A stretch of DNA of 64,000 nucleotides from Thalassolituus hydrocarboniclasticus. GTDB lineage: Bacteria > Pseudomonadota > Gammaproteobacteria > Pseudomonadales > Oceanobacteraceae. The stretch lies in NCBI RefSeq assembly GCF_025345565.1, contig NZ_CP054475.1, positions 701,501-765,500 of the forward strand. The letters run 5' to 3'. Under the pieces are notes generated by a model. The model had not been told where the DNA came from, did no database searches, and was given only the letters and a program-made list of their open reading frames with translations. Below, piece after piece: positions 1 to 64,000 of this stretch; the first letter of the stretch is position 1, and every line of letters starts with the position of its first letter. The position numbers and the translations under genes were made by a program.

Positions 1-1741
1 CGACGACGTAAACCAGATCCGGCATGGCGGCCATTACCTTGGACCAGAAGGCTTCGCGTTCGCGGGTTTTTTCGTTGGCTTTTTTGCGTTCAGTAACATC
101 AAGGACGGTCATCAGCGCCTGACCCGGTGTGCCGGAACGCAGGCTGAGGTTGACCCAGAAATCGCGTTGTTCACCGCTGAATATACGCAGTGGTAATTCA
201 AACTCGGTGGTGTTCAGTTTCAGATCAACCGCGCGCTGCAGGGCAGAGCGCAGCTCACGGCTGCCCTGCACCATCAGGTGGCTGTAATCCTGCAGCAGTT
301 GCTGGCGATCCTGAGCCTTGGTCATGCGTACAGCAGCATCATTGATATTGACCAGACGGACGCTTTCCAGCTGACCATCAAAATGGGAAATATCCAGCAG
401 GCAATGGGCAACACCGGCTTCTTCAAACAGGGCTTTATAGCGGGAACGGCTTTCTTCCAGCGCGCTGGTGGCATGTACGGCATCGGTAATATCGCGCAGC
501 AGCCAGACGATGCCGGTAATACGCCGGCCTTCATACAACGGGTTATATCCCTGCTCCAGAATACGCTGTTCTTCACCGATACGGACGGTCAGCTGGCGGC
601 CGTTGTCCTGCAGTAATTCAAGTTCATCGGCGCTCAGACCACGGTTCCACAGCGCCTGTTTATCGGGCCAGACTTCGGCCAGACTTTCGCCAATAAAGTC
701 GTGTTGGCCATTTTCGATCAGCAGTGCTGCTCCTTTGGGGTTAACGTAGTTGATCAGGCCAAAGGCGTCGGTGGAAATCAGTGCGTCATCGATCGACATC
801 AGCACCCGGTCGGCGCGCTGCTCAGTCTGGCGGCGGATAATTTCCAGCTCGGCGGCACGGCGTTCCTGACGGCGCAGGAATATCCACAGAATACCGGCCA
901 GCACTGAGAAAGTGGCCAGTACCACCAGTGGCGGATGAATACGGCTCCACAGCAGAGCCTGCGCATCCTTCTCGACCGGCAGGGCAATAACATCCCAGTG
1001 GGTAAAGGGGATGTTGGTACGGTACAGAATCTGTTGTTCTTCGGATTTTGTCAGTCTTGGCTGATGGGACGAGTCGGCGTAGTAATGCTCGCGGATGCCA
1101 ATGGAATTATCGCGGGTATCCAGCAGCAGCATCTCGAAGCCGGGGAAATTGCCGTTATAGATAATGCTCGACAATTTACTGTAGGAGCGGCGACTGACAA
1201 AAATATAGTCATTGCCGCTGGGGGCGCGGAAACGGGTATAAAAGTAATAACCGCCTTTGCCGCCATAACGCAGGGAGAACATGCCTTTATCGCCACCGAG
1301 GCTCTGGATATTGGCATAGATGTCGCGGATTTCATCGGCGTGCAGCGGGGCGCCCTGATGCATCAGATAACGGCCGTTATCATCAAACAGCACAAAGCCG
1401 GTCAGGTTGAAGAAGGACTGCTTCATATCCTGCCAGAGGCGCACCGCAGCCGCTTCGTCACCGTTGGCAGACTCTTCCAGCAAAGCGGCATAGCCATGAC
1501 TGAACATGGTGTTTGCGGCCAGTCCGGCCTGAGCCAGCAAGCCGGATTGCTGGACGTAGTTTTCCAGTGTCAGGGCAACTTCTTTATTAAATGCCTTTTG
1601 GTCATTGTGCCACTGACGGTAGCCGTTACCGGCCAGAACCAGTGCCAGAAAGACAAAGCTGAGCAGAAACAGCGGAACGTTAATCAGCGTTGAGCGGCGC
1701 GGGTCGTCCTGACCCGTACGCTGTGACAGACGGAACTGCAT
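1..1741 (-). CDS. Membrane PAS-domain sensor protein, 3' end cut by the window edge
   Basis: An open frame runs from an ATG at 1741 to the left edge (580 codons, no stop), so the C-terminal output domain is missing. Residues about 20-42 and 265-285 are hydrophobic membrane spans that bracket a roughly 220-residue periplasmic sensing region. After the second span come two PAS-like segments, containing 'SIDDALISTDAFGLINYVN' and 'LLDISHFDGQLESVRLVN', and the start of a third ('MAAMPDLVYVV'). PAS chains of this layout usually end in a GGDEF, GGDEF-EAL or histidine kinase domain; which one cannot be seen here. No strong Shine-Dalgarno precedes the ATG. The long plus-strand frame at 935-1693 is its antisense shadow. 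Confidence 0.85.
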   Translation of the reverse strand, partial: MQFRLSQRTGQDDPRRSTLINVPLFLLSFVFLALVLAGNGYRQWHNDQKAFNKEVALTLENYVQQSGLLAQAGLAANTMFSHGYAALLEESANGDEAAAVRLWQDMKQSFFNLTGFVLFDDNGRYLMHQGAPLHADEIRDIYANIQSLGGDKGMFSLRYGGKGGYYFYTRFRAPSGNDYIFVSRRSYSKLSSIIYNGNFPGFEMLLLDTRDNSIGIREHYYADSSHQPRLTKSEEQQILYRTNIPFTHWDVIALPVEKDAQALLWSRIHPPLVVLATFSVLAGILWIFLRRQERRAAELEIIRRQTEQRADRVLMSIDDALISTDAFGLINYVNPKGAALLIENGQHDFIGESLAEVWPDKQALWNRGLSADELELLQDNGRQLTVRIGEEQRILEQGYNPLYEGRRITGIVWLLRDITDAVHATSALEESRSRYKALFEEAGVAHCLLDISHFDGQLESVRLVNINDAAVRMTKAQDRQQLLQDYSHLMVQGSRELRSALQRAVDLKLNTTEFELPLRIFSGEQRDFWVNLSLRSGTPGQALMTVLDVTERKKANEKTREREAFWSKVMAAMPDLVYVV

Positions 1742-1956
1742 GGTTACAGAGTCTTATCTTTATTAGTTATCATGGGGTAAGTATAGACAGCTTGAGATTG
1801 TATAGGCGACATAATCGGGCGCTGATGACATTTCTGTGACTTTGCCCGCAGCAAATCTCCTCTATTGCGCGAAAAAGGGCAGAGAATGGCCTGTTATGTT
1901 GCCTTCAGCGGCGCTTTTGAGTAGCTTTGCCGCCATCAGAAACGAGGATTTTTTCC

Positions 1957-3618
1957 ATGGCACAGTATGTATTCACCATGAACCGTCTGGGCAAGATTGT
2001 TCCGCCCAAACGTCAGATTCTGCGTGATATTTCTCTTTCGTTCTTCCCAGGCGCCAAAATCGGCGTGCTGGGTCTGAACGGTTCCGGTAAATCCACCCTG
2101 CTGAAAATTATGGCAGGTCTGGATACCGACATTATTGGTGAGGCGCGTCCGCAGCCTGACCTGAAAATCGGCTATCTGCCACAGGAACCTGAGCTGGATC
2201 CGGCCAAAGACGTTAAAGGTAACGTCGAAGATGGCCTGCGTGAGCTGATTGATGCCCGCGCAGCACTGGATGCCGTGTATGCCGCTTACGCCGAGCCGGA
2301 TGCCGACTTCGATGCGCTGGCGAAAAAACAGGGGCAGCTGGAAGCCTTTATTGAAGCGGCCGGCGGTCATGATATGGAGCGCCATATGGAAGTTGCCGCC
2401 GATGCGCTGCGCCTGCCACCCTGGGACGCCGACGTGACCAAACTGTCCGGTGGTGAGCGCCGCCGCGTGGCATTGTGCCGTCTGCTGATGTCCAAGCCGG
2501 ATATGCTGTTATTAGACGAACCAACCAACCACCTGGATGCCGAATCTGTGGGCTGGCTGGAGCAGTTCCTGGAGGAGTATCCGGGCACCGTGGTGGCCAT
2601 TACCCACGACCGTTACTTCCTCGATAACTGTGCGGAATGGATTCTGGAACTGGACCGTGGCCACGGCATTCCGTATCAGGGCAACTACACCACCTGGCTG
2701 GAAGCGAAAGAAAAACGCTTAGAGCAGGAAAAGAAACAGGAAGAAGCACACTCCAAAGCCATCAAGCATGAGCTGGAGTGGGTTCGTCAGGGGGCTAAGG
2801 GCCGTCAGGCGAAGAGCAAGGCGCGTCTGGCCGCGTTTGAAGAAATGAACTCGCGTGAATTCCAGACCCGTAACGAAACCAACGAAATCTACATTCCACC
2901 CGGCCCGCGTCTGGGCGATAAGGTGATTGAGTTCCATAACGTTACCAAAGCCTATGGCGACCGCGTGCTGATCGATGACCTGAGCTTTACCGTACCGCCG
3001 GGTGCCATCGTCGGCATCATCGGTGGTAACGGTGCCGGTAAATCGACCCTGTTCCGTATGATTGCCGGTACAGAGCAGCCGGATTCCGGCTCAGTGGTGA
3101 TCGGTGAAACCGTGAAACTGGCCTTTGTTGAGCAGTTGCGTGATGAACTGGACGACAAGAAAACCGTATGGGAATCCATTTCCGACGGTCTGGATATGAT
3201 CAACATTAACGGTAAAGACTACCCGAGCCGTTCTTACATCGGCCGCTTTAACTTCAAAGGCGGCGATCAGCAGAAGCGTGTTGGTGAGTTGTCCGGTGGT
3301 GAGCGTGGTCGTCTGCAGCTGGCTTATACCCTGAAGCAGGGCGCCAACGTGTTGCTGCTGGACGAACCGTCCAACGACCTCGACGTAGAAACCCTGCGTG
3401 CGCTGGAAGAAGCGGTACTGGCCTTCCCGGGCGCAGTGATGGTGGTTTCTCACGATCGCTGGTTCCTCGACCGTATTGCCACTCATATTCTGGCTTACGA
3501 AGGCGACTCTAAAGTGACTTTCTTTGAAGGTAACTACACCGAGTACGAAGCTGACCGTAAGAAACGTCTGGGCAACGATGCCGCGCCTAAGCGTATGAAG
3601 TACAAGCGTCTGGCGTAA
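1957..3618 (+). CDS. ettA: Energy-dependent translational throttle protein EttA (ABC-F ATPase)
   Basis: EttA is a ribosome-associated ABC-F ATPase that gates entry into the elongation cycle according to the ATP/ADP ratio; it binds the E site and is cytosolic. The 553-residue protein has two ABC cassettes: Walker A 'GLNGSGKST' near residue 40 and 'GGNGAGKST' near 355, signatures '[11 protein letters not shown]' and '[11 protein letters not shown]', and Walker B '[11 protein letters not shown]' and '[11 protein letters not shown]'. There is no membrane domain. I chose the ATG at 1957 ([13 protein letters not shown]) over an in-frame start at 1927 because it matches the family N-terminus and follows 'GAGGA'-like sequence (AACGAGGA at 1941-1948). 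It is monocistronic, with a terminator after the stop. Confidence 0.97.
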
Positions 3619-3627
3619 GCCATCCGC

Positions 3628-3668
3628 ATAAGCCGGAGCGACCTGCTCCGGCTTATCACTTTCCCTCT
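3628..3668 (+). terminator. Terminator-like hairpin after ettA
   Basis: A perfect 12-bp stem (ATAAGCCGGAGC at 3628-3639, GCTCCGGCTTAT at 3645-3656) with a 5-nt loop begins 9 bases after the ettA stop. The following tract is pyrimidine-rich (CACTTTCCCTCTT) rather than pure T. Confidence 0.75.
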
Positions 3669-3774
3669 TCATCTGTCATAAACGTCAGCCTCAGCGGTTT
3701 GCGATCTCAGTAATCCGGACTAAACCTTTATACATCTGTGGGCATAATGCCCCGGAATATGACAGAGGTAAGTC

Positions 3775-4140
3775 ATGGATTCTCGGCAATTCAAACGTGT
3801 GCATTTCCTTCAGCGGGTTCAGGTTGAAACCGATGGGGAGCGGCTTGAAACCCATTGTCTGGATATCAGTTTGCGTGGTGTGTTACTGGTGCGTCCGGAA
3901 AATGTTAACTGGCGGCTGGAGCAGCAACTGGTGGTCACCCTGGTTTTATCACCGCGGGAAACGATAGAAATGCGCTGTTCACTGGTGCATATCGATGATG
4001 ATGTGGTCGGTTGTGCCTGTGATTCGATGGATCTCGACAGTATGACCGCCCTGCGCCGTCTGCTGGAGCTGAATCTGGCTGATCCGCAGGCTGTACACCG
4101 TGAACTGGCAGAGCTGGTGCGCCCGAGTTCTGCAGATTAG
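3775..4140 (+). CDS. PilZ-domain protein (probable c-di-GMP receptor)
   Basis: A small cytosolic protein of 121 residues made almost entirely of one PilZ domain. The N-terminal arginine motif is 'RQFKRVHFLQRVQV', and the second c-di-GMP contact, the D/N-x-S-x-x-G motif, is 'DISLRGVLL' near residue 30. PilZ proteins bind cyclic di-GMP and pass the signal to motility, polysaccharide or pilus machinery. The specific target is not visible. It stands alone, with a terminator hairpin 40 bases past its stop. Confidence 0.88.
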   Translation: MDSRQFKRVHFLQRVQVETDGERLETHCLDISLRGVLLVRPENVNWRLEQQLVVTLVLSPRETIEMRCSLVHIDDDVVGCACDSMDLDSMTALRRLLELNLADPQAVHRELAELVRPSSAD

Positions 4141-4178
4141 ATCCTTCTCCCGGCGAGCCGGGTGACAAGGTATAGTAA

Positions 4179-4209
4179 CGGCCTGTGATCCTGATCAGGC
4201 CGTTTTTTT
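4179..4209 (+). terminator. Intrinsic terminator directly before the FAH-family gene
   Basis: Stem CGGCCTG (4179-4185) / CAGGCCG (4196-4202), followed by seven Ts (4203-4209). It ends the PilZ transcript. The next base, 4210, is the A of the start codon of the following gene. Confidence 0.85.
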
Positions 4210-4875
4210 ATGTATTTCCCCATCCTCGAAGGTCAGCCCTTTACCCATGCAACCGGCAAAATTGTCTGTGTCGGACGTAATTACGCAGAACACGCGCGTG
4301 AACTGAATAACCCAATTCCCAGTCAGCCCATTCTGTTTATCAAACCCGCTGATGCTGCGGTGTCTATGGCGCCATCGTTCCGTATCCCGCAGGGGCAGGG
4401 GTCTGTGCATCATGAGCTGGAAGTCGCGGTGTTGATTGGTCAGCGCTTATGTCACGCCGCTGAAGATGACGTTCCGGCCGCCATTGCCGGTGTGGGGCTG
4501 GGGCTGGATCTGACATTGCGTGATGTGCAGGACGGCCTGAAAGCCAAAGGCCAGCCCTGGGAAATAGCCAAGGGCTTTGATGGTGCCTGTCCACTGAGTG
4601 ACTTTGTTGCCGCCTCAAGGGTAGAAGACTGGCAGCAGCTGGGCCTGACCCTGATGCGTAATGGCCAGCTGCAACAGCAGGGGAACAGTGCCGATATGTT
4701 GTTCCCATTGCTGCCGCTGATTGCCCATATGAGCCGGATTTTCACCCTTAATCCGGGCGATATCATTATGACCGGCACCCCGGCTGGTGTTGGACCTCTG
4801 TTGCCCGGCGATCAGCTGGAAGCCCGTCTGCAGGACTGGCTCAGTGTGCACTGCCGTGTTGAGGAGCAGGGCTGA
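4210..4875 (+). CDS. Fumarylacetoacetate hydrolase (FAH) family protein
   Basis: 221 residues, the size of the single-domain FAH proteins such as YcgM, FAHD1-type acylpyruvases and decarboxylases that cleave or decarboxylate beta-diketo or 2-oxo acids using a divalent metal. Visible motifs are 'KIVCVGRNYAEH', 'FIKPADA', the metal-binding 'HHELEVAVLIG' and 'LDLTLRDVQ', and the C-terminal 'IIMTGTPAGVGPL'. The substrate cannot be assigned. The ATG follows a terminator T-tract with no Shine-Dalgarno, yet the N-terminus aligns with the family, so the start is believable. The stop overlaps the moeA start (TGATG), which suggests translational coupling. Confidence 0.88.
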   Translation: MYFPILEGQPFTHATGKIVCVGRNYAEHARELNNPIPSQPILFIKPADAAVSMAPSFRIPQGQGSVHHELEVAVLIGQRLCHAAEDDVPAAIAGVGLGLDLTLRDVQDGLKAKGQPWEIAKGFDGACPLSDFVAASRVEDWQQLGLTLMRNGQLQQQGNSADMLFPLLPLIAHMSRIFTLNPGDIIMTGTPAGVGPLLPGDQLEARLQDWLSVHCRVEEQG

Positions 4876-6110
4876 TGGCGGCCTGTGATATGCCTGGCCT
4901 GACGCCACTGGATCAGGCTCTGACAACTTTGCTGTCAGGTATCGAAGCTTTGCCCGGAAAAGAGCAGGTGCCATTGCAGCAGGCTGTTGGCCGTGTGCTG
5001 GCAGAGGATGTCTGCAGCACACTGAATGTCCCTCCGGCAGATAACTCCGCAATGGATGGTTATGCCGTGCGGGCTGCCGATTTAAATGCTGGCTGCGAAT
5101 TAACCCTGCTGGGTAAAAGCATGGCGGGTCATCCCTTCAGTGGCAGCGTTGCTCCGGGCGAATGTGTGCGCATTATGACCGGCGCACTGCTGCCTGCCGG
5201 GGCCGATACTGTGGTCATGCAGGAAAATACCACCGTGCTGGAAAGCGGCCGGGTGCAGTTTCAGGCCTCAGCGCCACAGGGCGATAACGTGCGCTATTGC
5301 GGTGATGATATCCGTGCAGGGCAGGTGATTCTGCATGCCGGGCGGCGTCTGCGCCCGGCGGATGTTGGCTTGCTGGCCAGTATTGGCATTGCCGGGGTCA
5401 GTGTGCGGCCGCGACTGAAAGTTGCATTGCTGGCGACCGGAGATGAGCTGGTGATGCCGGGTGAGCCTCTGGCAGACGGGCAGATTTATCAGAGCAACAG
5501 CTTTACCGTAGCGGCTGTGGCAAAACGCCTTGGTTGTGACGTGCTGGATCTGGGCAAAGTGGATGACAGCCCCGAAGCACTGCGTCAGGCCTTTATTCAG
5601 GCCGACCGTCAGGCCGATGTGGTCATTACCTCTGGCGGTGTATCGGTGGGTGAAGCCGACTACACCAAAGATATTCTCGCCGAGCTTGGCGAAATCAGTT
5701 TCTGGAAGCTGGCGATTAAACCGGGTAAGCCCTTTGCCAGCGGTCGTCTGCCCAACAGCGTATTTATCGGCTTGCCCGGCAATCCGGTATCGGCACTGGT
5801 GACTATGCATCAGCTGGCAGCGCCGATGCTGCGCAAATTGGCCGGTGAAACGCAGACAGCAGCATTGCGTCTGCCGGCAGTGGCCGCCAGTGTTATCCGC
5901 AAAAGTCCGGGACGCACGGACTTCCAGCGTGGTATCTGGCAACTGAATGAACAGGGCCAGATAGTGGTGCGGCCAACCGGCGGGCAAAGCTCGGGTGTAC
6001 TCAGTTCGATGAGTCAGGCGAATTGCTACATTGTGCTGGAGCAGATGCGTGGCCGGGTGAATGAGGGGGAGACCGTTACGGTTGAGCCTTTTGATGCTTT
6101 ACTGGGATAG
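4875..6110 (+). CDS. moeA: Molybdopterin molybdenumtransferase MoeA
   Basis: MoeA inserts molybdate into adenylylated molybdopterin, the last common step of molybdenum cofactor synthesis. The 411-residue length equals that of the E. coli enzyme. Diagnostic stretches are 'PADNSAMDGYAV' near residue 55, 'RIMTGALLPAGADTVVMQE', the MogA-like core 'TSGGVSVGEADY' near residue 255, and 'GLPGNPVSALVT' near 300. Its ATG overlaps the stop of the upstream FAH gene by one base. No other cofactor genes lie nearby. Confidence 0.97.
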   Translation: MAACDMPGLTPLDQALTTLLSGIEALPGKEQVPLQQAVGRVLAEDVCSTLNVPPADNSAMDGYAVRAADLNAGCELTLLGKSMAGHPFSGSVAPGECVRIMTGALLPAGADTVVMQENTTVLESGRVQFQASAPQGDNVRYCGDDIRAGQVILHAGRRLRPADVGLLASIGIAGVSVRPRLKVALLATGDELVMPGEPLADGQIYQSNSFTVAAVAKRLGCDVLDLGKVDDSPEALRQAFIQADRQADVVITSGGVSVGEADYTKDILAELGEISFWKLAIKPGKPFASGRLPNSVFIGLPGNPVSALVTMHQLAAPMLRKLAGETQTAALRLPAVAASVIRKSPGRTDFQRGIWQLNEQGQIVVRPTGGQSSGVLSSMSQANCYIVLEQMRGRVNEGETVTVEPFDALLG

Positions 6111-6192
6111 TGTTGTTCATCGGGCGACGGAACTCTCACGGGTCATCCCCGTCCTATCCCCCCACTTATGTGCCAGTTAATGAGAGTAACTT

Positions 6193-7197
6193 ATGAACCT
6201 GACTTCCCGCCAAATTCTGCCCGGCGGTGTTACCGCAGGGCTGATCGCCTTTGTGGCATTAACTTCCGTAATACCGTTGCCTGCCAGCGCTGATGCATTG
6301 CAACAGCAGGCTCAGGCTGTGTTCGGCTCAGGAGAAGCGCCGCAACTGCAATCTTCAAAAGCTGAAGCAGCATTGGGCCGGGTGTTGTTTTTCGATACCC
6401 GTATCGGTCGCGATGGTACTAACTGTGGTACCTGCCATGAGCAGAGTAAAGGCGGTGCCGACGGACGCAAAACCGCGCAGGGAGCCTTCGGCATTCAGGG
6501 TAAACGCAATACGCCGACAATCGTCGACATTGTGCCGCAGATCAGCATGCACTGGACCGGTGATCGTGAATCTCTGGCGGATCAGGCAATACGCTCACTG
6601 ACGGCACCACCGGCTTACGCTCATGCTTCGACCGAGGAAGCGCTGGCGGTTATTAAGGCCCTGCCAGATCTGAATGAACGCTTTAACTCGCTGTACGATG
6701 ATGGTGTCACCGCTGCCAACTGGGGGAAAGCACTGAGCGCTTATCAGGAGCATCTGGTAACCACTTCTGCTTTCGATCGCTATCTGCAGGGAGATGCAGC
6801 GGCTCTCAGTGCAGCGCAGAAAGAGGGGTTGAAAACCTTTATCAATACCGGCTGTGCAGGCTGCCATAATGGCCGCTTACTGGGCGGAACCTCTTATCAG
6901 AAGTTTGGTATTGTGGCCGACTACACCCAGTATACAGGCTCGCAGGAAGACATTGGCCGTATGGCATTTACCGGTAAAGAAAGCGACCGCCGGGTATTCA
7001 AAGTGCCGCCATTACGCCATGCGGTTCAGACCGCGCCTTATTTTCATGATGGCTCTGTGGCAGAACTGAAAGACGCCATCGACATTATGGCGAAAGTGCA
7101 GTTAGGGCGAACACTGAGCGCCGATGACAATCAGGCGATTCAGGCCTTCCTGCAGGCGGTTACCGCCCCCATGCCGGCTGAACTGCAACGGCCATAA
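6193..7197 (+). CDS. Periplasmic dihaem cytochrome c peroxidase (CcpA/MauG family)
   Basis: 334 residues with an N-terminal signal peptide (hydrophobic core about residues 12-28, ending 'PASADA'). Two haem c sites are visible: 'CGTCH' near residue 77 and 'CAGCH' near residue 222. That spacing, plus 'FFDTRIGRDGTNCGTCHEQ' and 'VFKVPPLRHAVQTAPYFHDG', is typical of bacterial dihaem peroxidases, which reduce hydrogen peroxide with electrons from small c cytochromes. MauG-like oxidases share the fold, so the substrate is not certain. It is monocistronic and ends at a strong terminator. Confidence 0.92.
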   Translation: MNLTSRQILPGGVTAGLIAFVALTSVIPLPASADALQQQAQAVFGSGEAPQLQSSKAEAALGRVLFFDTRIGRDGTNCGTCHEQSKGGADGRKTAQGAFGIQGKRNTPTIVDIVPQISMHWTGDRESLADQAIRSLTAPPAYAHASTEEALAVIKALPDLNERFNSLYDDGVTAANWGKALSAYQEHLVTTSAFDRYLQGDAAALSAAQKEGLKTFINTGCAGCHNGRLLGGTSYQKFGIVADYTQYTGSQEDIGRMAFTGKESDRRVFKVPPLRHAVQTAPYFHDGSVAELKDAIDIMAKVQLGRTLSADDNQAIQAFLQAVTAPMPAELQRP

Positions 7198-7215
7198 CAG
7201 GCCCTGCTGACAGAC

Positions 7216-7247
7216 AATAAAAAACCCTGCAAGGCAGGGTTTTTTAT
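7216..7247. terminator. Bidirectional terminator between the peroxidase gene and ssb
   Basis: A-rich flank, stem ACCCTGC / GCAGGGT, then a T-rich flank. It reads as a terminator on both strands and serves the two converging genes. Confidence 0.92.
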
Positions 7248-7274
7248 TGCTCTTATAACCGCCGGAGCGGTTGG

Positions 7275-7940
7275 TCAGAACGGGATATCATCATCAAAAT
7301 CGTCAAAGCTGTTGCTTGGCTGTGGTGCATGCTGAGGCTGTTGCACCGGAGCCTGAGCTGGCTGCTGGTAACCACCCTGATAGGCCGGCTGTTGCTGAGT
7401 ATGCTGTGGGGCCTGTTGCGGAACATGCTGTGGTGCCTGTTGCGGTGCTTGCTGATAGCCACGCGGAGCCTGAGGGGCGGCCATCGGAGCTTGCTGCGGT
7501 GCGGCCTGAGGAGCCTGCTGATAGCCCTGTGGAGCGTTCATACCCATAGGCTGGCCCATGGTCTGTGATGGCGCTGCCGGAGCGGAGTAGGAGCCCATGT
7601 TGTCGCCACGGCCATCGAGCATCATCATATCGTTGGCGATGATTTCGGTGGTGTAGCGTTTAACGCCGTCTTTTTCCCATTCGCGGGTACGCAGTTTACC
7701 TTCGAAGTAGGCTTTTGAGCCTTTCTTCAGGTACTGCTGAATGATTTCGGCCAGTTTGCCGTATACCGTAATACGGTGCCATTCGGTGGACTCTACCTTC
7801 TGGCCGGTCTGTTTGTCGTTGTAGCTTTCGTCAGTAGCCAGTGTCAGATTGGCCACGGCGTTGCCATTCGGCATATAACGAACTTCAGGGTCACGACCCA
7901 GAGTACCAATGAGTGTCACTTTGTTAACGCTGCGACCCAT
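7275..7940 (-). CDS. ssb: Single-stranded DNA-binding protein
   Basis: SSB coats single-stranded DNA in replication, recombination and repair. The 221-residue protein has the OB fold at residues 1-110 ('[22 protein letters not shown]', '[14 protein letters not shown]', '[11 protein letters not shown]'), then a long Gln/Pro/Ala-rich linker with repeated 'QQAP', and the acidic interaction tail ending 'DDDIPF'. I chose the ATG at 7940, preceded by GGAGAAG; upstream in-frame codons lie inside the transporter gene. The first 17 bases overlap the 3' end of the upstream MFS gene, so the two are probably co-transcribed. Confidence 0.97.
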
Positions 7941-9324
7941 GCTCTTCTCCTGTGGAATGAATGATGGCCAATGCCTGTGTCCGGTCAAAGGCATCAGCAC
8001 TGACTTTTAAATAGATTGCGCCTTCACTGGCAAGCAGACTGACTTCCGATACTCCGGTCAGTGCCATCAGTTGTGCGAGTTGTTGTTCGCTGCAGCCGTC
8101 CGCGCTTTCCAGACGTACGCTGGTAAGGTGTTGGGGAGCGGCAGACTGTGACATAAGCAATGCCCAAAGTACCATTAATGCCCCCAATCCGACAAATAAT
8201 GCGCTGCTGCCGTACTGGCTCATAAGCCAGCCGCCGAGGCTGCCGCCGGCAAAGGCACCGAGAAACTGCATGCTGGAATAAATGCCCATGGCGCTGCCCT
8301 TGGCGCCGGCCGGAGCAATCTTACTGAGCCAGGACGGCAGGCTTGCCTCCATCAGATTAAAGCCCCAGAAATAGAGCAGAAGCAGTACCACCCAATGCCA
8401 CAGTTCTGAGGCGGCGGACATACCAAACAGACTCAGGGCGATCACTGCTGCGCCGGTAATCACCACGCTTTTCATCTTGCGGCGTTTTTCAGCAACGATA
8501 ATGAAAGGCACCATCAGCACAAAAGCACTCAGCAATACAGGCAGATACAGCCAGCTGTGATGCTCAGCCGGGAGTTCCAGCTTCAGCAGCTGCCCGGGAA
8601 TTGAGATAAAGATCGCGACCATCAGGGCATGCAGCAGAAAAATTCCCAGATTCAGCGGCCATAACCGGGTGTTGCGCAGCTGAATTCCGACTTCACTCAG
8701 TACCGCCGAGGCATCACGATGAGGGAGTGCGGGTGGGGTTGGAATGACAAATACAGTAATCAGAACGCCAAGCAGTGCCAGTACGCCGGTCAGACCAAAA
8801 ATCAGACTGAGGCCGCCTAATCCGGCAAGCCAGGGGCCCAGCACCAGAGCGACAGAAAAAGACAAGCCAATACTGGCACCGATGGACGCCATGGCTTTCA
8901 TGCGGTTTTCTTCACGGGTCATATCGGTGACCAGTGCCATAATCGCACTGGCAATGGCGCCGCCGCCCTGCAGGGCGCGACCGAGAATCACACCGTAAAC
9001 ACTGTCAGCGCTGGCGGCGATCAGGCTGCCAAGGGCAAAAATCAACAGGCCGCCAATAATAATAGGCTTACGGCCAAAGCGGTCCGACAGGGTGCCGGCC
9101 GGGATCTGCAGCAGTGCCTGGGTCAGGCCGTAGACACCCATGGCCAGACCCAGCAGTTGTGGGGTCGCGCCTTCAAGTTTTTGCCCTTCAATCATCATCA
9201 CCGGCAACACCATAAACAGCCCCAGCATACGCAGGGCATAAAGTGATGCGAGAGAGATGACAGCACGTTGTTCGACGGCAGAAATGCCGTTGTGCGCTGT
9301 TTCTTGAAGGGTAGAGCTCGACAT
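7924..9324 (-). CDS. MFS transporter (12-TM) with a C-terminal soluble domain
   Basis: 466 residues. About 12 hydrophobic helices span residues 25-395, and the loop 2-3 signature '[13 protein letters not shown]' marks the major facilitator superfamily, drug:proton antiporter type. After the last helix a soluble tail of roughly 65 residues ('[19 protein letters not shown]...') looks like a small alpha-beta domain. The substrate is unknown; an efflux role is an inference. An MFS gene directly upstream of ssb is also seen in Pseudomonas. The start could be ATG 9324 or GTG 9330; neither has a strong ribosome site. Confidence 0.9.
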
Positions 9325-9607
9325 TCTCACAGATATTCCGTAGGTACAGCCAAAAAGTGCGCCAGTTTAACAGCAATGCCGTCTGTGGATTAAGTCTTAA
9401 GCGCGGTTATCTGCAGATTGCTTGTGTGCGGCGGGTCAGGTAATGCCCAGCATTGGTACTAACGTTCATAAAATAGGCTTGGGTCAATCCGTAAAACTAC
9501 GAAAAAAAGTCATGCTCAAGTGGCAATTTTTAGCGGATTGCGTACACTCTTAGCACTGGTTTCGGAAGACCGGTTATGGATCACCACTGGCATAAAGGAG
9601 TTATGTT

Positions 9608-10288
9608 ATGGATCGTCAGACAAGCCTCCCGGGTCGTCGCATCATCTTGTTCGGCCAACAAAATCTGCAGAATTCCATCCTTATTGGCTACATTCATCAG
9701 CGTACTAACATTGATTGTCAGTTAGTTAATGTGCCGGAATGGCGTGAAGACTGGAATCGTTATCCCTGTAAAACACTGGTTCTTGTTGACGCTGAATGTG
9801 CCCGTCCGGAAAAGCTGCATGATCTGCTGGAGCAGGTGTACGAGCAGCCGGTGGATATCAAGGTAGCTTTCTTCAATACTCCGCATAATCATCCGGTTGA
9901 ACGCCTGATGGCCTGGCCAATGGTCAATGGTCTGTTCTATCGTGAGTGTTCGCAGCAACAGCTGAGCAAAGGCATTGTGGGTCTGTTTGAGGGCGAATAC
10001 TGGCTGCCACGTCAGCTGGTAGGGCAGTATCTGGAACGCACCCGCCATAAGCCGCGTAAGATGACCACCACCACAACGGTGCTGACCAAGCGTGAGAAAC
10101 AGATCCTGCGTTTAACTGCGACTGGTGCGACTAATATCGAAATTGCCGATAAGCTCAACGTCAGCATGCATACAGTTAAAACCCATATTTATAACCTGTT
10201 CAAAAAAATTGGTGCGGGTAACCGCATTCAGGCTGTGAACTGGGCTAAAGAGTATATGGAAGAGCTGTTGCACGAATCAGTTGAATAA
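9608..10288 (+). CDS. LuxR-type regulator of the CsgD/VpsT class
   Basis: 226 residues. Residues 1-140 form a divergent receiver-like domain without the usual phosphoacceptor pattern. The C-terminal LuxR helix-turn-helix covers about residues 155-215 ('LTKREKQILRLTATGATN', 'MHTVKTHIYNLFKKIG'). The ending 'NRIQAVNWAKEYM' closely resembles CsgD and VpsT, which control biofilm matrix; VpsT responds to c-di-GMP. Whether this protein binds c-di-GMP is not shown. A good Shine-Dalgarno (AAAGGAG at 9594-9600) sets the start at 9608. The 280-base region upstream holds its promoter and that of the divergent MFS-ssb pair; I found no clear LexA box in it. Confidence 0.87.
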   Translation: MDRQTSLPGRRIILFGQQNLQNSILIGYIHQRTNIDCQLVNVPEWREDWNRYPCKTLVLVDAECARPEKLHDLLEQVYEQPVDIKVAFFNTPHNHPVERLMAWPMVNGLFYRECSQQQLSKGIVGLFEGEYWLPRQLVGQYLERTRHKPRKMTTTTTVLTKREKQILRLTATGATNIEIADKLNVSMHTVKTHIYNLFKKIGAGNRIQAVNWAKEYMEELLHESVE

Positions 10289-10352
10289 GCGGCTGAACTC
10301 AACCTCTGCCTGAACTACAATGGCGGCTTTTCTCTGATGTGATGAGCTGTCT

Positions 10353-13190
10353 ATGGATAAGATTCAGGTGAGAGGGGCCCGTACCCACAATCTCAAAAAT
10401 ATCGATATCGATATTCCCCGCGACAAGCTGGTCGTTATTACGGGGCTGAGTGGCTCGGGCAAATCCTCTCTGGCATTTGATACGCTCTATGCCGAAGGGC
10501 AGCGCCGTTACGTCGAGTCCCTGTCGACCTATGCCCGTCAGTTCCTGTCGATGATGGAAAAGCCTGATGTTGATCTGATTGAAGGTCTGTCACCGGCAAT
10601 CTCCATCGAGCAGAAGTCCACCTCACACAATCCCCGCTCGACCGTCGGTACAGTTACCGAGATCTACGATTACCTGCGTTTGCTGTTTGCCCGTGTCGGT
10701 GTGCCACGTTGCCCTGAGCATGAAGTTGCACTGGAAGCCCAGACCGTCAGTCAGATGGTCGACAGCATCATGGATCTGCCGGATGACAGTAAACACATGA
10801 TTCTGGCGCCGGTGGTGCGTGACCGTAAAGGCGAACACCTGCATGTATTTGACAGCCTGCGTTCGCAGGGTTTTATCCGCGTACGGGTGAATGGTCTGGT
10901 CTGTGATCTGGACGATACACCGGAACTGGATAAACGCCGTAAGCACAGCGTCGAGGTTGTGGTTGACCGCTTTAAGGTAAAAGAAGGTATTGAACAGCGT
11001 TTGTCAGAGTCGCTGGAAACCTGTCTGGAGCTGAGTGGTGGCCTGGCTCTTGTGGCCTCTATGGATGACGATAAAGCTGAGCCTCTGCTGTTTTCATCGC
11101 AGTTTTCGTGCCCGCACTGTGGTTACAGCTTGTCTGAGCTGGAGCCGCGCCTGTTTTCGTTTAATAACCCGGCCGGTGCCTGCACCAGCTGTGATGGTCT
11201 GGGCGTAAAACAGTATTTTGATCCGGAGCTGGTGGTGCACGACCAGAATCTGAGCATTGGTGAAGGTGCGATCCGCGGTTGGGACAGACGCAGCATTTAT
11301 TATTACCAGATGCTGAGTTCGGTAGCCGAACACTATGGTTTTGATATCGAGAAAAATTTCGGAAAATTAACGGCTAAACAACGCGATCTGCTGCTCTACG
11401 GCAGTGGCGATGAAGCGGTGAATTTTAATTACGTTAATTCCCGTGGCGACCAGATTATTAAAGCGCATCCTTTTGAAGGTGTGCTGCCTAACCTTGAACG
11501 CCGTTACCGCGAAACCGATTCACAGATGGTACGCGAAGAACTGAGCAAATATCTCAGTGTGCAGCCATGCCCATCCTGTGAAGGCTCTCGTTTGCGGATT
11601 GAAGCGCGTAATGTGTTTGTTGGCGATAAAACCATCCATGCCTGTACGGCGATGCCGGTTGAGCAGGCATTTGATTATTTTACCGGGCTTCATCTGGCTG
11701 GACATCGCGGTGAAATTGCTGAAAAAATTCTGAAAGAAATCCGTGAGCGCCTGCGCTTTCTGGTCAACGTCGGGCTTGAATATCTGACGCTGAACCGCAG
11801 CTCCGACACTTTGTCCGGTGGTGAAGCGCAGCGTATCCGTCTGGCCTCGCAGATTGGTGCCGGTCTGGTTGGCGTTATGTATATTCTCGATGAACCTTCT
11901 ATCGGTCTGCACCAGCGTGATAACGACCGCCTGCTGAAAACCCTGTTTCATCTGCGTGATCTGGGCAATACCGTGCTGGTGGTGGAACACGATGAAGATG
12001 CCATCCGCAGCGCCGATCATTTAATTGATATCGGTCCCGGGGCTGGTGTACATGGTGGTGAAGTGATTGCGCAGGGCACGCCTGAGCAGGTCTTTGCAAA
12101 TCCGAACTCGGTCACCGGACAGTTTTTATCAGGCCGGCGTTCTATCCACGTACCGGAAAAACGCACGCCTTACGATGAGAATAAAGTCCTGCAGTTAACA
12201 GGAGCCCGTGGTAATAACCTGAATAATGTTGATCTGACCATTCCGCTGGGATTAATGACCTGCGTGACTGGCGTATCCGGCTCAGGTAAATCCACTCTGA
12301 TTAACCGCACCTTATTCCCGTTGGCTTCAACAGCGTTAAATGGTGCCACGACCCTGAAAGCCGCTGAGTACGATTCGATCGTAGGCCTGAAGCAGCTGGA
12401 TAAAGTCGTCGATATTGATCAGAGCCCGATCGGACGGACACCACGTTCCAATCCGGCGACCTATACCGGTATTTTTACTCCGGTACGGGAATTATTTGCC
12501 GGTACACAGGAATCCCGTTCCCGTGGCTATAAAGCCGGACGTTTTTCATTCAACGTGAAAGGTGGCCGTTGTGAAGCCTGCCAGGGCGATGGTGTTATTA
12601 AGGTAGAAATGCACTTCCTGGCGGATATCTACGTTCCCTGTGATATCTGTAAAGGCAAGCGCTATAACCGCGAGACACTGGATATCCGTTATAAAGGTAA
12701 AAATATCCACGAAGTGCTGGATATGACGGTTGAAGATGCACGTGAATTCTTCGACGCTATTCCGGCCGTGGCGCGTAAATTACAGACGCTGATGGATGTA
12801 GGTCTGAGTTATATCCGCCTTGGTCAGGCGGCAACCACGTTATCTGGTGGTGAAGCACAGCGGGTAAAACTGGCGAAGGAATTATCAAAACGCGATACCG
12901 GTAAAACGCTGTATATTCTGGATGAGCCAACCACTGGTCTGCATTTCCATGATATCGAACAGTTGCTGGCGGTATTGCATCGTCTGCGCGATGACGGCAA
13001 CACCATCGTAGTGATTGAGCATAATCTGGATGTCATTAAAACCGCCGACTGGGTTATTGATCTTGGCCCTGAGGGCGGCTCCAAAGGTGGTTATATTATT
13101 GCCGAGGGAACGCCGGAAGACGTGGTGAAGAATAAAGCCTCACACACCGGCCACTTTCTTAAATCGTTGCTTAAACCACAGAAAAAATGA
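10353..13190 (+). CDS. uvrA: Excinuclease ABC subunit A
   Basis: UvrA is the damage-recognition ATPase of nucleotide excision repair and works with UvrB and UvrC. The 945-residue length is normal. Visible are two ABC ATPase halves with Walker A 'GLSGSGKSS' near residue 31 and 'GVSGSGKST' near 640, signatures '[12 protein letters not shown]' and '[12 protein letters not shown]', and zinc modules 'CPHCGYSL...CTSCDG' and 'CEACQGDG...CDICKG'. No LexA box was recognised in the 64 bases upstream. Its TGA overlaps the ATG of the next gene (ATGA). Confidence 0.98.
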
Positions 13191-13771
13191 GCTCGGAGTT
13201 TGTCCAGAAACGCCGGCACTGTGAGCAGTGCCGGCGTCCTTTGTCGGTTTGCCTTTGCCCGTACATTCACAGATTGTCTAGTCCGGTAGAGCTGATTATC
13301 TGGCAGGACCCGACCGAGGCGCGTCATCCGTTATCGACCGCACCCTTTCTGCATAAAAGCATTGCTGGCAGTCGTTTACTGGTGGCGGATTCTCTGCAAC
13401 CTCAGGATATTTGTGCTGCCGATGAGCAGAATACAACGGCACTGCTGTATCCCTTTACGCACAAACCAGCGTTGACAGAAAACGCACGGACAAATGTCCG
13501 GCGTTTACTTGTTCTGGATGGAACTTGGCGTAAAGTCCGGCGTTTGTTACACCTGAATCCCTGGCTCAATGATTTACCTCATATCGCTTTAACGCCACAA
13601 CAACCCAGTGGTTATGCAATACGTGCATCACAGCAACGTGGTGGGTTGTCGACTATTGAGGCCGGTGTCAGTGCATTGCAATGGCTTGATCCGTCGCAGG
13701 ATTATCAGCCTGTTTTACGGGTATTGAACAGAATGGTCGAAATTCAGCAGGGTTTCGGTCATAAGGGCTGA
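13187..13771 (+). CDS. DTW-domain tRNA-uridine aminocarboxypropyltransferase (TapT-like)
   Basis: 194 residues of the DTW family, whose characterised members add the 3-amino-3-carboxypropyl group of S-adenosylmethionine to tRNA uridine (acp3U). The N-terminus has a Cys-rich zinc-type motif '[13 protein letters not shown]', and the family signature appears as '[12 protein letters not shown]' near residue 110, followed by '[19 protein letters not shown]'. It overlaps uvrA by four bases (ATGA), so translation is probably coupled. Which member (position 20 or 47) is not decidable from the sequence. Confidence 0.88.
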
Positions 13772-13810
13772 AGGTGCCGCGAATATTCCTGTTTTTTATT
13801 TTTGGACACT

Positions 13811-13836
13811 AAAAAAGGCGCCGAAGCGCCTTTTTC
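13811..13836. terminator. Bidirectional terminator
   Basis: AAAAAAGGCG / CGCCTTTTT hairpin between the converging DTW gene and the minus-strand PstS-like gene. Confidence 0.88.
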
Positions 13837-13860
13837 AGTGTCTTTAACTTCCGGATAAAA

Positions 13861-14289
13861 TCAGAATTTAAAGACCACTTTTACTGAACCATCGACCACT
13901 GATGAGTCGACATAACCGATCAGGTTAGGGTTTTTAGCAACCAGGCCTTTGATATCAGCATCCGACCCTGATTCTTTCGGTGGCGTACCTTTACCGGTAA
14001 AAATCAGACGTGACCAGTAGGCTTTTAACTGGCTTGAGCTTTTACCCAACACTTTATCGTTAAAGGCTTCACGGCTGGCAGAACCTTCATTCTGATCAAC
14101 AGGAATTGCCTGACTGCCATCCGGAAAGGTTGAGGTTTTACCCAGAAAAACCCGGGAAATCGTATCCTGATCAAGTGCCGAATTGGCATTTGAAGCACTG
14201 ACAATGACTGCAATTTCGGCATGAACTACGGCGCCGAAAAATAAGGTCATGGCAATGGCAAGTCGGGAGATTACTTTAAACATATTCAT
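13861..14289 (-). CDS. Small periplasmic PstS-like substrate-binding protein
   Basis: 142 residues with a signal peptide (residues 1-22, ending 'VVHA'). The mature part is one lobe of a phosphate-binding-protein-like fold: 'DTISRVFLGKTSTFPDG' and 'SQLKAYWSRLIFTGKGTPP' are typical of short PstS-like proteins about half the length of true PstS. No ABC transporter genes lie next to it. I prefer the ATG at 14289 because AAGGAG is 7 bases upstream of it, against 1 base from the ATG at 14295. It begins 11 bases after the porin stop, so the two form an operon. Phosphate as ligand is only an inference. Confidence 0.82.
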   Translation of the reverse strand: MNMFKVISRLAIAMTLFFGAVVHAEIAVIVSASNANSALDQDTISRVFLGKTSTFPDGSQAIPVDQNEGSASREAFNDKVLGKSSSQLKAYWSRLIFTGKGTPPKESGSDADIKGLVAKNPNLIGYVDSSVVDGSVKVVFKF

Positions 14290-14300
14290 AGTCATTCTCC

Positions 14301-15425
14301 TTAAAATACCAGGCTCATGCCGACGTTGTAGAGTATTCCTGACTCACCTTTGGCGCCGTTCACCAGTTCTTCATCATGCTGCTGGATATCGACTTTAAAG
14401 GCGGTGCTGCTGTCGTAGTCATAACGCATGCCGAGGATAATACTGTTTTCTTTGGACTCCGCATTTTTCTGCACCTGCCCGACGACGCCAGACTCAAGAT
14501 CATCTTCTGAAGCGGTATAGGTCAGGTGTACAGTCGTATCACCAAAGCGCTGTGCAGCACTGATGAGATATGCGCTGTCATCATTCAGTAAAGCGGTGGT
14601 CTGGTCCAATGCGGTCCATTCAGCAATTACAGCAGTGCTGCCGTTATCGTAGGATACGGATGCCTGATAAAACTTGGCTTTATCTTCATCGGCAGTAAAT
14701 TCATCGCCAACGCCAGCAAGAGCGCCGCCTGCTGCAAGATTATCGAGGGCGCGGCCATCAGGTCCTGCCAGAGCGGCATTGGCATCCAGCGTCAGATCGG
14801 CCTGGTGATAGCTCAGGCGGGCACCGAAGTCGCCGGAATTCAGACTGAAAACCATACCCGCCGCGCGGCGCAGTTCAATATTGTAGGTGTCGCCACTCAG
14901 CGTAAAGTCATCGTTATAGCGACCGGTATAAGCCTGAACAGAACCGTCCATACCGCCGATGGCGAAGCGGTGTGTCACATCAACACCACTGATGGATGAA
15001 AATGCATCCAGGCGGTAAACAATTGATGGCGGACGAACCCAGTTGTAGGCATAACCGACTTCAAGGAAGTCAGAATAATAGAAAAACGGAGTGCGCAGAC
15101 GCCCCATGCGGATATCAGTATCTTCGCTGGCGGCGTAGGTTACGTAGGCCCATGATGCTTCAGTGCTGTAATTATCACTGCCACGGGAAATCAGCTGCAT
15201 AGTCGCTGATGTAGTCTCGTTAACCTGTTTTGAAATCTGCAGGCCAACCAGGGTGCCAACATCGAATGAAACACCGTCATCATAACCATCCAGTGAAATA
15301 TCTTCGGTGGACAGGTTACCGGCGGTCACATTCATGAAGCCGTTTATATTTAAATCACTTGAAAAAGCAGCGGGGCTAAAGGCCAGCAGCACTGCGACTG
15401 CTAAACCGGATTTGCGAAGAACCAT
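14301..15425 (-). CDS. Outer-membrane porin
   Basis: 374 residues. A signal peptide ends near 'SPAAFSSD', and the rest is alternating amphipathic beta strands with many Tyr, Asp and Gly residues, ending in a terminal Phe ('NVGMSLVF'), the BAM recognition feature of outer-membrane barrels. 'FGARLSYHQADL' and 'KVDIQQHDE' are typical strand sequences. It has no clear substrate family. It lies upstream of, and probably in one operon with, the small PstS-like protein, and this pairing hints at uptake of an anion or small solute across the envelope. Confidence 0.85.
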   Translation of the reverse strand: MVLRKSGLAVAVLLAFSPAAFSSDLNINGFMNVTAGNLSTEDISLDGYDDGVSFDVGTLVGLQISKQVNETTSATMQLISRGSDNYSTEASWAYVTYAASEDTDIRMGRLRTPFFYYSDFLEVGYAYNWVRPPSIVYRLDAFSSISGVDVTHRFAIGGMDGSVQAYTGRYNDDFTLSGDTYNIELRRAAGMVFSLNSGDFGARLSYHQADLTLDANAALAGPDGRALDNLAAGGALAGVGDEFTADEDKAKFYQASVSYDNGSTAVIAEWTALDQTTALLNDDSAYLISAAQRFGDTTVHLTYTASEDDLESGVVGQVQKNAESKENSIILGMRYDYDSSTAFKVDIQQHDEELVNGAKGESGILYNVGMSLVF

Positions 15426-15530
15426 GAATAGTATCCTCTACTGTTGGTATCACAGATAACCTTAGTCGAGGTCTGGAATAGTTCAAATTGGCAATATTTA
15501 ATTTCTTTTTATGTCTGCTGGATTAAAAAA

Positions 15531-16883
15531 TCAGACGCTTTCCTTCATGGCTGTGATGTGTTTTATCTGTCGCTGAATGAGCAGCTGATTCTTTTCTGCC
15601 AGACTGTTAAGCCAGTAGCTGGCCTGCTCGCGTCCGTGCAGGTCGGATACCATCGGTCCTTCTTCCCAGATAATACCGGCGTCCTGAGGAATGTGGGCGA
15701 GTAATTCCTGACTGACCAGTAAACGGCGTTCCTCGCCATTGGTGGCAAGGTGTGAGGCCCAGTGCACGGTATCGCCGATCAGGCTGCACTGGATCTGTTC
15801 GTCATCGCTTAATGGTGCCATCAGTACCGGCCCCCAGTGGGCGGCAACGCGGAATTCTACCGGTAATGTTTTGCTGTCGTGATCGCGCAGGTGGGCAATC
15901 AGACCGAGGAATAATTGTGCTGCATAAAGGCAGTGCAGAGCTTCGTGTTCATGACCGGACTGCGTATCACGTGACATGCCAAACAACATCACCACGCCAT
16001 CGCCCAGGTAGCGGTCGAGTTTACCGTTATACAGTTTGGCGGCGTGGGAAAGCAGGCGATGATATTGATTAAGCGTCTGGCTCAGCTGTTCGGCGCTGAG
16101 GCGGCTCTGCAGGACTTCCAGATCCTGAATTTCAATAAACAGCAGTGCGCAGTTATGGTAGCGCAGCAGCTCGCTGGTTTCTGGCGGGGCAGAAATAAAC
16201 CGTCCCAATGCTTCCTGCATGGCCCGCTGCTGCTGTTCTTTCTGAGCGATTTTACTCAGCGTGTTGTGCAGCTGTTGCAGATCAGCAAGGCGCGGTGGTG
16301 GTGGCAGGTGCAGCAGATCCTTATCGGCCTGCCAGTTATCCAGGCGTTGTTGTAACTGGCGCAGATAATTCAGGTAGCGTTCGCTCAGCTGATAAACCAC
16401 CAGAGCGGCCATTAATGCTGCCAGAGCGCTGGCAATCAATCCGAGTGCCAGATAGCGGCGGGCGATTTGTTGAGCGCTGCTGAGATTGATGTCGGCGCGC
16501 AGCAGCCCGATGGACAGATTATCCTGAGTGACCGGCTGGCTGATTTCAATACTGCCGGGCGCTGGCCGGCCGCTTTCAGCGATGACCTGCTGGCTGGCAT
16601 TAAGTACCCGGATGGCGTCAATTTCGGGGCCCTTGCTCCAGTCATTCAGGGTCAGGCTGATACTGATACGGTCCTGGCGCAGCAGGCTGGGTGCGAGGGC
16701 GACGGTCAGACGCTGTAGCTGGCGTTGTGCATCCTGACGCAGCTTGGCCGACAGCTGGGTTTCCAGATGGGTGTAGGTCAGGCTGCTGATCAGCAGGCCT
16801 GTCAGTAAAATCAGAAAGGCTGCGAGCAGGCCGCAAATTTGACTTGTATTCAACTTTTGCCCAATCAGGCTGGCGATCCGCAT
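15531..16883 (-). CDS. Membrane protein with adenylate/guanylate cyclase-like domain
   Basis: About 450 residues from the ATG at 16883; an upstream in-frame start at 16967 would add 28. Two membrane spans (near residues 15-37 and 145-168) bracket a periplasmic sensor region, followed by a HAMP-like linker and a class III nucleotide cyclase homology domain (about residues 250-410). One metal Asp is clear in 'LDRYLGDGVVMLFG'. The first, normally in an 'FADI' motif, reads 'LFIEIQDLE', with Glu in place of Asp, so catalysis is doubtful. It is divergent from serB, as in Pseudomonas, where the neighbour is also a membrane protein. Confidence 0.8.
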   Translation of the reverse strand: MRIASLIGQKLNTSQICGLLAAFLILLTGLLISSLTYTHLETQLSAKLRQDAQRQLQRLTVALAPSLLRQDRISISLTLNDWSKGPEIDAIRVLNASQQVIAESGRPAPGSIEISQPVTQDNLSIGLLRADINLSSAQQIARRYLALGLIASALAALMAALVVYQLSERYLNYLRQLQQRLDNWQADKDLLHLPPPPRLADLQQLHNTLSKIAQKEQQQRAMQEALGRFISAPPETSELLRYHNCALLFIEIQDLEVLQSRLSAEQLSQTLNQYHRLLSHAAKLYNGKLDRYLGDGVVMLFGMSRDTQSGHEHEALHCLYAAQLFLGLIAHLRDHDSKTLPVEFRVAAHWGPVLMAPLSDDEQIQCSLIGDTVHWASHLATNGEERRLLVSQELLAHIPQDAGIIWEEGPMVSDLHGREQASYWLNSLAEKNQLLIQRQIKHITAMKESV

Positions 16884-17051
16884 CACATTACTCAAACAAA
16901 CGAAGATTTCCTCAACATTGGTGGTATTATATGCGCCGCCTGCGGTAACGCTAGGGCGAAACGGCATTTGTCAGCACTCTTATTGAGGGCGGGGATGATG
17001 ATCCGGCATGCTGTAAACCGAATTTATAATTTTGATGAATGGGGATTCACC

Positions 17052-17222
17052 ATGAGCGACGTGAAACAGTCTCTGCAAGATAAGCTGCAACAACTGGAAA
17101 AGGGTCTGTACCTGATGAGCGTTGACCGCGTACGCGCGCTGTCTGTACATGAAACTGTTGAGCTGATCGAAGAGCTGCGTGCGGTGGTTGCTGCTGCCAA
17201 AGCTGACGCCGGCAAACTGTAA
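17052..17222 (+). CDS. Small conserved-looking protein upstream of serB
   Basis: A 56-residue helical, charged protein beginning 'MSDVKQSLQDKLQQLEKG', with a good ribosome site (GGGGATT, 17041-17047). It ends 36 bases before the likely serB start and probably shares its transcript. I do not recognise a family. No signal peptide or membrane span is seen; heptad-like spacing suggests a coiled coil. The in-frame extension upstream to 16839 runs into the promoter region and is unlikely. Confidence 0.6.
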   Translation: MSDVKQSLQDKLQQLEKGLYLMSVDRVRALSVHETVELIEELRAVVAAAKADAGKL

Positions 17223-17258
17223 TTGCATCAAACTGATCTGCCTGCAGGTGTAACGTCC

Positions 17259-18470
17259 GTGACTGAATTGGTTCTAATCCGAGTGACTGGGGCCGATAAG
17301 CCCGGGTTAACCTCAAGCATCAGCGCCATTCTGGCGCAATATGATGTCACCATTCTTGATATTGGCCAGGCCGAAATCCACGACACCCTGTCGCTGGGTA
17401 TTCTGGCCGCCATCCCTTCCCGTGCCGAATCGGCGCCGGTTTTAAAAGACGTCTTATTCAAGGCTCACGAGCTGGGTCTGTCTGTCCGCTTTACCCCGGT
17501 CACTCCGGAAAGCTATGAGCATTGGGTTAATGGTCAGGGCAAGCCGCGTCATATTATTACGCTGCTGGCCCGGGCCATTGAAGCGGATGCGATTGCCCGT
17601 ATTACGGCAATCGTGGCTGAGCATGGTCTGAATATTGATCAGATCAACCGCCTGTCCGGGCGTGTGCCTCTGGTGCAGACCGAGCAGAACACCCGTGCCT
17701 GCGTCGAGTTCTCGGTGCGTGGTGATGCCGAGCAAAGCGTCATGCGCGCTCAGTTTCTGCAGGTTGCTAACGAGCTGGGCGTGGATATTGCCTTCCAGGA
17801 AGATAACGTTTACCGCCGCACCCGTCGTCTGGTCTGCTTCGACATGGATTCAACCCTGATCGAAGCAGAAGTGATTGATGAGCTGGCGCGGGCGGCCGGT
17901 GTGGGTGAGCAGGTGGCAGAAATCACCGAGCGCGCCATGCAGGGTGAGCTGGACTTTATCCAGAGCTTCGAACAGCGTGTGGCGCTGCTCAAAGGCCTGA
18001 GTGGCGATGTACTGCAGGGAATTGCCGAGCAGCTGCCGGTTACCGAAGGCGCAGAACGCCTGATCCGTAATCTGAAAGCGCTGGGTTATAAAACTGCCAT
18101 TCTGTCCGGCGGTTTTAATTACTTTGGCCGCTATCTGCAGGACAAGCTGGGCATCGATTATGTCTATGCCAACGAGCTAGAAATGGAAGATGGCATCGTC
18201 ACCGGGCGGGTGACCGGCCGTGTGGTCGACGGTCAGCGTAAAGCCGAGTTACTGCGTGAACTGGCGGAGAAAGAAGGCATTCGTCTGGAGCAGACCATTG
18301 CCGTTGGTGATGGTGCCAACGACCTGCCGATGCTCAGCATTGCTGGTCTTGGCATTGCTTTCCGCGCCAAACCTCTGGTGCGGGAAAACGCCAAGAATGC
18401 CATTTCAACGCTGGGACTGGACGGTATTCTGTACCTGCTGGGCTATCGCGATCGCGATATCCTTGAGTAA
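17259..18470 (+). CDS. serB: Phosphoserine phosphatase with tandem ACT domains
   Basis: SerB dephosphorylates O-phosphoserine, the last step of serine synthesis. Residues 1-180 hold two ACT-type regulatory domains ('LIRVTGADKPGLTSSISAIL', 'GLNIDQINRLSGRVP'). The HAD phosphatase domain follows, with the nucleophile motif 'FDMDSTLIEAE' near residue 195, 'ILSGGFNYFG' and 'VGDGANDLPML'. I chose the GTG at 17259 (MTELVLIRV), with AGGTG eight bases upstream, because it matches Pseudomonas SerB; the TTG at 17223 is less likely. It converges on fimX through a shared terminator. Confidence 0.95.
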   Translation: MTELVLIRVTGADKPGLTSSISAILAQYDVTILDIGQAEIHDTLSLGILAAIPSRAESAPVLKDVLFKAHELGLSVRFTPVTPESYEHWVNGQGKPRHIITLLARAIEADAIARITAIVAEHGLNIDQINRLSGRVPLVQTEQNTRACVEFSVRGDAEQSVMRAQFLQVANELGVDIAFQEDNVYRRTRRLVCFDMDSTLIEAEVIDELARAAGVGEQVAEITERAMQGELDFIQSFEQRVALLKGLSGDVLQGIAEQLPVTEGAERLIRNLKALGYKTAILSGGFNYFGRYLQDKLGIDYVYANELEMEDGIVTGRVTGRVVDGQRKAELLRELAEKEGIRLEQTIAVGDGANDLPMLSIAGLGIAFRAKPLVRENAKNAISTLGLDGILYLLGYRDRDILE

Positions 18471-18489
18471 GGCGCCCGGCAGCGGCCAT

Positions 18490-18532
18490 AAAAAAAAGCC
18501 CGGTCAGTATGGCTACTGACCGGGCTTTTTTA
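18490..18532. terminator. Bidirectional terminator between serB and fimX
   Basis: A long stem, AGCCCGGTCAGTA / TACTGACCGGGCT with a TGGC loop, flanked by A-tract and T-tract. It serves both converging genes. Confidence 0.95.
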
Positions 18533-18545
18533 TGTTCAGCGATTA

Positions 18546-20645
18546 TTATTCATCGTTCTCATCACTGAAGTTGTAGCTCATCGCAGCCTGTGGCGGTTGC
18601 ACGTAATAACCCTGGATAAAGTGAACGCCCAGCTGCCACAGTGAAGCAACCGAGTTGGCGCTTTCAACCAATGGCACAATGGTGCGTTTTTCTTCTTCGT
18701 GCAGACCTTCGAGTAAGGTCTTCAGGTGATTCTGCGCTTCCGGATTCTGTCCCAGTTCCTGAGTAAAGGAGCCGTCGACTTTAACGTAATCAACCGCGAG
18801 GTGCTTCAGGGTCTGCATTGGGTTCAGTGCGCAGCCGAAACGGCTGAGGGCAGCGGGAATGCCTTTTTCCATCAGCGCATGGCTGAATTGCTGTGTTTGT
18901 TTCAGCAGGCGGCTGGCATCTTCTTCATTAAACTGGAAAATCACCGACCCTTTTGGCAGCTTGGCGGCGTTGATTGCGACACCAATCCAGCCTGGCAGAG
19001 TGTCGTCTGTCAGGGATGCTCCCGACAGGTTAATGAACATACGCGTATTGTGTCCTTTGGCGCGGTGTTCACCCAGTAATTTCGTGGTGTGCAGAATCAC
19101 CCAGCGGTCAATCTTGCGCTTCAGGTCATCGCTGATATCAGCATTATTCAGGAAATCACCGCCGGACAGTTCATCGCCATTGGGCTGATGCAGGCGCAGC
19201 AATGTTTCATAGTGCTCGGTTTCTTCACCGCGCAGGCTGATCATCGGCTGGAACAGCAGGCGGAAGCTGTTGTTACGTACTGCATCCGCCAGTGTTTGCT
19301 GCAGGTCGGCTGCCTGCTGAATCTCACCTGCTTCTTTCGGCAGGTAAAGGTGAACGCCATTACCGCGTTCGTGACCCGGTTGCTTACGCACATCATCGGA
19401 TGCATGGTGCGACTGCTGCAGAATGTCTTCCGGTCGTGAGCTGTTTTCGGTGATCAGCGACAGGCCGATACTGGCAGTGACCGTAACAGTACGGTTGCCG
19501 ATATCGATCAGCAGGTGTTCGATTTTATCGCGCAGACGCTCGCCAAACTGCAAAGCCGATTCGGCATCTGCACCCATCAGCATCAGGGTGAAGATATCCT
19601 CACCAATGCGTGCCAGCAAAATCTTGTCGTTGACCTGGCTCTTAAGGCAATTGCTGATTTCGCTGATCACGGTATCGGCATTGTTGATGCCAATCTCGCT
19701 TTTGATTTTGCCGAAATGGTCAATGTTTATGTAGAGCACGGCGCCTTTCGCCCCTTTGAGGACGGCACGGTCAACCGCTTCTTCCAGGCGGGCGTTAAAA
19801 TATGGCTTGTTGTACAGGCCGGTCATCATGTCGCGGCTGCTGATTTCTTTAAGCTTGGCTTCCAGCTCGCTGTTATCGGCATTGGTGCGGATAACAACCT
19901 GAGTGCAACGTTCGTCGCCGTAGGTTGCAGCGGAAAAGCTCATCAGCATCGGAAAGGCCTGACCCTTATCGTTGACGCCGGTGGTTTTCAGTTCCTGATT
20001 ACTTCCCTGATCAGCATGGTAGGTTTTCAGGAAGGTTTTAAAGCTGGCCTGACCGGAGCTGTCGACCATGTCCATGATCGGCATCCCTTCCAGTTCTTCA
20101 ACCGAAGCGTAGCCAAACAGCTCAAGATAGGCCTGATTGGCGTAAACGTGCATACCATCGTGAATATAAGCGACGGCGTCTTTGGAGCTTTCGAGCAGGT
20201 TCTGGCAACGCTTTTCGGCATCGCGGATACGTACTTCGAGGGTGCGTAACTCGCGACGTGCACGCAGGTGGCGCAGTTCGCGCTGAATGATCAGCAGCAG
20301 CAGATTGCTTTCATCGATGGGCACTATGGTGCAGGCGCCGAGGCGGATTGCTGCCTCCATGGTCATGGCGTCGACTTCTTCCGCAATCAGAATAACGGGC
20401 AGGTCTTTATTCAGGCGCTTGATCTGTTTCAGCAGGTCTTCATAGCTGATGCTGTTGGCACCAGGCTGGGCAACCAGAAGATCCCAGGATTTTTCCTGCA
20501 GTTGTTCATTCAGATCAGCCAGAGAGGTAATTTGGTGCGCGCGGGTCGCGCTGCCGGAATTACGCATCAGGCTCACCAGACTTTCGGCATCATTCTGGGT
20601 TTCTGTGAGCAACAACAGATGCAATGTGTCCCGACTTGTCGACAT
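18546..20645 (-). CDS. fimX: FimX-type REC-PAS-GGDEF-EAL protein with degenerate catalytic motifs
   Basis: 699 residues, close to Pseudomonas FimX (about 690) and in the same place beside serB. Domains in order: receiver-like (1-125; the phosphoacceptor position reads 'LLVAQPG', so no Asp), PAS (140-260), GGDEF-like (275-430) with 'RIGEDIFTL' for the active loop, and EAL-like (440-690) with 'YETLLRL' for EAL. Neither catalytic motif is intact. FimX of Pseudomonas is likewise inactive, binds c-di-GMP through its EAL domain and localises type IV pilus assembly at the pole. A receptor role here is inferred from homology and position; pilus genes are not in the window. Confidence 0.87.
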   Translation of the reverse strand: MSTSRDTLHLLLLTETQNDAESLVSLMRNSGSATRAHQITSLADLNEQLQEKSWDLLVAQPGANSISYEDLLKQIKRLNKDLPVILIAEEVDAMTMEAAIRLGACTIVPIDESNLLLLIIQRELRHLRARRELRTLEVRIRDAEKRCQNLLESSKDAVAYIHDGMHVYANQAYLELFGYASVEELEGMPIMDMVDSSGQASFKTFLKTYHADQGSNQELKTTGVNDKGQAFPMLMSFSAATYGDERCTQVVIRTNADNSELEAKLKEISSRDMMTGLYNKPYFNARLEEAVDRAVLKGAKGAVLYINIDHFGKIKSEIGINNADTVISEISNCLKSQVNDKILLARIGEDIFTLMLMGADAESALQFGERLRDKIEHLLIDIGNRTVTVTASIGLSLITENSSRPEDILQQSHHASDDVRKQPGHERGNGVHLYLPKEAGEIQQAADLQQTLADAVRNNSFRLLFQPMISLRGEETEHYETLLRLHQPNGDELSGGDFLNNADISDDLKRKIDRWVILHTTKLLGEHRAKGHNTRMFINLSGASLTDDTLPGWIGVAINAAKLPKGSVIFQFNEEDASRLLKQTQQFSHALMEKGIPAALSRFGCALNPMQTLKHLAVDYVKVDGSFTQELGQNPEAQNHLKTLLEGLHEEEKRTIVPLVESANSVASLWQLGVHFIQGYYVQPPQAAMSYNFSDENDE

Positions 20646-20762
20646 GCCAACCTCTGATAAACAAAACAGCGATTATAGAGAGCGTGCGCGAAAAAAAAAT
20701 GACCAGGTGTGACAAAAGCGTCAGTTAGTCATCTTAAAACAATCAGATGGTGGTGTTTGTGC

Positions 20763-22580
20763 TCAGAGTTTGTTCCAGATGGAATCAAAATCATCTTCGC
20801 CCAGTTCCGGAGTCTGTTGCATACCTGAAGATTGCGCCTGACTGGCGGCGCCGGCACTGCGGAACTGGAACTGACTGAAACTGCTGGTTGATGTCAGTCG
20901 TTTGGTCAGCTGATAACGCCCCTGCAATTCAGGATACATTAATTCCACCTTGTTGCCGGTGCGGAAAGGGATGCGGGGTAACAGTAAAGTCGCTGGCTGA
21001 GCAATGGCTTTGATGGCAGGCAGCAGCAGGGCTCTCATAAACGGACCGTTACTGCCGGTTTTCTGCAACAGCCGCGCAGCACCAACTTCGGCCTTCGGAG
21101 CTAACAGTTCAACCCCAAGCTGGGTTCCCTGATCACGCAGGTGGCGGATCCAGCGGATAACACCAATCGACCAGTGTTTGACCCCGCGCTCCTGAATACC
21201 CAGCAGTTCGCCTGCCTGAATACTGGCCGGTACTTCTCCGTTCCAGTGAATGCAATAACCACCCGGACTGGTGTTGATCAGGTCGACCTGATGTGCAGGG
21301 TATTTTGTGGTGACTTCGTCACTGCTTTCTTCCTGCGCTTTGTGTTTATTGATGAATTCAATGGCATCAATATTCAGTGCGGTATTTTCGGCAATACGGG
21401 CGCCGCCGGCATCGAATGCATTTGCCCAGACATCGCCTTCGCTGCTGGCTTTACCGACATCAACGCTGCGTTCAACCTCGCCTTCCAGAGTCTTGGGTTT
21501 AACAGATGTCAGCATTTTTTCGAAATCCTGCTGACCACCGCTGTAATAGTGGGTTGCAGAAAGTCCGATACAAATACGCAGCTGGCCTTCAGTTGCTGCA
21601 CGGCGGAAGGAGCGCTGCCAGTGAATGCCCCAGGACTGAATGGCATGGGACAAAAGGTTATCGCTGAGTTTGCCGGGAACCGTGATCTGATGGGCGCCAT
21701 TCGGGTTGGCAGCCCAGTGTTTCAGCGCCTGTACCAGTTGCGCGGTATTCAGGCTGCGGAATAACGGTTTCTGAGCGTCACGCAGATGCTGACGGTACTG
21801 CCCCGGACGGTCACGGTGCAGGTTAATAATAAACAGGGCGCTTTCATCGTCGGCGCCTGACAGTGAAGCAAACTCTGCCCATAATTCGCTGGCATCGTAT
21901 AGCTGAGCCAGGTCCTGTTGACGCAGGTTGTTCGGTTTCGCGGTCCCCAGCAGATGAGCGCGGATATACACATCCTGAATGGTGGATGTGGATAAAAAAC
22001 GGGTCTGGCGATCGCTGACTTTAAAAGCAAGCAGCTTGTGCATTTCGGCCAGCAGATAGAGCTGGTTCACTTCCAGCCAGGCGTGCTCCGGTGGCTGACA
22101 ATAGAGTTGGAAAGCACGCAGTATGGTCTGATTGGTATCGGAAATTGCGCGGTGGATTGCCAGAGTAACGACTTTTGATGGCTTATCGGCTGGTGCAACG
22201 CGGCTGATGCTGTGCGCGACAACCATCTTATAGCCGGTGGCCAGATGCCCCTGCAGCGCCTGACTGAGGTTGGCGATTTTCAGCTGCTTATCGTTCAGTG
22301 ATATGGACGACTGCAGAAAATGTTTATTCAGCAGGGTGCAGATGGAATAGATGTAGGGACGCACCACTTCCAGCACTTTAAAGCGCAGTAAGGGGTCGGT
22401 ATTCCATTGATTCAGTTCACGGATTGCCTGATATAACTGACGCGCGGCCTCACCGGTGTTCGCCATCGGTAATTCTTTAGCCCACTGTGTAACACTCTCG
22501 ACATTACCCGCGCAGAATGATGGTTGCGCGAGTGGTGTGGTCGGAATGTGCAGTTTTATCGGTGTTTTTGGGCTTTCCAT
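20763..22580 (-). CDS. Large cytosolic protein with a C-terminal PilZ-like domain
   Basis: 605 residues from the ATG at 22580 (MESPKTPIKL), with an AGGA ribosome site; an upstream start at 22640 is less likely. The N-terminal 400 residues are helical and of no family I can name. From about residue 440 the pattern 'VDLINTSPGGYCIHW' resembles the D-x-S-x-x-G strand of PilZ domains, followed by 'GELLGIQERGVKHWSIGVIRWIRHL'. The canonical RxxxR is not obvious, so c-di-GMP binding is uncertain. A similar gene occupies the place next to fimX in Pseudomonas. Confidence 0.72.
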   Translation of the reverse strand: MESPKTPIKLHIPTTPLAQPSFCAGNVESVTQWAKELPMANTGEAARQLYQAIRELNQWNTDPLLRFKVLEVVRPYIYSICTLLNKHFLQSSISLNDKQLKIANLSQALQGHLATGYKMVVAHSISRVAPADKPSKVVTLAIHRAISDTNQTILRAFQLYCQPPEHAWLEVNQLYLLAEMHKLLAFKVSDRQTRFLSTSTIQDVYIRAHLLGTAKPNNLRQQDLAQLYDASELWAEFASLSGADDESALFIINLHRDRPGQYRQHLRDAQKPLFRSLNTAQLVQALKHWAANPNGAHQITVPGKLSDNLLSHAIQSWGIHWQRSFRRAATEGQLRICIGLSATHYYSGGQQDFEKMLTSVKPKTLEGEVERSVDVGKASSEGDVWANAFDAGGARIAENTALNIDAIEFINKHKAQEESSDEVTTKYPAHQVDLINTSPGGYCIHWNGEVPASIQAGELLGIQERGVKHWSIGVIRWIRHLRDQGTQLGVELLAPKAEVGAARLLQKTGSNGPFMRALLLPAIKAIAQPATLLLPRIPFRTGNKVELMYPELQGRYQLTKRLTSTSSFSQFQFRSAGAASQAQSSGMQQTPELGEDDFDSIWNKL

Positions 22581-22714
22581 GCAATCCTGCTGTTGATTAA
22601 ACCAAAGTTTTTCATTCGGCAGATTTTTGCCGAACCTCAAACACAGTATAGCGACTTTGCTGTAAGTGCATGTGATTCATAGCAAAAGCCTACTTCCTTA
22701 TAGGCAATATCCGT

Positions 22715-23737
22715 TTACCTGTCGAGGTTGATTGGGGACTTGTTGGCTTTGCCAGCCTCTTCACGAACCAGGCGCGGAACCAGATAACCGGGTAGTTCTG
22801 CCAGCAATTGCCGGTACAGTAAAACGGCCTCTTGCTCGCTCAGGTCAAAGTGATGAGCCCCCCGCACGGGATCAAGCAGGTGAAGGTAATAAGGCAGCAC
22901 CCCAAATTCAAACAACCGTTCGCTTAAATCAGACAGAATACCGAGGTTGTCGTTCACTTTTCTCAGTAAAACGGCCTGGTTCAGCAGGGTGATGCCATTT
23001 TGGCGCAGTGCCTGTAATGGCTGGCGCAGGGCGTCACTGAGTTCGGTCGGGTGGTTGATATGCAAAACCATGCTGACCTGCAGGCGGCTGTTACTCAGCA
23101 GGCTTTGCAGTGCCGGTGTCAGGCGCTGCGGAATCACGACCGGCAGGCGGCTGTGAATACGCAGGCGGCGCACATGGGGAATGGCTTCTGTCAGCATGAC
23201 CAGTTCCTGCAGAGCGTCGTCCTGCAGCAACAGCGGATCACCGCCGCTGAGGATCACTTCGCTGATGCTGGTATCGGCTGCAACATAGCTCAGAGCTTCT
23301 GCCCACTGTTTGCGGCCGATGCGGTTTTCACCATAGGCAAAGTGGCGGCGGAAACAATAGCGGCAGTTAACGGCACAGCCACTGGTGGCCAGCAGCAGTA
23401 CCCGGCCGCGGTATTTGTGAATAATTCCTGGCTGGATATTGGTGTCTTTTTCCGCCAGCGGGTCGGTGATATAGCCCGGTTTGTGTTCGTTTTCCGTAGC
23501 CTGCGGCAGTACCTGCAATAACAGGGGATCGGCGGCGTCGCCGCTTTGCATCAGTGCGGCATAGGTCCGGGGTACCAGCATGCTGAATTCCCGGCAGGCC
23601 TGCAGGCGCTCGGGCATCTCTGACAGTGGCAGATTGAGGTATTCCAGCAGTTCCTGAGGACGGCGGAATGCCTGGGCCAGAATCTGCTGCCAGTCTTCGC
23701 CCTCAACAGCGGCGGCAGATCGCGTTATGATAGGCAA
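22715..23737 (-). CDS. epmB: L-lysine 2,3-aminomutase EpmB for EF-P modification
   Basis: EpmB is a radical-SAM, PLP-dependent enzyme that turns L-alpha-lysine into R-beta-lysine for attachment to elongation factor P. The 340 residues compare with about 342 in E. coli. The radical-SAM cluster motif is 'CAVNCRYCFRRHF' near residue 120, followed by 'SEVILSGGDPLLLQDD' and 'LRIHSRLPVVIPQRLT'. It is divergent from efp, 47 bases apart, so the two share a promoter region, and epmA follows efp. Confidence 0.96.
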   Translation of the reverse strand: MPIITRSAAAVEGEDWQQILAQAFRRPQELLEYLNLPLSEMPERLQACREFSMLVPRTYAALMQSGDAADPLLLQVLPQATENEHKPGYITDPLAEKDTNIQPGIIHKYRGRVLLLATSGCAVNCRYCFRRHFAYGENRIGRKQWAEALSYVAADTSISEVILSGGDPLLLQDDALQELVMLTEAIPHVRRLRIHSRLPVVIPQRLTPALQSLLSNSRLQVSMVLHINHPTELSDALRQPLQALRQNGITLLNQAVLLRKVNDNLGILSDLSERLFEFGVLPYYLHLLDPVRGAHHFDLSEQEAVLLYRQLLAELPGYLVPRLVREEAGKANKSPINLDR

Positions 23738-23784
23738 CTTGATATGAATTCCTAAGAAGCGATTAATTTAAAACGGGTTATTAC

Positions 23785-24351
23785 ATGGCGAATTATTCTA
23801 CCAACGAATTTAAATCAGGTCTTAAAGTCATGCTGGATGGCGAGCCCTGTTCCATTCTGGATAACGAATACGTTAAGCCGGGTAAAGGCCAGGCGTTTAA
23901 CCGCGTTAAATTGCGCAATCTGCGTAATGGCCGTGTGGTGGAAAAAACCTTCAAATCGGGTGATTCGCTGGAAGGCGCCGATGTGATGGAACTGGAGATG
24001 GAATATCTCTACAACGACGGCGAATTCTGGCATTTCATGGCCACCGACGGTTCTTTTGAACAGCATGCTGCCTCGCAGGAAGCGCTGGGCGATACTGTGA
24101 AGTGGCTGAAAGAACAGGAAATCTACACCATCACTCTGTTCAACGGTGCTGTACTGACCGTCGCTCCACCAAACTTTGTTGAGCTGGAAGTGGTGGAAAC
24201 CGATCCGGGACTGAAAGGCGATACCGCTCAGGGTGGCAACAAGCCGGCCACGCTGACCACCGGTGCTGTGGTTAAAGTGCCGCTGTTTATCAATATCGGT
24301 GACAAGCTGCGTATCGACACCCGCAGCGGCGACTACGTCAGCCGCGCCTGA
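23785..24351 (+). CDS. efp: Elongation factor P
   Basis: EF-P relieves ribosome stalling at proline runs. The 188-residue protein has the normal three beta-barrel domains. The modified lysine is K34 in 'VKPGKGQAF', the lysylated form of the loop, matching the adjacent epmB and epmA genes rather than the rhamnosylated Arg32 type of Pseudomonas. It is followed by its own terminator. Confidence 0.98.
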
Positions 24352-24370
24352 GCTCTTGATGCTGTTACAG

Positions 24371-24394
24371 GGGAGCTTTGCGGCTCCCTTTTTT
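24371..24394 (+). terminator. Terminator after efp
   Basis: GGGAGC (24371-24376) / GCTCCC (24383-24388) with six Ts after it. It separates efp from epmA. Confidence 0.85.
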
Positions 24395-24437
24395 GTGTCT
24401 TTTTTATGTTTTTTATAACGACATCAACAGGTAACTC

Positions 24438-25361
24438 ATGAACTGGCAACCTTCTGCCGCAATGCATGCGCTGCGTGCCCGTGCCCGGGTAAATCAACAA
24501 ATCCGGCAGTTTTTTGCTGCCCGCGATGTACTCGAAGTCGAAACCCCGGTCCTGGCCTCAGCACCAGTCTCAGATCCGAATATCGAGCCCATGTGCACCA
24601 GCGAGCAGCGCTGGCTGCAGACTTCGCCTGAATATGCGATGAAGCGTCTGTTGTGTGCCGGCAGTGGCGATATTTTTCAGATTGCGCGGGTATTCCGTCG
24701 AGGTGAAGCCGGGCGGCGGCATAATCCGGAATTCAGCATGCTGGAATGGTACCGGGTAGGCTTTGATCACCGACAGTTAATGGATGAAGTTGCTGAGCTT
24801 GTGACGCAGTTATTGTCGGCCCGTTACCCGCACCTGCCACGGCTTAACCTGAGCTATGGCGAGGCCATGAACCGTTATGCCGGGCTGGAAGTTCATGCTG
24901 CCGGTGATGAGCAGATTGCTGTTCTGGGCCGGCAACTGGCGGGGCAGGACCTGCAGCTCAGTCGCGATGGCTGGCTGGATGTGATTATGAGTCATCAGGT
25001 GGAACCTTCTCTGCCGGCGGATACTCTGGTGTTTATCGACGACTTTCCTGCTTCACAGGCGGCATTGGCACGGGTCAGTAACAACGCTGACGGTGTCGCG
25101 GTGGCACAGCGTTTCGAGTTGTATTTCAACGGTGCTGAGCTGGCCAATGGGTATTATGAGCTGACTGATGCGGAAGAACAGCGGCGGCGTTTTGCACAGG
25201 AAGCCGGCGGCCGTCCGATTGATGAATATTTGCTGGCGGCACTGAAGCATGGCTTGCCAGACTGTGCCGGCGTGGCAATGGGACTGGACCGTTTATTAAT
25301 GGTGATTCAGGACAGCGGCAATATTGCCGATGTACTGAGTTTTGACTGGAGCCGTGCCTGA
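24438..25361 (+). CDS. epmA: EF-P beta-lysine ligase EpmA (GenX/PoxA)
   Basis: EpmA is a paralogue of the LysRS catalytic domain that activates R-beta-lysine and attaches it to EF-P Lys34. The 307 residues contain class II synthetase motifs only: motif 2 'FRRGEAGRRHNPEFSMLEW' near residue 95 and motif 3 'GVAMGLDRLLMV' near 285. There is no N-terminal tRNA-binding OB fold, which separates it from LysS. It ends one base before the stop of the convergent GNAT gene. Confidence 0.96.
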   Translation: MNWQPSAAMHALRARARVNQQIRQFFAARDVLEVETPVLASAPVSDPNIEPMCTSEQRWLQTSPEYAMKRLLCAGSGDIFQIARVFRRGEAGRRHNPEFSMLEWYRVGFDHRQLMDEVAELVTQLLSARYPHLPRLNLSYGEAMNRYAGLEVHAAGDEQIAVLGRQLAGQDLQLSRDGWLDVIMSHQVEPSLPADTLVFIDDFPASQAALARVSNNADGVAVAQRFELYFNGAELANGYYELTDAEEQRRRFAQEAGGRPIDEYLLAALKHGLPDCAGVAMGLDRLLMVIQDSGNIADVLSFDWSRA

Positions 25362-25362
25362 G

Positions 25363-25836
25363 TCAGGCAACAGACTGTGCGGTCTGATTGCTGTTCAGGT
25401 TCAGTACCATGCCCTGAACGGCTGTCTGGCTGAAACCAAAGCGTGAAAGCAATTGTTCTGTCAGTGGGCTGATGTCGGTCAGACGGACAACAATTTGCTT
25501 CCAACCCGCCTGCCTGGCGTGATTGATCGCGCCCTGCAGCAGGGTGCTGCCGGCTCCCTGGCCACGGTAGGCAGGCAGAACCACGATTTCATTCAGCAAC
25601 ATAATAGCTGGCTCGTCGTTGCCGGGGTTAAGGCTGTTCAGGGTGAGCATGGCAATGATGTCATCCTGATCGCGGATGCAGAGAACCAGTGCATGATCCT
25701 TCGCCAGCAGCAGATTTCCCAGGCGACGCACCTGCTGTGTGCGCTGGCCGAAAAAGTCACCTTCCTGCTCATTCAGCAATGAAGCCAGATCACACAGGGC
25801 TGAAATATCGGACGTTGAAGCGGTATCAATGTACAT
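25363..25836 (-). CDS. GNAT-family N-acetyltransferase
   Basis: 157 residues with the acetyl-CoA pyrophosphate-binding motif 'PAYRGQGAGSTLLQGAINHA' near residues 90-110 and the preceding strand 'AIMLLNEIVVL'. The acceptor substrate is unknown. It is convergent with epmA, with one base between the two stop codons and no room for a terminator, so the transcripts must overlap. Confidence 0.85.
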   Translation of the reverse strand: MYIDTASTSDISALCDLASLLNEQEGDFFGQRTQQVRRLGNLLLAKDHALVLCIRDQDDIIAMLTLNSLNPGNDEPAIMLLNEIVVLPAYRGQGAGSTLLQGAINHARQAGWKQIVVRLTDISPLTEQLLSRFGFSQTAVQGMVLNLNSNQTAQSVA

Positions 25837-26045
25837 GGCTTACCTACTGCTGCAGTAATTCATAATCTGATCAGGAGTTCAGGAGCTTACCCCGCACAGC
25901 GCAGGACTGCCCACAGTATTGTTGATAAATATGTATCTATTATTGCTGCTGGTCATGATTACGTGCAGAGATCGGAAAAGCCGTGCTGCACGTCGCAGTT
26001 TGTGCAATCAGGCCGGAGAGGTGAGGTGAGAGTTCATGCGATACC

Positions 26046-26067
26046 GCTCCGGGTTTGTGCCCGGAGC
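26046..26067 (-). terminator. Possible terminator hairpin after psd
   Basis: GCTCCGGG / CCCGGAGC, an 8-bp perfect stem with a 6-base loop 27 bases past the psd stop. There is no T-tract on the minus strand, so termination is uncertain. The rest of 25837-26093 shows nothing else I can support. Confidence 0.45.
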
Positions 26068-26093
26068 AGTCGGATTACGGTTGGCCCGTGCCG

Positions 26094-26951
26094 TCAGTCG
26101 GCCTTGGCGATGGCTTCGCCCATGCGCAGCGGCGAGTCGGCTTTGAGCTGATCCAGCCAGTCGATTTTGTCCTTGCCGAAGCACAGGACAACGGTCGAAC
26201 CGAGCAGGAAGCGACCCATTTCTTCACCTTTCTGCAGCGTGACTGGCTGCGGGTTAGTGAAGTCGGTGACTTTCAGCTGACGTTTCGGCGGGGTAATCAG
26301 TCCGGCCCAGACGGTTTCAATCGCGGCCACAATCATGGCACCAACCAGCACCATCGCCATCGGGCCATGCTCGGTATCGAAGATGGCAACCAGACGCTCA
26401 TTACGGGCAAACAGACGCGGAACATTTTCGGCGGTGGTTTTGTTCACTGAAAACAGGTCGCCCGGCACATAAACCACTTCACGCAGCGTGCCGGTCACTG
26501 GCATATGCACGCGGTGATAATCCTTTGGCGACAGGTAAATAGTCGCGAACTCGCCGCCCATAAAGGGTTCTGCGCGCTGGGTGTCACCACCAAGCAGTTC
26601 GATCAGCGAGTAATCCTGACCTTTAGCCTGGAAAATACGGCCGTTTTCAATTGGCCCCAGCTGGGACACCGCACCATCGGCCGGAGAAACAATCACATCA
26701 TCACCGCTGGCGATGGTGCGTGCGCCGTCTTCCAGCTCGCGCGTGAAGAAGTCGTTAAAGCAGCGGAATTCCTCGGCGGTTTTACGCTGCGCTTCGTTCA
26801 TGTTGACGTCGTACTGATCGATAAAGGCACGGATCAGCGGATTTTTGATCCAGCTGGTTTCACAGCTGGCCAGCCAGCCAACAGCACGGGATAGCAGGTG
26901 TTGTGGTAACAGATACTGGGCGCCGATAAAGGCTTGATCTTTAAATGACAT
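26094..26951 (-). CDS. psd: Phosphatidylserine decarboxylase proenzyme
   Basis: Psd makes phosphatidylethanolamine at the inner membrane. The 285-residue proenzyme cleaves itself at 'LGST' (in 'FLLGSTVVLCFG', near residue 250) to create the pyruvoyl group on the small subunit. Other family sequence is 'DYHRVHMPVTGTL'. I chose the ATG at 26951 (MSFKDQAFIG), preceded by TGAGGAA. It lies 8 bases after rhdA, the order found in Pseudomonas. Confidence 0.97.
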   Translation of the reverse strand: MSFKDQAFIGAQYLLPQHLLSRAVGWLASCETSWIKNPLIRAFIDQYDVNMNEAQRKTAEEFRCFNDFFTRELEDGARTIASGDDVIVSPADGAVSQLGPIENGRIFQAKGQDYSLIELLGGDTQRAEPFMGGEFATIYLSPKDYHRVHMPVTGTLREVVYVPGDLFSVNKTTAENVPRLFARNERLVAIFDTEHGPMAMVLVGAMIVAAIETVWAGLITPPKRQLKVTDFTNPQPVTLQKGEEMGRFLLGSTVVLCFGKDKIDWLDQLKADSPLRMGEAIAKAD

Positions 26952-26959
26952 GGGATTCC

Positions 26960-27796
26960 TCAGGGTTGGCTGCCAGTGCTGACAGGAGTGGCCGGGTCGT
27001 TGCCCCATTCGGACCAGGAGCCGGCATAGCCTTTGATGTTCAGGCCAAGAATTTTTCCGACCAGATAGGTAAAGCCGGAACGGTGATGGGTCTGACAGTG
27101 GGTGGCGATTTCTTTGCTGCTATCGATGCCCATCTCTGCCAGTAACTGACGGAAGCCGTTCAGTTCGTTAATGCGCAGACCGCGGGATTTATCCATTCCC
27201 AGCGTCCACTCGTAGTTCACCGCGCCGGGGATATGTCCGCCGCGTTGTGAAATTACTTTTTCGCCGCTGTATTCCGCCGCTGAGCGGGCATCCCAGATGG
27301 CAAAATCCGGCTGGCCGATACGGGCGATAATCTGCTCTTTATCCAGTGCAAATTCATGGTGCAGTGCGCCCACCTGATAGCCGGACGCCTGTACTTTATG
27401 TTCACCACTTTCGGTCGGCAGGCCGGCTGCACGCCAGGCAACAATGCCGCCGTTCAGATAGGAATAGTGCTGGTGACCGATCATATCCAGCACCCAGATC
27501 AGACGTCCGGCCCAGCCGCCGCCTTCATCGTCGGAGCAGATAACATGGGTATCCGCGGTCAGCCCCAGTTCACTGAATACTTCAGACAGCTGCTCAACCG
27601 GCGGCAACTTGCCGGGAGCCGGCTGGCCGCTGCATTGCAGGCGTTTGAAATCCAGATGCACGGCACCGGGAATGTGCTGTTGCAGGTAATCTTCGTATTT
27701 AGCCTGCTCAATGATCAGGACTTTGCCCTGGGCCGGCGTCAGGGGTAATTGCGCCGCCAGCGCTTCCGGTTCCAGCAACAGAGGAAAATCTGCCAT
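26960..27796 (-). CDS. rhdA: Thiosulfate sulfurtransferase (rhodanese) RhdA
   Basis: A tandem two-domain rhodanese of 278 residues. The active-site cysteine is in 'HCQTHHRSGFTYLVG' near residue 233. The CQTHHR loop is the form found in Azotobacter and Pseudomonas RhdA, distinct from the 'CGSGVT' type of mercaptopyruvate sulfurtransferases. It transfers sulfane sulfur from thiosulfate to thiophilic acceptors such as cyanide or thioredoxin. The start at 27796 has GGAG seven bases upstream. It is likely co-transcribed with psd. Confidence 0.93.
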   Translation of the reverse strand: MADFPLLLEPEALAAQLPLTPAQGKVLIIEQAKYEDYLQQHIPGAVHLDFKRLQCSGQPAPGKLPPVEQLSEVFSELGLTADTHVICSDDEGGGWAGRLIWVLDMIGHQHYSYLNGGIVAWRAAGLPTESGEHKVQASGYQVGALHHEFALDKEQIIARIGQPDFAIWDARSAAEYSGEKVISQRGGHIPGAVNYEWTLGMDKSRGLRINELNGFRQLLAEMGIDSSKEIATHCQTHHRSGFTYLVGKILGLNIKGYAGSWSEWGNDPATPVSTGSQP

Positions 27797-27880
27797 GGAA
27801 AACTCCGCCAGTATGAATAATAAAGGCGAGAGTTTATCCAAGCCGGGGACGGATGTCAGGCGCAGCATGCATAAGCGGCT

Positions 27881-29506
27881 TTACTGGCTGTTGTTTCCGG
27901 CAGCGCGGCGCTTTTTTTCGGTGTTGGTTTTCAGGATTGCCAGACTCTGGCTGGATACCTGGCAGAGGTTTTTAAAGCTGATGTATTCCGCCTGGGATAA
28001 TTCCGGCTGATGCTCAGCAGCAAAGCCCATCATTACGCCAATGGGCGCTGCTCCGGCATCAATCGACATCATCATGGTCTGGGCCGGAATCAGCTCGCAG
28101 GTGGCCGGTGGCAGATGTTGCAGAAAGCGCTGGCGGTTATCGCGGTTAAGCAGCAGGCTGGCTTGTTTTTCCAGCAGCTTGCTGAACAGTGAAGGCTTGC
28201 GCATATCGACCGCAAAGCGCCGCATCGGCGCCTGCTCGCTCATGCCTTCAACATAGAATACTTTCAGAACCGTTCTGTCTTTATTCAGCAGGGCAATACA
28301 GGCGCTGGACAGACCGATACCTGCGCAGACCCCTTTCAGCATACCGCGCATCAGATAGTGCCAGTCGCCGAAACTGTCGGGTTCCTGTTGCAGCTGGCGC
28401 AACAGTTTCTTCATGTATTTATCGTCGCTGTGACGCTCTTGCGGCTCTGCATTGACGGCAGGTGTTGCCCTGCGTTGATGATCAGGCTGTGCTTGCTCCC
28501 CGGACATGGGCTGCTTGGGTGCGGCATTTTCTGTCTCAATCCAGGGGTATGTGTGGACGGTTGGTTGCGGGCTGAGCAGCAGCTGCAGCCCGGTAGCAAT
28601 GCCGCTGTGCTGTTGCTTGCTGGTTTGTACCTGCAATTGGCGCAGTTCCGGTTGCAGCATGTGCTCAGGTTTACCCAGCCAATGGCTGACCAGGGTTTGC
28701 CAGCGTTTGCTGTGACGACCGTCAGGGGCTATATGCCAGTGCCAGGCGAGGCTGTTGGCCATCAGACTGATCATCGCCGGCTGTTGGCAGTGATGCAGTA
28801 ATGGGCGCTGATTGTCCAGATCACGGGGGTCGTGATGACGCAAAACCCGCCATTGTTCAGCACTTGGCCAGTTTTCTTTATTAAATAAAGCTGCGGCCAT
28901 AACCGGCAGTGACAGCTGTTTATTCAGTTTCTGTATGGCAGGGAGCTGGTTGCCGAAAACAGCGCGGGTGCTTTCGCCCAACTCATACCCGCGGCCAAGC
29001 AAATGCAGCCAGTTCTGTGCCTGTGGGTAATGCAGCAGTGCCAGCCATAGCGGAGCAGAGCTCAGCATGGTGCTCCAGCGGGCATAGCTGACGGAGGTAT
29101 TACCTTTACTGGCGGCCCATAACGCCGCCAGATTACCCGCCAGTTGGGCCGTTAACAGTGCATTGCGGTACAGCTGAGCGGCGGGATCTTCTGTATCGGC
29201 CGAAACTACCGGTAGTTGCTTCATAAGCTTTACCAGTTCCTGCATACCCAGCAGAGACAGGCAGCTGGCAGCTCCTGAAATCTGCTCGTTGCAGCCGGGA
29301 TGGCGCTCCACGCTAAGGCGTAATAAATGCAGGCAGAGCGCCGGATCGCGCTCAACCGAACTGGCGAGGTCTTCAAAGCTGACGCTGCGGTTATGCATTT
29401 GCTGGCGGATACGCTCACGCGATTCCTCCAGAACAGGAAAGTCATGACACTCTGCGAGTGCCTGCCAGAGCGTTGCCGGTGGTTTTGCTATCGATAAGTG
29501 TGTCAT
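27881..29506 (-). CDS. HDOD-domain signalling protein with a C-terminal GAF-like region
   Basis: 541 residues. Residues 15-230 form an HDOD domain, the catalytically dead relative of HD phosphohydrolases ('VERDPALCLHLLRLSV', 'CLSLLGMQELVKLMKQL'). The middle is low-complexity and Gln-rich. Residues 380-535 look like a GAF-type sensory fold ('MLKGVCAGIGLSSACIALL'). HDOD proteins commonly work in c-di-GMP and motility networks. The gene is divergent from motA-motB and in the same place as in Pseudomonas. Its exact role is unknown. Confidence 0.82.
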   Translation of the reverse strand: MTHLSIAKPPATLWQALAECHDFPVLEESRERIRQQMHNRSVSFEDLASSVERDPALCLHLLRLSVERHPGCNEQISGAASCLSLLGMQELVKLMKQLPVVSADTEDPAAQLYRNALLTAQLAGNLAALWAASKGNTSVSYARWSTMLSSAPLWLALLHYPQAQNWLHLLGRGYELGESTRAVFGNQLPAIQKLNKQLSLPVMAAALFNKENWPSAEQWRVLRHHDPRDLDNQRPLLHHCQQPAMISLMANSLAWHWHIAPDGRHSKRWQTLVSHWLGKPEHMLQPELRQLQVQTSKQQHSGIATGLQLLLSPQPTVHTYPWIETENAAPKQPMSGEQAQPDHQRRATPAVNAEPQERHSDDKYMKKLLRQLQQEPDSFGDWHYLMRGMLKGVCAGIGLSSACIALLNKDRTVLKVFYVEGMSEQAPMRRFAVDMRKPSLFSKLLEKQASLLLNRDNRQRFLQHLPPATCELIPAQTMMMSIDAGAAPIGVMMGFAAEHQPELSQAEYISFKNLCQVSSQSLAILKTNTEKKRRAAGNNSQ

Positions 29507-29556
29507 GACCCTGTTTGTGTAACAGCCGTTTGTAGCCTTTACTTAACTATAGAAGT

Positions 29557-29657
29557 GTCTGAATAAACCTGCACAGCTCTCGGCTCTGGCATTCGGCTTT
29601 GCTCGGCATCCTGTATCTCTGCCGTCGTGTACGAGCCTTTCCGGGTTATTCAGAGAC
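29557..29657. repeat. Small inverted-repeat unit between the HDOD gene and motA
   Basis: GTCTGAATAAACC (29557-29569) faces an inverted copy, GGTTATTCAGAGAC (29644-29657). The ends resemble those of small IS-derived miniature elements, but no target duplication was recognised. The 205-base gap between genes otherwise holds only promoters. Confidence is low. Confidence 0.4.
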
Positions 29658-29711
29658 TCCTGTAGTCTTAATCCTTCCCTCCGGGAGTTGTTGCACCAAG
29701 GACTCTAGTGA

Positions 29712-30563
29712 ATGCTGTTTTTAATTGGGCTGGTGATCGTAATCGGAAGTGTGCTGTACGGCTATGTCATGTCTCATGGCAATTTGCTGGCGTTATGGCA
29801 GCCCTTCGAAATTCTGATTATTTGTGGTTCCGCCTTCGGAGCCTTTTTATTATCGAATCCGTGGCATGTGGTGGTGGAGTGCTTCAGGCTGACACCGCAG
29901 GTCATTATGGGCAGTAAGGTCAATAAGGCGATGTATATGGATGTACTCGGCCTGATTTATGACATCCTGAATAAAGCCCGGCGAGAAGGCATTATGGCGA
30001 TTGAGGCCGATGTTGAAAGCCCGGCGTCCAGCGCGGTTTTTTCCCGTTATCCGGCGATTCAGGCGAACGAAGAGCTGGCCCATTTTATTGCCGATTATTT
30101 CCGTATTATTGCCGCCGGCAACCTGACCTCATTTGAACTGGAAGCTCTGATGGATCAGGAAATTGATGCCCGTCTGCACGAACTGGAATTACCGGGTAAT
30201 GCGGTGGGTAAAGTTGCCGATGCGTTACCGGGCTTTGGCATCGTGGCGGCGGTGCTGGGGATTGTCATCACCATGGGTGCCATCGGTGGTGAGGTCAGCG
30301 AAATCGGGGCGCACGTTGCCGCCGCTCTGGTCGGTACCTTCAGCGGGGTGTTTCTGGCGTACGGTATTGTTGGCCCGGTAAGTGCGGTCATGCGCCACCT
30401 GGCAGAAGAAGAAATTAAACTCTACGAAGCCAGTAAATCCTGCATCATTGCTTCTCTTAACGGCTTGCCACCACAGCTTGCGGTTGAGTTTGGACGTAAG
30501 TCATTGTTTACCCATGGCCGTCCGAGCTTTACCGAAGTTGAAAGCAAGGTTCGTGGTCGCTGA
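29712..30563 (+). CDS. motA: Flagellar stator protein MotA
   Basis: MotA with MotB forms the proton-driven stator ring in the inner membrane. The 283-residue protein has four membrane spans (about 1-20, 32-50, 170-190 and 205-225). The 'ALPGFGIVAAVLGIVITMG' helix and 'GTFSGVFLAYGIVGP' are typical, as is the charged cytoplasmic loop (60-160) with 'ARREGIMAIEADVE'. It overlaps motB by one base. An AAGGA site nine bases upstream supports the start. Confidence 0.96.
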   Translation: MLFLIGLVIVIGSVLYGYVMSHGNLLALWQPFEILIICGSAFGAFLLSNPWHVVVECFRLTPQVIMGSKVNKAMYMDVLGLIYDILNKARREGIMAIEADVESPASSAVFSRYPAIQANEELAHFIADYFRIIAAGNLTSFELEALMDQEIDARLHELELPGNAVGKVADALPGFGIVAAVLGIVITMGAIGGEVSEIGAHVAAALVGTFSGVFLAYGIVGPVSAVMRHLAEEEIKLYEASKSCIIASLNGLPPQLAVEFGRKSLFTHGRPSFTEVESKVRGR

Positions 30564-31588
30564 TGGAAAATCTCGGTCCTCACCAGAATATTATTGTCCG
30601 GCGTAAGAAAAAGGGCCGGCATGACGACCATGGCGGCGCCTGGAAAGTGGCCATGGCTGACTTTGCTCTGGCGATGATGGCGCTGTTTCTGGTGCTGTGG
30701 GTCATTAACTCGTCCAATGAGCAGGAACGCGCGGCTATCTCTGGGTATTTTCAGGACCCGAAAGCCTTTGAAGATGGCAAAAAAGTGCCGTCTAAATACG
30801 TCATTGATCTGGGTGGTTCTCCTTCTGTGTCGGATAACGTTTCGGAATCGGAAACCATCGATCCGGAAGATATTCTGCAGGCCGAAGAAATTGAAAGTCT
30901 GGCCGAAGCGATTGAGAAGAAACGGATGGAAGATATGAAAGCGCAGATTGAAGCGCAGATTAACGCCAGTCCGACCCTCAGTCCGTTCAAAAATCAGCTG
31001 CTGCTGGATATCACCACCGAAGGTCTGCGTCTGCAGATTGTCGATCAGACCAAACGCCCGATGTTTGATCCCGGCAGTGCACGGCTTAAATATTATTCTG
31101 AAGATATTCTGTGGGAACTGGCGCCGTTACTGGCCACCATGGAACACCGTTTATCCATTGCCGGTCACACCGATTCATCCCGCATGGGTGGCATCCGCGA
31201 TGAGGATGACGCCAACTGGGGCTTATCTTCGCTGCGGGCGGATTCAGCACGCCGGGCATTAATGGAAGCCGGGGTGCCAAAATCGCAGATCGCTCAGGTG
31301 ATAGGCATGGGAGATACCGCACCACTGAAGCCGGATGATCCGGGTAATGAAGTGAATCGTCGTATTTCCATTACCCTGCTGAACAGGAAATCGGAAGAGA
31401 CTGTGCGTGACCGTTCCGGTGGTGAGCCGCAGGTGGAGTTTATCGACAGCAATAATCAGGCTCCGGGTGACGCCCGTCAGCCGGTGATTAATAAAGCCGG
31501 ATCATTATTGGAAGAACTGCGTAAAAAACGCGAGTCGGAAGATAACTCGTACGATAATCCGCCAAATAAAAATGAGGCGTTCTGGTAG
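30563..31588 (+). CDS. motB: Flagellar stator protein MotB
   Basis: 341 residues. A single membrane helix (residues 30-50, 'MADFALAMMALFLVLWVI') carries the proton-binding Asp. A plug and linker follow, then an OmpA-like peptidoglycan-binding domain (about 165-275) with 'HTDSSRMGG' and 'NRRISITLL'. It anchors the stator to the cell wall. The start overlaps the motA stop (TGATG), and a terminator shared with rsgA follows. Confidence 0.96.
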   Translation: MENLGPHQNIIVRRKKKGRHDDHGGAWKVAMADFALAMMALFLVLWVINSSNEQERAAISGYFQDPKAFEDGKKVPSKYVIDLGGSPSVSDNVSESETIDPEDILQAEEIESLAEAIEKKRMEDMKAQIEAQINASPTLSPFKNQLLLDITTEGLRLQIVDQTKRPMFDPGSARLKYYSEDILWELAPLLATMEHRLSIAGHTDSSRMGGIRDEDDANWGLSSLRADSARRALMEAGVPKSQIAQVIGMGDTAPLKPDDPGNEVNRRISITLLNRKSEETVRDRSGGEPQVEFIDSNNQAPGDARQPVINKAGSLLEELRKKRESEDNSYDNPPNKNEAFW

Positions 31589-31612
31589 TCACAGAGCCAT
31601 CAGAAACAGCAT

Positions 31613-31645
31613 AAAAAACGGCAGCCTGAGGCTGCCGTTTTTTAT
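31613..31645. terminator. Bidirectional terminator between motB and rsgA
   Basis: AAAAAACGGCAGCC / GGCTGCCGTTTTTT with a 3-base loop. Confidence 0.95.
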
Positions 31646-31667
31646 GCGCAATAGTGGTCTGACGAGC

Positions 31668-32699
31668 TCAGAGTTCGGTAAGGGTCTGCAGGATACGCTG
31701 ATAACTCTGGAAGCGTTCGGGCTTAACCTTGCCTTCTTCAACCGCCGTACGGATCGCACAACCCGGCTCCTGGCCGTGGGCGCAGTCGCGGAAGCGGCAA
31801 TAACCAGCCAGTGGGCGTAATTCGCGGAAGCCATACAGCACTTCGTCTTCGCTCATATGCCACAGGCCAAATTCGCGGATTCCTGGGGAATCGATCAGAT
31901 CACCGCCAGCCGGAAAGTGATACAGGCGTGCGGTGGTGGTGGTGTGTTTCCCTTTGCGGGTATTTTCTGACAAGGCACCGACTTTTAATTCTTCACCCGG
32001 CAGCAGCGTGGCAATTAATGAAGACTTACCAACCCCCGACTGGCCGACAAAAACGCTGATCCGGCCATTGAGGAATTCTTTCAGCTCACTCAGACTGCTG
32101 TCGTCTTTGCTGCATACCCGCAGAGTGCGGTAGCCCAGATCTTCATAAGCACCGAGCAGCTGGTCAAAATGACCACGGTTACTGTCATTCAGCAGGTCGG
32201 TTTTATTGAGCAGAATAATGGGCTCGATATCGCAGTTTTCGGCGGCCACCAGGTAGCGGTCAATCAGGTTGCTGTGTGCCTCAGGTTCCGGCGCTACAAC
32301 CAGCACAATAAAGTCGATATTGGCGGCGACGGGTTTGATTTCGTTATAAGGATTGGGGCGGGATAATTCGGAGCTGCGTTGCAGTACCGTTTCGACAACA
32401 CCGGAGTGTACGCCATTGTGTTCAGCGCCCGGGCGGAATACCACACGGTCACCGGTGACCAGAGAGCCCAGATTCGCGCGCAGATAGCAGCGGTAACGCT
32501 GAGCGCCTTCGGCGCGGCTTTCGATTTCCACCTGAGTGCCGAAGTGCGCAATCACCTGACCTTCGCACTCATCACCCAGCTCGCCGGCATTCAGCTGTTC
32601 GGCTATGCCGCTTTCTTTCTGCTGGGCGCGTTTGGCTTTTTCTTCCTGGATTTTCTCCACGCGCCAGGCCTGGCGTTTGGTCAGTTTACGTTTGCTCAT
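31668..32699 (-). CDS. rsgA: Ribosome small subunit-dependent GTPase RsgA
   Basis: RsgA is a circularly permuted GTPase that checks late 30S maturation. The 343 residues comprise a basic N-terminus (MSKRKLTKRQ), an OB fold (about 60-110), a GTPase with G4 'NKTDLL' preceding G1 'GQSGVGKSSL', as the permutation requires, and a C-terminal zinc finger 'CRFRDCAHGQEPGCAI'. I chose the ATG at 32699; the in-frame extension to 32759 has no family similarity. It is divergent from orn, 99 bases apart. Confidence 0.97.
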   Translation of the reverse strand: MSKRKLTKRQAWRVEKIQEEKAKRAQQKESGIAEQLNAGELGDECEGQVIAHFGTQVEIESRAEGAQRYRCYLRANLGSLVTGDRVVFRPGAEHNGVHSGVVETVLQRSSELSRPNPYNEIKPVAANIDFIVLVVAPEPEAHSNLIDRYLVAAENCDIEPIILLNKTDLLNDSNRGHFDQLLGAYEDLGYRTLRVCSKDDSSLSELKEFLNGRISVFVGQSGVGKSSLIATLLPGEELKVGALSENTRKGKHTTTTARLYHFPAGGDLIDSPGIREFGLWHMSEDEVLYGFRELRPLAGYCRFRDCAHGQEPGCAIRTAVEEGKVKPERFQSYQRILQTLTEL

Positions 32700-32798
32700 C
32701 AATCTTCGCTGTAGTGAGGGCAAGGCGGCCATTGTCCGTGTTGGCCGGGGCTGGCGCAAGTTGCTAAACTGCCGCTATGTATCTATGAGCAAGCCGTT

Positions 32799-33341
32799 AT
32801 GAGCCAAAACGAAAATTTAGTCTGGATGGACCTGGAAATGACCGGTCTGGAGCCAGAGCAGGATGTGATTATCGAAATCGCGACCATAGTCACCGACAGC
32901 AACCTCAACATTATTGCCGAAGGCCCGGTGCTCGCGGTTCATCAGCCCGACGTATTGCTCGATGCCATGGATGAGTGGAATACCAAAACCCACGGCAACT
33001 CTGGCTTGACCGAGCGGGTGCGCAACAGCAGTACCAATGCCCGTGACGCTGAGCGGTTAACGCTGGAATTTCTGCGTCAGCATGTGAAACCGGGTACTTC
33101 ACCACTGTGCGGTAACAGCATTCATCAGGATCGCCGTTTTCTGGTGAAATATATGCCGGAGCTGGAAGCCTATATGCACTATCGCAATATTGATGTGTCC
33201 ACGCTGAAAGAGCTGGCCAAGCGCTGGAAACCGTCGGCGGTGTCATCTTTCCAGAAGAAAGGCAGCCATCAGGCGCTGGATGATATCAAAGAGTCGATTG
33301 CTGAGATGCAGCACTACCGTGAGCACTTTTTGGCGTTGTAG
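32799..33341 (+). CDS. orn: Oligoribonuclease
   Basis: Orn degrades di- to pentaribonucleotides, including pGpG from c-di-GMP breakdown, and is essential in many gammaproteobacteria. The 180 residues match the family length. The DEDDh residues are visible in 'WMDLEMTGL', '[12 protein letters not shown]' and '[11 protein letters not shown]'. Its intrinsic terminator has been split by a mobile element. Confidence 0.97.
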
Positions 33342-33357
33342 CTTCGCTTGCACGTAT

Positions 33358-33966
33358 AAAAAGCCCCGCGATTGCGGGTAATGCTGTTCACTTAAGCAAC
33401 CAGCCAGCGCTGACTGCATTTGAACAGCCTTTGCGGGGCAAGCCCCTGCGCCCCAATCCGGGGAACTTCTCCCCGGGCCCCTGCTTTGCGCTTTCTGGCC
33501 CGTAATCCTTATTCACTCGTTTTTTACTGACCACGCGTATATCGGGCATCCATGGCCACATACGCTTGTCTGGCATCCATGCCAGCCAGATCGTAAAAAT
33601 CATCGCTCATGGCGGCGGGCCCAGAGGCGCGGTTTATCCCAGCCGCAACGTCGTTTTTATCGAACAGCAATGTCCGCTCTGAAAAGCCGCTTAGCGGAAT
33701 AATCAATGCGCCTGCAGGACGCCGGTTTGAATAATGCTGCGCCGGTACGTCACGGCATGGATGCCGGGCGAGCGAATAGGGCCATGGATGGCCCATTATT
33801 CGCGTTACCGAGATCGCAGGATTATTCAGAGCGGATTAAGTCCTGCACAGCGCGAAGCTGGGGTCGGCCCGCCGGCAAGGGGATAAGTTCCCCTGTGAGG
33901 CATTGGGCGTTTCAAAATGATTTAAAACGTTAAGTGAACAGCATTACGCGATTGCGGGGCTTTTTT
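33358..33966 (+). terminator. Terminator of orn, split by an insertion
   Basis: The left part AAAAAGCCCCGC ends at 33369 and the right part GCGGGGCTTTTTT begins at 33954. Removing 33379-33946 and one copy of the duplicated 12 bases restores a perfect hairpin with a GATT loop and a T-tract. Together the two halves are the clean pre-insertion terminator. Confidence 0.88.
33379..33946. mobile_element. Non-autonomous IS4-like miniature element (568 bp)
   Basis: Perfect inverted ends TAATGCTGTTCACTTAA (33379-33395) and its complement (33930-33946) are flanked by a 12-bp direct repeat CGCGATTGCGGG (33367-33378 and 33947-33958). The termini resemble IS4 (TAATGC...TCA.TTAA), which also makes duplications of 11-13 bp; that comparison is from memory. 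No transposase is present, the longest frames being under 90 codons with no family features. The interior is GC-rich with several hairpins, including GGGCCAT/ATGGCCC near 33780. Confidence 0.85.
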
Positions 33967-33983
33967 ATAACCGGCAGGAGCAT

Positions 33984-35033
33984 TCAGTCTGCGGCTTCTT
34001 CGCCGAGCAGCAGACAAATCTGATCCCGGCCATTATTTTTGGCCCGGTATAATGCCTGATCGGCCAGATCCATCAGATCGGTTTCGCTCTCCAGTCCGCG
34101 CGCCGATGAGCCGGCAATACCAATACTGAGGGTGATTTTCAGATCCGGAGCAACATCGGGAAAGCGGAGGTTGCGCACGCGGTTGAGGATCCGTTTGGCC
34201 AGCTCTGCGGCCTGGCGTGGTTCGCAGTCATCCAGAATAATCAGAAACTCTTCACCGCCATAACGGCCAATCGCATCCTGTGGCCGCAGTGCCTGACGCA
34301 GGGCTGAGGAAATGCTCTGCAGCACCTTGTCTCCGGCGGCGTGGCCGTAGGTATCATTCACTTTTTTAAAGTGGTCGGCATCGATCATCAGCACCGACAA
34401 AGGTGTCAGATTAAGCAGATGACGCTGAAAGGTACGGTGCAGAATCTGTTTGATCGTGCCCTGATTCCACAGCCGGGTCAGGCTGTCGATCCGCGCCTGC
34501 TGATAGGCTTCGTCCAGTTCGCTGATCAGCTGTACGTGGGCGTCGCTGATTTGCGTCAGGTTAAGTTCGGTTTGCGCCCAGCTGGCGATATCAGCCAGAG
34601 CGTTGAGGTCGTCTTGACTGAATGTGCGTGGTTTCGTATCGATAATACACAGCGTACCGACGTTCTGATCACGGCTTTTGAGCAGATATCCGGCATAAAA
34701 ACGTGCATAAGGCGCGCCTGTAACGTAGGGGTTGTCGGCGAAGCGCGGGTCCTGGGTCATGTCTTCACAGATCAGATACTCGTCTTCCAGCAGAGTGTGC
34801 TGACAGAGCGCATCGGAACGCGGGGTGTTGATCAGGTCGAGACCATGGATAGATTTAAACCACTGGTTTTCATCATCAATCAGTGACAGGTAGGCAACCG
34901 GAACATCAAATAACCGGCACAGGGTGCGTGTTATCGGGTTAAACCGGTCTTCCAGCGGCAGGTACAGAATGTCCAGTTCCTTCAGAGCCTGCAGACGCTG
35001 CTTTTCGCATGTAGGAAGTAAGGCAGTGGTCAT
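33984..35033 (-). CDS. GAF-GGDEF diguanylate cyclase
   Basis: 349 residues from the ATG at 35033 (GGAGA nine bases upstream). Residues 1-165 form a GAF sensor domain ('PVAYLSLIDDENQWFKSIHGL', 'LCQHTLLEDEYLICEDM', 'GTLCIID'). A short coiled linker precedes the GGDEF domain (185-345), which has an intact active loop 'RYGGEEFLI' and an inhibitory I-site 'RPQD' five residues before it. It should synthesise c-di-GMP and be product-inhibited. It has no membrane span. The GAF ligand is unknown. Confidence 0.93.
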   Translation of the reverse strand: MTTALLPTCEKQRLQALKELDILYLPLEDRFNPITRTLCRLFDVPVAYLSLIDDENQWFKSIHGLDLINTPRSDALCQHTLLEDEYLICEDMTQDPRFADNPYVTGAPYARFYAGYLLKSRDQNVGTLCIIDTKPRTFSQDDLNALADIASWAQTELNLTQISDAHVQLISELDEAYQQARIDSLTRLWNQGTIKQILHRTFQRHLLNLTPLSVLMIDADHFKKVNDTYGHAAGDKVLQSISSALRQALRPQDAIGRYGGEEFLIILDDCEPRQAAELAKRILNRVRNLRFPDVAPDLKITLSIGIAGSSARGLESETDLMDLADQALYRAKNNGRDQICLLLGEEAAD

Positions 35034-35148
35034 AATGAAAATCTCCAACAACTGAGAGCTGAGCAGCGTCAGGTATGGTTCAAGTTTAGACAGTCTGGCG
35101 CAGGAGGGCGACTCTCTCCGCGTTGTACAGGCGTTGTTGCTGGCCTGG

Positions 35149-36246
35149 TTACTGGTGTTGCTGCTGCGCCAGTGCCCAGTCGATATGTTCCTGCACCAGA
35201 GCGCTGACCTGCGGCCTCCTGCGTTGCAGGGCATCGGCCACTTCCAGACTGCGCGGCGCGTTACCCAGAGCAACGGCGATATTGCGCAGCCAGTTTTCGT
35301 AACCGGTACGGCGGATGGGCATGCCTTCGGTGCGGTTTAAAAAAGTGGCTTCATCCCAGGCGAACAGTTGCAGCAGGCTGGCCTTGTCGAGCTGGTGGCG
35401 TGGGCTGAAATCGCCTTCTTTGCTGGCGTTGCTGAAACGGTTCCAGGGACAGCCGATCTGGCAGTCATCACAGCCGAAGATACGGTTGCCGATGCCGGAT
35501 CGCAGGTCTTCAGGAATCGGCCCGTTCAGCTCGATGGTCAGATAAGAAATACAGCGCCGTGCATCCAGCACATGCGGGCCGACAAACGCCTGGGTCGGAC
35601 AGATATCCAGACAGGCGGTGCAGCGCCCGCAGTGATCCTGAGTATAAGGTTCATCAATCGGTAACGGCAGGTCGGTGAGGATTTCGCCAAGGAAAAAATA
35701 CGAGCCGGCTTTGCGGTTGATCAGCATGGTGTTCTTGCCGATCCAGCCAAGCCCGGCGCGGTTGGCCAGTGCCCGTTCGAGCACTGGCGCGCTGTCGACA
35801 AAGGCGCGGAAGCCCATCTCGCCGGCGGCCTGTTGCAGGCGCTTACCCAGCTCGGTCAGGCGCTTGCGCACCAGCTTGTGATAATCGCGGCCGAGGGCGT
35901 AACGCGAAATATAGGCCTGATTTTTATCGCTCAGCTGATCGGTGATGCGGATATCCGGTGCCAGATAATCCATACGTACGCTGATCACCCGGAGGGTGCC
36001 GGGCAACAGCTCTGCCGGACGCGAGCGCATATTGCCATGGTCGGCCATATAGCCCATTTCACCGTGGTAACCGGCGGCGAGCCATTGCTGCAGGCGCTGT
36101 TCATGCTCGCCCAGATCGACGCCGGTAATGCCCAGTTGCTGAAAGCCCAGTTCTTCTGCCCAGCTGTGCAGCTGGGCGCGTAATGTGGCCCATGACGGCG
36201 ATAAATCTGTGTAATCCGGTGCATTGTCCGGCGATCTTTCTGTCAT
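35149..36246 (-). CDS. queG: Epoxyqueuosine reductase QueG
   Basis: QueG reduces epoxyqueuosine to queuosine in the wobble position of GUN tRNAs, using cobalamin and two [4Fe-4S] clusters. 365 residues. Cluster cysteines are in 'CGRCTACLDICPT' near residue 192 and 'CDDCQIGCPWNRF' near 245. Upstream lie 'SRYALGRDYHKLVRKRL' and 'DSAPVLERALANRAGLGWIG'. It is divergent from nnr, and the region between their starts is only about 65 bases. Confidence 0.96.
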   Translation of the reverse strand: MTERSPDNAPDYTDLSPSWATLRAQLHSWAEELGFQQLGITGVDLGEHEQRLQQWLAAGYHGEMGYMADHGNMRSRPAELLPGTLRVISVRMDYLAPDIRITDQLSDKNQAYISRYALGRDYHKLVRKRLTELGKRLQQAAGEMGFRAFVDSAPVLERALANRAGLGWIGKNTMLINRKAGSYFFLGEILTDLPLPIDEPYTQDHCGRCTACLDICPTQAFVGPHVLDARRCISYLTIELNGPIPEDLRSGIGNRIFGCDDCQIGCPWNRFSNASKEGDFSPRHQLDKASLLQLFAWDEATFLNRTEGMPIRRTGYENWLRNIAVALGNAPRSLEVADALQRRRPQVSALVQEHIDWALAQQQHQ

Positions 36247-36311
36247 GGGTTCGTCTTCAGGCTCAGCTTCTATATAATTTTGCGCAATTTAACATATTAG
36301 GCAGCCAAGGG

Positions 36312-37832
36312 ATGAATCGACCTTACACCGCCAGGGATCATCTGCCGGGTGAACTCTACCGCGCCGATCAGGTGCGCGAGCTTGACCGGCTGGCGACAGA
36401 GCAGGAAAACATCAGTGGTTTTGAACTGATGTCGCGTGCCGGTGAAGCGGCCTTTGCCTGCCTGCTGGAACGCTGGCCGGACGAGCAGCAGATCTGCGTC
36501 TTTGCCGGACCGGGCAATAACGGTGGTGATGCCTGGGTACTGGCAGCGCTGGCCTGTTACCACGGCATGGACGTTTGCTTTTATACCCTGGGCGATCTGC
36601 AACAGCAGTCGGACAGCGCGCAACAGGCACGGACAATGGCGCTGGAGGCTGGGGTGCAGCCGCAGGTCTTCAGTGGGGAACTGGATTACGAAGGGCGGGT
36701 CATTGTTGATGGGCTGCTGGGCACCGGTCTGAACGCCGAGGTTCGTGGTGATTATGCTCAGGCCATTGCCGCTATCAACCAACACTGGGCTGATGTACTG
36801 GCGCTGGATCTGCCTTCCGGCCTGAATGCCGATACTGGCCGCATTATGGGCAATGCCGTGGAAGCCAGCCTGACGGTGACTTTTATCGGCATGAAGCGCG
36901 GCATGCTGACTGCGGCCGGACCGGATGTCAGTGGCGCGATTGCCTTTGCTTCGCTGGCTGTCGATCCGCTGCTGTATCGCCAGTTGCCGGCGGATGCCGA
37001 ACGCATCAGCTGGGATCGCCTGGATCGTCTGGGTCAGCGCTTACCGGCACGGCCTGGTAATGCCCATAAAGGAGAGTTCGGCCATGTGCTGGTGATCGGC
37101 GGCGACCAGGGGATGGGCGGTGCGGTGGCCATGGCATCGGAAGCCGCAGTTCGCTGTGGCGCCGGTCTGGTCAGTTGTGCGACCCGTACCGAACATGTGG
37201 CTCCACTGCTGATGCGTCGTCCCGAGGTGATGGTTCGTGCTGTTGAGTCCGGTCTGGAATTACAGCCGCTGCTCAGCCGTGCGGCGGTGCTGGCGGTCGG
37301 GCCGGGACTGGGGCAGAGCAGCTGGTCAGAGTTGTTGTTGCAGCAGGTTTTAGGTGATGAACGACCACTGCTGCTGGATGCCGATGCCCTGAATATTCTT
37401 GCATCACCGGGCTGGCGTTGCGATTTTGCCGGCCGTGATGCTGTGCTCACGCCGCATCCGGGTGAAGCGGCACGGCTGCTTGGTTGCAGCATTGGTGAAG
37501 TGCAGGCCGACCGTTTTGCTGCGGCCCGCAAGCTGGCGCAGGAATATCAGGCGGTGGTGGTCCTTAAAGGGCAAGGTTCACTGATTGCCGCGCCGGATGG
37601 TCGTCTGGCGCTGTGTACTGATGGCAATCCGGGCATGAGCAGCGGCGGTATGGGCGACGTGCTCAGTGGCGTGATTGCCGCGTTGCTGGCGCAGGGCATG
37701 ACTCCCTGGGCGGCGGCGCGTTATGGCGTTTGTTTGCACAGTGCTGCGGCTGATATGGTGGCGGCACGTTACGGTCAGCGTGGTTTACTGGCCAGCGATT
37801 TAATGATGATGTTGCGGGAGCTGATTAACTGA
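36312..37832 (+). CDS. nnr: Bifunctional NAD(P)H-hydrate epimerase / ADP-dependent dehydratase
   Basis: This enzyme repairs hydrated NADH and NADPH. The 506-residue protein fuses an N-terminal epimerase domain ('[17 protein letters not shown]' near residue 60, '[13 protein letters not shown]') to a C-terminal ribokinase-like dehydratase ('[12 protein letters not shown]', '[16 protein letters not shown]'). I chose the ATG at 36312, preceded by AAGGG; the in-frame extension to 36183 runs over queG. Its stop overlaps the tsaE start. Confidence 0.95.
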
Positions 37833-38308
37833 TGACCATTCGCCTGTGCGGAGAATCCGCCATGACGGCCTTTGCCGCGGCCTGTGCGCCGGTATTAAGC
37901 GAAGGCGGCCTGCTGTTTCTGGAAGGTACGCTGGGGGCGGGTAAAACCACTTTCAGCCGTGGCCTGATTCAGGCGCTGGGGCATCAGGGCGCGGTGAAAA
38001 GCCCGACGTACACTCTGGTTGAAGATTATCCACTGGCCGCCTGCCATGTCTGCCACTTCGATCTGTATCGTCTGGGCGATGCTGAAGAGCTGGAGTTTAT
38101 GGGTATCCGCGATTATCTCGATAACCAGGCGCTGTGCTTAATTGAATGGGCCGAAAAAGGCCGCGGTGTTCTGCCAGCGGCCGATCTGGTGCTGCATATC
38201 GACGATCTGGGTGACTGCCGCGAACTGAGCTGGCAGGCCGGCAGTGAGCGTGGTCAGCGCTGGGTGCAGGCTCTGGATAAACTGGCGCAGGGGTTTGAGC
38301 AGACATGA
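37832..38308 (+). CDS. tsaE: tRNA threonylcarbamoyladenosine biosynthesis ATPase TsaE
   Basis: TsaE is the ATPase that resets the TsaBD complex making t6A37 in ANN-decoding tRNAs. The 158 residues contain the P-loop '[14 protein letters not shown]' near residue 31 and '[12 protein letters not shown]' and 'HFDLYRL' of the family. It overlaps nnr by one base and amiB by four (ATGA), so the three are translated as a tight operon. Confidence 0.95.
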
Positions 38309-39633
38309 AACCTGTTTTTCTGCCTGTTTTCCTGTTGGGGCTGGTATTGCCGTTGCTGCTCAGCCCGGCACTGCATGCCGACGTTAAAGATGTGCGGGTC
38401 TGGCAGTCGCCGGATAAAACCCGGCTGGTGTTTGATTTATCCAGCCCGGCGGAACATAAAATATTTACCCTCAGCAATCCTGACCGGGTCGTGATCGATC
38501 TGGCCGACTCCAAAGTGCTGAACGATCTGGCGAAAGTTGATCTGCAGTCCACGTCCATCCGTGGTATCCGCAGTGGCAAGCGCAATGGTAATGACGTGCG
38601 CATCGTGCTCGATGTAACCGAACCGCTGAATCCGAAAAGCTTTCCGCTGGCGCCGAATAATGTGTATGCCAATCATCGTCTGGTGGTTGATCTGGAGCGT
38701 GAGGTCGGTGCCCAGATCGTGGCGCCGGTTAAAAAAGCCGATATTTATACCGACAATAAACGCGACATCATTATTGCTATTGATGCCGGCCACGGTGGCG
38801 AAGATCCGGGGGCGATTGGCCATGGCCGTATTTATGAGAAAAAGGTTGTTCTGGCCATTTCCAAAGAACTGCAGCGATTGCTGATTGCCGAGCACGGCTT
38901 TCATCCTTTTATGGTGCGTACCGGCGATTACTATATCGGTCTGCGTGAACGTACTGAAAAAGCGCGTAAAGCCAATGCCGATTTTCTGGTATCCATTCAT
39001 GCCGATGCGTTCAAACACCCGAGCGCCCATGGCAGCTCGGTATTTGTGTTGTCGGAGCGCGGAGCAACCTCAGAAGCGGCGCGCTGGCTGGCCGATAAAG
39101 AGAACGAATCGGATCTTATCGGTGGTGTCAGTCTGGAAGATAAAGAAGACCATCTGGCAATGACGCTGCTGGATTTATCCATGACCGCCAAACGCAATTC
39201 CAGCGTGAAACTCGGCACTCATATTCTCGATAATATTGGTAACGTTTCCCGGCTGCACAAAAATCATGTGGAAGAAGCCGCCTTCGTGGTGTTGAAAGCT
39301 CCGGATATGCCGGCGCTGCTGGTAGAAACCGGTTTTATTTCCAACCCGGATGAAGCGCGCAAACTGGGCACCAGTAGTTATCAGAAAAAAATGGCGCGGG
39401 CGATTTTTGCCGGCATTACCGGATATTTCCGCGAGCACCCGCCACGGGGAACCTTACTTGCTGCACAGAAAGGCAGTGCGCCGGTATTTAATACCTATGT
39501 AATCCGCAGTGGCGATACCCTGTCGGATATTGCCGTTAAAAATGGCGTGGCGATAAACGAGCTGCGCCGCGTCAACGAACTGAAAAATGATCAGCTGCGC
39601 ATCGGCCAGCGTATCAAAATTCCCAATACCTGA
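38305..39633 (+). CDS. amiB: N-acetylmuramoyl-L-alanine amidase AmiB/AmiC type with LysM
   Basis: A periplasmic amidase that splits septal peptidoglycan during daughter-cell separation. 442 residues: signal peptide (1-25, ending 'ALHA'), AMIN domain (about 28-125), Amidase_3 catalytic domain (about 150-380) with zinc ligands in '[16 protein letters not shown]', 'VSIHADAF' and '[10 protein letters not shown]', and one C-terminal LysM repeat ('[18 protein letters not shown]'). Division amidases of this type need an EnvC- or NlpD-like activator; none is in the window. Confidence 0.95.
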
Positions 39634-39651
39634 TTTCCGGGCTGTATTTTT

Positions 39652-41535
39652 ATGAGTCGAATTCATCTGCTGTCACCGCGCCTGGCGAACCAGATCGCCG
39701 CCGGTGAAGTAGTCGAACGTCCCGCCAATATCGTTAAAGAATTGGTGGAAAACGCCCTGGATGCCGGTGCAACCCGCATCGAAATTGATGCTGAGCAGGG
39801 CGGGGTCAAACTGCTGCGCATCCGCGACGATGGCCACGGCATTGAACACGATGATCTGCCGCTGGCACTCAGCCGTCATGCCACCAGTAAAATCACCACC
39901 CTGGACGATCTGGAAGCGGTCGCCAGCCTTGGTTTTCGCGGTGAAGCGCTGGCCAGTATCAGCTCGGTCACCCGTTTAACCCTGACGTCAAGAGCGCAAA
40001 ATTCGGAAGAAGCCTGGAGTGTGCATGCCGAAGGACGTGATATGGCCGCCAGTGTGACTCCGGCGGCGCATCCGGTGGGTACGACGCTTGAGGTGCGCGA
40101 TTTATTTTTTAATACCCCGGCACGGCGGAAATTTTTACGCACTGAAAAAACCGAATTTTCCCATCTGGAAGAAACCGTTAAGCGTCTGGCGTTAAGCCGT
40201 TACGATGTGGCATTTTCGCTGCGCCATAATGGCCGGGTGATTCACCAGCTGCGCAGTGCCGAGCGCACCATTGACCGCGAAAAACGCGTGGCCAGTCTGC
40301 TCAATAAAGATTTTATCGACAGTGCGGTGCATATCGACGCCGAAGCAGTAGGTCTGCAACTGCAGGGCTGGGTCGGCTTACCGACGTTTTCGCGTTCGCA
40401 GGCAGATATGCAGTATTTCTTTGTTAATGGCCGTGTGGTTCGCGATAAATTAGTAGTGCATGCGATTAAACAGGCTTATCGCGATGTGCTGTATCACGGC
40501 CGTCATCCGGCCTTTGTTCTTTACCTCTGGCTGGACCCGAAGCTGGTGGATGTGAACGTGCATCCGACCAAGCATGAAGTGCGTTTCCGCGATGGCCGGC
40601 TGGTGCATGATTTCCTGTTCCGCACTCTGCATAAAGCATTGGGTGATGTGCGTCCGGATGATCGTCTGGCGGGCAGCACACCGGCCACGCTGGTGCCACA
40701 GACGGCGCCGCTCAGTGGGGTGCAGGCCGGTGAATTTCAGGAGCAGGCACGCCTCGACTGGCAGGCGCAGGCGGTACAGGAAAATGCCGGCAGCTATCAG
40801 CCTGCATTTAATGCGGTGCCGCAACAGGGGGCCGTCAGTGCACAACTGGACGGCCTGCGCGCGCTCAGTCAGCCGCTCGACGATGCGCCCTGGGGGCAGG
40901 AAGTACGACAGGGTCAGCCACAGCCGTTACCACAAGCGCCCAGCGCCGATATGCCGCCTCTGGGTTATGCCATTGCGCAGCTGCACGGCATTTATATTCT
41001 GGCGCAGAACGCACAGGGTATGGTGGTGGTTGATATGCATGCGGCCCATGAACGTATTACCTACGAACGGTTAAAGATCGCCGTCGATCAGCAGGGCGTA
41101 CAGAGTCAGCCGCTGCTGGTGCCGGTGACGCTGGCGGTGAGTGAGCGCGAAGCGGATGCCGCCGAGCAGTTTGCCGATGAATTCCGCTTGCTCGGCGTTG
41201 AGCTTGCGCGGGTGGCACCGGAAAGCGTGGTTGTACGCCAGATTCCGGTGCTGCTGCAGCAGGCGGAAGTTCCACGGCTGATCACTGATATGCTGGGCGA
41301 CCTGCTTGAACACGGCACCTCCGACCGTATTCTGGCGCACCGCAATGAATTACTCGGCACCATGGCCTGTCATGGCTCGGTACGTGCCAACCGCAAGCTC
41401 AGTATTCCGGAAATGAACGCCTTGCTGCGCGATATGGAAGCCACCGAGCGCAGCGGCCAGTGCAATCATGGCCGCCCGACCTGGACTCAGCTCACCATGG
41501 GTGAACTGGACAAACTGTTTTTACGGGGCCGCTGA
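39652..41535 (+). CDS. mutL: DNA mismatch repair protein MutL
   Basis: MutL couples MutS mismatch recognition to strand removal. 627 residues: N-terminal GHKL ATPase ('[18 protein letters not shown]', '[13 protein letters not shown]', '[13 protein letters not shown]'), then a Pro/Gln-rich linker (about 345-440) and a C-terminal dimerisation domain. That domain carries '[12 protein letters not shown]', '[13 protein letters not shown]' and '[11 protein letters not shown]', which are metal-site motifs of endonuclease-type MutL, unlike the E. coli protein that relies on MutH. It overlaps miaA by one base. Confidence 0.97.
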
Positions 41536-42494
41536 TGAGCACTGTGCATGAATTACCGCCGGCCATCTTTCTGATGGGGCCGACCGCCTCCGGCAAAACC
41601 GCACTGGCACTGGAGCTGGTGGAAAAATATCCGTGCGAAATTATCAGTGTCGATTCGGCGCTGGTGTACAAGGGTATGGATATCGGTACCGCCAAACCTG
41701 ACGCCGAAATGCAGAAGCGTGCGCCGCACCGGTTAATTGATCTGATTGATCCGGCAGAGAGTTACTCTGCGGCAAATTTCCGCGAAGATGCACTGCGCGA
41801 AATGGCCGATATCACCGCCCGCGGCAAGGTACCACTGCTGACCGGCGGCACCATGATGTACTTTAAATTTCTGCGTGATGGCGCGGCGCAATTGCCACAG
41901 GCTGATGAAGAGGTTCGTGAGCGTCTGCTGGCCGAAGGGCTGCAGTATGGCTGGCCGCATATGCACGAAAAACTCGCCGCCATTGATCCGCAATCGGCGG
42001 AACGGTTAAAGCCGATGGATTCACAGCGCATTCAGCGTGCACTGGAAGTGTATGAAGTATCGGGCAAAACCCTGACCGAGTTCTGGGCTGAGCAGCAGAG
42101 CGAACCACTGCCTTATCATGTGGTCAATCTGGCCGTATGTCCGCGCGAACGCAGCACCCTGCATGAACGCATTGCGCTGCGTTTCCGCCAGATGGTGGAG
42201 CAGGGCTTTATCGATGAAGTAAAAAAGCTGCATGCGCGCGGTGATCTGAACGTCAATATGCCTGCCGTGCGGGCCGTCGGATACCGTCAGGTATGGGACT
42301 ATCTGGACGGCAAATATGATTATGAGGAAATGATTGAGCGTGGCATTATAGCCACGCGCCAGTTGGCGAAGCGGCAGGTAACCTGGTTGCGCAGCTGGCC
42401 CGATCTGTACTGGCTGGAGACAGAGGATAGTAATCTTCTGCAAAGCGCCTTGAAAATCCTGCATGCCAACGCCATATTTAGCGCATCGTCCTGA
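41535..42494 (+). CDS. miaA: tRNA dimethylallyltransferase MiaA
   Basis: MiaA adds the isopentenyl group to A37 of tRNAs reading UNN codons. The 319 residues begin with the P-loop '[14 protein letters not shown]' near residue 14, followed by '[19 protein letters not shown]', '[11 protein letters not shown]' and '[15 protein letters not shown]'. It sits in the classic mutL-miaA-hfq-hflX order. Confidence 0.97.
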
Positions 42495-42599
42495 TTTCGC
42501 AGCTTTATCGCATTCGCGTCGCTCCGGACGAACTGGGGCTTATTATTTTTCTTGGCTGTCCCCACATTGGACGGCACACCTTCATTTAAGGAGACCATT

Positions 42600-42854
42600 A
42601 TGTCAAAAGGGCATTCTCTACAAGACCCTTACCTCAATCAGCTGCGCAAAGAACGTATTCCAGTGTCTATCTTTCTGGTAAACGGCATCAAGCTGCAAGG
42701 TCAGATCGAATCATTCGACCAATTTGTTATTCTGCTGAAAAACACGGTCAGTCAGATGGTTTATAAACACGCAATTTCTACTGTTGTACCATCCCGCAAT
42801 GTGCGTCTGCAGCCTGCAGATACCGGCGAAGTTGATGGCAGCAGCGACGAGTAA
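42600..42854 (+). CDS. hfq: RNA chaperone Hfq
   Basis: A hexameric Sm-like protein that pairs small RNAs with mRNAs and, in Pseudomonas, works with Crc in catabolite repression. The 84 residues contain Sm1 ('[18 protein letters not shown]') and the Sm2 end '[13 protein letters not shown]'. The distal face that binds A-rich ARN repeats is made by conserved residues in Sm1. I chose the ATG at 42600 after AAGGAG (42588-42593). The candidate CrcZ-like RNAs near 61-62 kb are plausible ligands. Confidence 0.98.
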
Positions 42855-42871
42855 ACGCAGGAGCCGCTGAT

Positions 42872-44182
42872 TTGTTCTTTGAACGCCCGGATAATGGCGG
42901 CGAAACCGCAGTACTGGTTCATATTGATTTTCCTGAGGGCCTCAATCGTGAGGACCTTAACGAGTTCAGGGAACTGGTTATTTCGGCAGGTGCCGATCCG
43001 GTGGATCTGGTAACCACCAAACGCTCAACCCCCGATCCCAAAACCTTTATCGGTAAAGGTAAAGTGGAGGAAATCGGTCAGGCTCTGCGCCTGCATGGCG
43101 CAGAACTGGTTATTTTCAATCACGCATTGTCACCCAGCCAGGAACGTAACCTGGAGCGGGCACTACAGTGCCGTGTTCTCGACCGTACCGGTCTGATTCT
43201 CGATATTTTCGCCCAGCGTGCACGTACCCATGAAGGTAAGCTGCAGGTTGAGCTGGCGCAGCTGCAGTTTCAGTCGACCCGTCTGATCCGTGGCTGGACT
43301 CACCTTGAGCGACAGAAAGGTGGTATTGGTATGCGCGGGCCGGGTGAAACCCAGCTCGAGACTGACCGTCGTCTGCTGCGTGAGCGGGTAAAAAACATCA
43401 ACGCCCGGCTGGAAAAGGTTCATGCCCAGCGTGATCAGAACCGCCGTGCGCGCAAGCGCTCATCGATTCCCAGTGTGGCCATTGTCGGTTACACCAACGC
43501 TGGTAAGTCGACGCTGTTCAATACCCTGACCACCGCCGATGTGTATGCCGCCAATCAGCTGTTTGCCACGCTTGATCCGACTTTGCGCCGCTTTGCGGTG
43601 GATAACGTTGGTGAGGTGGTGCTGGCCGATACGGTAGGCTTTATTCGCCACCTGCCACACAAGCTGGTTGAGGCCTTTCAGGCCACTTTGCAGGAAGCGG
43701 CCGAAGCGGATCTGCTGGTGCATGTGATCGACTGTGCGGCACAGGAACGCGAAGGCAATATTCAGCAGGTAGAGCTGGTATTAAAAGAAATTGAAGCCGA
43801 TGTGGTACCGCAACTGCGGGTCTACAACAAAATTGACCTGCTGGAACACAGCGAAGCCCGTATTGACCGTGACGATCAGGGCAAGCCTGTAGCGGTATGG
43901 GTATCGGCTCAGCAGCGTCTTGGACTGGATCTGTTGAATCAGGCCATTGGCGAATTGCTGAGCACGGAAGTCTTCAATGAAGATATCTGTCTGCACCCGG
44001 CGGAAGCCAAGCTACGTGCAATTCTTTACGAATTGGGTGCGATACAGAAAGAACACTATGCTGAAAACGGTGATATGGTACTGACCCTGAGAATGCAGCG
44101 TCAGGATTTCAAACGTGCTCTGGCGCGCGCTGATATGGCCGAAAGCCGTTTTCTTGAACCGGTACAGGAAGCCTGGCACTGA
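42872..44182 (+). CDS. hflX: Ribosome-splitting GTPase HflX
   Basis: HflX is a 50S-binding GTPase that rescues stalled ribosomes after stress. The 436 residues have an N-terminal HflX domain with 'TFIGKGKVEEIG' and 'LFNHALSPSQERNLE'-type sequence, the glycine-rich 'GGIGMRGPGETQLETDRR', and G1 'GYTNAGKSTLFN' near residue 205 with G3 'DTVGFI' and G4 'NKID'. The start is TTG (MFFERPDNGGE), which matches Pseudomonas HflX; AGGAG lies about 9 bases upstream. Confidence 0.95.
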   Translation: MFFERPDNGGETAVLVHIDFPEGLNREDLNEFRELVISAGADPVDLVTTKRSTPDPKTFIGKGKVEEIGQALRLHGAELVIFNHALSPSQERNLERALQCRVLDRTGLILDIFAQRARTHEGKLQVELAQLQFQSTRLIRGWTHLERQKGGIGMRGPGETQLETDRRLLRERVKNINARLEKVHAQRDQNRRARKRSSIPSVAIVGYTNAGKSTLFNTLTTADVYAANQLFATLDPTLRRFAVDNVGEVVLADTVGFIRHLPHKLVEAFQATLQEAAEADLLVHVIDCAAQEREGNIQQVELVLKEIEADVVPQLRVYNKIDLLEHSEARIDRDDQGKPVAVWVSAQQRLGLDLLNQAIGELLSTEVFNEDICLHPAEAKLRAILYELGAIQKEHYAENGDMVLTLRMQRQDFKRALARADMAESRFLEPVQEAWH

Positions 44183-44198
44183 GTAACGATGTTACTCA
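44180..44198. other. Hairpin spanning the hflX stop codon
   Basis: TGAGTAAC / GTTACTCA with a GAT loop. The TGA stop of hflX is the first three bases of the stem. There is no T-tract, so it is not a standard terminator; it may act as an mRNA end-stabiliser between hflX and hflK. Confidence 0.5.
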
Positions 44199-44279
44199 AT
44201 GCAACCGGTTCCGATATTTTTCAGGATGCGTTGTCATACGGACGTGCGCATCAAATTGTCTGCCTAACTGGAGTGACTT

Positions 44280-45461
44280 ATGGCCTGGAATGAGCCCGGC
44301 GGAAAGGGCAATCCCAATGATCCCTGGGGTAACAACAACCGCGGTAATAAAAATCGCGGCAATCAGCCACCGGATCTGGATGATGCCCTGAAACAGCTGA
44401 TGGACAAGATTAATGGTCTGTTCGGCAAGGGAAATGGCAATAACAATAACGGTAATGACAATGGCAGTGGAGCCGGTGGCTTTTTTGGTATCGCCGCCGC
44501 CATTCTGGTTGTCATGCTGGCGTTTAATTCTTTCTATACCCTGGATGAACAGGAGCGTGGTGTTGTTCTGCGTCTGGGTAAATACCTGAATACCGAAGGC
44601 CCGGGTCTGCATTTCAAAATACCTCTGGTTGATCAGGTGATTCCGGTGAATACCACCAAGGTTCGGGAAGCGGAAATCAAAGAGCGTATGCTCACCGAAG
44701 ATGAAAACATCGTCGAAGTTGAGCTGAACGCACAATACCGCGTGGCCGATCCTATTGCTTTCGCCCTGCGTGTTGAGCTGCCGGAACGCACTCTGCTGTC
44801 TGCTGCGGAAAGTGCCCTGCGCCATGAAGTGGGTTCGGCGGCAATGGACCCGATTCTGACGACTGGTCGTGCGGTTCTTGCGGAAAAAGTGCAGATTCGT
44901 CTGCAGGATTACCTCGACCGTTACCAGACCGGTATGGTGCTGACTAACGTCAACATTAAAGATGCCCGCCCACCGGCTCAGGTGAAAGCGGCATTCGATG
45001 ACGTACAGAAAGCCAAACAGGATAAAGAACGTTTTATTAACGAAGCCGAAGCCTACGCCAATGCGGTTGTACCGGAAGCCCGTGGTCGCGCCCAGCGTCA
45101 GCTGGAAGAAGCGAGCGCTTATAAGGCCCGTATTATTGCCCGCGCAGAAGGTGAGGCCGCACGTTTCAATAACCTCTACTCTGAATACAAAAAAGCGCCG
45201 GCGGTTACCCGCGAGCGTCTGTATATCGAAGCGCTGTCCGATGTTTATACCAGCAGCAGTAAGGTTCTGGTGGATGTGAAAGGCGGCAACAACATGATGT
45301 ATCTGCCGCTGGATAAGCTGATGCAGAACATGCCGGCAGCCAAAGGCGACGGCGCATCCCTGAGCAGTGGTGACATTTCCCGTCTGACTGATCAGGTACT
45401 GAATGAAGTCCGCACCCGTCAGAACAGCACTGGCAACACTACTCGCAGGGAGGGTCGTTAA
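44280..45461 (+). CDS. hflK: FtsH modulator HflK (SPFH protein)
   Basis: HflK with HflC forms the periplasm-facing cage around FtsH. 393 residues: a Gly/Asn-rich cytosolic N-terminus (1-75, many 'GNN' repeats), one membrane span (about 76-96, 'FFGIAAAILVVMLAF'), then the SPFH/prohibitin domain ('EQERGVVLRLGKY') and a long coiled coil rich in Ala, Glu and Arg. It overlaps hflC by one base. Confidence 0.96.
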   Translation: MAWNEPGGKGNPNDPWGNNNRGNKNRGNQPPDLDDALKQLMDKINGLFGKGNGNNNNGNDNGSGAGGFFGIAAAILVVMLAFNSFYTLDEQERGVVLRLGKYLNTEGPGLHFKIPLVDQVIPVNTTKVREAEIKERMLTEDENIVEVELNAQYRVADPIAFALRVELPERTLLSAAESALRHEVGSAAMDPILTTGRAVLAEKVQIRLQDYLDRYQTGMVLTNVNIKDARPPAQVKAAFDDVQKAKQDKERFINEAEAYANAVVPEARGRAQRQLEEASAYKARIIARAEGEAARFNNLYSEYKKAPAVTRERLYIEALSDVYTSSSKVLVDVKGGNNMMYLPLDKLMQNMPAAKGDGASLSSGDISRLTDQVLNEVRTRQNSTGNTTRREGR

Positions 45462-46330
45462 TGTCTCCGAAAGCTTTATTGAGTCTGATCGTTCTGGGTG
45501 TGTTGCTGCTGGTCGCCAGTCAGGGCCTGTACGTCATCAACGAAACCGAACGCGCAATCAAGCTGCAGTTCGGTGAAGTGGTCGACAATGACATCAAACC
45601 GGGTCTGCACTGGAAAGTGCCTTTTATGCAGAACGTTAAGCGTTTTGATGCACGGGTACTGACGCTGGATACCAATCCATCGCACTTCCTGACCTCCGGT
45701 AAAAAGTATGTGATCGTCGATTCGTTCACCAAGTGGCGTATCAAGGATGTGAATTCCTACTACAAAGCCACTTCCGGTAACCGTCAGGAAGCCTCTAACC
45801 TGCTGGCTAACCTGGTCAACAAAGGTCTGCGTGATGAAATCGCCAACCGTACCCTGCATGAAGTGGTATCCGGTGAGCGTGATCAGCTGATGACCAAGCT
45901 TACCGCCGCCCTGAATACTCAGACTCAGGATGATCTGGGCATTGAGATTCTTGATATGCGCGTGAAAGCCGTTGATCTGCCGGATGACCTCAGTGCTTCG
46001 GTATATAACCGTATGTCGGCGGAACGTGAGCGTGAAGCGCGCGAACACCGCTCTCAGGGTAAAGAGCTGTCAGAAGGTATTCAGGCCGATGCCGATCGTC
46101 AGAAAACCGTTCTGGAAGCTGAAGCTTACCGTGATGCTGAACGCACCAAGGGTGAGGGCGATGCTGAAGCTGCACGTATTTATGCGTCTGCTTACAACAA
46201 AGACCCTGAGTTCTATGCCTTTACCCGTAGTCTGAAAGCCTACACCCAGACCTTCAGTCAGAGCGATGTACTGCTGCTGGAGCCGGACAGTGACTTCTTC
46301 CGTTACCTGAAGGATTCAAAAGGCAAGTAA
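45461..46330 (+). CDS. hflC: FtsH modulator HflC (SPFH protein)
   Basis: Partner of HflK in the FtsH-regulating complex. 289 residues with an N-terminal signal anchor (about 5-22, 'LIVLGVLLLVASQGLYV'), an SPFH domain ('ERAIKLQFGEVVDNDIKPG') and a coiled coil with 'GEGDAEAARIYASAYNKDPEFY', a characteristic HflC segment. A terminator follows. Confidence 0.97.
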   Translation: MSPKALLSLIVLGVLLLVASQGLYVINETERAIKLQFGEVVDNDIKPGLHWKVPFMQNVKRFDARVLTLDTNPSHFLTSGKKYVIVDSFTKWRIKDVNSYYKATSGNRQEASNLLANLVNKGLRDEIANRTLHEVVSGERDQLMTKLTAALNTQTQDDLGIEILDMRVKAVDLPDDLSASVYNRMSAEREREAREHRSQGKELSEGIQADADRQKTVLEAEAYRDAERTKGEGDAEAARIYASAYNKDPEFYAFTRSLKAYTQTFSQSDVLLLEPDSDFFRYLKDSKGK

Positions 46331-46393
46331 GCAATAACCAATGCCCGCGCCTTAACCATGTTCAAGGCGCAACGGCTTTGGTAGAATCCTGCA

Positions 46394-46418
46394 ACCGGGC
46401 CTGGTGCCCGGTTTTTTT
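46394..46418 (+). terminator. Terminator after hflC
   Basis: ACCGGGC / GCCCGGT with a 5-base loop and seven Ts. It closes the hflX-hflK-hflC operon. Confidence 0.9.
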
Positions 46419-46444
46419 GTGCGATTTTCTTTTGAGGACCTCCG

Positions 46445-46642
46445 GTGCAGCCCGATTTATGGCGTGAATTCGCTATCGCCCTCTGCCTGGTGTTTATTCT
46501 TGAAGGGGTAATGCCGTTTCTCTACCCCACCCGGTGGCGCAAGCTGGTCGCTCAGCTGGCCACAGTCGATGATCGCACGATGCGCATGACCGGTCTGATC
46601 AGTATGCTGATCGGGCTGGGTTTACTTTACGTAATCAATTAA
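46445..46642 (+). CDS. DUF2065 (YjeT-like) small membrane protein
   Basis: 65 residues with two hydrophobic spans (about 8-26 and 48-64) and the motif 'EGVMPFLYPTRWRKL' of the YjeT/DUF2065 family, found beside hflC in many gammaproteobacteria. Its function is unknown. The start is GTG after GAGGACC. hisZ begins 11 bases downstream. Confidence 0.9.
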   Translation: MQPDLWREFAIALCLVFILEGVMPFLYPTRWRKLVAQLATVDDRTMRMTGLISMLIGLGLLYVIN

Positions 46643-46653
46643 AAGGCTGGACG

Positions 46654-47820
46654 ATGACTAGCGCTGACCGTTGGCTATTGCCGGATGGTATTGAAGAAGT
46701 GCTGCCGCCACAGGCGCGGCGGATTGAACAGTTGCGTCGCCGTTTGCTCGACCTGCTGGATAACTGTGGCTATGACCTGGTGATTCCACCGGCGCTTGAA
46801 TATCTTGATTCGTTGCTGACCGGTGTCGGCAAAGATCTCGATTTGCGTACCTTTAAAGTCACCGACCAGCTGTCTGGCCGTCTGATGGGACTGAGTGCCG
46901 ATACCACGCCTCAGGTTGCCCGTATCGACGCCCACAGTCTGGCTCCGGAAGGCATCAGCCGTCTGAGCTACTGCCGTACCGTATTCCATGCCAAGGCCAG
47001 CTCGCTGCTGGCCAGCCGCACCCCGACGCAGATTGGTGCTGAACTGTACGGCGAAGCCGGCGTCAGTGCCGATGTTGAGATTATCAGCCTGATGCTGACT
47101 CTGCTTGAGTCCGCCGGTGTACAGCAGGTGCATCTGGATCTGGGCCATGTTGGTGTCTTCCGCGCGCTGGCAGCCAAAGCCGGTATCAGCGCTGAGCAGC
47201 AGCGTGAGCTGTTTGATCTGCTGAAACTGAAATGCGCCACCGACCTTGAAGCCTGGGCCGCGCGCGAAATTCAGGATGCGGCACTGGCAGAAGCCTTTGC
47301 ACTGCTGATCCGCCTGCAGGGCGACCGGCAGAAACTGGATGCCGCCATCAGCCGTATGGCCGAGCTGGTACCGGAAACTTCCGCCGAACTGGCACATATT
47401 CAGCAGGTTGCAGAGCAGCTTGCACAGCGTTTCCCGCAGACGTCGCTGTATTTCGACCTGACCGAGCTGCGTGGCTATAACTATCACACCGGTCTGGTGT
47501 TTGCTGCTTATATTCCTGGCTATGGCGATGCCATCGCTCAGGGTGGCCGTTATGACGAAACCGGCGCGGTGTTCGGCCGTGCCCGTCCGGCAACCGGCTT
47601 CAGTGCTGATCTGAAAGTGCTGGCCCGTTTCGGGACCTATCAGGCAGAAGTAAAACAGACAGTAGTTGCACCCAATGAGAATGACCCGGCCTTATGGCAA
47701 CTGATTGCGCAACTGCGCGAGCAGGGCAAGCGGGTTCTGGTGCCGTTGAACGATGATGCGATCCGGGCGGATCTGTATCTGAAAAAACTGGATGGCCAGT
47801 GGCAGCTGGTCGAAGCTTAA
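46654..47820 (+). CDS. hisZ: ATP phosphoribosyltransferase regulatory subunit HisZ
   Basis: A class II synthetase-like protein without aminoacylation activity that forms the hetero-octamer with short-form HisG, the first enzyme of histidine synthesis. 388 residues with 'LLPDGIEEVLPPQARRIEQL', 'SADTTPQVARIDAH', 'SYCRTVFHA' and 'YDETGAVFGRARPATGFS'. Its presence implies a short-form hisG elsewhere. It lies next to purA, as in Pseudomonas. Confidence 0.95.
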   Translation: MTSADRWLLPDGIEEVLPPQARRIEQLRRRLLDLLDNCGYDLVIPPALEYLDSLLTGVGKDLDLRTFKVTDQLSGRLMGLSADTTPQVARIDAHSLAPEGISRLSYCRTVFHAKASSLLASRTPTQIGAELYGEAGVSADVEIISLMLTLLESAGVQQVHLDLGHVGVFRALAAKAGISAEQQRELFDLLKLKCATDLEAWAAREIQDAALAEAFALLIRLQGDRQKLDAAISRMAELVPETSAELAHIQQVAEQLAQRFPQTSLYFDLTELRGYNYHTGLVFAAYIPGYGDAIAQGGRYDETGAVFGRARPATGFSADLKVLARFGTYQAEVKQTVVAPNENDPALWQLIAQLREQGKRVLVPLNDDAIRADLYLKKLDGQWQLVEA

Positions 47821-49137
<1,317 letters not shown>

Positions 49138-49157
49138 TCCCGGCGTCTGAAATAAAG

Positions 49158-49188
49158 AAACCCCGCAGTTCAGGCTGCGGGGTTTTTT
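49158..49188 (+). terminator. Terminator after purA
   Basis: AAACCCCGCAG (49158-49168) / CTGCGGGGTTT (49175-49185) and a run of Ts. Confidence 0.95.
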
Positions 49189-49303
49189 TATGCCTGCTGT
49201 TCAGGACAGGCTGCGCCTGAAAGTGGTGAGCCGGATTCACTAATAACCTGTTTTAAATATCCATGATGACGCTGAGGCAATAAAGGCATGGGTATTGCTA
49301 AGT

Positions 49304-49326
49304 TGTCATTTCTGACTTTTATGACA
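49304..49326. promoter_or_regulatory. Inverted repeat upstream of the thioesterase gene
   Basis: TGTCAT (49304-49309) and ATGACA (49321-49326) form a spaced palindrome about 70 bases before the gene, the usual place for a repressor site overlapping a promoter. The binding protein is unknown. The rest of the 255-base gap shows nothing more. Confidence 0.35.
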
Positions 49327-49392
49327 TTGCTTGTCGTCAGAAAGCCGGCACACAGAGGCCGGTTCTCACCACTTTAACAACAGGAAAACGCA

Positions 49393-49839
49393 ATGCAGGA
49401 TTTGTATGATTACCCGGTCGTGATTGAAATACCGGTGGCCTGGGGCGAGATGGATGCTTTCCAGCACGTGAATAACGCTCAGTTCTTCCGCTATTTTGAG
49501 AGTGCGCGGGTGCAGTATTTCGACAACCTGAAAATTCTCGATTACATGAACAACTACGCCCGCGGACCTATCCTGGCGTCGACCAATGCTAAATTTCTGG
49601 CACCAGTGAAATACCCGGACACCCTGAGTGTGGGTATCCGCAGTCAGCGTCTGGAGAGTGGACGCATTGCGCAGGAGTATGCGGTCTGGAGCCATGAGAC
49701 ATCACGTCTGGTGGCGAAAGGTGAGAGTCTGCTGGTGTTCTTTGACTACAAGGCCGGGCGGCCGTGCGACATACCGGAGGGGCTGGTGGAAAGTATTCTG
49801 AAACTGGAGCCGTATTTAGCGGAAAAGGCATCGAGCTGA
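49393..49839 (+). CDS. Hot-dog fold acyl-CoA thioesterase (4HBT family)
   Basis: 148 residues with the 4-hydroxybenzoyl-CoA thioesterase-type active-site pattern 'WGEMDAFQHVNNAQFFRYFE' near residue 18, where the Asp is the presumed catalytic residue. It likely hydrolyses acyl-CoA, but the chain specificity is unknown. It is monocistronic and ends at a terminator shared with mtnC. Confidence 0.9.
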   Translation: MQDLYDYPVVIEIPVAWGEMDAFQHVNNAQFFRYFESARVQYFDNLKILDYMNNYARGPILASTNAKFLAPVKYPDTLSVGIRSQRLESGRIAQEYAVWSHETSRLVAKGESLLVFFDYKAGRPCDIPEGLVESILKLEPYLAEKASS

Positions 49840-49846
49840 CAGGCCC

Positions 49847-49881
49847 AATAAAAACGGCAGGATTATCCTGCCGTTTTTATT
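49847..49881. terminator. Bidirectional terminator between the thioesterase gene and mtnC
   Basis: AATAAAAACGGCAGGA / TCCTGCCGTTTTTATT with a 3-base loop. Confidence 0.95.
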
Positions 49882-49895
49882 GTCGCTGCTGAGTT

Positions 49896-50603
49896 TCACA
49901 GCACTATGTCGGCAAAGCTGCTGACGGCGGTATGAGTGGGGTTCTGTGGCAGGGCAGCATCACGCACCAGCCAGCAGGTCTGCAGTCCGGCTTCACGGGC
50001 GGCATCCAGTTCTTCAATGATATCTGACAGAAACAGCACATCCGCCGCCTGAATATCGTGCTGCTTCTGCAGTTCGGTGAGGATATTCCGGTAAGAAGCG
50101 GCCTCCCGTTTAGCACCGACCAGAGTATCGAAATGACCACTGAACAATGGCAGCAGATCACCGTCCTGTGAATAACCGAAAAACAGCTTCTGCGCCTGTA
50201 CTGAGCCGGATGAATAGACATACAGCGGAATGCCGCTGGCATGCCAGCGCTGCAGGTATTCGGTGGCATCGGCATACATATGCGCGGCGTAGTCGCGGTT
50301 TTTGTAGCCGGCTTCCCAGATCAGTCCCTGCAGGGCTTTCAGCGGTGTGACTTTGCGGTCGGCGGCGATCCATTGCAGCAACAGCGCAATCAGCGCTTCA
50401 TGGTCAGTGGCGTCAACGTCGATACCTTCGGCGGCAGCCAGCTGCGCGGTCTGTGCCAGTTGCTGCTGCACCTGAGCATCCTGCAGATGGCTGCGCACGT
50501 AATCCGGTAAGTGCTGTGCGGCGTACGGAAAGAGCACGTCTTTGACAAAAGAGATGGAGGACGTGGTGCCTTCAATATCGGTCAGAATCAGTTTTACGGT
50601 CAT
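49896..50603 (-). CDS. mtnC: Enolase-phosphatase E1 (methionine salvage)
   Basis: MtnC enolises and dephosphorylates 2,3-diketo-5-methylthiopentyl-1-phosphate to acireductone. 235 residues of the HAD family: nucleophile motif 'ILTDIEGTTSSISF' at residue 8, 'LYVYSSGSVQAQKL' and 'FLSDIIEELDAAREAG'. It is the last gene of the minus-strand mtnA-mtnB-mtnD-mtnC operon, 12 bases after mtnD. Confidence 0.95.
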   Translation of the reverse strand: MTVKLILTDIEGTTSSISFVKDVLFPYAAQHLPDYVRSHLQDAQVQQQLAQTAQLAAAEGIDVDATDHEALIALLLQWIAADRKVTPLKALQGLIWEAGYKNRDYAAHMYADATEYLQRWHASGIPLYVYSSGSVQAQKLFFGYSQDGDLLPLFSGHFDTLVGAKREAASYRNILTELQKQHDIQAADVLFLSDIIEELDAAREAGLQTCWLVRDAALPQNPTHTAVSSFADIVL

Positions 50604-50615
50604 CAGGGTGGCGGC

Positions 50616-51161
50616 TCAGTTTTCCAGGCGGTTAAAGCGTTCGGCAATGTCGCTGCCGGTAAAGTTGGCGACCCAGCCGTCAGGGTTGTTGAACAGACGG
50701 ATGGCAATAAAGCCCGGATTCGGGCCCATATCAAACCAGTGCGGGGTGTTGGCCGGTACACTGATCAGGTCGCCTTTCTGGCACAGGACTTCAAACACTT
50801 TGTTGTCGGCATGCAGGGTGAACAGACCTTCGCCGGCGACGAAGAAACGCACTTCGTCTTCGCTGTGGGTGTGTTCGCTGAGAAACTTCTGGCGCAGCTC
50901 GGCTTTCTGCGGATGGTCGGCGCTGAGGCTGACCACATCCACGGTCTGATAGCCGTCTTCCTGCATCAGGCGGTCGATGTCTTTGCGGTAGGCGCTGATG
51001 ACTTCTTCCGCTTGGGCGCCGGCGCTCAGGTCGCTGCCGGTCTGCCACTGTTCGAAGCGTACGCCAATCTCTGCCAGTCGCGCCTGAATCTTGCTGCTGT
51101 TATCACTGGTAAACAACAGATTCGTTGTGTCGTGGTCGGTATAGATGCGGATAATGCTCAT
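50616..51161 (-). CDS. mtnD: Acireductone dioxygenase
   Basis: MtnD oxidises acireductone. With iron it gives the methionine precursor 2-keto-4-methylthiobutyrate and formate. The 181-residue cupin has metal ligands in 'HTHSEDEVRFFV' (near residue 97) and a downstream His in 'TPHWFDMG'. It lies 9 bases after mtnB. Confidence 0.96.
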   Translation of the reverse strand: MSIIRIYTDHDTTNLLFTSDNSSKIQARLAEIGVRFEQWQTGSDLSAGAQAEEVISAYRKDIDRLMQEDGYQTVDVVSLSADHPQKAELRQKFLSEHTHSEDEVRFFVAGEGLFTLHADNKVFEVLCQKGDLISVPANTPHWFDMGPNPGFIAIRLFNNPDGWVANFTGSDIAERFNRLEN

Positions 51162-51170
51162 GGCAGTCCC

Positions 51171-51794
51171 TTAGAGTTGACGGAGTTTCAGCAATTCGAG
51201 CTGGTAGCCTAACAGGTTTTCCAGCGCTTCCAGATGACGGAAACATTCCGCCAGATCTTTGCCCCAGGTGTACACGCCGTGACCGCGTATCAGGTAGGCG
51301 TGGCCCTGACCCTGAGCGCTCATATGCTGTTCGACCAGAGCGGCCAGGCGGGCGATATCCTGATCGTTGGCAAACAGCGGAAAGCTTATGGTGTCTTCGT
51401 GGGTGGTTTCCCCGGCGAAGGCTTTCTGCAGCTCCCAGCCGTTAAGCTGCAGCTGATCCTGTGGCCAGATCTGCGACAGCACCACCGCCACCGGCGAGTG
51501 GGTATGCAGCACGGCACCAATAGCCAGATCACGTTCGTACAGCTGAGTATGCAGCAGGGTTTCGGCGGAAGGCTTGCCCGGAGTTAGAGCGTGGCCATTC
51601 CAGTCGACCACCAGAATATCCGCCGGGGTCAGCTCGCCTTTGTGCTTACCGGAACTGGTCAGTGCGCAGCACTGCTCATTCAGGCGTACGGAATAGTTGG
51701 AACTGGTGGCCGGTGACCAGCCACGGCTGTAGAGGATGCGGCCATAATCGCACAGTGCCTGGGCGGCGCGGGCAAAATCCTGCTGATTAAACAT
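51171..51794 (-). CDS. mtnB: Methylthioribulose-1-phosphate dehydratase
   Basis: MtnB is a class II aldolase-fold, zinc-dependent dehydratase. 207 residues with 'GWSPATSSNYSVRL', the zinc-binding 'VLHTHSPVAVVLS' near residue 90 and 'YLIRGHGVYTWGKD'. I chose the ATG at 51794 because GAGGA lies six bases before it; the ATG at 51800 abuts the ribosome site. It follows mtnA by only 9 bases. Confidence 0.94.
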   Translation of the reverse strand: MFNQQDFARAAQALCDYGRILYSRGWSPATSSNYSVRLNEQCCALTSSGKHKGELTPADILVVDWNGHALTPGKPSAETLLHTQLYERDLAIGAVLHTHSPVAVVLSQIWPQDQLQLNGWELQKAFAGETTHEDTISFPLFANDQDIARLAALVEQHMSAQGQGHAYLIRGHGVYTWGKDLAECFRHLEALENLLGYQLELLKLRQL

Positions 51795-51803
51795 GGCCAT
51801 TCC

Positions 51804-52820
51804 TCAGCGTGCCAGCAACAGCGCAACGCTGTCGCGGTCGGGTTGCATAATCAGGCCCTTTTCGGTGGCGATGACATCGATCAGGCCAGCCGGGGTAACA
51901 TCAAATGACGGGTTAATGGCCTGACAGCCGGCCGGTGCAATCGGCTGACCAAAGAGACTGGTGACTTCTTCCTGCGGCCGCTGCTCGATCGGAATATCTT
52001 CACCGCTTTCGAGGGTTAAGTCGAAGGTGGTGGTCGGGGCGGCAACCATCACTTTTACCCCATGGTGTTTGGCCAGTACCGCCAGACTGTAAGTGCCGAT
52101 TTTATTGGCTACATCGCCGTTAGCGGTAATACGGTCGGCGCCGACAATCACCCAGTCGACGTTGCCCTGACGGAACAGCTGCGCGGCGGCGCCGTCGCAT
52201 ACCAGAGAGACAGGAATCTGATCCTGCATCAGTTCCCAGGCGGTCAGACGCGCGCCCTGTAACCACGGGCGGGTTTCCCCGGCGTATACCTGAGTAACCT
52301 TACCTTCGGCGTAACCGCTGCGGATAATGCCCAGAGCAGTACCGTGGCCACCGGTGGCCAGTGCGCCGGTGTTGCAGTGGGTGTAGATCACGGCATTTTC
52401 CGGCAGCACCGAGGCACCGAACTCGCCCATGGCGAGGTTGGCGGCGATATCTTCTTCGTGAATCTTGCGGGCTTCGGCCACCAGGGTGTGCGCATCGGCG
52501 GTGTTCAGCGCGGCCATGCGCTCCAGTGCCCAGAACAGGTTAACGGCAGTCGGACGGGATTCTGCCAGCACATGGTAAGCCTGCTGCAGATCGCGGCCGG
52601 CCAGCGCATCAAGGGCATAGCCATAGGCCGCGGCAATACCAATGGCCGGGGCGCCGCGCACGACCATGGCGCGGATGGCATCGGCAACTTCGGCGGCGGT
52701 GGTGTATTCGAGTACACGGTGTTCGTGCGGCAGTACGCGCTGATCAAGCAGATGCAGGCTTTGCTGGCGCCATTCGATGGCATGAAAAGAAGCGTGTGCG
52801 GATGCAGAATGTGCAGACAT
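51804..52820 (-). CDS. mtnA: S-methyl-5-thioribose-1-phosphate isomerase
   Basis: MtnA converts methylthioribose-1-phosphate to methylthioribulose-1-phosphate, the entry step of this operon. 338 residues from the ATG at 52820. Visible motifs are '[16 protein letters not shown]', '[18 protein letters not shown]', '[10 protein letters not shown]' and '[19 protein letters not shown]'. It is the first gene of mtnA-B-D-C; the enzyme that makes its substrate (MtnP or MtnK type) is not in the window. Confidence 0.96.
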
Positions 52821-52912
52821 GATGGCCGTCCTGATAACAAGGTGCGGGCAGCGGTAACACGCTGCCACGCACTTAAAATAAGGCGGCTATTCTAGCGGAA
52901 TAGCATCTGATC

Positions 52913-54529
52913 CTAAACTTTAAACTCGTTTACGATGCTGCGCAGTTGTTCGGCCTGCTCGGCCAGCTGTTCGGAGGCGCTGGCGGTGTTGCTGGCCTCG
53001 CGTACGGTATTCTCGGACACCTCATTGATACGCACGATATTGGCGCTGATTTCGGCCGCCACCTGGCTTTGTTCTTCCGCAGCGGTGGCAACCTGAGCGT
53101 TCATATTATTGATGGTGGCAACGTGCTGCATAATGCTGTTGAGTGAGTTTTCGGCCTGACGTGACTGTTCCACTGCTTTCTGGGCGTTGCCCTGACTGAG
53201 CTCCATCACCTGAACGGCTTCTTTCATATTGCGGTTGAGTCGTTCGGTAACACTCTGGATATCGCTGGTGGTTTCTTCGGTGCGGGCAGCCAGTGCACGA
53301 ACTTCATCGGCGACCACGGCAAAACCACGCCCCTGTTCCCCGGCGCGGGCGGCTTCAATGGCGGCGTTCAGCGCCAGCAGGTTGGTTTGTTCGGCAATGC
53401 CCTGAATGGTTTTGGAGGCATTGCCGATCTGTTCGCTTTCTTTCGCCAGCGTCTGGATAACGTCACGGGCGCGCTGTACATCCTGCACCAGCTCGGTAAT
53501 GGCGCGGATATTGGCTTCCATCACTTTTTGCGAGGCGCTGGTTTCTTCGCTGGCTTTGCGGGTGGCATCGGCGGCGGATTCGGCGCTCTCGGCAACTTCG
53601 GAGGCGGTGGCGGACATCTGGTTGACTGCTGTGGCTACCTGTTCAATCTCATCCTGCTGGTGCTGGATGCCACGGCGGGTGGCGGTGGCGATGGTCAGCA
53701 CCTTTTCAGAACCGGCGGACACACCAAGGCTTAAGTTAGCCATTACCCGAACCAGCAGCTGCAGGTGGCTGATAAAGCCGTTGAAGTTGGTCACCAGCTT
53801 ACCTATTTCGTCTCTGGCACTGGTCTGCAGACGCACGGTCAGGTCGCCCTGGCCGGTCGCCATAGCGCCCAGTGAATATACGATCCGGTTAACCAGCCGG
53901 GTGATCAGACTGGAGATGTACCAGGCGGTAAATTGCAGCATGGCGATCATAATCAGCGCGATCATCAGGCCGACTTTCAGTGTGCGTGTGCTCTCGTCGC
54001 TGGTGGCCTGAATTTCGGCTGAGAAGTTCTGATAGTTCTGCTGGCGTAACTGCTCCAACATGTTACTGAAGGCATCGTAAGTCTGGTTTGCCTGCTGCGC
54101 CCGTTGCGCCAGTTGTGCCAGCTCTATTGAGCCCTGAATCATGCCTCCGGCCATCAGGCTGGCGCTTTGCCAGTACTCATTGTAGGCGTTGCTGAGTTGC
54201 GTAATCTGAGGGTTGTCTGGCAGCAGCTCACGGATAGCATCCAGTGTGGTCAGCATGTCCTGATGATAGCGGCGGGCTTCATCAATGCGGTCTTCATCCA
54301 GATCGGCAACAGCATTCGCCAGCTCGTTGCGGACTTTAAATAACAGCAGGCCACTGTGGTCGATTTTTTCGGTCAGTGGGAAGGTTACCTGCTTCATATG
54401 CATCAGGCTGGCGTCCATTCTCTGCTGCGCGAGCAGGGAATAGCCCAGATAGATGAGAAAACCGGCGGCACCGGTCAGGGCAATAGCAAAAATTTTGTAG
54501 CGCAGGGATAGTCCGTTAAACAGCATCAT
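52913..54529 (-). CDS. Methyl-accepting chemotaxis protein
   Basis: 538 residues: first membrane span about 13-33, a periplasmic four-helix-type ligand domain (35-185), a second span about 188-208, then HAMP (210-262) and the cytoplasmic signalling domain with the conserved hairpin tip '[20 protein letters not shown]' near residue 395. No C-terminal CheR-tether pentapeptide is present (it ends 'IVNEFKV'). The ligand is unknown. It is an orphan receptor with no che genes nearby. Confidence 0.94.
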
Positions 54530-54661
54530 GCAGCATCATCCTGATTGAAAGCTCAGGATTAGGAATAGCTGACAGGGCGGGATGCGACAAGGAGGGTGAC
54601 CAGATAGTCAGAATGTCCTTTAAGGAATAACTGAAGTCACAAAAACTCAATGGTTATAGTC

Positions 54662-54698
54662 ATGCCGGAGTATGAGGCTGTTGCTCATACTCCGGCAT
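54662..54698 (-). terminator. Long hairpin after pgi
   Basis: ATGCCGGAGTATGAG / CTCATACTCCGGCAT, a 15-bp perfect stem with a 7-base loop, starts about 10 bases past the pgi stop. The minus-strand tail lacks a T run, so it may act as a processing-resistant 3' end. Confidence 0.65.
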
Positions 54699-54707
54699 CA
54701 GACAGGA

Positions 54708-56366
54708 TCAGAGCATATCCTGCATTTGCTGGTAAGCGCGTACCAGGCCGTTGGTAGATCCGTCAAAATGTTGCGGAATACGCTGTGATTCCAGCGCTTC
54801 CAGTACTTTATTACCAAGCTGTTTACCCAGTTCCACGCCCCACTGGTCGAAGGAGTTTACGCCCCAGAGCATGCCCTGCGCTGCGACCTTATGCTCGTAC
54901 AGAGCGATCAGTGCGCCAATGGTCTGTGGCTTGGATTTCGGATAGTACAGGGTATTACTCGGACGGTTACCGGGAATGACCTTCTGCGGCGCCAGTACGA
55001 TGGCTTCGGCCTTGCTCATGCCGGCGGCAATCAGTTCTTCGATGGCTTCTTCTTCCGATTTACCCTGCAGCAGCGCCTGACTCTGGCTCAGACAGTTGGA
55101 GACCAGCATGGCGTGGAAGTTATCGATCGGATTGTGGCTGCACATCGGCATGATGAAGTCACAGGGCGAGAAGTGGGTGCCCTGATGCAGCAGCTGGTGA
55201 AATGCATGCTGGCCGTTGGTGCCGACGCCACCCCAGATGATCGGGCCGGTCTGGTAGTCGACCTGATAACCATCGGCGGTGACCGACTTGCCGTTACTTT
55301 CCATATCGAGCTGCTGCAGGTGAGCCGGCAGGGTACGCAGATAGTGGTCGTACGGCAGGATGGCGTGGGAGTTCACACCGAAGAAGTTTACATACCAGAC
55401 GCCGAGCAATGCCATGATGACCGGCATATTCTGCTCCAGCGGTGCGGTGCGGAAATGCTCGTCCATTTCGAAAGCGCCGCGCAGCAGATCGCGGAAGTTG
55501 TCGATGCCGATTGCCAGTGCCAGCGGTAAACCAATGGCCGACCAGAGCGAATAGCGGCCGCCGACCCAGTCCCACATCGGGAAAATATTCTCTTCGGCGA
55601 TACCAAACTCAACGGCTTTCTCAACATTGGATGACACCGCGGTAAAGTGTTTGGCCAGGTCACTTTCGTTACCGCCGTTATCCAGGAACCACTGGCGACA
55701 GGCCATGGCATTCTTCAGGGTTTCCTGGGTACTGAACGACTTCGACTGAATAATAAACAGCGTGGTGGCCGGGTCGAGGCGCTTCAGAATCTCGGTGATA
55801 TGGGAGCCATCGATATTGGCCAGATAGTGAATGGTCAGGCGGCTGTCCCAGTAGGGTTTTAATGCGCCGGATGCCAGCTTGGGGCCAAGGAATGAACCGC
55901 CGATGCCGATGGAGACCACATCGGTAAAAGCTTTGTTGGTGTAGCCGCGCCATTGATTACGGCGGATCTTCCAGCAGAACTCCTCCATACGATGCACGGT
56001 ATCTTTGATTTCCGGCATGATGTCCTGGCCGTTAACCAGCACCGGGCGGTCGCTGAAATTGCGTAAAGCGGTGTGCAGGGCCGGCCGCTTTTCACTGCGG
56101 TTAATGGCTTCGCCGCTGAACATGCTGTCGATATGCAGCGGCAACTCGCGCTCGTGGGCCAGCTGCACCAGCAGACGCATGGTCTCTTCAGTAATGCGGT
56201 TTTTGGAGTAATCCAGATTCAGGCCGGCAGCCTGCAGATGAAAACGTTCGAAGCGGTATGGGTCTGCGGCAAACCAGTCACGCATATGCTGGTCTTTGAG
56301 TCCGGCATAATGTTGCTGCAGCAACTTCCAGCTTTCGGACTGGGTCAGGCTTCCTGTTACGGCCAT
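54708..56366 (-). CDS. pgi: Glucose-6-phosphate isomerase
   Basis: Pgi interconverts glucose-6-phosphate and fructose-6-phosphate. The 552 residues are the normal length. Family motifs include 'VSIGIGGSFLGPKL' near residue 151, 'FIIQSKSFSTQETL', 'MWDWVGGRYSLWSAIGLPLA', 'GTNGQHAFHQLLHQG' and the C-terminal 'SFDQWGVELGK'. It lies next to the pan genes, the order known from Pseudomonas. Confidence 0.98.
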   Translation of the reverse strand: MAVTGSLTQSESWKLLQQHYAGLKDQHMRDWFAADPYRFERFHLQAAGLNLDYSKNRITEETMRLLVQLAHERELPLHIDSMFSGEAINRSEKRPALHTALRNFSDRPVLVNGQDIMPEIKDTVHRMEEFCWKIRRNQWRGYTNKAFTDVVSIGIGGSFLGPKLASGALKPYWDSRLTIHYLANIDGSHITEILKRLDPATTLFIIQSKSFSTQETLKNAMACRQWFLDNGGNESDLAKHFTAVSSNVEKAVEFGIAEENIFPMWDWVGGRYSLWSAIGLPLALAIGIDNFRDLLRGAFEMDEHFRTAPLEQNMPVIMALLGVWYVNFFGVNSHAILPYDHYLRTLPAHLQQLDMESNGKSVTADGYQVDYQTGPIIWGGVGTNGQHAFHQLLHQGTHFSPCDFIMPMCSHNPIDNFHAMLVSNCLSQSQALLQGKSEEEAIEELIAAGMSKAEAIVLAPQKVIPGNRPSNTLYYPKSKPQTIGALIALYEHKVAAQGMLWGVNSFDQWGVELGKQLGNKVLEALESQRIPQHFDGSTNGLVRAYQQMQDML

Positions 56367-56473
56367 GAACTTTCCTTAAATGGGTCGGATAACAACGACA
56401 GGTCAGATGCGGCGAGTATACGGAAGGCAACAACAACGGGCAAAGCCTGCGCTCAGGGCTGACAGAGGCCCAT

Positions 56474-56500
56474 AAAAAAACGCCGCATAAAGCGGCGTTT
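56474..56500 (-). terminator. Terminator after panD
   Basis: AAACGCCGC / GCGGCGTTT. On the minus strand the stem is followed by seven Ts (the A run at 56474-56480). Confidence 0.9.
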
Positions 56501-56523
56501 ATTGGTCTGGCAGTGAGCAGGGC

Positions 56524-56904
56524 TCAGGCTACCTGGACCGGAATATCGAAGCTGGTATGGCTGACGCTGTTATCAGCGTTCAGGTACACCATCTTAGGCT
56601 TGAACGTGGCCAGCTCTTTTTCGTCATAGTTAGCGTAAGCACAGATAATAATGCGGTCGCCCACATCAGCCATATGCGCTGCAGCACCATTTACGGAAAT
56701 GATACCTGAACCATCTTCGCCACGAATAATATAGGTGGTGAAGCGTTTGCCATTATTGATGTTATAGATCTGGATCTGTTCAAACTCACGCATACCCGCG
56801 AGATCCAGCAATTTGCCGTCAATGGCACAAGAGCCTTCATAGTTCAGCACCGAGTGCGTAACCCGAGCCTGATGAAGCTTGGCTTTGAGCATGATGGATT
56901 GCAT
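56524..56904 (-). CDS. panD: Aspartate 1-decarboxylase
   Basis: PanD makes beta-alanine for pantothenate. The 126-residue pyruvoyl proenzyme self-cleaves between Gly24 and Ser25 in '[14 protein letters not shown]'. Lys9 and Tyr58-type residues are present ('[12 protein letters not shown]', 'RFTTYIIRG'). It lies 110 bases after panC and may have its own promoter there. Confidence 0.97.
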
Positions 56905-57014
56905 GGTAAACCCTTTCTTTACTATTCGGACGATTCTTCACTGTGGGAGCAGGTCCTGCAGCGCCGGAATTGTTCACTTATCACCCATATGGGCACAAGG
57001 CGGCGAAGTATGCC

Positions 57015-57875
57015 TCAATCATTCGCCTGATTCAATGTCACCTGAAGATTATCAATTAAGCGTGCTGAGCCAAGGAAAGCGGCGCCCAAAACGACTACAG
57101 AGTGGTCATTCAGTGTTGCCGGAGCCAGGTCTGAAGTACGGCGGATTTCCAGATAATCGGTACGGAAACCCCGCTGATTCAGGCGTTCTTCTGCATTTTT
57201 CAGGCTGTCGGAAAGGTCTTTTCCGGCTTTGAAGTCGTCAGCGATCTCGCTCAGGGTCTGATACAGGCCCGGGGCCAGCGCCCGTTCTTCGGCGCTCAGA
57301 TAACCGTTACGGGAGCTTAAGGCGAGGCCATCAGCTGCGCGTTTGGTCGGTACCGGGACGATTTCCAGCGGCATGCACAGGTCGTTCACCATTTTGCGGA
57401 TTACCGCTACCTGCTGAAAATCTTTTTCACCAAAAAAGGCCATATCCGGCAGTACCTGATTGAACAGTTTGCTGACCACCGTCGATACGCCGTCAAAGTG
57501 GCCAGGACGACTGCCGCCGCACAGCCCCTCAGATACGACCGGTACATGCACAATGCTCTGTGCGTCCTGGCCGTTGGGGTACATTTCATCGACATCGGGC
57601 GCAAACAGCAGATCACAGCCGGCGGCGGCGAGCTTTTCCTGATCGGCAGGCAGGGTGCGCGGGTAGCGTGCCAGATCGCTCTTATCGTTGAACTGCAGTG
57701 GGTTAACGAAAATGGATGAGACGGTAAAGCAGTCTGCCGCCAGCGAGCGCTCGATCAGGCTGATATGGCCTTCGTGCAGATTGCCCATGGTTGGCACAAA
57801 CCCGATACGGCGGCCGCTGTTGCGGGCATTGCGCACATGTTCACGCAGCTCGCGGATGGTATGAACGGTAATCAT
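57015..57875 (-). CDS. panC: Pantothenate synthetase
   Basis: PanC condenses pantoate and beta-alanine with ATP. 286 residues with the nucleotidyltransferase motif '[18 protein letters not shown]' near residue 27, '[16 protein letters not shown]' and '[11 protein letters not shown]'. It overlaps panB by four bases. Confidence 0.97.
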
Positions 57876-58681
57876 GCGCTGAATCCGTGTTCGGCGGCCG
57901 GGAACTGGCCGGATTTCACTTCTTCCACATAGGCGGCAAAGGCCTGCTGCACGTTACGGCCATCGGTGAGGAAATTTTTCACAAACTTAGGAGTAAAACC
58001 GGAATTCAGGCCCAGCATATCGTGCATCACCAGAACCTGCGCATCGGTATCAGCACCGGCGCCGATACCAATCACCGGAATGGATACCGCGGCACTGATA
58101 CGCGCAGCAAGGGCGCTGGGGACACATTCGAGCAGCAGCAGGTCGGTACCGGCTTTTTCCAGCGCGATGCAGTGGGCCAGCATAGCTTCGGCTTTATCGT
58201 CTTCACGGCCCTGTACGCGGTAACCGCCGAATTTGTTGACCGATTGCGGTGTCAGGCCGAGGTGTACGCACACCGGCACACCCTGACGGCCCAGAGACTC
58301 AACCAGCGGGATCAGCCAGTCATCACCTTCCAGCTTGACCATATGCGCACCGGCCTGCATCACTTTACGGGCGCTTTCCAGCCCCTGTTCCAGCGTGCCG
58401 TAACTCATAAACGGCAGGTCGGTCATAATGAATGCCGGGCGCTTGGCGCGGCGGTTACCACGGGCAACAGCCTCAGTGTGATAAACCATATGTTCAACCG
58501 TGACCGGCAGTGTGCTGTCCTGGCCCTGAATCACATTGCCGAGGGAGTCGCCGACCAGCAGCACTTCGACACCGGCATCGGCTGCCAGTTGGGCAAAGGT
58601 CGCGTCGTAGGCGGTCAGGACCGAAAATTTTTCCTGCCCGGCTTTCATTGCCTGCAGTGAGCGGATACTGATGGGACTCAT
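57872..58681 (-). CDS. panB: 3-methyl-2-oxobutanoate hydroxymethyltransferase
   Basis: PanB makes ketopantoate from ketoisovalerate and methylene-tetrahydrofolate. 269 residues with '[17 protein letters not shown]', '[15 protein letters not shown]', '[10 protein letters not shown]'-like sequence ('[17 protein letters not shown]') and 'FVKNFLTDG'. I chose the ATG at 58681, with GGAG seven bases upstream; the ATG at 58687 is too close to that site. It is followed by panC with a four-base overlap. Confidence 0.96.
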
Positions 58682-58769
58682 GGTCATTCTCCGGTTACAG
58701 CGTTTCGTTTAGAAACAAATCTGGGGCGTATGGTGCGGATTGGCGCTTATAAGTCAACTGTCAGAGCAG

Positions 58770-59264
58770 TCAACAAACCTGTGGCGGTGGCCCGATGCGT
58801 TGCAGATCGCCACCGAATTCCGGCGTCAGCTCAGCAATGGCGCGGCCATCGGGCAGGTGCAGATCGGCGGCAATTTCAGTCAGCGGCAGCAGTACAAAAC
58901 TGCGTTTGTGCATCTCGTGATGGGGAATATTCAGGCGTTCGCTGCGCATTGTCAGATCGCCATACAGCAGCAGATCGAGATCGATACAGCGCTCACCCCA
59001 GTGGCGGCGTTTGATGCGGCCCTGTTCGCGCTCCTGAGCCTGCAGGGCATCCAGCAGGGCCAGCGGTTCGAGGCTGGTTTCCAGTTCGGCAACAGCATTC
59101 ACGTAATCCGGCTGATCCTGCGGCCCTAATGGTTTGCTGCCGTACAGTGAGGAGCAACGCAGCAGGCGGCTGTGCGGTAATGCAGCCAGCGCGCGCAGAG
59201 CGATAGTGATCTGCGCGGCAGGATCGTCAAGGTTGGCACCGAGGCCAATAAAGCAGCGAATCAT
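58770..59264 (-). CDS. folK: HPPK, 6-hydroxymethyl-7,8-dihydropterin pyrophosphokinase
   Basis: FolK transfers pyrophosphate from ATP to the folate precursor pterin. 164 residues with 'FIGLGANLDDPAAQITIAL' at the N-terminus and the family signature 'RRHWGERCIDLDLLLYG' near residue 88. It lies 18 bases after pcnB, so the two are co-transcribed. Confidence 0.95.
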   Translation of the reverse strand: MIRCFIGLGANLDDPAAQITIALRALAALPHSRLLRCSSLYGSKPLGPQDQPDYVNAVAELETSLEPLALLDALQAQEREQGRIKRRHWGERCIDLDLLLYGDLTMRSERLNIPHHEMHKRSFVLLPLTEIAADLHLPDGRAIAELTPEFGGDLQRIGPPPQVC

Positions 59265-59282
59265 AAGGATGAACGGCCGTCG

Positions 59283-60677
59283 TCAGTTCGCCTGGGGAGG
59301 ACGGCGATTGCGGTTGCGCGGTGAACGGCGGCGGCGTTTTTTGTACTCGCCCTGACCGTCAGCATCGCCTGTGCGCTCGAAATCGCGTGGCGGACGGCTC
59401 TGTACCAGATCCGGATGCTCCTGCTGCAGGCGCGTCCAGAAACCACCGATACCATTCAGGTTTTCACCGGACTGCTCGCGCAGCAGCACAAAATCGTAGG
59501 CGGCACGGAAGCGCGGGTGGGTTAACAGATCTTCAGCCTTGCGGCTCTGGGTGCGGGCCAGACGTAACTGCATCTCCCAGATTTCACGCATCGGGATAGA
59601 AAAGCGCTTGGGAATGGCGGTGCTCTGAATCTGCTGCGCCAGAACCCGGTCGGCTGCTTTCTGCAGTGCCGGATGCGGTGGCATGCCTTTGGCCTCGAAT
59701 TCTTTCTGGATACGCACCAGTGGTGGCCAGAGCAGGGCTGCGAGGAAGAAGTAAGGTGTTACCGATTTACCCGCACGGATGCGCTCATCGGTGTTACGCA
59801 TGGTGTTCTCTGCCATGGTCAGTGCCTGCGGGTCATCGCGCAGGCATTGCTCAGTAGCCGGGAACAGCGGGCCAAACAGCTGATACTCACGCAGCAGGCG
59901 CAGGGTATCCAGCGCCTTGCCGTGCAGAAACAGTTTGAGAATCTCTTCAAATAAACGTGCGGCCGGAATCTGTTCCAGCAATGGGGCCATCACCGGGATT
60001 GGCTCGGCGGTATGCGCCTCAATGCTGAAATCCAGTTTGGCGGCAAAACGGATGGCGCGCAGCATCCGCACTGGATCTTCGCGGTAACGGGTTTCCGGGT
60101 CGCCGATCAGGCGCAGACGACGGTTTTGCAGGTCATCCCAACCGCCGGCATAAGCATGCACGCTGTAGTCGGCAATATCGTAATAGAGAGCGTTGATGGT
60201 GAAATCGCGGCGTACGGCGTCTTCGTCTTTGTTGCCGTAAACGTTATCACGCAGAATCATGCCCTGATCGCCCTTGGCGGCAATCTTACTGGAGTGTTCC
60301 TCAGTGGGCGGGGCGCGGAATGTGGCTACTTCAATTACGTCGCGGCCAAAGACCACGTGCACCAGCTTGAAACGACGGCCGATCAGACGGGAATTACGGA
60401 ACAGCTGATTAACCTGTTCAGGGGTGGCGTCGGTTGCTACGTCGAAATCTTTTGGATGCAGGCCCAGCAGGGTGTCACGAACGCCACCGCCAACCAGCAA
60501 TGCCTGGTGTCCGGCTTTGTTCAGCCGGTACAGTACTTTGAGGGCATTTTCGCTGATGTTGCTGCGACTGATGCTGTGCTCGTCACGTGGCACGATGGTC
60601 AGCTGCACATCGGTACGTGGTTTCTTTTTGCCGAACAGGCGGATAACAGATTTGATCAAATTGGTTGGCCGTTTCAC
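59283..60677 (-). CDS. pcnB: Poly(A) polymerase I
   Basis: PcnB polyadenylates RNA 3' ends and promotes decay. About 464 residues: nucleotidyltransferase core 'LLVGGGVRDTLLGLHPKDFD', RNA-binding 'LRAIRFAAKLDFSIEAH', and a basic tail ('EYKKRRRRSPRNRNRR'). No ATG exists before the conserved core. Possible starts are GTG 60677 (chosen by length against E. coli), GTG 60707 (inside the left inverted repeat of the 60693-60958 element) and TTG 60659; none has a good ribosome site. E. coli pcnB is known to use an inefficient AUU start, so a weak start may be normal. Confidence 0.92.
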   Translation of the reverse strand: MKRPTNLIKSVIRLFGKKKPRTDVQLTIVPRDEHSISRSNISENALKVLYRLNKAGHQALLVGGGVRDTLLGLHPKDFDVATDATPEQVNQLFRNSRLIGRRFKLVHVVFGRDVIEVATFRAPPTEEHSSKIAAKGDQGMILRDNVYGNKDEDAVRRDFTINALYYDIADYSVHAYAGGWDDLQNRRLRLIGDPETRYREDPVRMLRAIRFAAKLDFSIEAHTAEPIPVMAPLLEQIPAARLFEEILKLFLHGKALDTLRLLREYQLFGPLFPATEQCLRDDPQALTMAENTMRNTDERIRAGKSVTPYFFLAALLWPPLVRIQKEFEAKGMPPHPALQKAADRVLAQQIQSTAIPKRFSIPMREIWEMQLRLARTQSRKAEDLLTHPRFRAAYDFVLLREQSGENLNGIGGFWTRLQQEHPDLVQSRPPRDFERTGDADGQGEYKKRRRRSPRNRNRRPPQAN

Positions 60678-60692
60678 GGATTCAGAAGTCTT

Positions 60693-60958
60693 AGGGCCTG
60701 TTAACACTAATTAAACAGGCCTGTTATTGGCTAAAATTTCCTCAGGCAAGGCGCTGAGAGTGTGGCCTAACGGGTTAAGCGAACGAACAGTAACGCAGTA
60801 TGAGGGAATTTTAGCCATAACCCTGCGGGCTGAGGCCAGTGTTCCCCATTAACGTCGTCGTTCGTCATTCATTTAGCCCGCTAATATCACTCCTCTCTCC
60901 TTGTTCTGAGAAAAACTGGTTCTCAGCAGGCCCTGTTCACTTAGTGTTAACAGGCCCT
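60693..60958. repeat. 266-bp inverted-repeat (MITE-like) element at the 5' end of pcnB
   Basis: Perfect 18-bp inverted ends AGGGCCTGTTAACACTAA (60693-60710) and its complement (60941-60958). Inside is a second inverted pair, GGCTAAAATTTCCTCA (60729-60744) facing TGAGGGAATTTTAGCC about 60 bases later, and a hairpin CTGAGAA/TTCTCAG at 60906-60926. There is no coding frame, and no clear target duplication was recognised. It looks like a non-autonomous mobile element. Confidence 0.72.
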
Positions 60959-61070
60959 GATCTTGCAGATAAGCAGGCGAGTGTAACGGTTCACCTGAAT
61001 TTAAGGAACCTCTGAATAGCCTCGTCCGCCTGCAATGGCCGCTGAGTCTGTGTTTCCGGGGAGCAGATAA

Positions 61071-61347
61071 ACAAAAAGCCGCATCAGCGGCTTTGTGAGT
61101 CTTCTCTTTTATTATTGTTATTTTTCAACCAGGCGAACCGACTGTTTTGAATGGACAGGTTCCTGCCCTTTATTTTTCTTATTCTTCACAGCAAAGAGCT
61201 GTGCATTCAAAACAGCGTGTTCATAACACCGGTCTTTTATTGTTGTTGTTATCGAAGACCGTTTTGCCCGGCGCTTTGTTATTTTTATAAGTCGCCGGTT
61301 TTACACTCAGGACGTTTGTTATTTTTATTGTTCGCCTCAGTGTTCTG
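61071..61347 (-). ncRNA. CrcZ-like catabolite-repression RNA, pcnB-proximal copy
   Basis: A transcript of about 275 nt inferred from a sigma-54 promoter at 61358-61373 to the terminator AAAGCCGC/GCGGCTTT with T-tract at 61072-61094. On the minus strand it carries five A-rich CA motifs, at plus positions 61314-61332, 61274-61290, 61234-61252, 61168-61187 and 61106-61126 (for example AACAATAAAAATAACAAA and AATAACAATAATAA). In Pseudomonas, CrcZ lies between cbrB and pcnB, is driven by CbrB and sigma-54, and sequesters Hfq through such motifs. The identification rests on position, promoter and motifs, not on whole-sequence similarity. Confidence 0.85.
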
Positions 61348-61357
61348 CTATGTATAA

Positions 61358-61373
61358 AGCACTAGCCGTGCCA
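61358..61373 (-). promoter_or_regulatory. Sigma-54 promoter of the pcnB-proximal RNA
   Basis: Minus strand TGGCACG-N4-GTGCT: the -24 element is perfect and the -12 has one change from TTGCT. GG and GC are separated by exactly 10 bases. The predicted start of transcription is near 61347. Confidence 0.88.
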
Positions 61374-61423
61374 GTTTTTAAAAATCCTTTTAAATCAATG
61401 GCTTAGTTGTTTTTCGGAGGAAT

Positions 61424-61506
61424 TGTTACCCTTGTGTTCGACTAAAGTGTTACTGCGGACGGGGTCTGAGGTAACAGTCAGTGTTTCGTGGGTAACATTG
61501 TGTAAC
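61424..61506 (-). promoter_or_regulatory. Probable CbrB enhancer of the pcnB-proximal RNA
   Basis: Five GTTAC/GTAAC half-sites (61424-61429, 61448-61453, 61471-61476, 61492-61497, 61502-61506) lie 50-130 bases upstream of the -24 box. This is the distance from which sigma-54 activators work. The 13-mer ACTAAAGTGTTAC (61441-61453) recurs in the upstream unit. Confidence 0.65.
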
Positions 61507-61744
61507 GAGGGGCGGATCGGTGTCTGTCTGACCGGGGATGGCGCTTTTTCTGTCAGAACAAAGTACTGCCTGTTGGCCGTTGTGCGAAATATTCTGTTAA
61601 GCCTGCAGCAGAACCTGATTCACGCAGATGGCGAAAGCACAGCGCTGGTGGTAACAGAATGTTGTGGTCGCCAACAGGTTCTTTGGTCTGGATGACGCTT
61701 GAGGTGTGGTTTGCGGGAAGCAAGGATTGCTGACTGGGTCTTGC

Positions 61745-61919
61745 AGATAAGAGAGATGATTGCTTTGCCAGCTGTGTCGCGGGCAAAGCAATCGTCTTTC
61801 AGTGAGTCGGGGCTTGTTATTATTGTTCTGAACTCAGTGGCCGTTTTTATTTTTATTGTCTGGCCTGTCGCGCTCGTTTTCTTATTTTTATTTTATGAGG
61901 CGCATTTTTTATTGCTTTG
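61745..61919 (-). ncRNA. CrcZ-like catabolite-repression RNA, cbrB-proximal copy
   Basis: A transcript of about 175 nt inferred from a sigma-54 promoter at 61930-61945 to the hairpin GATTGCTTTGCC/GGCAAAGCAATC (61758-61793), which is followed by a pyrimidine-rich but not pure-T tail. CA motifs on the minus strand are at plus positions 61905-61917, 61880-61897, 61844-61860 and 61814-61828 (for example ACAATAAAAATAAAAAC and ACAATAATAACAAG). It is shorter than the other copy and unlike it outside the motifs and promoter. Confidence 0.8.
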
Positions 61920-61929
61920 CTAACTATAT

Positions 61930-61945
61930 AGCTAATGCCGTGCCA
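61930..61945 (-). promoter_or_regulatory. Sigma-54 promoter of the cbrB-proximal RNA
   Basis: Minus strand TGGCACG-N4-TAGCT with exact 10-base spacing between GG and GC. The -24 box is perfect and the -12 has one mismatch. Predicted start near 61919. Confidence 0.85.
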
Positions 61946-62022
61946 ATTCTGATGGTTTGTAAAAAATCATTATTTATCAATGGGTTATGATTTTTCTTTG
62001 GTGGTGGCTCAAATTGCGTTCC

Positions 62023-62141
62023 ACTAAAGTGTTACGCTGCTTGGCGGCAAATGACTGATATTTAGGAGTGGGTGTAACCGAACGGTTACACTTTGGCGGT
62101 CTGGCTGGCCTCAGTAACCTGTCTGAGGCTGTGATTGTTAC
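62023..62141 (-). promoter_or_regulatory. Probable CbrB enhancer of the cbrB-proximal RNA
   Basis: Contains ACTAAAGTGTTAC (62023-62035), a near-perfect palindrome with arms GTGTAACCG / CGGTTACAC at 62072-62091, and further half-sites GTAAC (62114-62118) and TGTTAC (62136-62141). All lie 80-200 bases upstream of the -24 box. Confidence 0.68.
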
Positions 62142-62160
62142 TGACTACTTTCTTTTGCGT

Positions 62161-62240
62161 GGGGTTCCCCGGCATGCGGCGGGGTTCCCCGGCATGCGGC
62201 GGGGTTCCCCGGCATGCGGCGGGGTTTCCCGGTATCGTGG
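62161..62240. repeat. Four tandem 20-bp repeats past cbrB
   Basis: Unit GGGGTTCCCCGGCATGCGGC, three exact copies (62161-62220) and one degenerate copy (62221-62240). Each contains the palindromes GGGGTTCCCC and GCATGC. It starts 38 bases past the cbrB stop and may fold into strong stacked hairpins that end or stabilise the cbrAB transcript. Confidence 0.9.
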
Positions 62241-62277
62241 CGTTCCCGTCAGGGATCGCCTGAAGAATGGCTGGTTG

Positions 62278-63675
62278 TTACTTACTGCTTTTCTTGCGCG
62301 GAATTCCCAGTCGCTGGCGACGTTCCCACAGACTTTTACGTGAGATGCCCAGCTTACGGGCCAGGTCGGTCTCGGTCATGTTGTGTTCGTTTTCCAGCAC
62401 GAAGTGCACAAAGTAGTCGTCCAAAGATAGATCGCCCTGCTGGGGTTGACCATCAACTGGCCCGTATTGTTCATTCTGCAGCAGGTTTTCACGCATCGCC
62501 GGGCTGACATAGCGGTCCGGTGAGAGATCGATCCCCAGCAGATCAGCGCCGATACTTTCGTCATCGGCAAGAATAACGGCACGCTCTACTGCGTTTTCCA
62601 GCTCGCGCACGTTACCCGGCCAGTTGTACTGGCGGATGGCCTGGGTAGCTTCGGCGGTAAAGTGCATTGGCGGTTGCTGCATTTTTTCGCAGGCGCGGGT
62701 GAGCATGGCATTGGCAATTTCAACCACATCGTCGCCCCGCTCGCGCAGTGGCGGCAGATGCAGTTCAACCACATTCAGACGGTAGTAAAGGTCTTCACGG
62801 AACTCGCCGCGACTGGCCAGATCTTTCAGGTTGCGGTGGGTTGCTGCTACCAGGCGGACATCGACCTTTCTGCTTTGTACTGAGCCTACGCGGCGGATTT
62901 CGCCTTCCTGCAGTACGCGCAGCAGGCGTGCCTGAGCCTCGAGTGGCAGTTCACCGATCTCATCAAGAAACAGGGTGCCGCCATCAGCGGCTTCGACCAG
63001 TCCCTGACGCATGGCGTTGGCGCCGGTAAAGGCGCCTTTTTCATGGCCAAACAATTCCGATTCGATCAGGGTTTCCGGAATGGCAGCGCAGTTTACCGAG
63101 ATCATTTCCGCATCGCGGCGCCGGCTCTGATTGTGCAGCGCCCGTGCGACCAGCTCTTTACCGGTGCCGGATTCGCCCTGAATCAGGACGGTGGCGTCGG
63201 TGGGGGCGACTTTGCTGATTTTTTTGAACAGCAACAGCATGGGTTCGCAGCTGCCGATGATGCCGCTGACCGGATACTCTTTGCTGACTTCCTTGCGCAG
63301 ATCGGTATTGGTTGGTTTATGACTGAGGCTGGATTCTTTCAGGATGCGTTTTACCGCCTGAATCATTTCGTCATGGTCGAAAGGTTTGGCGATGTAATCC
63401 ACAGCCCCCATCTTCATGGCGTCAACCGCCGAGCGCAGGCTGGCGTAGCTGGTCATGATCAGGACCGGAGTGTCTCCGGCCAGCTCGACCAGTTCGGTGC
63501 CCATACCGCCGGGCAGGCGCAGATCGCTGATGATCAGGCTGTAGCGGCTCAGGTCTTCATTTTTGGCGGCATCAAGGGAATCCACATCGGTAACTTCGTA
63601 GTCGTGGCGCTGCAACAGGCGGCGCACGGACTGACGGATAATGGCTTCGTCTTCAACAACCAGGATGTGACTCAT
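62278..63675 (-). CDS. cbrB: Sigma-54-dependent response regulator CbrB
   Basis: CbrB activates sigma-54 promoters, including crcZ, under control of the CbrA sensor and sets the carbon/nitrogen balance. 465 residues: receiver (1-120) with phosphoacceptor Asp in 'LIISDLRLPGGMGTEL', an AAA+ domain (about 140-375) with Walker A 'GESGTGKELVARAL' and the sigma-54 contact 'GAFTGA', and a Fis-type helix-turn-helix ('TDLARKLGISRKSLWERRQRL') at the C-terminus. 'DYIAKPFDHDEM' is typical of CbrB. It overlaps cbrA by four bases. Confidence 0.95.
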   Translation of the reverse strand: MSHILVVEDEAIIRQSVRRLLQRHDYEVTDVDSLDAAKNEDLSRYSLIISDLRLPGGMGTELVELAGDTPVLIMTSYASLRSAVDAMKMGAVDYIAKPFDHDEMIQAVKRILKESSLSHKPTNTDLRKEVSKEYPVSGIIGSCEPMLLLFKKISKVAPTDATVLIQGESGTGKELVARALHNQSRRRDAEMISVNCAAIPETLIESELFGHEKGAFTGANAMRQGLVEAADGGTLFLDEIGELPLEAQARLLRVLQEGEIRRVGSVQSRKVDVRLVAATHRNLKDLASRGEFREDLYYRLNVVELHLPPLRERGDDVVEIANAMLTRACEKMQQPPMHFTAEATQAIRQYNWPGNVRELENAVERAVILADDESIGADLLGIDLSPDRYVSPAMRENLLQNEQYGPVDGQPQQGDLSLDDYFVHFVLENEHNMTETDLARKLGISRKSLWERRQRLGIPRKKSSK

Positions 63676-64000
63676 GCAACGGGTTCCGATTCTTCAGTGT
63701 GATGATAGCGTGGCAGGCTGACTTTAACACAAGTGCCGCGGCCGTCGGCGACCGGACTTTCAATAGCGATGTGGCCGTAATGTTCTTCGATGATCGAATA
63801 CACCAGTGACAGTCCCAGTCCGGTGCCTTTACCGACTTCTTTGGTGGTGAAAAAAGGTTCAAAAATGCGGTCGACTTTGTCGGCTGGAATGCCGTGACCC
63901 TGGTCGATAATGCGCACTATCACCTGATGCTCGTCGGTATCGGCAGTAACCCGGATGTTTTGTCCGGGTTCGCTGGCATCCCGCGCATTACTCAGCAGGT
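63672..64000 (-). CDS. cbrA: Sensor histidine kinase CbrA, C-terminal end only
   Basis: Only the last 109 codons are in the window; the 5' part is beyond the right edge. The segment is the HATPase_c domain: N box 'LLSNARDA', G1 'IIDQGHGIP', F box 'IFEPFFTTKE' and G2 'GKGTGLGLSLVYSI'. Assignment as CbrA depends on the four-base overlap with cbrB and the conserved neighbourhood; the transporter-like N-terminal region of CbrA cannot be seen. Confidence 0.88.
   Translation of the reverse strand, partial: LLSNARDASEPGQNIRVTADTDEHQVIVRIIDQGHGIPADKVDRIFEPFFTTKEVGKGTGLGLSLVYSIIEEHYGHIAIESPVADGRGTCVKVSLPRYHHTEESEPVA

Follow-up and report, generated by a model that had tools for sequence, protein, structure and literature searches.

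Tandem CrcZ-like RNAs predicted between cbrB and pcnB in Thalassolituus hydrocarboniclasticus and its family

Introduction

RsmX/Y/Z and CsrB/C are protein-titrating decoy RNAs with repeated binding loops that occur in several copies and bind RsmA/CsrA via GGA motifs. The RNAs described here resemble them in the repeated loops and the presence of several copies, but their predicted target is Hfq instead of RsmA/CsrA, and GGA motifs are not involved. CrcY and CrcX lie at loci other than the cbrB-pcnB gap, whereas the units studied here share that gap. CrcZ of Pseudomonas has the same position between cbrB and pcnB as our RNAs, a promoter using RpoN, CbrB, and IHF, and several A-rich motifs for binding Hfq at its distal face (PMC4063720, PMC8395346), a face that the ARN motif fits (PMC8395346). 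In strain PAO1, a single CrcZ RNA of 407 nt carries six A-rich stretches (PMC4063720), whereas two RNAs are predicted here, one of about 175 nt and one of about 275 nt. Extra CbrB-driven decoys are likewise present per genome as CrcY and CrcX in P. putida, A. vinelandii, and P. syringae (PMC8871633).

Tandem sRNA genes with possible read-through are known from PrrF1/PrrF2/PrrH (PMC8395346). PrrF1 and PrrF2 are Fur-regulated and more than 95% identical, whereas the genes treated here have sigma-54 promoters, encode decoy-like RNAs, and fall into two diverged classes. In PMC8395346, PMC4063720, and PMC9308961, the word "tandem" refers to prrF1/prrF2, and in PMC6296734 it refers to activator binding sites; it is absent from PMC8871633. 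Our search covered the open-access literature, with subscription papers mostly outside it, and yielded neither an account of decoy RNAs in tandem nor a report of CrcZ from this bacterial group, and no paper joining CrcZ with Marinobacter or Oceanospirill. This silence is weak evidence of novelty, and several decoys per genome are already known (CrcY, CrcX).

Results and discussion

Layout of the cbrB-pcnB gap

The window analyzed is a stretch of 64,000 nt of the T. hydrocarboniclasticus genome, and all positions refer to it. On its minus strand, cbrA and cbrB are followed by a gap of 1,570 nt containing the predicted RNA A and RNA B and then by pcnB.

63672..63998, minus strand: C-terminus of cbrA, the rest lying beyond the window (open reading frame; PAS/HisKA/HATPase)
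62278..63675, minus strand: cbrB, sigma-54 response regulator (Pfam Response_reg and Sigma54_activat)
61930..61945, minus strand: sigma-54 promoter A, TGGCACGGCATTAGCT (sequence match)
about 61743..61919, minus strand: RNA A, about 175 nt with four (ARN)4+ blocks, of which three fall in predicted hairpin loops (folding, class A stems, model R1)
61358..61373, minus strand: sigma-54 promoter B, TGGCACGGCTAGTGCT (sequence match)
about 61064..61347, minus strand: RNA B, about 275 nt with five (ARN)4+ blocks (folding; model R2 for the 3′ half)
59283..60707, minus strand: pcnB (TIGR01942, 521 bits)

The original prediction, made from the sequence of this locus, had proposed two RNAs between cbrB and pcnB, each behind a minus-strand sigma-54 promoter. 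The location is borne out by the gene order and the TIGR01942 match of pcnB, and both promoters were recovered; they have the form TGGCAC-N7-GCT and are 572 nt apart. With the usual sigma-54 promoter spacing, the 5′ ends are predicted at about 61920 (RNA A) and about 61348 (RNA B), the same positions as proposed before. No open reading frame of at least 80 aa was present on the minus strand over the two RNAs.

CbrB was named from the gene order and its partners; among the 25 matches listed for this protein, no NCBIfam model reached its cut-off. CbrA comprises 978 aa with a histidine kinase at the C-terminus, and the best-covered part, residues 1-594, matches PDB 10ed_A, an entry deposited under the name "histidine kinase" (E 3e-207). 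No Pfam transporter domain was detected in CbrA at E 0.001. Both Hfq and Crc are encoded in the genome. One of the seven Exo_endo_phos matches is Crc, with PDB 4jg3, a catabolite repression control protein, as best PDB match (E 1.5e-76), and hfq lies within the window.

42600..42854, plus strand: hfq (Pfam Hfq; PDB 1u1s, E 8.5e-40; the best PDB matches are Hfq entries)

Promoter elements and likeness to CrcZ

Upstream of both promoters we found putative CbrB half-sites (GTTAC/GTAAC), and the stretch from these to the promoter contains a predicted IHF site that agrees perfectly with the IHF consensus, WATCAANNNNTTR. Neither element had been part of the original prediction.

62031..62141, minus strand: five putative CbrB half-sites of RNA A, spanning −196 to −90 relative to the promoter (sequence match)
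61975..61987, plus strand: predicted IHF site upstream of promoter A; TATCAATGGGTTA fits the consensus perfectly (sequence match)
61425..61506, minus strand: putative CbrB half-sites of RNA B, GTTAC at −133, −123, and −102 and GTAAC at −80, with one more GTAAC closer to the promoter
61393..61405, plus strand: predicted IHF site upstream of promoter B; AATCAATGGCTTA likewise fits perfectly (sequence match)

The P. putida crcZ and crcY promoters, with subsites F1, R1, and R2 and an IHF site, have the same layout (PMC6296734). The elements recur in the 102 units (promoter plus A-rich RNA) of the window's family. An IHF site with at most one mismatch was present in the expected stretch of 97 units (14% of shuffled stretches) and a perfect one in 53 (0.8%), and half-sites averaged 3.9 per unit compared to 0.30 in shuffles, counts that are not independent tests because the units are related, and whose shuffles preserve base composition only. 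At least two half-sites were found in 95 units; the remaining seven, six first units of genus g7 with one each and unit 1 of L169 with none, had just 77-100 nt of searchable upstream gap.

Defining an A-rich block as at least four ARN triplets, we counted four blocks in RNA A and five in RNA B, in agreement with the motif numbers and the unequal lengths (about 175 and 275 nt) originally proposed for two A-rich transcripts. In the covariance search suggested at that time, run over 1.8 kb, both RNAs matched the Rfam CrcZ family (RF01675), but the 38.5 and 25.0 bits obtained (E 3e-8 and 3e-4), scores that A-rich sequence can inflate, are far below the cut-off of 95 bits, and we therefore call the RNAs CrcZ-like and not members of RF01675. 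In the remaining sequence features that we tested, they resemble CrcZ. They lie between cbrB and pcnB, carry several (ARN)n motifs, and have, as judged from sequence matches, sigma-54 promoters with CbrB subsites and an IHF site. The earlier proposal of CrcZ-like decoys in tandem is thus supported by gene order, by the CbrB, IHF, and sigma-54 sites, by the A-rich loops, and by the presence of CbrA, Crc, and Hfq. RNA A and RNA B are very probably decoys for Hfq (and Crc) that are switched by CbrB and RpoN and form two separate transcription units.

Occurrence in the family and the order

CbrB orthologues were found in all 44 genomes of the window's family (eight genera), and the cbrB-pcnB gap was complete in 40 of them, the gaps left out being those of L160, L170, and L171, which meet a contig edge, and of G003, in which pcnB lies elsewhere. 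Each of the 40 complete gaps contained at least two units (two in 23 gaps, three in 15, and four in 2). The tandem is therefore no local pair but a family-wide arrangement of two to four copies, and its presence in all complete gaps indicates more than chance. These counts include a hand correction of the one-step promoter scoring, by which a match without blocks at position 118 of L033 and 0.78-scoring matches in L153 and L154 were removed as spurious, and two missed units with good promoters were added, namely, unit 1 of L151 and unit 2 of L163.

In a sample of 145 genomes across the order, 121 encoded a CbrB relative with an E value of 1e-130 or better, 116 of them outside the family. We read 49 of these 116 gaps, L048 being dropped because of a contig edge, using a rule slightly unlike that for the family (a promoter score of 0.85 and two blocks inside 150 nt). 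With pcnB in reach (45 gaps), one unit was called in 33, two in 7, and none in 5; without pcnB in reach (4 gaps), one unit was called in 2 and none in 2. These numbers may be low because hand corrections were confined to the window's family; L176, for example, has 20 A-rich blocks and a single called promoter. The two-unit gaps (L051, L184, L185, L190, L197, L202, and L210, with units 337-1476 nt apart) belong to families f6, f14, f30, f38, and f47. As both gaps read in f47 and the one read in f30 have two units, tandem pairs are not unique to the window's family, while more than two units were seen only there among the gaps read.

A protein search with CbrB returned 80 loci, six of which (L058-L063, from Pseudomonas, Gilvimarinus, Serpens, and others) are clear CbrB relatives with 61-65% identity. 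Five of the six have one promoter in the gap, and in the gap of L059 no promoter was found. The other 74 loci encode more distant regulators and were set aside. Two papers call CbrAB unique to Pseudomonadaceae or pseudomonads (PMC8871633, PMC6296734); in contrast, CbrB relatives occur across the order, and outside the family a decoy-like RNA is present in the majority of the 49 gaps that we read. One family of marine bacteria, which probably includes an oil-degrading Thalassolituus, appears to have turned a single decoy gene into an array of two to four.

Two classes of units

In a midpoint-rooted tree of 101 units, two groups were formed, with modest support at the split (0.66 and 0.74). In the two-copy genomes, 22 of 23 first units fell into one group (A) and all 22 last units into the other (B). 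Over all genomes, this held for 34 of 43 first and 39 of 39 last units; eight of the nine exceptional first units are from genus g2, in which the array has another construction. The ninth is from L170, at a contig edge. Topology tests were carried out with 12 of the 23 two-copy genomes, representing six genera and leaving out g2 and g6. The A/B split fitted as well as the free tree. For the whole unit, whose alignment includes gap sequence beyond the end of RNA A, grouping by genus was rejected (p-AU 2e-6, p-SH 0.047), and grouping by genome more strongly so (p-AU 5e-25). For the promoter and RNA start alone, grouping by genome was rejected by both AU and SH, and grouping by genus failed the AU test (0.018) and passed the SH test (0.17). 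From these tests, A and B are most likely classes that diverged before the six tested genera split. Later duplications were seen for class B in g6 and g4 and for class A in g3.

These data bear on the alternative that the copies are interchangeable and kept for dosage only, as additional Hfq sites without any division of labor. The median number of A-rich blocks per gap grows with copy number (9, 12, and 15.5 for two, three, and four copies, compared to 5 in other families), and near-identical recent duplicates exist (units 3 and 4 of L041), as would be expected for a pure dosage effect. That first and last units of two-copy genomes belong to different tree groups, and that a grouping by genus is rejected, by AU alone when only the promoter part is considered, argues in the other direction. 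We regard the dosage explanation as a serious contender, while leaning somewhat against it.

Within the genome of the window, the class A model R1 detected only the two units of the gap at E 0.01, and the class B model R2 detected RNA B and three weak matches of 31-38 bits. The latter were rejected as decoys, each consisting of the end of a coding stretch with a terminator-like hairpin after it; no TGGCAY-type promoter was found in the 300 nt preceding them, and one (L214) has an A-rich stretch before the hairpin. R1 and R2 thus revealed no further copy elsewhere in this genome, with the stricter filters of Infernal being liable to lose weak copies.

Anatomy of RNA A and RNA B

Both RNAs fold better than expected, with z-scores of −4.7 for RNA A and −7.2 for RNA B, and none of 200 dinucleotide-preserving shuffles folded as well in either case. 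The following elements were assigned.

61758..61793, minus strand: RNA A 3′ hairpin, 12-bp stem, followed by AUCUCUCUUAUCU, a U/C tract without T-run
61141..61216, minus strand: class B stem-loop enclosing the fourth A-rich block, GCTGTTTTGAATG paired with CATTCAAAACAGT (25-sequence alignment)
61075..61094, minus strand: RNA B terminator hairpin of standard type (terminator scan)

A hairpin had been predicted at the end of each RNA. RNA B indeed ends in a standard terminator, and RNA A has the 12-bp hairpin, which lacks a T-run and was missed by a terminator scan of positions 60700-62300. The scan returned three sites compared to 2.5 expected by chance, namely, the RNA B end, one within RNA B, and one on the plus strand. 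As its hairpin is not recognized as a terminator, the 3′ end given for RNA A is a guess. The hairpin is nevertheless conserved in class A, with 11 of the 17 consensus pairs showing a both-side change in one or more of the 19 sequences (RNAalifold), and conservation without a T-run suggests that the end may be leaky or processed.

RNA A might accordingly be read as the leader of a longer transcript, started at cbrB or running from A into B, that is later processed in the way of PrrH, which is transcribed across the tandem prrF1/prrF2 genes (PMC8395346). Processed cbrB-crcZ cotranscripts have been described in Pseudomonas (PMC8395346) and A. vinelandii (PMC6292655), and the absence of a recognized terminator from RNA A fits this picture. 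We consider it unlikely, because promoter, half-sites, and IHF site are present at nearly all 102 family units and because A and B occur apart from each other in one genome. In G003 (2.83 Mb; L172, C1:382000-399000), cbrB and A have been split from B and pcnB through a rearrangement, with 11.6 kb in between and in opposite orientation; A and B each have their own promoter, and B keeps its own half-sites, so that B need not depend on A. Read-through would supplement the two promoters and not replace them.

Class A RNAs consist of a 5′ block, three loop blocks, and the 3′ hairpin. The first stem is TGCGC/GCGCG in RNA A and TGTGCCCC/GGGGTACA, GCACTC/GAGTGC, GATCACAT/ATGTGATC, or ATGTTGCTC/GAGCAACAT in relatives. 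In a per-sequence check of 19 class A RNAs, the stem letters varied between species with pairing kept, although this check takes the best stem near each block without a null and some of its picks (L037, L038) are nonhomologous. The RNAalifold consensus of class A shows the 3′ hairpin alone because MAFFT misaligns the short loop stems; in own-genus alignments the second stem was still misaligned. In class B, the fourth block lies within a long duplex of TTTTGAATG with CATTCAAAA, for which 96% of the cells of the 25-sequence alignment are paired and both-side changes occur at 7 of 14 pairs. When both helices (22 pairs) were scored, all 500 shuffles stayed short of the observed values on each of the five measures, and pairing fell to 31-49% when the partners were slid against each other; the structure was derived from the alignment used to score it, which biases these values in its favor.

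Most A-rich blocks of the two RNAs can be drawn in the loops of short hairpins. Among the 439 blocks of the family's gaps, which include stray ones, 57% have an enclosing stem scoring at least 12 compared to 19% with shuffled flanks, and the stem was significant for the single block (p < 0.05) in 140 of 439 cases and in two of nine in the window. Many sRNAs are Hfq-bound, but an identity of these RNAs as normal base-pairing sRNAs, or as mere untranslated spacer in which A-runs occur by chance, is highly improbable in view of A-rich loops that are conserved while the stems change, of several loops per RNA as in a decoy, and of conserved promoter elements.

Proposed function

The anatomy of the RNAs, their conservation, their promoter elements, and the encoded partners are seen in the sequences; we infer that both RNAs are transcribed, bind Hfq, and influence repression. 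On a poor carbon source, CbrA/CbrB with IHF and RpoN would turn on RNA A and RNA B separately, and the string of A-rich (ARN)n loops in each RNA would bind the distal face of Hfq. Hfq, together with Crc, would thereby be drawn off catabolic mRNAs and catabolite repression lifted, as by CrcZ in Pseudomonas. The work of a CrcZ-type RNA would be shared by two RNAs with about nine binding blocks together, RNA A representing a short class whose 3′ end looks leaky and RNA B a longer class that has a strong terminator in addition to a stable duplex.

A more far-reaching proposal, which we put forward tentatively and hold to be rather unlikely in its entirety, is that the carbon hierarchy of this marine family is run by a multigene decoy array. 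A and B would have been kept since before several genera diverged for different kinetics of Hfq/Crc titration or different stability, the leaky end of A may add an A-B RNA, and units gained or lost would act as a copy-number dial on catabolite repression. Whether several CrcZ-type RNAs serve dose or different jobs is a standing question that can now be tested directly, as relatives that differ naturally in copy number, and one in which A and B have become separated naturally, are available for comparison.

Other features of the window

The listed GTG start of pcnB lies inside a repeat element, and the real start is probably further inside the open reading frame. This element of 266 bp (60693-60958) is located between RNA B and pcnB, overlaps the listed start, and has 27-nt terminal inverted repeats (93%). 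It has eight more near-complete matches (at least 255 bp) and several partial ones in the genome, and among eight aligned gaps of the genus it was present only in G000 (this genome) and G008; it looks like a MITE. Immediately 3′ of cbrB (62161-62232), a 20-bp GC-rich tandem repeat of 3.6 copies was found, which is absent from the seven own-genus gaps aligned alongside. At 33707-33853 on the plus strand, the window contains a TwoAYGGAY RNA (RF01731; 48 bits, cut-off 43), a family for which we know of no function.
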